Shown piece after piece: positions 1-11,640 of a stretch of DNA of 11,640 bases. The stretch lies in the NCBI GenBank assembly GCA_022563625.1, contig JADFNA010000018.1, forward strand, positions 1 to 11,640, in the 5' to 3' direction. The position numbers and the translations under genes were made by a program. The notes under the pieces were generated by a model. It did not search any database, was not told the origin of the DNA, and saw only the letters and a program-made list of their open reading frames with translations. Source of the DNA: Candidatus Zixiibacteriota bacterium (GTDB taxonomy: Bacteria > Zixibacteria > MSB-5A5 > GN15 > JACZUZ01). Positions within the stretch are counted from its first letter, which is position 1; every line of letters begins with the position of its first letter.

Positions 1-28
1 CAGGTTCGGCTCCGCGTTCCAAAAACGG

Positions 29-232
29 TCATTTGTTGAGATAGGCGCGCCAAGGATTCCAATAGTACTTCTCCCAACCCTGGCTGACCCCAGCGAAGTC
101 CTCATCAGGGATGTTAACATGCACAAGCTCAATTCGCGCCGCGTCTTCCTCCGGCCAGAATGAAAGGGTCAGAACTGAGTCCATGGCTTCGGCGGGCCAA
201 TTGGCAGATCGCCAAGTTTGGACCCCTCTTCG
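29..232 (-). pseudogene. 3' fragment of an AHSA1/SRPBCC-domain protein gene
   Basis: Read on the minus strand, this frame ends at a TGA (29-31) and encodes about 65 residues that look like the C-terminal half of an Activator of Hsp90 ATPase homologue 1-like (SRPBCC/START fold) protein. Visible family features are VQTWRSANWP near the left break, a beta strand LTLSF, then ELVHVNIPDEDF followed by the C-terminal helix QGWEKYYWNPWRAYL. In the family, this last helix closes over a hydrophobic ligand cavity. Family members are usually about 140-160 residues, so roughly the first half is absent. The only ATG in the frame (182-184) lies inside the domain. Upstream of about 232 the frame stays open but no longer resembles the family. 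The ligand and role of this protein are unknown. The break coincides with the truncated dinB start on the other strand, so this is best read as a gene remnant or one side of a misjoin. Confidence 0.7.
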
Positions 233-287
233 CGGGACCGGCGGTGGTTGACCACTGCGAGTTGAGCTTGGATTCCAGTCCCGGGGG

Positions 288-1379
288 GTGGTCAGCGCCT
301 GTAGTTATCAGGCCAGAGAGTTTGGGGTCCATTCGGGTATGCCTATCTCTCAAGCAAGGCGGCTCTGCCCCGATGCCGTGTTCGTAAATGGGAGCATGAA
401 ACTCTATGCTTATGTCTCGACCCAACTGATGAAGATATTGTCGGAATTCACCCCTCTGGTTGAGCCAATCTCTGTCGATGAAGCGTTTTTGGATATCACC
501 GGCTCGCTTAGGATTCATCAAAGCGCCAGAGCGCTGGGGGAAAAGTTAAAGCGTGAAGTGAAAAAAAGACTGCAATTGACTTGTTCTGTTGGGATTGCCC
601 CGAATAAAGTTCTGGCAAAAATGGCCACTGAAATGAACAAGCCAGATGGAATGAGCTTCCTTGACAAAGACAGTTTCAGCAAAAAATTTGGTGGGAAACC
701 GGTTTCAATCCTGTGGGGAGTAGGCAAAAAAACCGCAGATTCGATTAACAAATGTGGATATCGGACAATCTCTGACCTTGCAAATGCAGACTTGTCCCGT
801 CTTATCGCTCAATTCGGGAAACTTGGGCCATGGCTCAAATCAATCGCCAGCGGCGAGAGCCGATCGTCAGTCCACGCTCTCGATGACCTCCCTGAAGAAA
901 AATCAATCTCACATGAGACGACCTTCCCCGTCAATTCTCTTGACCGGCAATATCTTCAGAGGGCGATTTTGTCTTTGAGCTCGCGTGTGGCTCGCAGGCT
1001 GAGAAAATCGAATTTTCTCGCCAGGACAATCAGTCTCAAAGTGCGTTCAGGGTCATTTGAAACGATCACACGCGACCGCACTTTGAGCGGACCCAGTTCT
1101 GATTATCGAATAATCTATCAGACGGCGAGAGAGCTGCTGCCAGCCGGATACGGGGTGGAGATTCCTGTACGGCTGCTGGGAGTCAAAGCGGCAAATCTGG
1201 TTGACCAGAGTTCAGAAACTCAGCTCAATTTATTTTCAGATTTTCATTCGGGCGAATCCTCAAAGTCTGATCGCGAGCTGTTTTCTGCCATCGATTCTAT
1301 CAAGGACAAATTCGGTGAATCGGCATTGGATCTGGCCGCTCTGGCGCCTGAGCGACAAAATCGTAGAAAAGAAAAGTAG
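288..1379 (+). CDS. dinB: DNA polymerase IV (Y family), 5'-truncated, probably a pseudogene
   Basis: Y-family translesion DNA polymerase, normally acting on damaged templates at the replication fork. Recognisable parts, counted from the GTG at 288, are VVSACSYQAREFGVHSGMP (fingers/palm, residues 1-19), the catalytic SVDEAFLD (62-69, D64 and E65 bind metal), SVGIAPNKVLAKMATE (100-115), a helix-hairpin-helix thumb (LWGVGKKTADSI, 142-153), a little-finger domain (about 205-310) and a beta-clamp binding motif QLNLF (312-316). The normal N-terminus, about 35-40 residues with a motif of the type HIDMDAFF carrying the first catalytic Asp, is missing. The frame has a TGA at 249-251, and the sequence further upstream is antisense to an AHSA1-like gene. 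The start at 288 is only the first available codon and lacks a ribosome binding site. Identity is secure. Activity is doubtful unless the 5' end is an assembly error. Confidence 0.85.
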   Translation: MVSACSYQAREFGVHSGMPISQARRLCPDAVFVNGSMKLYAYVSTQLMKILSEFTPLVEPISVDEAFLDITGSLRIHQSARALGEKLKREVKKRLQLTCSVGIAPNKVLAKMATEMNKPDGMSFLDKDSFSKKFGGKPVSILWGVGKKTADSINKCGYRTISDLANADLSRLIAQFGKLGPWLKSIASGESRSSVHALDDLPEEKSISHETTFPVNSLDRQYLQRAILSLSSRVARRLRKSNFLARTISLKVRSGSFETITRDRTLSGPSSDYRIIYQTARELLPAGYGVEIPVRLLGVKAANLVDQSSETQLNLFSDFHSGESSKSDRELFSAIDSIKDKFGESALDLAALAPERQNRRKEK

Positions 1380-1506
1380 TATTTCACCGTCGTCAACAGA
1401 CAATCCCATTCATATCTGTCTCGCGGCTTGCTTTTATGCTCCTCGGGCGTTATCAATTTTCACGGGTGAGCGGACAAATTGTCACCGAAACGGGGTTGTA
1501 AAGTAT
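1380..1506 (+). promoter_or_regulatory. Intergenic region with weak promoter-like boxes and an imperfect inverted repeat
   Basis: This 127-base gap separates dinB from the aminotransferase gene. A possible promoter is TTGCTT (1428-1433), a 17-base spacer and TATCAA (1451-1456), but the match to sigma70 consensus is modest. An imperfect inverted repeat follows: GGTG (1465-1468) and ACAA (1474-1477) mirror TTGTCACC (1479-1486), with five extra bases in the left arm. It lies where an operator could sit, between promoter and start codon. No terminator with a U-run was seen after dinB. All of this is weak pattern evidence. Confidence 0.22.
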
Positions 1507-2748
1507 ATGAGCGCCGAAATTGTGATGGAAAAGCCAGGCAAGACTTCTCCCAAGGACTGGAGATTCACTCCGCATGTGGCCGAACTTGAGGCCTCAATTA
1601 TCCGCGAAATGCTGAAATTCTCCAGCCTGCCGGGAGTGATTTCTTTTGCCGGAGGATTGCCCGCTCCCGAAATGTTTCCGCTGGAGGAGATGAAAACATC
1701 ATGCGCGAATATCATAGACAGATACGGTTCGGATTCGATGCAATATTCGCTGTCAATGGGAATCACTCCGCTGCGGGAGGCGATTGCCGCACGCGCCAAT
1801 GAAAGGGGCATCAAAAGCGTATGCGCCAATATCCTGGTTACCTCCGGCGCCCAACAGGCGCTGGAAATGGTGACACGCGTGTTTATTGATCCCGGCGACG
1901 TCGTTATCACCGAATACCCCACTTATGTAGGCGCCATTCAGGCCTTTAATTATCATCGCGCCACATACGAATATGTCTCGATGGATTCCGACGGCATGCT
2001 CGTGGATCAGCTTGAAGAGCGGATCGAACGCTGTAATCCAAAACTCATTTATATAGTCTCCACGTATCAGAACCCGAGCGGGATAACGATGGCTCTGCCA
2101 CGGCGCAGAAAGCTGGTGGACATTGCCAGCAGGCATAATATCCCGATCATTGATGATGATCCCTACAGCGAGCTTCGCTTTGAGGGTGATCCGATCACCT
2201 CTCTCAAGGCCCTCGGGGGAGATATTGTAATTTCGTTGGGCACGTTTTCGAAGCTCCTGGCCCCGGGGCTGCGTATCGGTTGGATTAACGGACCGTCTGA
2301 AATCATGCCGCTTTTCGAGCGTGTCAAACAGGTCAGCGACCTGCACGCCAATACTTTCACCCAGTACATGGTTTTGGATTTCCTGGAACGCGGGCTGCTC
2401 GACGGGCATATTGACAATATTCGCGCCGACTATTCGGCCAAACGAGATTTGATGATTAAAGCGATTAAAGAGTATTTCCCGCAATCAGTGAAAATCACCC
2501 ATCCGGCAGGCGGACTTTTTCTCTGGTGTGAATTACCGGAAGGCTGCGACGCCCGAGAACTTCTGGATTATGCGATTGAAGAAAAGGTCACCTATGTCGT
2601 CGGCAAGGCCTTCCATCCGGACGGCAGCGGAGAAAATACGTTCCGCCTGAATTTTTCCAATGCCTCGCATGAAAGTATCGTTGAAGGGATCAAGCGGCTG
2701 GGCAGGGTTTTTGGCGCCCACCTTCCCGGAGGCGAAATGTCTCAGTAA
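1507..2748 (+). CDS. PLP-dependent aminotransferase, class I/II fold (LysN/ARO8-like)
   Basis: Fold-type I, pyridoxal phosphate-dependent transaminase of 413 residues, probably cytosolic. Visible motifs are ISFAGGLPAPEMFP (45-58), typical of the 2-aminoadipate/aromatic aminotransferase group, then QYSLSMGITPLREAI (79-93), VTSGAQQALE (111-120), the cofactor-region YQNPSG (187-192) and IIDDDPYSELRF (214-225). The Schiff-base lysine is K249 in GTFSKLLAPGLRIGW, and the carboxylate-binding arginine is R380 in FRLNFS. There is no N-terminal helix-turn-helix, so it is not a MocR regulator. The substrate cannot be read from sequence: 2-aminoadipate, aromatic and branched-chain amino acids are all possible. 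It ends just before the trp promoter, so an aromatic substrate is attractive but unproven. The ATG at 1507 was chosen because the domain begins shortly after it. An open frame continues upstream into dinB but carries no homology. ATG 1525 is an alternative start, and no strong ribosome binding site separates them. Confidence 0.87.
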   Translation: MSAEIVMEKPGKTSPKDWRFTPHVAELEASIIREMLKFSSLPGVISFAGGLPAPEMFPLEEMKTSCANIIDRYGSDSMQYSLSMGITPLREAIAARANERGIKSVCANILVTSGAQQALEMVTRVFIDPGDVVITEYPTYVGAIQAFNYHRATYEYVSMDSDGMLVDQLEERIERCNPKLIYIVSTYQNPSGITMALPRRRKLVDIASRHNIPIIDDDPYSELRFEGDPITSLKALGGDIVISLGTFSKLLAPGLRIGWINGPSEIMPLFERVKQVSDLHANTFTQYMVLDFLERGLLDGHIDNIRADYSAKRDLMIKAIKEYFPQSVKITHPAGGLFLWCELPEGCDARELLDYAIEEKVTYVVGKAFHPDGSGENTFRLNFSNASHESIVEGIKRLGRVFGAHLPGGEMSQ

Positions 2749-2754
2749 TTCCAC

Positions 2755-2782
2755 TTGCCTTTTTTGAATTACCATGTATACT
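2755..2782 (+). promoter_or_regulatory. Putative sigma70 promoter of the trp operon
   Basis: TTGCCT (2755-2760, -35) and TATACT (2777-2782, -10) are separated by 16 bases, immediately after the aminotransferase stop and before the leader peptide. TATACT matches TATAAT at five of six positions. Transcription from it would begin around 2788-2790, on or next to the leader ATG at 2789, which implies a leaderless or nearly leaderless transcript. Readthrough from the upstream gene, or a promoter inside that gene, cannot be excluded. Confidence 0.5.
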
Positions 2783-2788
2783 GTTGCC

Positions 2789-2881
2789 ATGAAAACGACC
2801 GCGCCCATACGAGATATTACCAGAAGCAGCGTCTCAGTGAGTTCTGTTCGCTCTTATTTTTGGTGGGGGGGAAACACCTGA
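2789..2881 (+). CDS. trpL: trp operon leader peptide (attenuator peptide)
   Basis: A 30-residue open frame ending in TGA (2879-2881), 39 bases before the terminator stem. Near its end it has four consecutive aromatic codons, Tyr-Phe-Trp-Trp (TAT TTT TGG TGG, 2855-2866), followed by Gly-Gly-Asn-Thr. Tandem Trp codons just ahead of a terminator are the signature of trp leader peptides, whose translation senses charged tRNA-Trp. The preceding stretch is rich in Ser and Val and has no known function. The start is uncertain. ATG 2789 lacks a Shine-Dalgarno site, and an in-frame ATG at 2774 would add five residues but lies upstream of the predicted transcription start. The downstream operon encodes all the Trp enzymes, which strongly supports this assignment. 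The Tyr and Phe codons might add some response to other aromatic amino acids, but this is speculation. Confidence 0.85.
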   Translation: MKTTAPIRDITRSSVSVSSVRSYFWWGGNT

Positions 2882-2948
2882 TCAGGCGGTCTATCTATTA
2901 GTTTAGCTGATAATCTTACCAAGCCCGCCCGAACCGGCGGGCTTTTTT
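2862..2948 (+). promoter_or_regulatory. Tryptophan transcription attenuator (alternative RNA structures)
   Basis: Besides the terminator stem, the leader RNA offers competing pairings. GGCGG (2885-2889) can pair with CCGCC (2925-2929), the core of the left arm of the terminator, helped by TATC (2892-2895) with GATA (2909-2912). That would be the antiterminator. A ribosome stalled on the Trp codons at 2861-2866 would leave 2885-2889 free. A ribosome reaching the stop at 2879-2881 would cover it and let the terminator form. GGTG (2862-2865) with CACC (2875-2878) could form a small early pause hairpin. This matches the E. coli trp mechanism in layout. The pairings were found by eye, and no folding energies were computed. 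Confidence 0.72.
2921..2948 (+). terminator. Rho-independent terminator of the trp attenuator
   Basis: A perfect 9-base-pair stem (AAGCCCGCC at 2921-2929 with GGCGGGCTT at 2936-2944) has a 6-base loop and runs into six T residues (2943-2948) and a further T-rich stretch. It lies between the leader peptide and the first structural gene. It is therefore an attenuator rather than the end of the aminotransferase gene, although it could also stop readthrough from that gene. Confidence 0.9.
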
Positions 2949-3034
2949 GTTTTCCAATGATCGGATTGAGAATATACTCAAGTAATTGCGCCACAGCAGA
3001 GTTCGCGCCAAGAGCAAAGCATACGCCAAAAACA

Positions 3035-3874
3035 ATGAAACAAATAAAATTCACAAAATACGACGCGGCTGGTAATACGTTTCTGGTTGTCGAGCCAAAC
3101 TCTACAAGAATTGATCGCAGGTTATTCTGGAACATCTCACAAAGACTATGTGATGCATCGGCAGGTGTGGGCGCAGACGGGCTGTTGACGATACGCCCAT
3201 CGCGCCGGGCGGATTTTGCTCTGGATGTTTTCAATGCCGACGGTTCCTGGGCCGAGCGTTCCGGCAACGGGTTGCGCGCCGCCGTTGCGCATGTTTCCCG
3301 CACACGCCCGAGAAAGACAGACTGGACAATTGCCTGTGGACAGGAACGTGTCGAAGCAAAGATCATTTCACGCTCGGCCAAGGGGATAGTGGTCCGAACA
3401 CAGGTCGGGATTCCAGAGTTTTCTAACCTGACCTATACCGGAGTAGCTTTGAAGTTAAGCCAGTTGCCCAAACTGAAAGGAGCCGGGAAATCTTATCGCT
3501 ATCTGCGCATCTTGATTGGCAACCCGCATGTGGTGATTATTGTCCGACGCATTCCTCAAAACTGGGTCGAGATTGGGAGAGTTATCTCAAGGATGGACAG
3601 ATTTCGCATCGGGGCAAACATTGAATTTGCTTGCTCGAAGGGACCCGCTAAGATTGAAGTTCGCTCGTATGAACGAGGTGTGGGACCGACAGCATCGTCC
3701 GGCACCGGCGCGGCGGCAGCGCTGGTCGCGTTGCGAGTTTTGGGCAGAGTAAACAAACGAGTTGTGGTGGATTTCGGTATGCAAAAACTCAGCGCTGCAT
3801 GGATTGGTCCAGGACAGATGGTTACTGTTACCGGGCCTGTGCAGTTGCGTTTTTCCGGAGTGGCGCCGCTATGA
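3035..3874 (+). CDS. Diaminopimelate epimerase-like protein lacking both catalytic cysteines
   Basis: A 279-residue member of the DapF fold family, close to the usual 270-280 residues. Family marks are KYDAAGNTFLVVEP (residues 8-21, equivalent to the HGxGNDF region), GVGADGLL (44-51), FNADGSWAERSGNGLR (66-81), GNPHVV (162-167), NIEF (195-198) and YERGVGPTASSGTGA (212-226). In true DapF, two cysteines in the CGNG and ACGTG motifs act as an acid/base pair. Here both are serine: S76 (TCC, 3260-3262) and S222 (TCC, 3698-3700). The usual Glu of GET is Pro218. Ordinary meso-diaminopimelate epimerase activity is therefore unlikely, and the real reaction is unknown. It is the first gene after the trp attenuator and overlaps trpE by ATGA, so it should be co-regulated with tryptophan synthesis. 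ATG 3035 was chosen because it fits the family N-terminus. ATG 2957 would add 26 unrelated residues. No clear ribosome binding site is visible. Confidence 0.82.
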   Translation: MKQIKFTKYDAAGNTFLVVEPNSTRIDRRLFWNISQRLCDASAGVGADGLLTIRPSRRADFALDVFNADGSWAERSGNGLRAAVAHVSRTRPRKTDWTIACGQERVEAKIISRSAKGIVVRTQVGIPEFSNLTYTGVALKLSQLPKLKGAGKSYRYLRILIGNPHVVIIVRRIPQNWVEIGRVISRMDRFRIGANIEFACSKGPAKIEVRSYERGVGPTASSGTGAAAALVALRVLGRVNKRVVVDFGMQKLSAAWIGPGQMVTVTGPVQLRFSGVAPL

Positions 3875-5364
3875 TTGCCAGTTTCGCAGAGACCCGCCGT
3901 ATGGCAAAAAGAGGTAATGTCATTCCGCTTTTTACACGTATTCCGGCTGACCTTGACACGCCGGTGTCCACTTTCCTACGGCTGGCGAAATCGAAGCAGA
4001 ATTCGTTCTTGCTGGAGTCAATCGAAGGCGGCGAAAAACTTGCGCGTTATTCATTCATCGGTTTTGATCCGTTCTTGCGTTTGGAAATTCCCGCTCCGAG
4101 GAACGGAATATCTCCGGGAGAAAAGACGGAGATTCGGATTACTGAAGCGGGGAAGACTTCAACTTTTGAAGACATTCCTGTTCGAGCCATCAACAACATT
4201 CTGGCCCGCTTCAAACCGGTCAACATACAGGGGGTCCCCAGATTTTCTGGGGGCGGCGTCGGGTATTTCGCCTATGACACTATCAGATGGTTTGAACGAA
4301 CACCGGACCACAACAGCGACACGATCGGGCTGCCTGATTGTCTGATGGGTTTTTATCAGTCATTTGTCGTGTTTGACCATCTGCGCCAGGAAATTATCTT
4401 GATATCAAATATCTTGACAAATGAAGGCAAAGGCGCTCTCAAGCAGAAATATGATAGCGCTCGAAGTTGGATTGAAGAAACCAAACGAAAACTTGAAGCG
4501 CCATTGAGATTGAACACACAACAGGCGCCGAAAAAGAACAAGCGTTCCGGATTAACCGCTCTGGATCCGCGCCCGGATTACGAAAAGATTGTGCGCAAGG
4601 CAAAAAAGCTTATCAGGGAAGGAGATATTTTCCAGGTTGTTTTATCACGCAGATGGCGCGCGCGGCTGGACATTTCTCCGCTTGATTTGTACCGAAGGCT
4701 GCGGCGTATCAATCCATCACCGTATATGTTCCTGCTCCGCTTTGGCGAACGGGCGGTAATCGGGTCTTCGCCGGAGATGCTGGTGCGGGTTGAAGGTGGT
4801 GTGGTGGAGACCCGGCCGATTGCCGGAACGCGCCCGCGCGGGAAGGACCCGGCCGAGGATGAGCGGCTGACTCGCGAGTTACAGAGAGACCCTAAAGAAC
4901 TGGCCGAACATACCATGCTGCTCGATCTGGGCCGAAACGACATAGGACGTGTGTCCCAAATCGGCAGCGTGCGGGTTGCAAGACAGATGGAGATAGAAAA
5001 ATACTCGCATGTCATACATCTAGTCTCGGCTGTCGAGGGCAGGATCAAAAAGAAATTGAGTGCGCTAGAAGGGATGTTCGGCTGTTTTCCGGCAGGCACA
5101 GTCTCGGGGGCGCCTAAAATACGCGCAATGGAAATAATTGATGAGCTGGAAAAACACCGGCGGGGCGTGTATGCCGGGGCAGTGGCTTATCTGGACTTCT
5201 GGGGCAATCTGGATTCGTGTATAGTCATCCGCACGATTGTCAAGAACGGCCGCAATGTGTATTTGCAGGCCGGGGCGGGGATTGTCGCCGATTCCTCTCC
5301 GCGGCGCGAATCCGAGGAAACTGAACACAAAGTCAGCGTTCTGTTTCAGGCGCTTGTTGACTGA
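3871..5364 (+). CDS. trpE: Anthranilate synthase component I
   Basis: Converts chorismate to anthranilate together with TrpG, the committed step of tryptophan synthesis. The protein has 497 residues, normal for TrpE. The N-terminal domain has LLES (47-50), the element that binds feedback-inhibiting tryptophan. The C-terminal chorismate-binding domain shows IFQVVLSRRW (253-262), GSSPEML (298-304), ETRPIAGTRPRG (313-324), DLGRNDIGRV (352-361), YSHVIHLVS (378-386) and CFPAGTVSGAPK (405-416), which together mark anthranilate rather than aminodeoxychorismate synthase in this operon. ATG 3871 overlaps the preceding stop (ATGA) and has GGAG at 3857-3860 ten bases upstream. ATG 3901 is a possible shorter start. 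A longer in-frame start at 3799 would lie inside the upstream gene and is unlikely. Expression should respond to tryptophan through the leader, and activity through LLES. Confidence 0.96.
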   Translation: MIASFAETRRMAKRGNVIPLFTRIPADLDTPVSTFLRLAKSKQNSFLLESIEGGEKLARYSFIGFDPFLRLEIPAPRNGISPGEKTEIRITEAGKTSTFEDIPVRAINNILARFKPVNIQGVPRFSGGGVGYFAYDTIRWFERTPDHNSDTIGLPDCLMGFYQSFVVFDHLRQEIILISNILTNEGKGALKQKYDSARSWIEETKRKLEAPLRLNTQQAPKKNKRSGLTALDPRPDYEKIVRKAKKLIREGDIFQVVLSRRWRARLDISPLDLYRRLRRINPSPYMFLLRFGERAVIGSSPEMLVRVEGGVVETRPIAGTRPRGKDPAEDERLTRELQRDPKELAEHTMLLDLGRNDIGRVSQIGSVRVARQMEIEKYSHVIHLVSAVEGRIKKKLSALEGMFGCFPAGTVSGAPKIRAMEIIDELEKHRRGVYAGAVAYLDFWGNLDSCIVIRTIVKNGRNVYLQAGAGIVADSSPRRESEETEHKVSVLFQALVD

Positions 5365-5387
5365 GCGCTACATTGGGATATTTAATC

Positions 5388-5954
5388 ATGACATTGATGA
5401 TTGACAATTACGATTCATTCACCTACAACCTCGTGCAATATCTCGGTGAGTTAGGCGCTGACCTGAAAGTTGTGCGCAATGATGAACTGACTGTCGCCGA
5501 AGTAATTGCTCTGGGTCCGGAGCGTATTGTTATCTCTCCCGGGCCGGGCCGGCCGCGGGCGGCGGGGATTTGTCTGGAGCTAATTCAGCAGACGGCCGGA
5601 ACGCTGCCGCTCCTCGGCGTCTGTCTCGGGCATCAGGCGATTGGCGAGGCGTTTGGCGCGACAATTGACTATGCGCCGGAACTCATGCACGGCAAGGTCT
5701 CCGAAGTGAGTCATACTGATTCTACATTGTTCGTCGGAGTTCCAAATCCGTTTACAGCAACACGCTACCATTCATTGGTTATTGACCCGGCCAGCGCTCC
5801 TGGAAATTTCACTGTCACCGCGACGGCGGCGGATGGTGTCATTATGGCTCTCGAAGATGATAAGCGGCGCCTGTACGGCGTGCAATTTCATCCTGAATCA
5901 ATCATGACGCCCGATGGCAAACGCATCCTTCAAAACTTCCTGGGAGTAACGTAA
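5388..5954 (+). CDS. trpG: Anthranilate synthase component II (glutamine amidotransferase)
   Basis: Class I glutamine amidotransferase of 188 residues that supplies ammonia to TrpE. The catalytic triad is visible: Cys79 in LLGVCLGHQAIGEAFG (75-90), and His168 and Glu170 in GVQFHPESIMT (164-174). The oxyanion region reads ISPGPGRP (49-56), and the N-terminus MIDNYDSFTYNLVQY is typical. The same family can serve aminodeoxychorismate synthase (PabA), and in some bacteria one subunit serves both, but the position between trpE and trpD makes TrpG the primary call. ATG 5388 begins 23 bases after trpE and was preferred over the TTG at 5373 because family members start right before the IDNYDSF motif. 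A GGGA at 5375-5378 is a weak ribosome binding site. A 10-base direct repeat spans the stop codon and the gap to trpD. Confidence 0.95.
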   Translation: MTLMIDNYDSFTYNLVQYLGELGADLKVVRNDELTVAEVIALGPERIVISPGPGRPRAAGICLELIQQTAGTLPLLGVCLGHQAIGEAFGATIDYAPELMHGKVSEVSHTDSTLFVGVPNPFTATRYHSLVIDPASAPGNFTVTATAADGVIMALEDDKRRLYGVQFHPESIMTPDGKRILQNFLGVT

Positions 5955-5966
5955 GAAGTAACGTAA
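5945..5966 (+). repeat. Short tandem repeat at the trpG end
   Basis: AGTAACGTAA occurs at 5945-5954 and again at 5957-5966, a 12-base period spanning the trpG stop codon. The second copy supplies another TAA just before the trpD ribosome binding site. It looks like a small tandem duplication with no evident function. Confidence 0.6.
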
Positions 5967-5976
5967 CAGGGGAACA

Positions 5977-6969
5977 ATGAAGCACACACTGGAACAGATC
6001 GCTTTGGGAGATGATTTGACTCGTGAACAAGCCAGCGTAATCATGTCTGAAATCATGGAAGGCGTTTTCAGTGACATTGAGATAGGCGGATTCTTAATGG
6101 CGCTCAAGACTAAAGGGGAAAAGGCGCCGGAACTTGCCGGGTTTGCCGATGCGTTGCGCAGTAAATGTGTCAGGCTGGATATAGATGTTACCGATGCGGT
6201 TGATTGTTGTGGAACCGGCGGCGAGGGGTCAGGCAGTTTCAATATTTCCACTGCCGCAGCAATTGTGGCCGCGTCGGCGGGGGCCAGAATAGCCAAGCAC
6301 GGCAATCGTTCGGTGTCTTCACGCTGCGGCTCGGCGGATTTGCTCGAACGCGCGGGAATTGACATCGACCCGGGTCCGGACAGGGTCAAACAGGATTACG
6401 ATGAATTAGGATTGTGCTTTATGTTCGCGCCGCGTTTTCATCCGGCATTCAAACATGCCGCGGCGGCCAGACAGGCGCTGTCAGTGCGCACAGTGTTCAA
6501 CATGCTCGGCCCGCTGGTGAATCCTGCGCATGTCAGGCGCCAGTTGCTTGGTGTATATTCGCGGGATGTCATGGAACTTTTTGCCGAAGCGTTGATAGCC
6601 CTCGGATGTGACAGAGCGCTGGTTGTTCATTCCCATGATGGTCTCGACGAAATTTCTGCGCAGGCGCCAACTGACTGTATAGAAGTGAGCGATGGTAAAA
6701 TGACGCGCAGTGTCATTGATCCTGAAGAATCAGGTGTAACCGCTATGACGTGTCCGGATAAGGCTGGAGGGCCGGATGAAAATAATTCCATCCTGCAGAG
6801 TCTTTTAGCTGGCGAGAAAGTGGGATCGCGTTCGGCGGTAATAATCAACAGCGCTGCGATATTATATGTCGCGGGATGTGCGGCTTCAATTTCCGAAGGG
6901 TCACGCAAGGCGGCACAGGCGCTTGATTCGGGAGCTGCACGAGACCTTCTCGAGCGCTGGAAAAGGTGA
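5977..6969 (+). CDS. trpD: Anthranilate phosphoribosyltransferase
   Basis: Transfers the phosphoribosyl group of PRPP to anthranilate, the second step of the pathway. The 330 residues match the normal length of a stand-alone TrpD, not fused to TrpG. An N-terminal helical domain (1-70) is followed by the PRPP-binding loop CCGTGGEGSGSFNISTA (77-93), KHGNRSVSSRCGSADLLE (107-124), the anthranilate-contacting SVRTVFNMLGPLVNP (169-183), and the metal-binding GLDEIS (222-227). The loop reads GTGGE where GTGGD is usual, a conservative change in a region that contacts PRPP and metal. The start at 5977 has a strong AGGGGA (5968-5973) only a few bases upstream. trpD follows trpG by 22 bases, and the MFS gene follows it after a gap of at most 36 bases. 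Confidence 0.96.
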   Translation: MKHTLEQIALGDDLTREQASVIMSEIMEGVFSDIEIGGFLMALKTKGEKAPELAGFADALRSKCVRLDIDVTDAVDCCGTGGEGSGSFNISTAAAIVAASAGARIAKHGNRSVSSRCGSADLLERAGIDIDPGPDRVKQDYDELGLCFMFAPRFHPAFKHAAAARQALSVRTVFNMLGPLVNPAHVRRQLLGVYSRDVMELFAEALIALGCDRALVVHSHDGLDEISAQAPTDCIEVSDGKMTRSVIDPEESGVTAMTCPDKAGGPDENNSILQSLLAGEKVGSRSAVIINSAAILYVAGCAASISEGSRKAAQALDSGAARDLLERWKR

Positions 6970-7005
6970 CCAGTTGGTACTTGTTATGTGAATTGGGCTT
7001 TTGTT

Positions 7006-8337
7006 ATGACTGATACATCGAAACTGAAACATGAGTGTCCGGACACGACGCAAATGCGTACGACTGCGGCTGAGAATGAAACCTGGCTGGCCCATTATAT
7101 CTCATCGGCCCGGCTGTTGAGCAAGAACGCAAAATTATACCTGGTCGGAGCGTTTTTATTCGGCATAACGCACGCGAACTTTCAATTACTCTTCAATCTC
7201 TATTTGCGCGAGGGCGGCGCCGGGGAATCTACCATCGGTGATGTCTTGGCCTGGATCGCTCGCGGGTCAGCGTTGCTGGCGCTTCCGGCGGGATTCCTGC
7301 TTATGCGTGTGCGACTCAAGCCGGTTTTGATATTCTCTCTGGTTTTTTACTCGGCGGGAGTCTTTATGCTCTCCAGTTGGGATGATTTGTCGTGGTTGTG
7401 GCCGTTCGCCATGATCGCCGGGATGTCGATCACGTTCTTTCGCATATCAGGAGCGCCATTTTACATGCGCAATTCCACACCCAAAGAGCGTCCGCTATTA
7501 TTCGCCCTTGGTTTTGGGATGATGAGCCTGGCCGGGGGAGTCGGTTCGCTCGGCGCCGGCTACCTGGTGGCGTTTTTCAATACACACACCGCTGATTTGG
7601 TTCTGGCGCATCGCTATGCGCTCTATGTAGGGATTTCGATTGGAGCGCTGGCGATCATTCCGTTTTCGCTGATAAAAGCTAAACGTCCGTCTGTGGAAGA
7701 ATCCAGACAACGTCTCAAACTAAGTGAAATACTTCAACGCATGCCGCTCTATTTGCGTGTCTTTATTCCGTATTTCCTTCTCGGGAGCGGGGCGGGGTTG
7801 ATTATACCGTTTCTTAATATCTATTTTCGCGACCGTTTCGGACAGAGCGCCGGTGAGATCGGATTATATTTTTTCGGTGTGCAAATCGCCATGTTCCTGG
7901 GGACCTTGGCCGCGCCTGCGTTCGTGCGCAAGATCGGCCGGGTGCGGACTATTGTTCTCACAGAGCTATTATCAATTCCGTTCATGCTCGCACTGGCTTA
8001 TACCGACCAACTTGGCCTGGCTGTTGCCGCGTTCCTCCTGCGGGGCGCGTTTATGAATCTCGGCCAGCCTGTGGCGACAAATTTTTCAATGGAAATCGTC
8101 AGCGAAAGAGAGCAGGGACTGCTGAATTCAATTATGCACTTGGCCTGGACAGGAAGCTGGGCGCTTTCGACTTCGTTCGGCGGAGCGCTGATTGAAAAAC
8201 ATGGTTATGAGCTTCCGTTTTACCTTACGATCGGGTTGTACATTCTTTCTGCGTCGCTGTACTACCTGTTCTTCCACGGCTATGAAGAAAAAAAGGGCCA
8301 TGTGTTTGTCATCAACAATGGCGTCAATAAATTATGA
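7006..8337 (+). CDS. Major facilitator superfamily transporter embedded in the trp operon
   Basis: An integral inner-membrane protein of 443 residues. About 35-40 mostly polar residues precede twelve predicted membrane helices, with a longer polar loop (residues about 226-247) between helices 6 and 7, as in 6+6 MFS carriers. Helix examples are LYLVGAFLFGITHANFQLLF (first), VFIPYFLLGSGAGLIIPFL (seventh) and LTIGLYILSASLYYLFF (last). The motif after helix 2 is degenerate (GFLLMRVRLKPVL). A clearer charged motif after helix 8 reads FVRKIGRVRTIV. The substrate cannot be read from the sequence. Location between trpD and trpC, with its stop overlapping the trpC start (ATGA), indicates co-transcription under tryptophan control, so export or import of tryptophan or an aromatic intermediate is a reasonable inference. 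ATG 7006 was chosen; GTG 6988 would add six residues, and neither has a convincing ribosome binding site. Confidence 0.88.
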   Translation: MTDTSKLKHECPDTTQMRTTAAENETWLAHYISSARLLSKNAKLYLVGAFLFGITHANFQLLFNLYLREGGAGESTIGDVLAWIARGSALLALPAGFLLMRVRLKPVLIFSLVFYSAGVFMLSSWDDLSWLWPFAMIAGMSITFFRISGAPFYMRNSTPKERPLLFALGFGMMSLAGGVGSLGAGYLVAFFNTHTADLVLAHRYALYVGISIGALAIIPFSLIKAKRPSVEESRQRLKLSEILQRMPLYLRVFIPYFLLGSGAGLIIPFLNIYFRDRFGQSAGEIGLYFFGVQIAMFLGTLAAPAFVRKIGRVRTIVLTELLSIPFMLALAYTDQLGLAVAAFLLRGAFMNLGQPVATNFSMEIVSEREQGLLNSIMHLAWTGSWALSTSFGGALIEKHGYELPFYLTIGLYILSASLYYLFFHGYEEKKGHVFVINNGVNKL

Positions 8338-9107
8338 ACCAGATGTTACGAGATATAATCGCCCACAAACGCGCTACTATGTCCGCTGTCCTGGCGGCCG
8401 CGCCGGATCCGCCGGATTCTCCGAGGCTCCCGTTTCGCGAGCGACTATTGAAGGGCATTCCCGGAACATCTATCATAGCTGAAATTAAAAAAGGTTCTCC
8501 CTCGCGCGGTGTCATGGTTGAAAACTTTGATCCGGCGCTAATTGCGGAACAATATGCCGAAGGTGGAGCTGTAGCGCTGTCTGTGCTCACTGACGAGAAG
8601 TATTTTTTCGGGGCAGCGGAGAACGTGAAACTGGCTAAAAACGTGTCGGATTGTCCCATACTGTGCAAGGATTTCTTCATCGATCCGCTGCAGATGAACT
8701 GGGCCCGGACAATCGGCGCCGATGCTGTTCTGTTGATTGTCCGCATACTTTCGGACCAACAGTTGTGCGAGTTAATCGCGGCGGCGAACGAAGCCAAACT
8801 CGATGTTCTGGTCGAAGTCCATAACGAGGCAGAGCTTGAACGGGCGCAGAGAGCAGAGTCTAATTTGATCGGCGTCAACAACCGTGATCTTGAAACGTTC
8901 GCTGTCGATATTGAAGTGTCAATACGGCTGGGCAAAAGTTTACCGGAAAATATCCCGGCCGTAGCGGAATCAGGCATTCGCAACCGGCGCGACATAGAAA
9001 GACTGAAAGAAGCCGGATACTCGGCGTTTCTAGTTGGTGAAACTTTGATGATGGCTGAGAACCGGGTGAGCGCTCTGAGAATCCTGCAGGGGGAGAGCGT
9101 GCTGTGA
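8334..9107 (+). CDS. trpC: Indole-3-glycerol phosphate synthase
   Basis: A TIM-barrel enzyme that closes the ring of carboxyphenylamino-deoxyribulose phosphate to give indole glycerol phosphate. The 257 residues are normal for a stand-alone TrpC, not fused to TrpF. Motifs in order are IIAEIKKGSPSRG (47-59) with the catalytic glutamate and lysine, GGAVALSVLTDEKYFFG (77-93), PILCKDFFIDPLQ (108-120) with the general-acid lysine K112, VLVEVHNEAEL (158-168) with E161, IGVNNRDLETF (179-189), and the phosphate-binding AVAESGI (209-215) and AFLVGETLM (231-239). The start overlaps the transporter stop as ATGA and has no Shine-Dalgarno site, suggesting translational coupling. The 3' end overlaps trpF as GTGA. 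No long gap or separate promoter is visible upstream. Confidence 0.96.
   Translation: MNQMLRDIIAHKRATMSAVLAAAPDPPDSPRLPFRERLLKGIPGTSIIAEIKKGSPSRGVMVENFDPALIAEQYAEGGAVALSVLTDEKYFFGAAENVKLAKNVSDCPILCKDFFIDPLQMNWARTIGADAVLLIVRILSDQQLCELIAAANEAKLDVLVEVHNEAELERAQRAESNLIGVNNRDLETFAVDIEVSIRLGKSLPENIPAVAESGIRNRRDIERLKEAGYSAFLVGETLMMAENRVSALRILQGESVL
9088..9095 (+). promoter_or_regulatory. Ribosome binding site of trpF
   Basis: AGGGGGAG lies 8 bases upstream of the GTG at 9104. It supports that non-ATG start, which overlaps the trpC stop codon. Confidence 0.7.
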
Positions 9108-9742
9108 AACGCCCTCGAATTAAAATTTGCGGAATCACCCGTCTCAAGGACGCCCGGCTTGTAGCTGACCTTGGGGCTGATTATATTGGCGTAATTTTCC
9201 ACCGGGCCTCGCCCAGATTTGTCACTATCGAGCGGGCGATAAAAATCCACGAGGCAGTCGGGCCGTTGGTTCAAATTGCAGCCGTATTTGTGAATGACCA
9301 ACCTGAACGTATCATTTCTATTTGCCAGAAACTGCAATGTTCAATGGTCCAACTGCATGGGTCGCACAACAAACATTTTATCAAGTTGCTGCAAAAAGCG
9401 GGACTCAAAGTCGCCCGCGCATTTTATGTTACCAGCGAATCTGAATGGAAAGATGTGCGCGAAACTATAGCGGACTTTGCCCTGGTTGACAATCAAACGG
9501 CATCATTGGCTGGCGGCACGGGGCAAACATTTGACTGGAACTGTGCGCCTGAAAGGCCGGTCCCCAATTTGATACTGTCAGGAGGACTGAATGTGCGTAA
9601 TTTTAGTGAGGGAATAAAATTATTCACCCCTGCCATACTCGACTTCAACTCCGGTGTGGAAGATTCTCCTGGCAAGAAATCTGAACGCAAATTGCGCCAA
9701 CTGTTTCGCATCTTCAACAAACTCTCCCGGAACACACGCTAA
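9104..9742 (+). CDS. trpF: Phosphoribosylanthranilate isomerase
   Basis: A TIM-barrel enzyme performing the Amadori rearrangement of phosphoribosylanthranilate. The 212 residues are typical. The N-terminus IKICGITRLKDA (6-17) carries the catalytic Cys9. Further motifs are AAVFVND (59-65), MVQLHGSH (81-88), FALVDNQ (125-131) with the catalytic Asp129, GGTGQTFDW (137-145), LSGGLNVRNF (158-167) and the phosphate-binding DFNSGVEDSPGKKS (180-193), where DVSSGVE is more common. The GTG start overlaps the trpC stop (GTGA), and a strong purine-rich ribosome binding site eight bases upstream fixes it. The trpB gene follows after 15 bases. TrpF is separate from TrpC here, unlike the fused TrpCF of enteric bacteria. 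Confidence 0.95.
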   Translation: MKRPRIKICGITRLKDARLVADLGADYIGVIFHRASPRFVTIERAIKIHEAVGPLVQIAAVFVNDQPERIISICQKLQCSMVQLHGSHNKHFIKLLQKAGLKVARAFYVTSESEWKDVRETIADFALVDNQTASLAGGTGQTFDWNCAPERPVPNLILSGGLNVRNFSEGIKLFTPAILDFNSGVEDSPGKKSERKLRQLFRIFNKLSRNTR

Positions 9743-9757
9743 TCACGTGAAACTGAC

Positions 9758-10996
9758 ATGATTGCAAATAAACGACATACTAAAACACTTCCCGACTGTC
9801 GCGGACGATTCGGAGCCTACGGTGGCCGCTATGTGCCGGAGACCTTGATGTACGCTCTGGACGAACTCGACCAAGAGTACCGCGCTGCGCGCCGGGACAG
9901 GTCGTTCAATTCCGAATTGAGTCTGTTGTTGCGTGACTATGTAGGCCGCCCGTCGCCGATCTATTTCGCGTCGCGCTTCTCTAAAAAAGTTGGCGCCGAC
10001 GTATATTTGAAACGGGAAGACTTAAATCACACAGGCGCGCACAAGATAAATAATTGTCTTGGCCAGACATTGCTGGCCAGACGAATGGGAAAATCGCGGA
10101 TTATCGCCGAAACCGGCGCCGGACAACATGGACTGGCGACAGCCACCGCCTGCGCATTGTTCGGACTCGAATGTGTCATCTATATGGGCGCCAAGGATGT
10201 TGCACGCCAGGCAAGTAATGTGCGCAAAATCGAACTGTTGGGCGCCAGGGTAACGACGGTTGCCAGCGGCGCGCAAACGTTAAAAGATGCTACCAACGAA
10301 GCGCTGCGCGACTGGGTAACGAATGTCAGAAACACGTTTTATGTTATCGGTTCTGTGGTCGGGCCGCATCCGTATCCGTACATTGTACGTGAGTTTCAGA
10401 AAATCATCGGACGTGAAGCTAAAAGGCAGATCAAACAAAAACTAAATCGCCTGCCGGATTATCTGGTGGCCTGTGTGGGCGGCGGATCAAACGCTATCGG
10501 ATTGTTTCACGCTTTCCTGTCTGATACATCAGTGCGCATGATCGGAGTCGAGGCCGCCGGCAAAGGACTCACATCAGGAAAGCACAGCGCTACGCTCATG
10601 CGTGGCAAACCCGGCGCGTTGCATGGCTCATACAGCTATTTGCTGTTTGATTCAGACGGACAGATTACATTGCCGCATTCAATTTCTGCCGGGTTGGATT
10701 ATCCTGGAGTCGGACCAGAACACGCATATCTCAAAGATAGCGGACGGGTTTCCTACAAAGCGGTAACCGACAAGCAGGCGCTGGAGGCATTCAGGCTGCT
10801 TTCGCTAACCGAGGGGATTGTGCCGGCTCTGGAATGCTCACACGCGCTGGCGTATATCATGTACGGACCAGAGTTCAAGAGCAGATCACCCAGGCGCCGT
10901 CGCCCGGTTGTTTTGCTGTCATTGTCCGGCCGGGGAGACAAGGACATGGACATTGTGGAGGCCAATCTGGAAGTCGCCCGGAGGAACAGCAGGTGA
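9758..10996 (+). CDS. trpB: Tryptophan synthase beta subunit
   Basis: A PLP enzyme of 412 residues that condenses indole with serine to make tryptophan, working in an alpha2-beta2 complex with TrpA. Family marks are [15 protein letters not shown] (17-31), the lysine K96 in [12 protein letters not shown] (89-100) that binds PLP, the catalytic E118 in [13 protein letters not shown] (117-129), the phosphate-binding loop [11 protein letters not shown] (240-250), and the late motifs YPGVGPEH and [12 protein letters not shown]. Length and motifs fit the TrpB1 type that pairs with TrpA, not the longer TrpB2 type. ATG 9758 has only a weak GTGA-like site upstream. The 3' end overlaps the trpA GTG start, in line with equal production of the two subunits. 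Confidence 0.97.
10980..10984 (+). promoter_or_regulatory. Ribosome binding site of trpA
   Basis: GGAGG lies inside the end of trpB, 8 bases before the GTG at 10993. It supports this start over the later ATG at 11062. Confidence 0.7.
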
Positions 10997-11640
10997 ATCT
11001 GATCAAGAACTTGAAGAGCGCTCCGGTAACGCGTGTCGGTAGATGTTTAACTGAGCGCAGGATGCGGGGTGGAAAGCTGTTGATTCCATTTTTTACAGCG
11101 GGGTATCCATCGCTGGCTGTCACGCGGCGCCTGCTGTTGAGCGCCGCTGAGGCCGGGGCTGACCTGATTGAAATCGGCATGCCGTTTTCCGACCCGCTGG
11201 CGGACGGACCCACTATACAATATTCCAGCCAGGCGGCGCTGGAATCAGGGATGACGCTGAGAAAGACTCTTGATCTTGTCGCAGAGATGTCTTCAAAGAT
11301 TAGTGTACCCATTTTGCTGATGGGGTATTACAATCCTCTTCTGGCGTTCGGGCTGGGACGATTCTGCGCCGCAGCCCGAAACTCCGGTGTCGCCGGGCTG
11401 ATTATCCCGGACCTCCCGCCTGAAGAGGCGCTGGAGTTGAGCGGGGCCTGCCGCAGGACTGGCATCTCACTGACATTTTTTGCGGCGCCGACGTCAACTG
11501 TTCGGCGAATAGAACTGGCGGGAAAAATGTCGACCGATTTCGTCTATGCGGTCACTGTGACAGGTGTGACCGGAGCGCGCAAGCGATACGCAGTCAATAC
11601 TGGCGCTTATCTTAGAAAAGTCCGTCGTCTGGCCCAGAAA
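10993..11640 (+). CDS. trpA: Tryptophan synthase alpha subunit (3' end beyond the window)
   Basis: A TIM-barrel lyase that splits indole glycerol phosphate and channels indole to TrpB. The open frame runs uninterrupted for 216 codons to the window edge. Full TrpA is about 260-270 residues, so roughly the last fifth is outside. Visible motifs are [12 protein letters not shown] (29-40), [19 protein letters not shown] (58-76) with the two catalytic acids E60 and D71, [10 protein letters not shown] (106-115), [11 protein letters not shown] (135-145) and [12 protein letters not shown] (185-196), where the family usually has SVTGVTG. The GTG start overlaps the trpB stop (GTGA) and has GGAGG eight bases upstream. 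It gives a somewhat extended N-terminus. ATG 11062, just before the first barrel strand, is less likely because it would leave the preceding in-frame stretch without use. Confidence 0.95.

Follow-up and report, generated by a model that had tools for sequence, protein, structure and literature searches.

Diaminopimelate epimerase (DapF), an enzyme of cell-wall and lysine synthesis, is the textbook case of an epimerase that needs no cofactor and relies on a cysteine thiol/thiolate pair: one thiolate removes the alpha-proton and an opposite thiol returns one. As an acid/base, serine is far weaker than a thiol, and we know of no activity for any DapF member with serine at both catalytic positions (hereafter Ser/Ser, the first and second positions being named in that order). 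The available part of one source names the thiol–thiolate pair of DapF (PMC11602996), the available parts of two describe Cys-to-Ser mutants of DapF-fold racemases as hindered (PMC11602996, PMC12039745), and DapF is presented, in the portion available, as an antibacterial target whose cysteines are bound covalently by aziDAP-type inhibitors (PMC12039745). Elsewhere in the fold, serine acts as an acid/base in a natural Ser93/Cys236 enzyme, 4-hydroxyproline 2-epimerase (4HypE B9JQV3), and the Ser90/Thr256 member t3HypD (B9K4G4) is a dehydratase, according to the accessible section of the report (eLife e03275). A search of the open-access literature found no paper on a natural Ser/Ser DapF, nothing usable on which diamino acid Acidobacteria have in their walls and no account of DapF or lysine in Zixibacteria.

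The window analysed here—the whole 11,640-nucleotide stretch of contig JADFNA010000018.1 from a Candidatus Zixiibacteriota bacterium—carries at 3035..3874, on the forward strand like every feature given below, an open frame of 279 amino acids that family-model scores and structural comparison assign to a Ser/Ser DapF homologue. The protein scores 166 bits against the curated DapF model TIGR00652 (cut-off 114.65) and 107.8 bits against PF01678, and structural comparison gives it the DapF fold. The catalytic cysteine pair is absent: the first position is Ser76 (ERSGNG; 3260..3262) and the second Ser222 (ASSGTG; 3698..3700), each encoded by TCC, and Pro218 (3686..3688, CCG) stands where DapF has the Glu of the GET motif. 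These codons confirm what the initial annotation had read at the three positions. It had also taken Pro218 as a departure from DapF, but Glu, Ala, Val or Pro occur at this variable position in Cys/Cys genes, so the Glu of GET is not fixed in DapF.

Both serines are present without exception when the window protein is aligned with 33 relatives chosen from its top matches. The DAP-binding residues, which contact the distal amino acid of DAP and were read from codons between 3074 and 3676, are kept: N14 (3074..3076), N67 (3233..3235), N163 (3521..3523), N195 (3617..3619), E213 (3671..3673) and R214 (3674..3676), which we take to be N11, N64, N157, N190, E208 and R209 of Haemophilus influenzae DapF. 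These six are conserved in 141–143 of 143 Ser/Ser genes; H165 (3527..3529), present in the window protein as well, is replaced by Gln or Asn in 30 of the 70 Acidobacteriota Ser/Ser genes. For Anabaena DapF, the available part of the source names Asn66, Asn164 and Asn197 as contacts (PMC12039745).

A database search with the window protein yielded 4129 homologues at E 0.001 (7997 scored), and the best 120 of these comprise 119 Ser/Ser proteins and one Ser/Cys protein; one of the 120, P0001, is a near copy (99%) of the window protein itself. As a fragmented draft of 68% completeness, the genome would leave room for a sequencing or assembly error hiding TGC at 3260..3262 and 3698..3700, but with both serines in all but one of the 120 nearest listed homologues that explanation is already refuted and its probability practically nil. 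Nor is the gene the single departure it had first seemed, as Ser/Ser prevails in this Zixibacteria order, accounts for most of the Acidobacteriota genes read and is found in some archaea. A DapF match, nearly always a single gene, was present in 56 of 60 relatives' genomes, and searching GTDB contigs for the two serine motifs gave 80 loci, mostly from Zixibacteria and unnamed bins, with Ser/Ser genes also in Acidobacteriota and two Thermoproteota and one plain Cys/Cys gene (L116). All 120 best listed proteins were Ser/Ser when the search started from an Acidobacteriaceae gene, including one from Alloacidobacterium dinghuense, presumably a cultured organism, and a search from a Thermoproteota gene reached P0247, an Aenigmarchaeota protein that has both serines.

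Among the 120 proteins listed in the search from the Thermoproteota gene, 74 combine Ser at the first position with a second motif left unmatched by our pattern. They point to a further DapF-like family with EKSGNG (P0289 from Nostoc sp. PCC 7524, P0324 from Clostridium beijerinckii, P0315, P0341 and P0359); the six or seven members read fully have LASGSSS, LASGSSA or LASGTSS, which gives them Ser at both catalytic positions and an altered helix start. Because a DapF with catalytic cysteines is known from cyanobacteria (9mro), the member of this family there may be a paralogue with a job of its own. Separately, no DapF match was found in any of the four genomes (G139–G142, 92–94% complete) of one Zixibacteria family, f17.

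Across 198 distinct genes, the first catalytic position holds Ser in 148 and Cys in 50, and the second Ser in 162 and Cys in 35 (one incomplete), with no other residue at either. From whole-genome searches of 132 Zixibacteria genomes, 116 of them with a DapF match, 85 distinct genes were read, namely 52 Ser/Ser, 18 Cys/Ser, 12 Cys/Cys and 3 Ser/Cys. Another 21 Zixibacteria genes, found only by a pattern scan that favours serine, add 19 Ser/Ser, one Ser/Cys and one cut at the second position; the Ser totals of the full gene set are higher because these pattern-scan loci are included. From Acidobacteriota (149 genomes searched, 139 with a match), 70 loci were taken, 30 by best score and 40 hand-picked down the list; the 66 distinct genes read are 47 Ser/Ser, 18 Cys/Cys and one Cys/Ser, and four more genes dropped by a length filter are three Cys/Cys and one Cys/Ser. 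Serine codons are nearly all TCN, AGY being confined in Ser/Ser genes to the first position (7/70 Acidobacteriota, 1/71 Zixibacteria).

A quick tree of 134 rows was built with the two catalytic columns removed, leaving out rows shorter than 220 residues and Ser/Ser rows more than 60% identical to a kept row. It requires at least 11 state changes; scored separately, the minimum is 5 for the first position and 8 for the second. Of its 131 inner branches 46 are weak, and gain is indistinguishable from loss. In Acidobacteriota, the Cys/Cys genes fall together on a well supported branch of their own, so the two types are old lineages there; in Zixibacteria, the types are interleaved. Cys-bearing genes (L030; L009 with L075) also lie nested within Ser/Ser groups. 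The sequences indicate that Cys/Ser exchange has recurred in DapF. A232, E197, N163 and S221 co-occur with Ser at position 222; for such compensating residues there were at most six independent supported pairs, and no sign test among those listed reached 0.05.

This pattern bears on the suggestion that the protein is a DapF without catalytic activity, retained for some structural or regulatory function while an unrelated racemase supplies meso-DAP. The loss of both acid/base cysteines would fit such a role, as would the hindered Cys-to-Ser mutants reported in the available parts of two sources (PMC11602996, PMC12039745), but we consider it quite improbable given that Ala, Gly and Thr never occur at the catalytic positions in the 198 genes, that the binding residues are conserved and that Cys-bearing genes are nested in Ser/Ser groups.

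Exactly one DapF gene was present in 52 of 54 genomes, the residues being read for part of this panel and of the 52-genome panel used below; the exceptions were G058 and the window's own genome. G058 has two DapF genes (L009/L068 and L075), both Ser/Cys and both within the Ser/Ser group, and in G039 the sole dapF is interrupted by an internal stop. Since E. coli survives the loss of dapF, having just one copy is no proof that the gene is needed. The initial annotation had proposed looking in the window's genome for a second dapF with both cysteines, and only a 91-residue C-terminal DapF piece of the Cys type turned up, at the end of contig C209 (G000:C209:1-4954, L329). Over its 286 bases the G+C content is 70%, compared with 52% for the Hsp70 part and 55% for the DnaJ part, and the following frame fuses the start of an AAA-ATPase to the end of an Hsp70; the contig therefore looks chimeric, and the piece was dropped as a second true dapF.

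In the window, dapF is preceded by a class I aminotransferase gene of the LysN/KAT-II type (1504..2748, start codon not fixed), the usual gene upstream of dapF in Zixibacteria, and followed by trpE (3871..5364), a model match whose start overlaps the dapF stop. Then come trpG, trpD, an MFS transporter gene, trpC, trpF, trpB and trpA (5373..11637), the last cut by the contig end; the transporter gene (6988..8337) lies between trpD and trpC, as in many Zixibacteria trp operons. The best solved relatives of the aminotransferase are aminotransferase II entries, presumably from Pyrococcus, and 2-aminoadipate aminotransferase (LysN), presumably from Thermus; because its closest matches are LysN/KAT-II types, it was not called DapL. 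At the start of the window, dinB (DNA polymerase IV, 1..1379) was matched by its models only from position 37–75 onward, and its N-terminus was not obvious by eye in the three forward frames of bases 1..420; the gene may therefore be frameshifted or broken.

In 74 sequences (73 loci and the window), the gene after dapF is trpE in 28, an MFS gene in 16 and argS in two, and the gene before it is an aminotransferase in 45; loci of the MFS type continue with argS and aro genes. The order aminotransferase–dapF–argS, preceded by dinB in several Zixibacteria, is found with Cys/Cys dapF (L269–L272, L274–L277), with Cys/Ser dapF (L215–L218) and with Ser/Ser dapF (L076, L109); two further Ser/Ser loci have it with one opposite-strand frame (L268) or an MFS gene (L266) inserted. 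Since this order is common to Cys/Cys and Ser/Ser genes, the window gene is the positional orthologue of ordinary dapF, and the trp genes are one alternative neighbour of dapF, not the key to its function.

The expectation that Ser/Ser genes would form a clade tied to trp genes was dropped once other neighbourhoods (argS, MFS, mpl, lysA) had been found. With it, the proposal in the initial annotation that the protein acts on trp-pathway intermediates, or as a PhzF-like isomerase on a chorismate- or anthranilate-derived compound, becomes very improbable: the same gene elsewhere adjoins argS, an MFS gene, mpl or lysA, the PhzF family PF02567 is unmatched by the window protein at E 0.001 (only PF01678 was reported) and most DapF structures outscore PhzF. 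The broader notion of a changed reaction is thereby weakened in its trp/PhzF form and survives in the form of a DAP-like substrate.

Outside Zixibacteria, the neighbours point to DAP and murein. One Thermoproteota locus (L119) has the order dapA, dapB, aminotransferase, Ser/Ser dapF, lysA, and a second (L121) is identical in order; in L119, dapA scores 385 bits (cut-off 206), dapB 169 (122), dapF 198.6 (114.65) and lysA 341 (297.9), and the aminotransferase is nearest to LL-DAP aminotransferases at 344 bits, under the cut-off of 507. In Acidobacteriaceae, the Ser/Ser dapF of L117 is followed by an ldcA-like gene (147 bits, below the cut-off of 378) and then by mpl (434.5, cut-off 388.7), which encodes the ligase for the meso-DAP murein tripeptide; mpl (413.2) is also near dapF in L120, and an ldcA-like gene in L303 and L304. 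Other Acidobacteriota loci have unrelated neighbours, such as degP-type proteases and recG. The genome of L117 (G062) has dapA, dapB, lysA and murE over their cut-offs, mpl and one Ser/Ser dapF; ddh was looked for there and not found. Ser/Ser dapF accompanies DAP-pathway genes in the same genome in G062, G077 and G078.

The Thermoproteota and Acidobacteriaceae with Ser/Ser dapF yielded neither a second dapF nor ddh, the sole bypass of the DapF step known to us. In the 52-genome panel, lysA was over its cut-off in 17/17 Acidobacteriota and 2/2 Thermoproteota, murE in 48 of the 52 genomes (with the DNPR motif in all 30 MurE loci read), and ddh (PF16654) was found in none. Judged by these models, the DAP pathway is incomplete in some Ser/Ser Acidobacteria, dapB being over its cut-off in 7 of 17 and without any match in three. 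In large groups, DapF orthologues with neither cysteine are widespread, in most cases as the sole copy, and in two lineages they lie within DAP or murein operons.

Zixibacteria differ upstream of this step. The dapB models found nothing (TIGR00036 0/32; PF05173 0/59, genomes with Cys/Cys dapF included), dapA was over its cut-off in 2 of 52 genomes, lysA was over its cut-off in 0 of 32, and ddh was found in 0 of 32. Two genomes gave LysA-model matches of 262 and 274 bits (G004, G007), also under the cut-off; matches of about 180 bits were not counted as LysA because they lie beside speE in both loci scanned (G000, G028). In L325 and L330, a LysA-like decarboxylase gene (178–189 bits) adjoins spermidine synthase, with adenosylmethionine decarboxylase also adjacent in L325, and is a candidate polyamine decarboxylase. 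Zixibacteria keep dapF and, where searched, murE despite the missing dapB and, nearly always, dapA, which leaves a gap in their wall and lysine metabolism. Given the gap in dapA, dapB, lysA and ddh, the substrate in Zixibacteria may be DAP made by unrecognised enzymes, imported DAP or another bis-amino acid such as lanthionine.

It is in this gap that a new substrate finds most to commend it. Zixibacteria might have turned to another bis-amino acid, for example lanthionine, or to elimination instead of epimerisation, and have built their wall from that compound, a reading to which the dapB, dapA and lysA counts, the siting of the lysA-like genes beside spermidine synthase and the dehydratase with Ser and Thr at the catalytic positions (eLife e03275, available section) all lend something. 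Its precedent is Fusobacterium nucleatum, which according to the accessible part of one source has no DAP pathway and lanthionine in its wall and retains a DapF-like gene; the same part, however, describes the enzyme as a histidine racemase with poor turnover of lanthionine (PMC11602996). Moreover, the DAP-binding residues are conserved, and genomes with a Cys/Cys dapF lack the upstream genes as well; a dapA/dapB gap common to Cys/Cys and Ser/Ser families does not explain the serines. We consider a new substrate or reaction rather unlikely.

The reading that we favour, with modest confidence, is that the window gene is the lineage's own dapF, in which the cysteine pair became a serine pair without loss of the job, giving an isofunctional, cysteine-free epimerase. 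The gene would be orthologous to the Cys/Cys dapF of sister families, and the protein would most likely invert one alpha-carbon of DAP or of a closely similar bis-amino acid. The two serine hydroxyls would sit at the N-termini of two helices gripping the alpha-carboxylate, with the substrate between them. From constraint and context, we infer that protons are transferred by these serines, which E213 and the helix dipoles may tune, and that the reaction would remain epimerisation, on a DAP-like substrate in Zixibacteria. Because Cys-to-Ser mutants made in the laboratory are hindered, natural Ser/Ser proteins must have adapted. A wider version, which we hold tentatively and at slightly less than even confidence, is that Ser/Ser DapFs in general are active DAP epimerases that arose repeatedly and alone supply meso-DAP across much of the Acidobacteriota and in some archaea, with Zixibacteria applying the same enzyme to DAP or an analogue made by an unrecognised route. 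If true, the textbook requirement for two cysteines would be wrong and cofactor-free removal of an alpha-proton would need rethinking; inhibitors aimed at the cysteines would not act on these organisms, and the difference would have been masked by automatic annotation. With Cys/Cys, Cys/Ser, Ser/Cys and Ser/Ser orthologues all occurring naturally, the question can be tested directly.

Among known systems, PhzF, which is cysteine-free and has Glu45, His74 and Asp208 as catalytic residues, is like the window protein in fold and has a lower structural score than most DapF structures. O-ureidoserine racemase DcsC (7vdy), presumably a Cys/Cys enzyme of an antibiotic pathway, differs from the window protein in its cysteine pair. 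The histidine racemases CntK and HisR are DapF relatives that have taken on a new substrate, HisR in a genome without the DAP pathway according to the available part of the source (PMC11602996). Serine-bearing members of the proline racemase superfamily belong to the same fold class and have a catalytic Ser on one face, but unlike the window protein they have only one such Ser and other substrates; structural alignment identity to that superfamily is 11–16%, against 27–33% to DapF entries (23% for 3fve). From DapF itself (TIGR00652; 9mro, 3ejx, 5m47, 1gqz), the window protein is set apart by serine in place of both catalytic cysteines, in a phylum where dapB and nearly always dapA were not found. 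It shares with DapF the same fold over its whole length, the DAP-binding residues and a score above the curated cut-off, and in its Ser/Ser relatives from Thermoproteota and Acidobacteriaceae the likeness to DapF extends to the gene neighbourhood.
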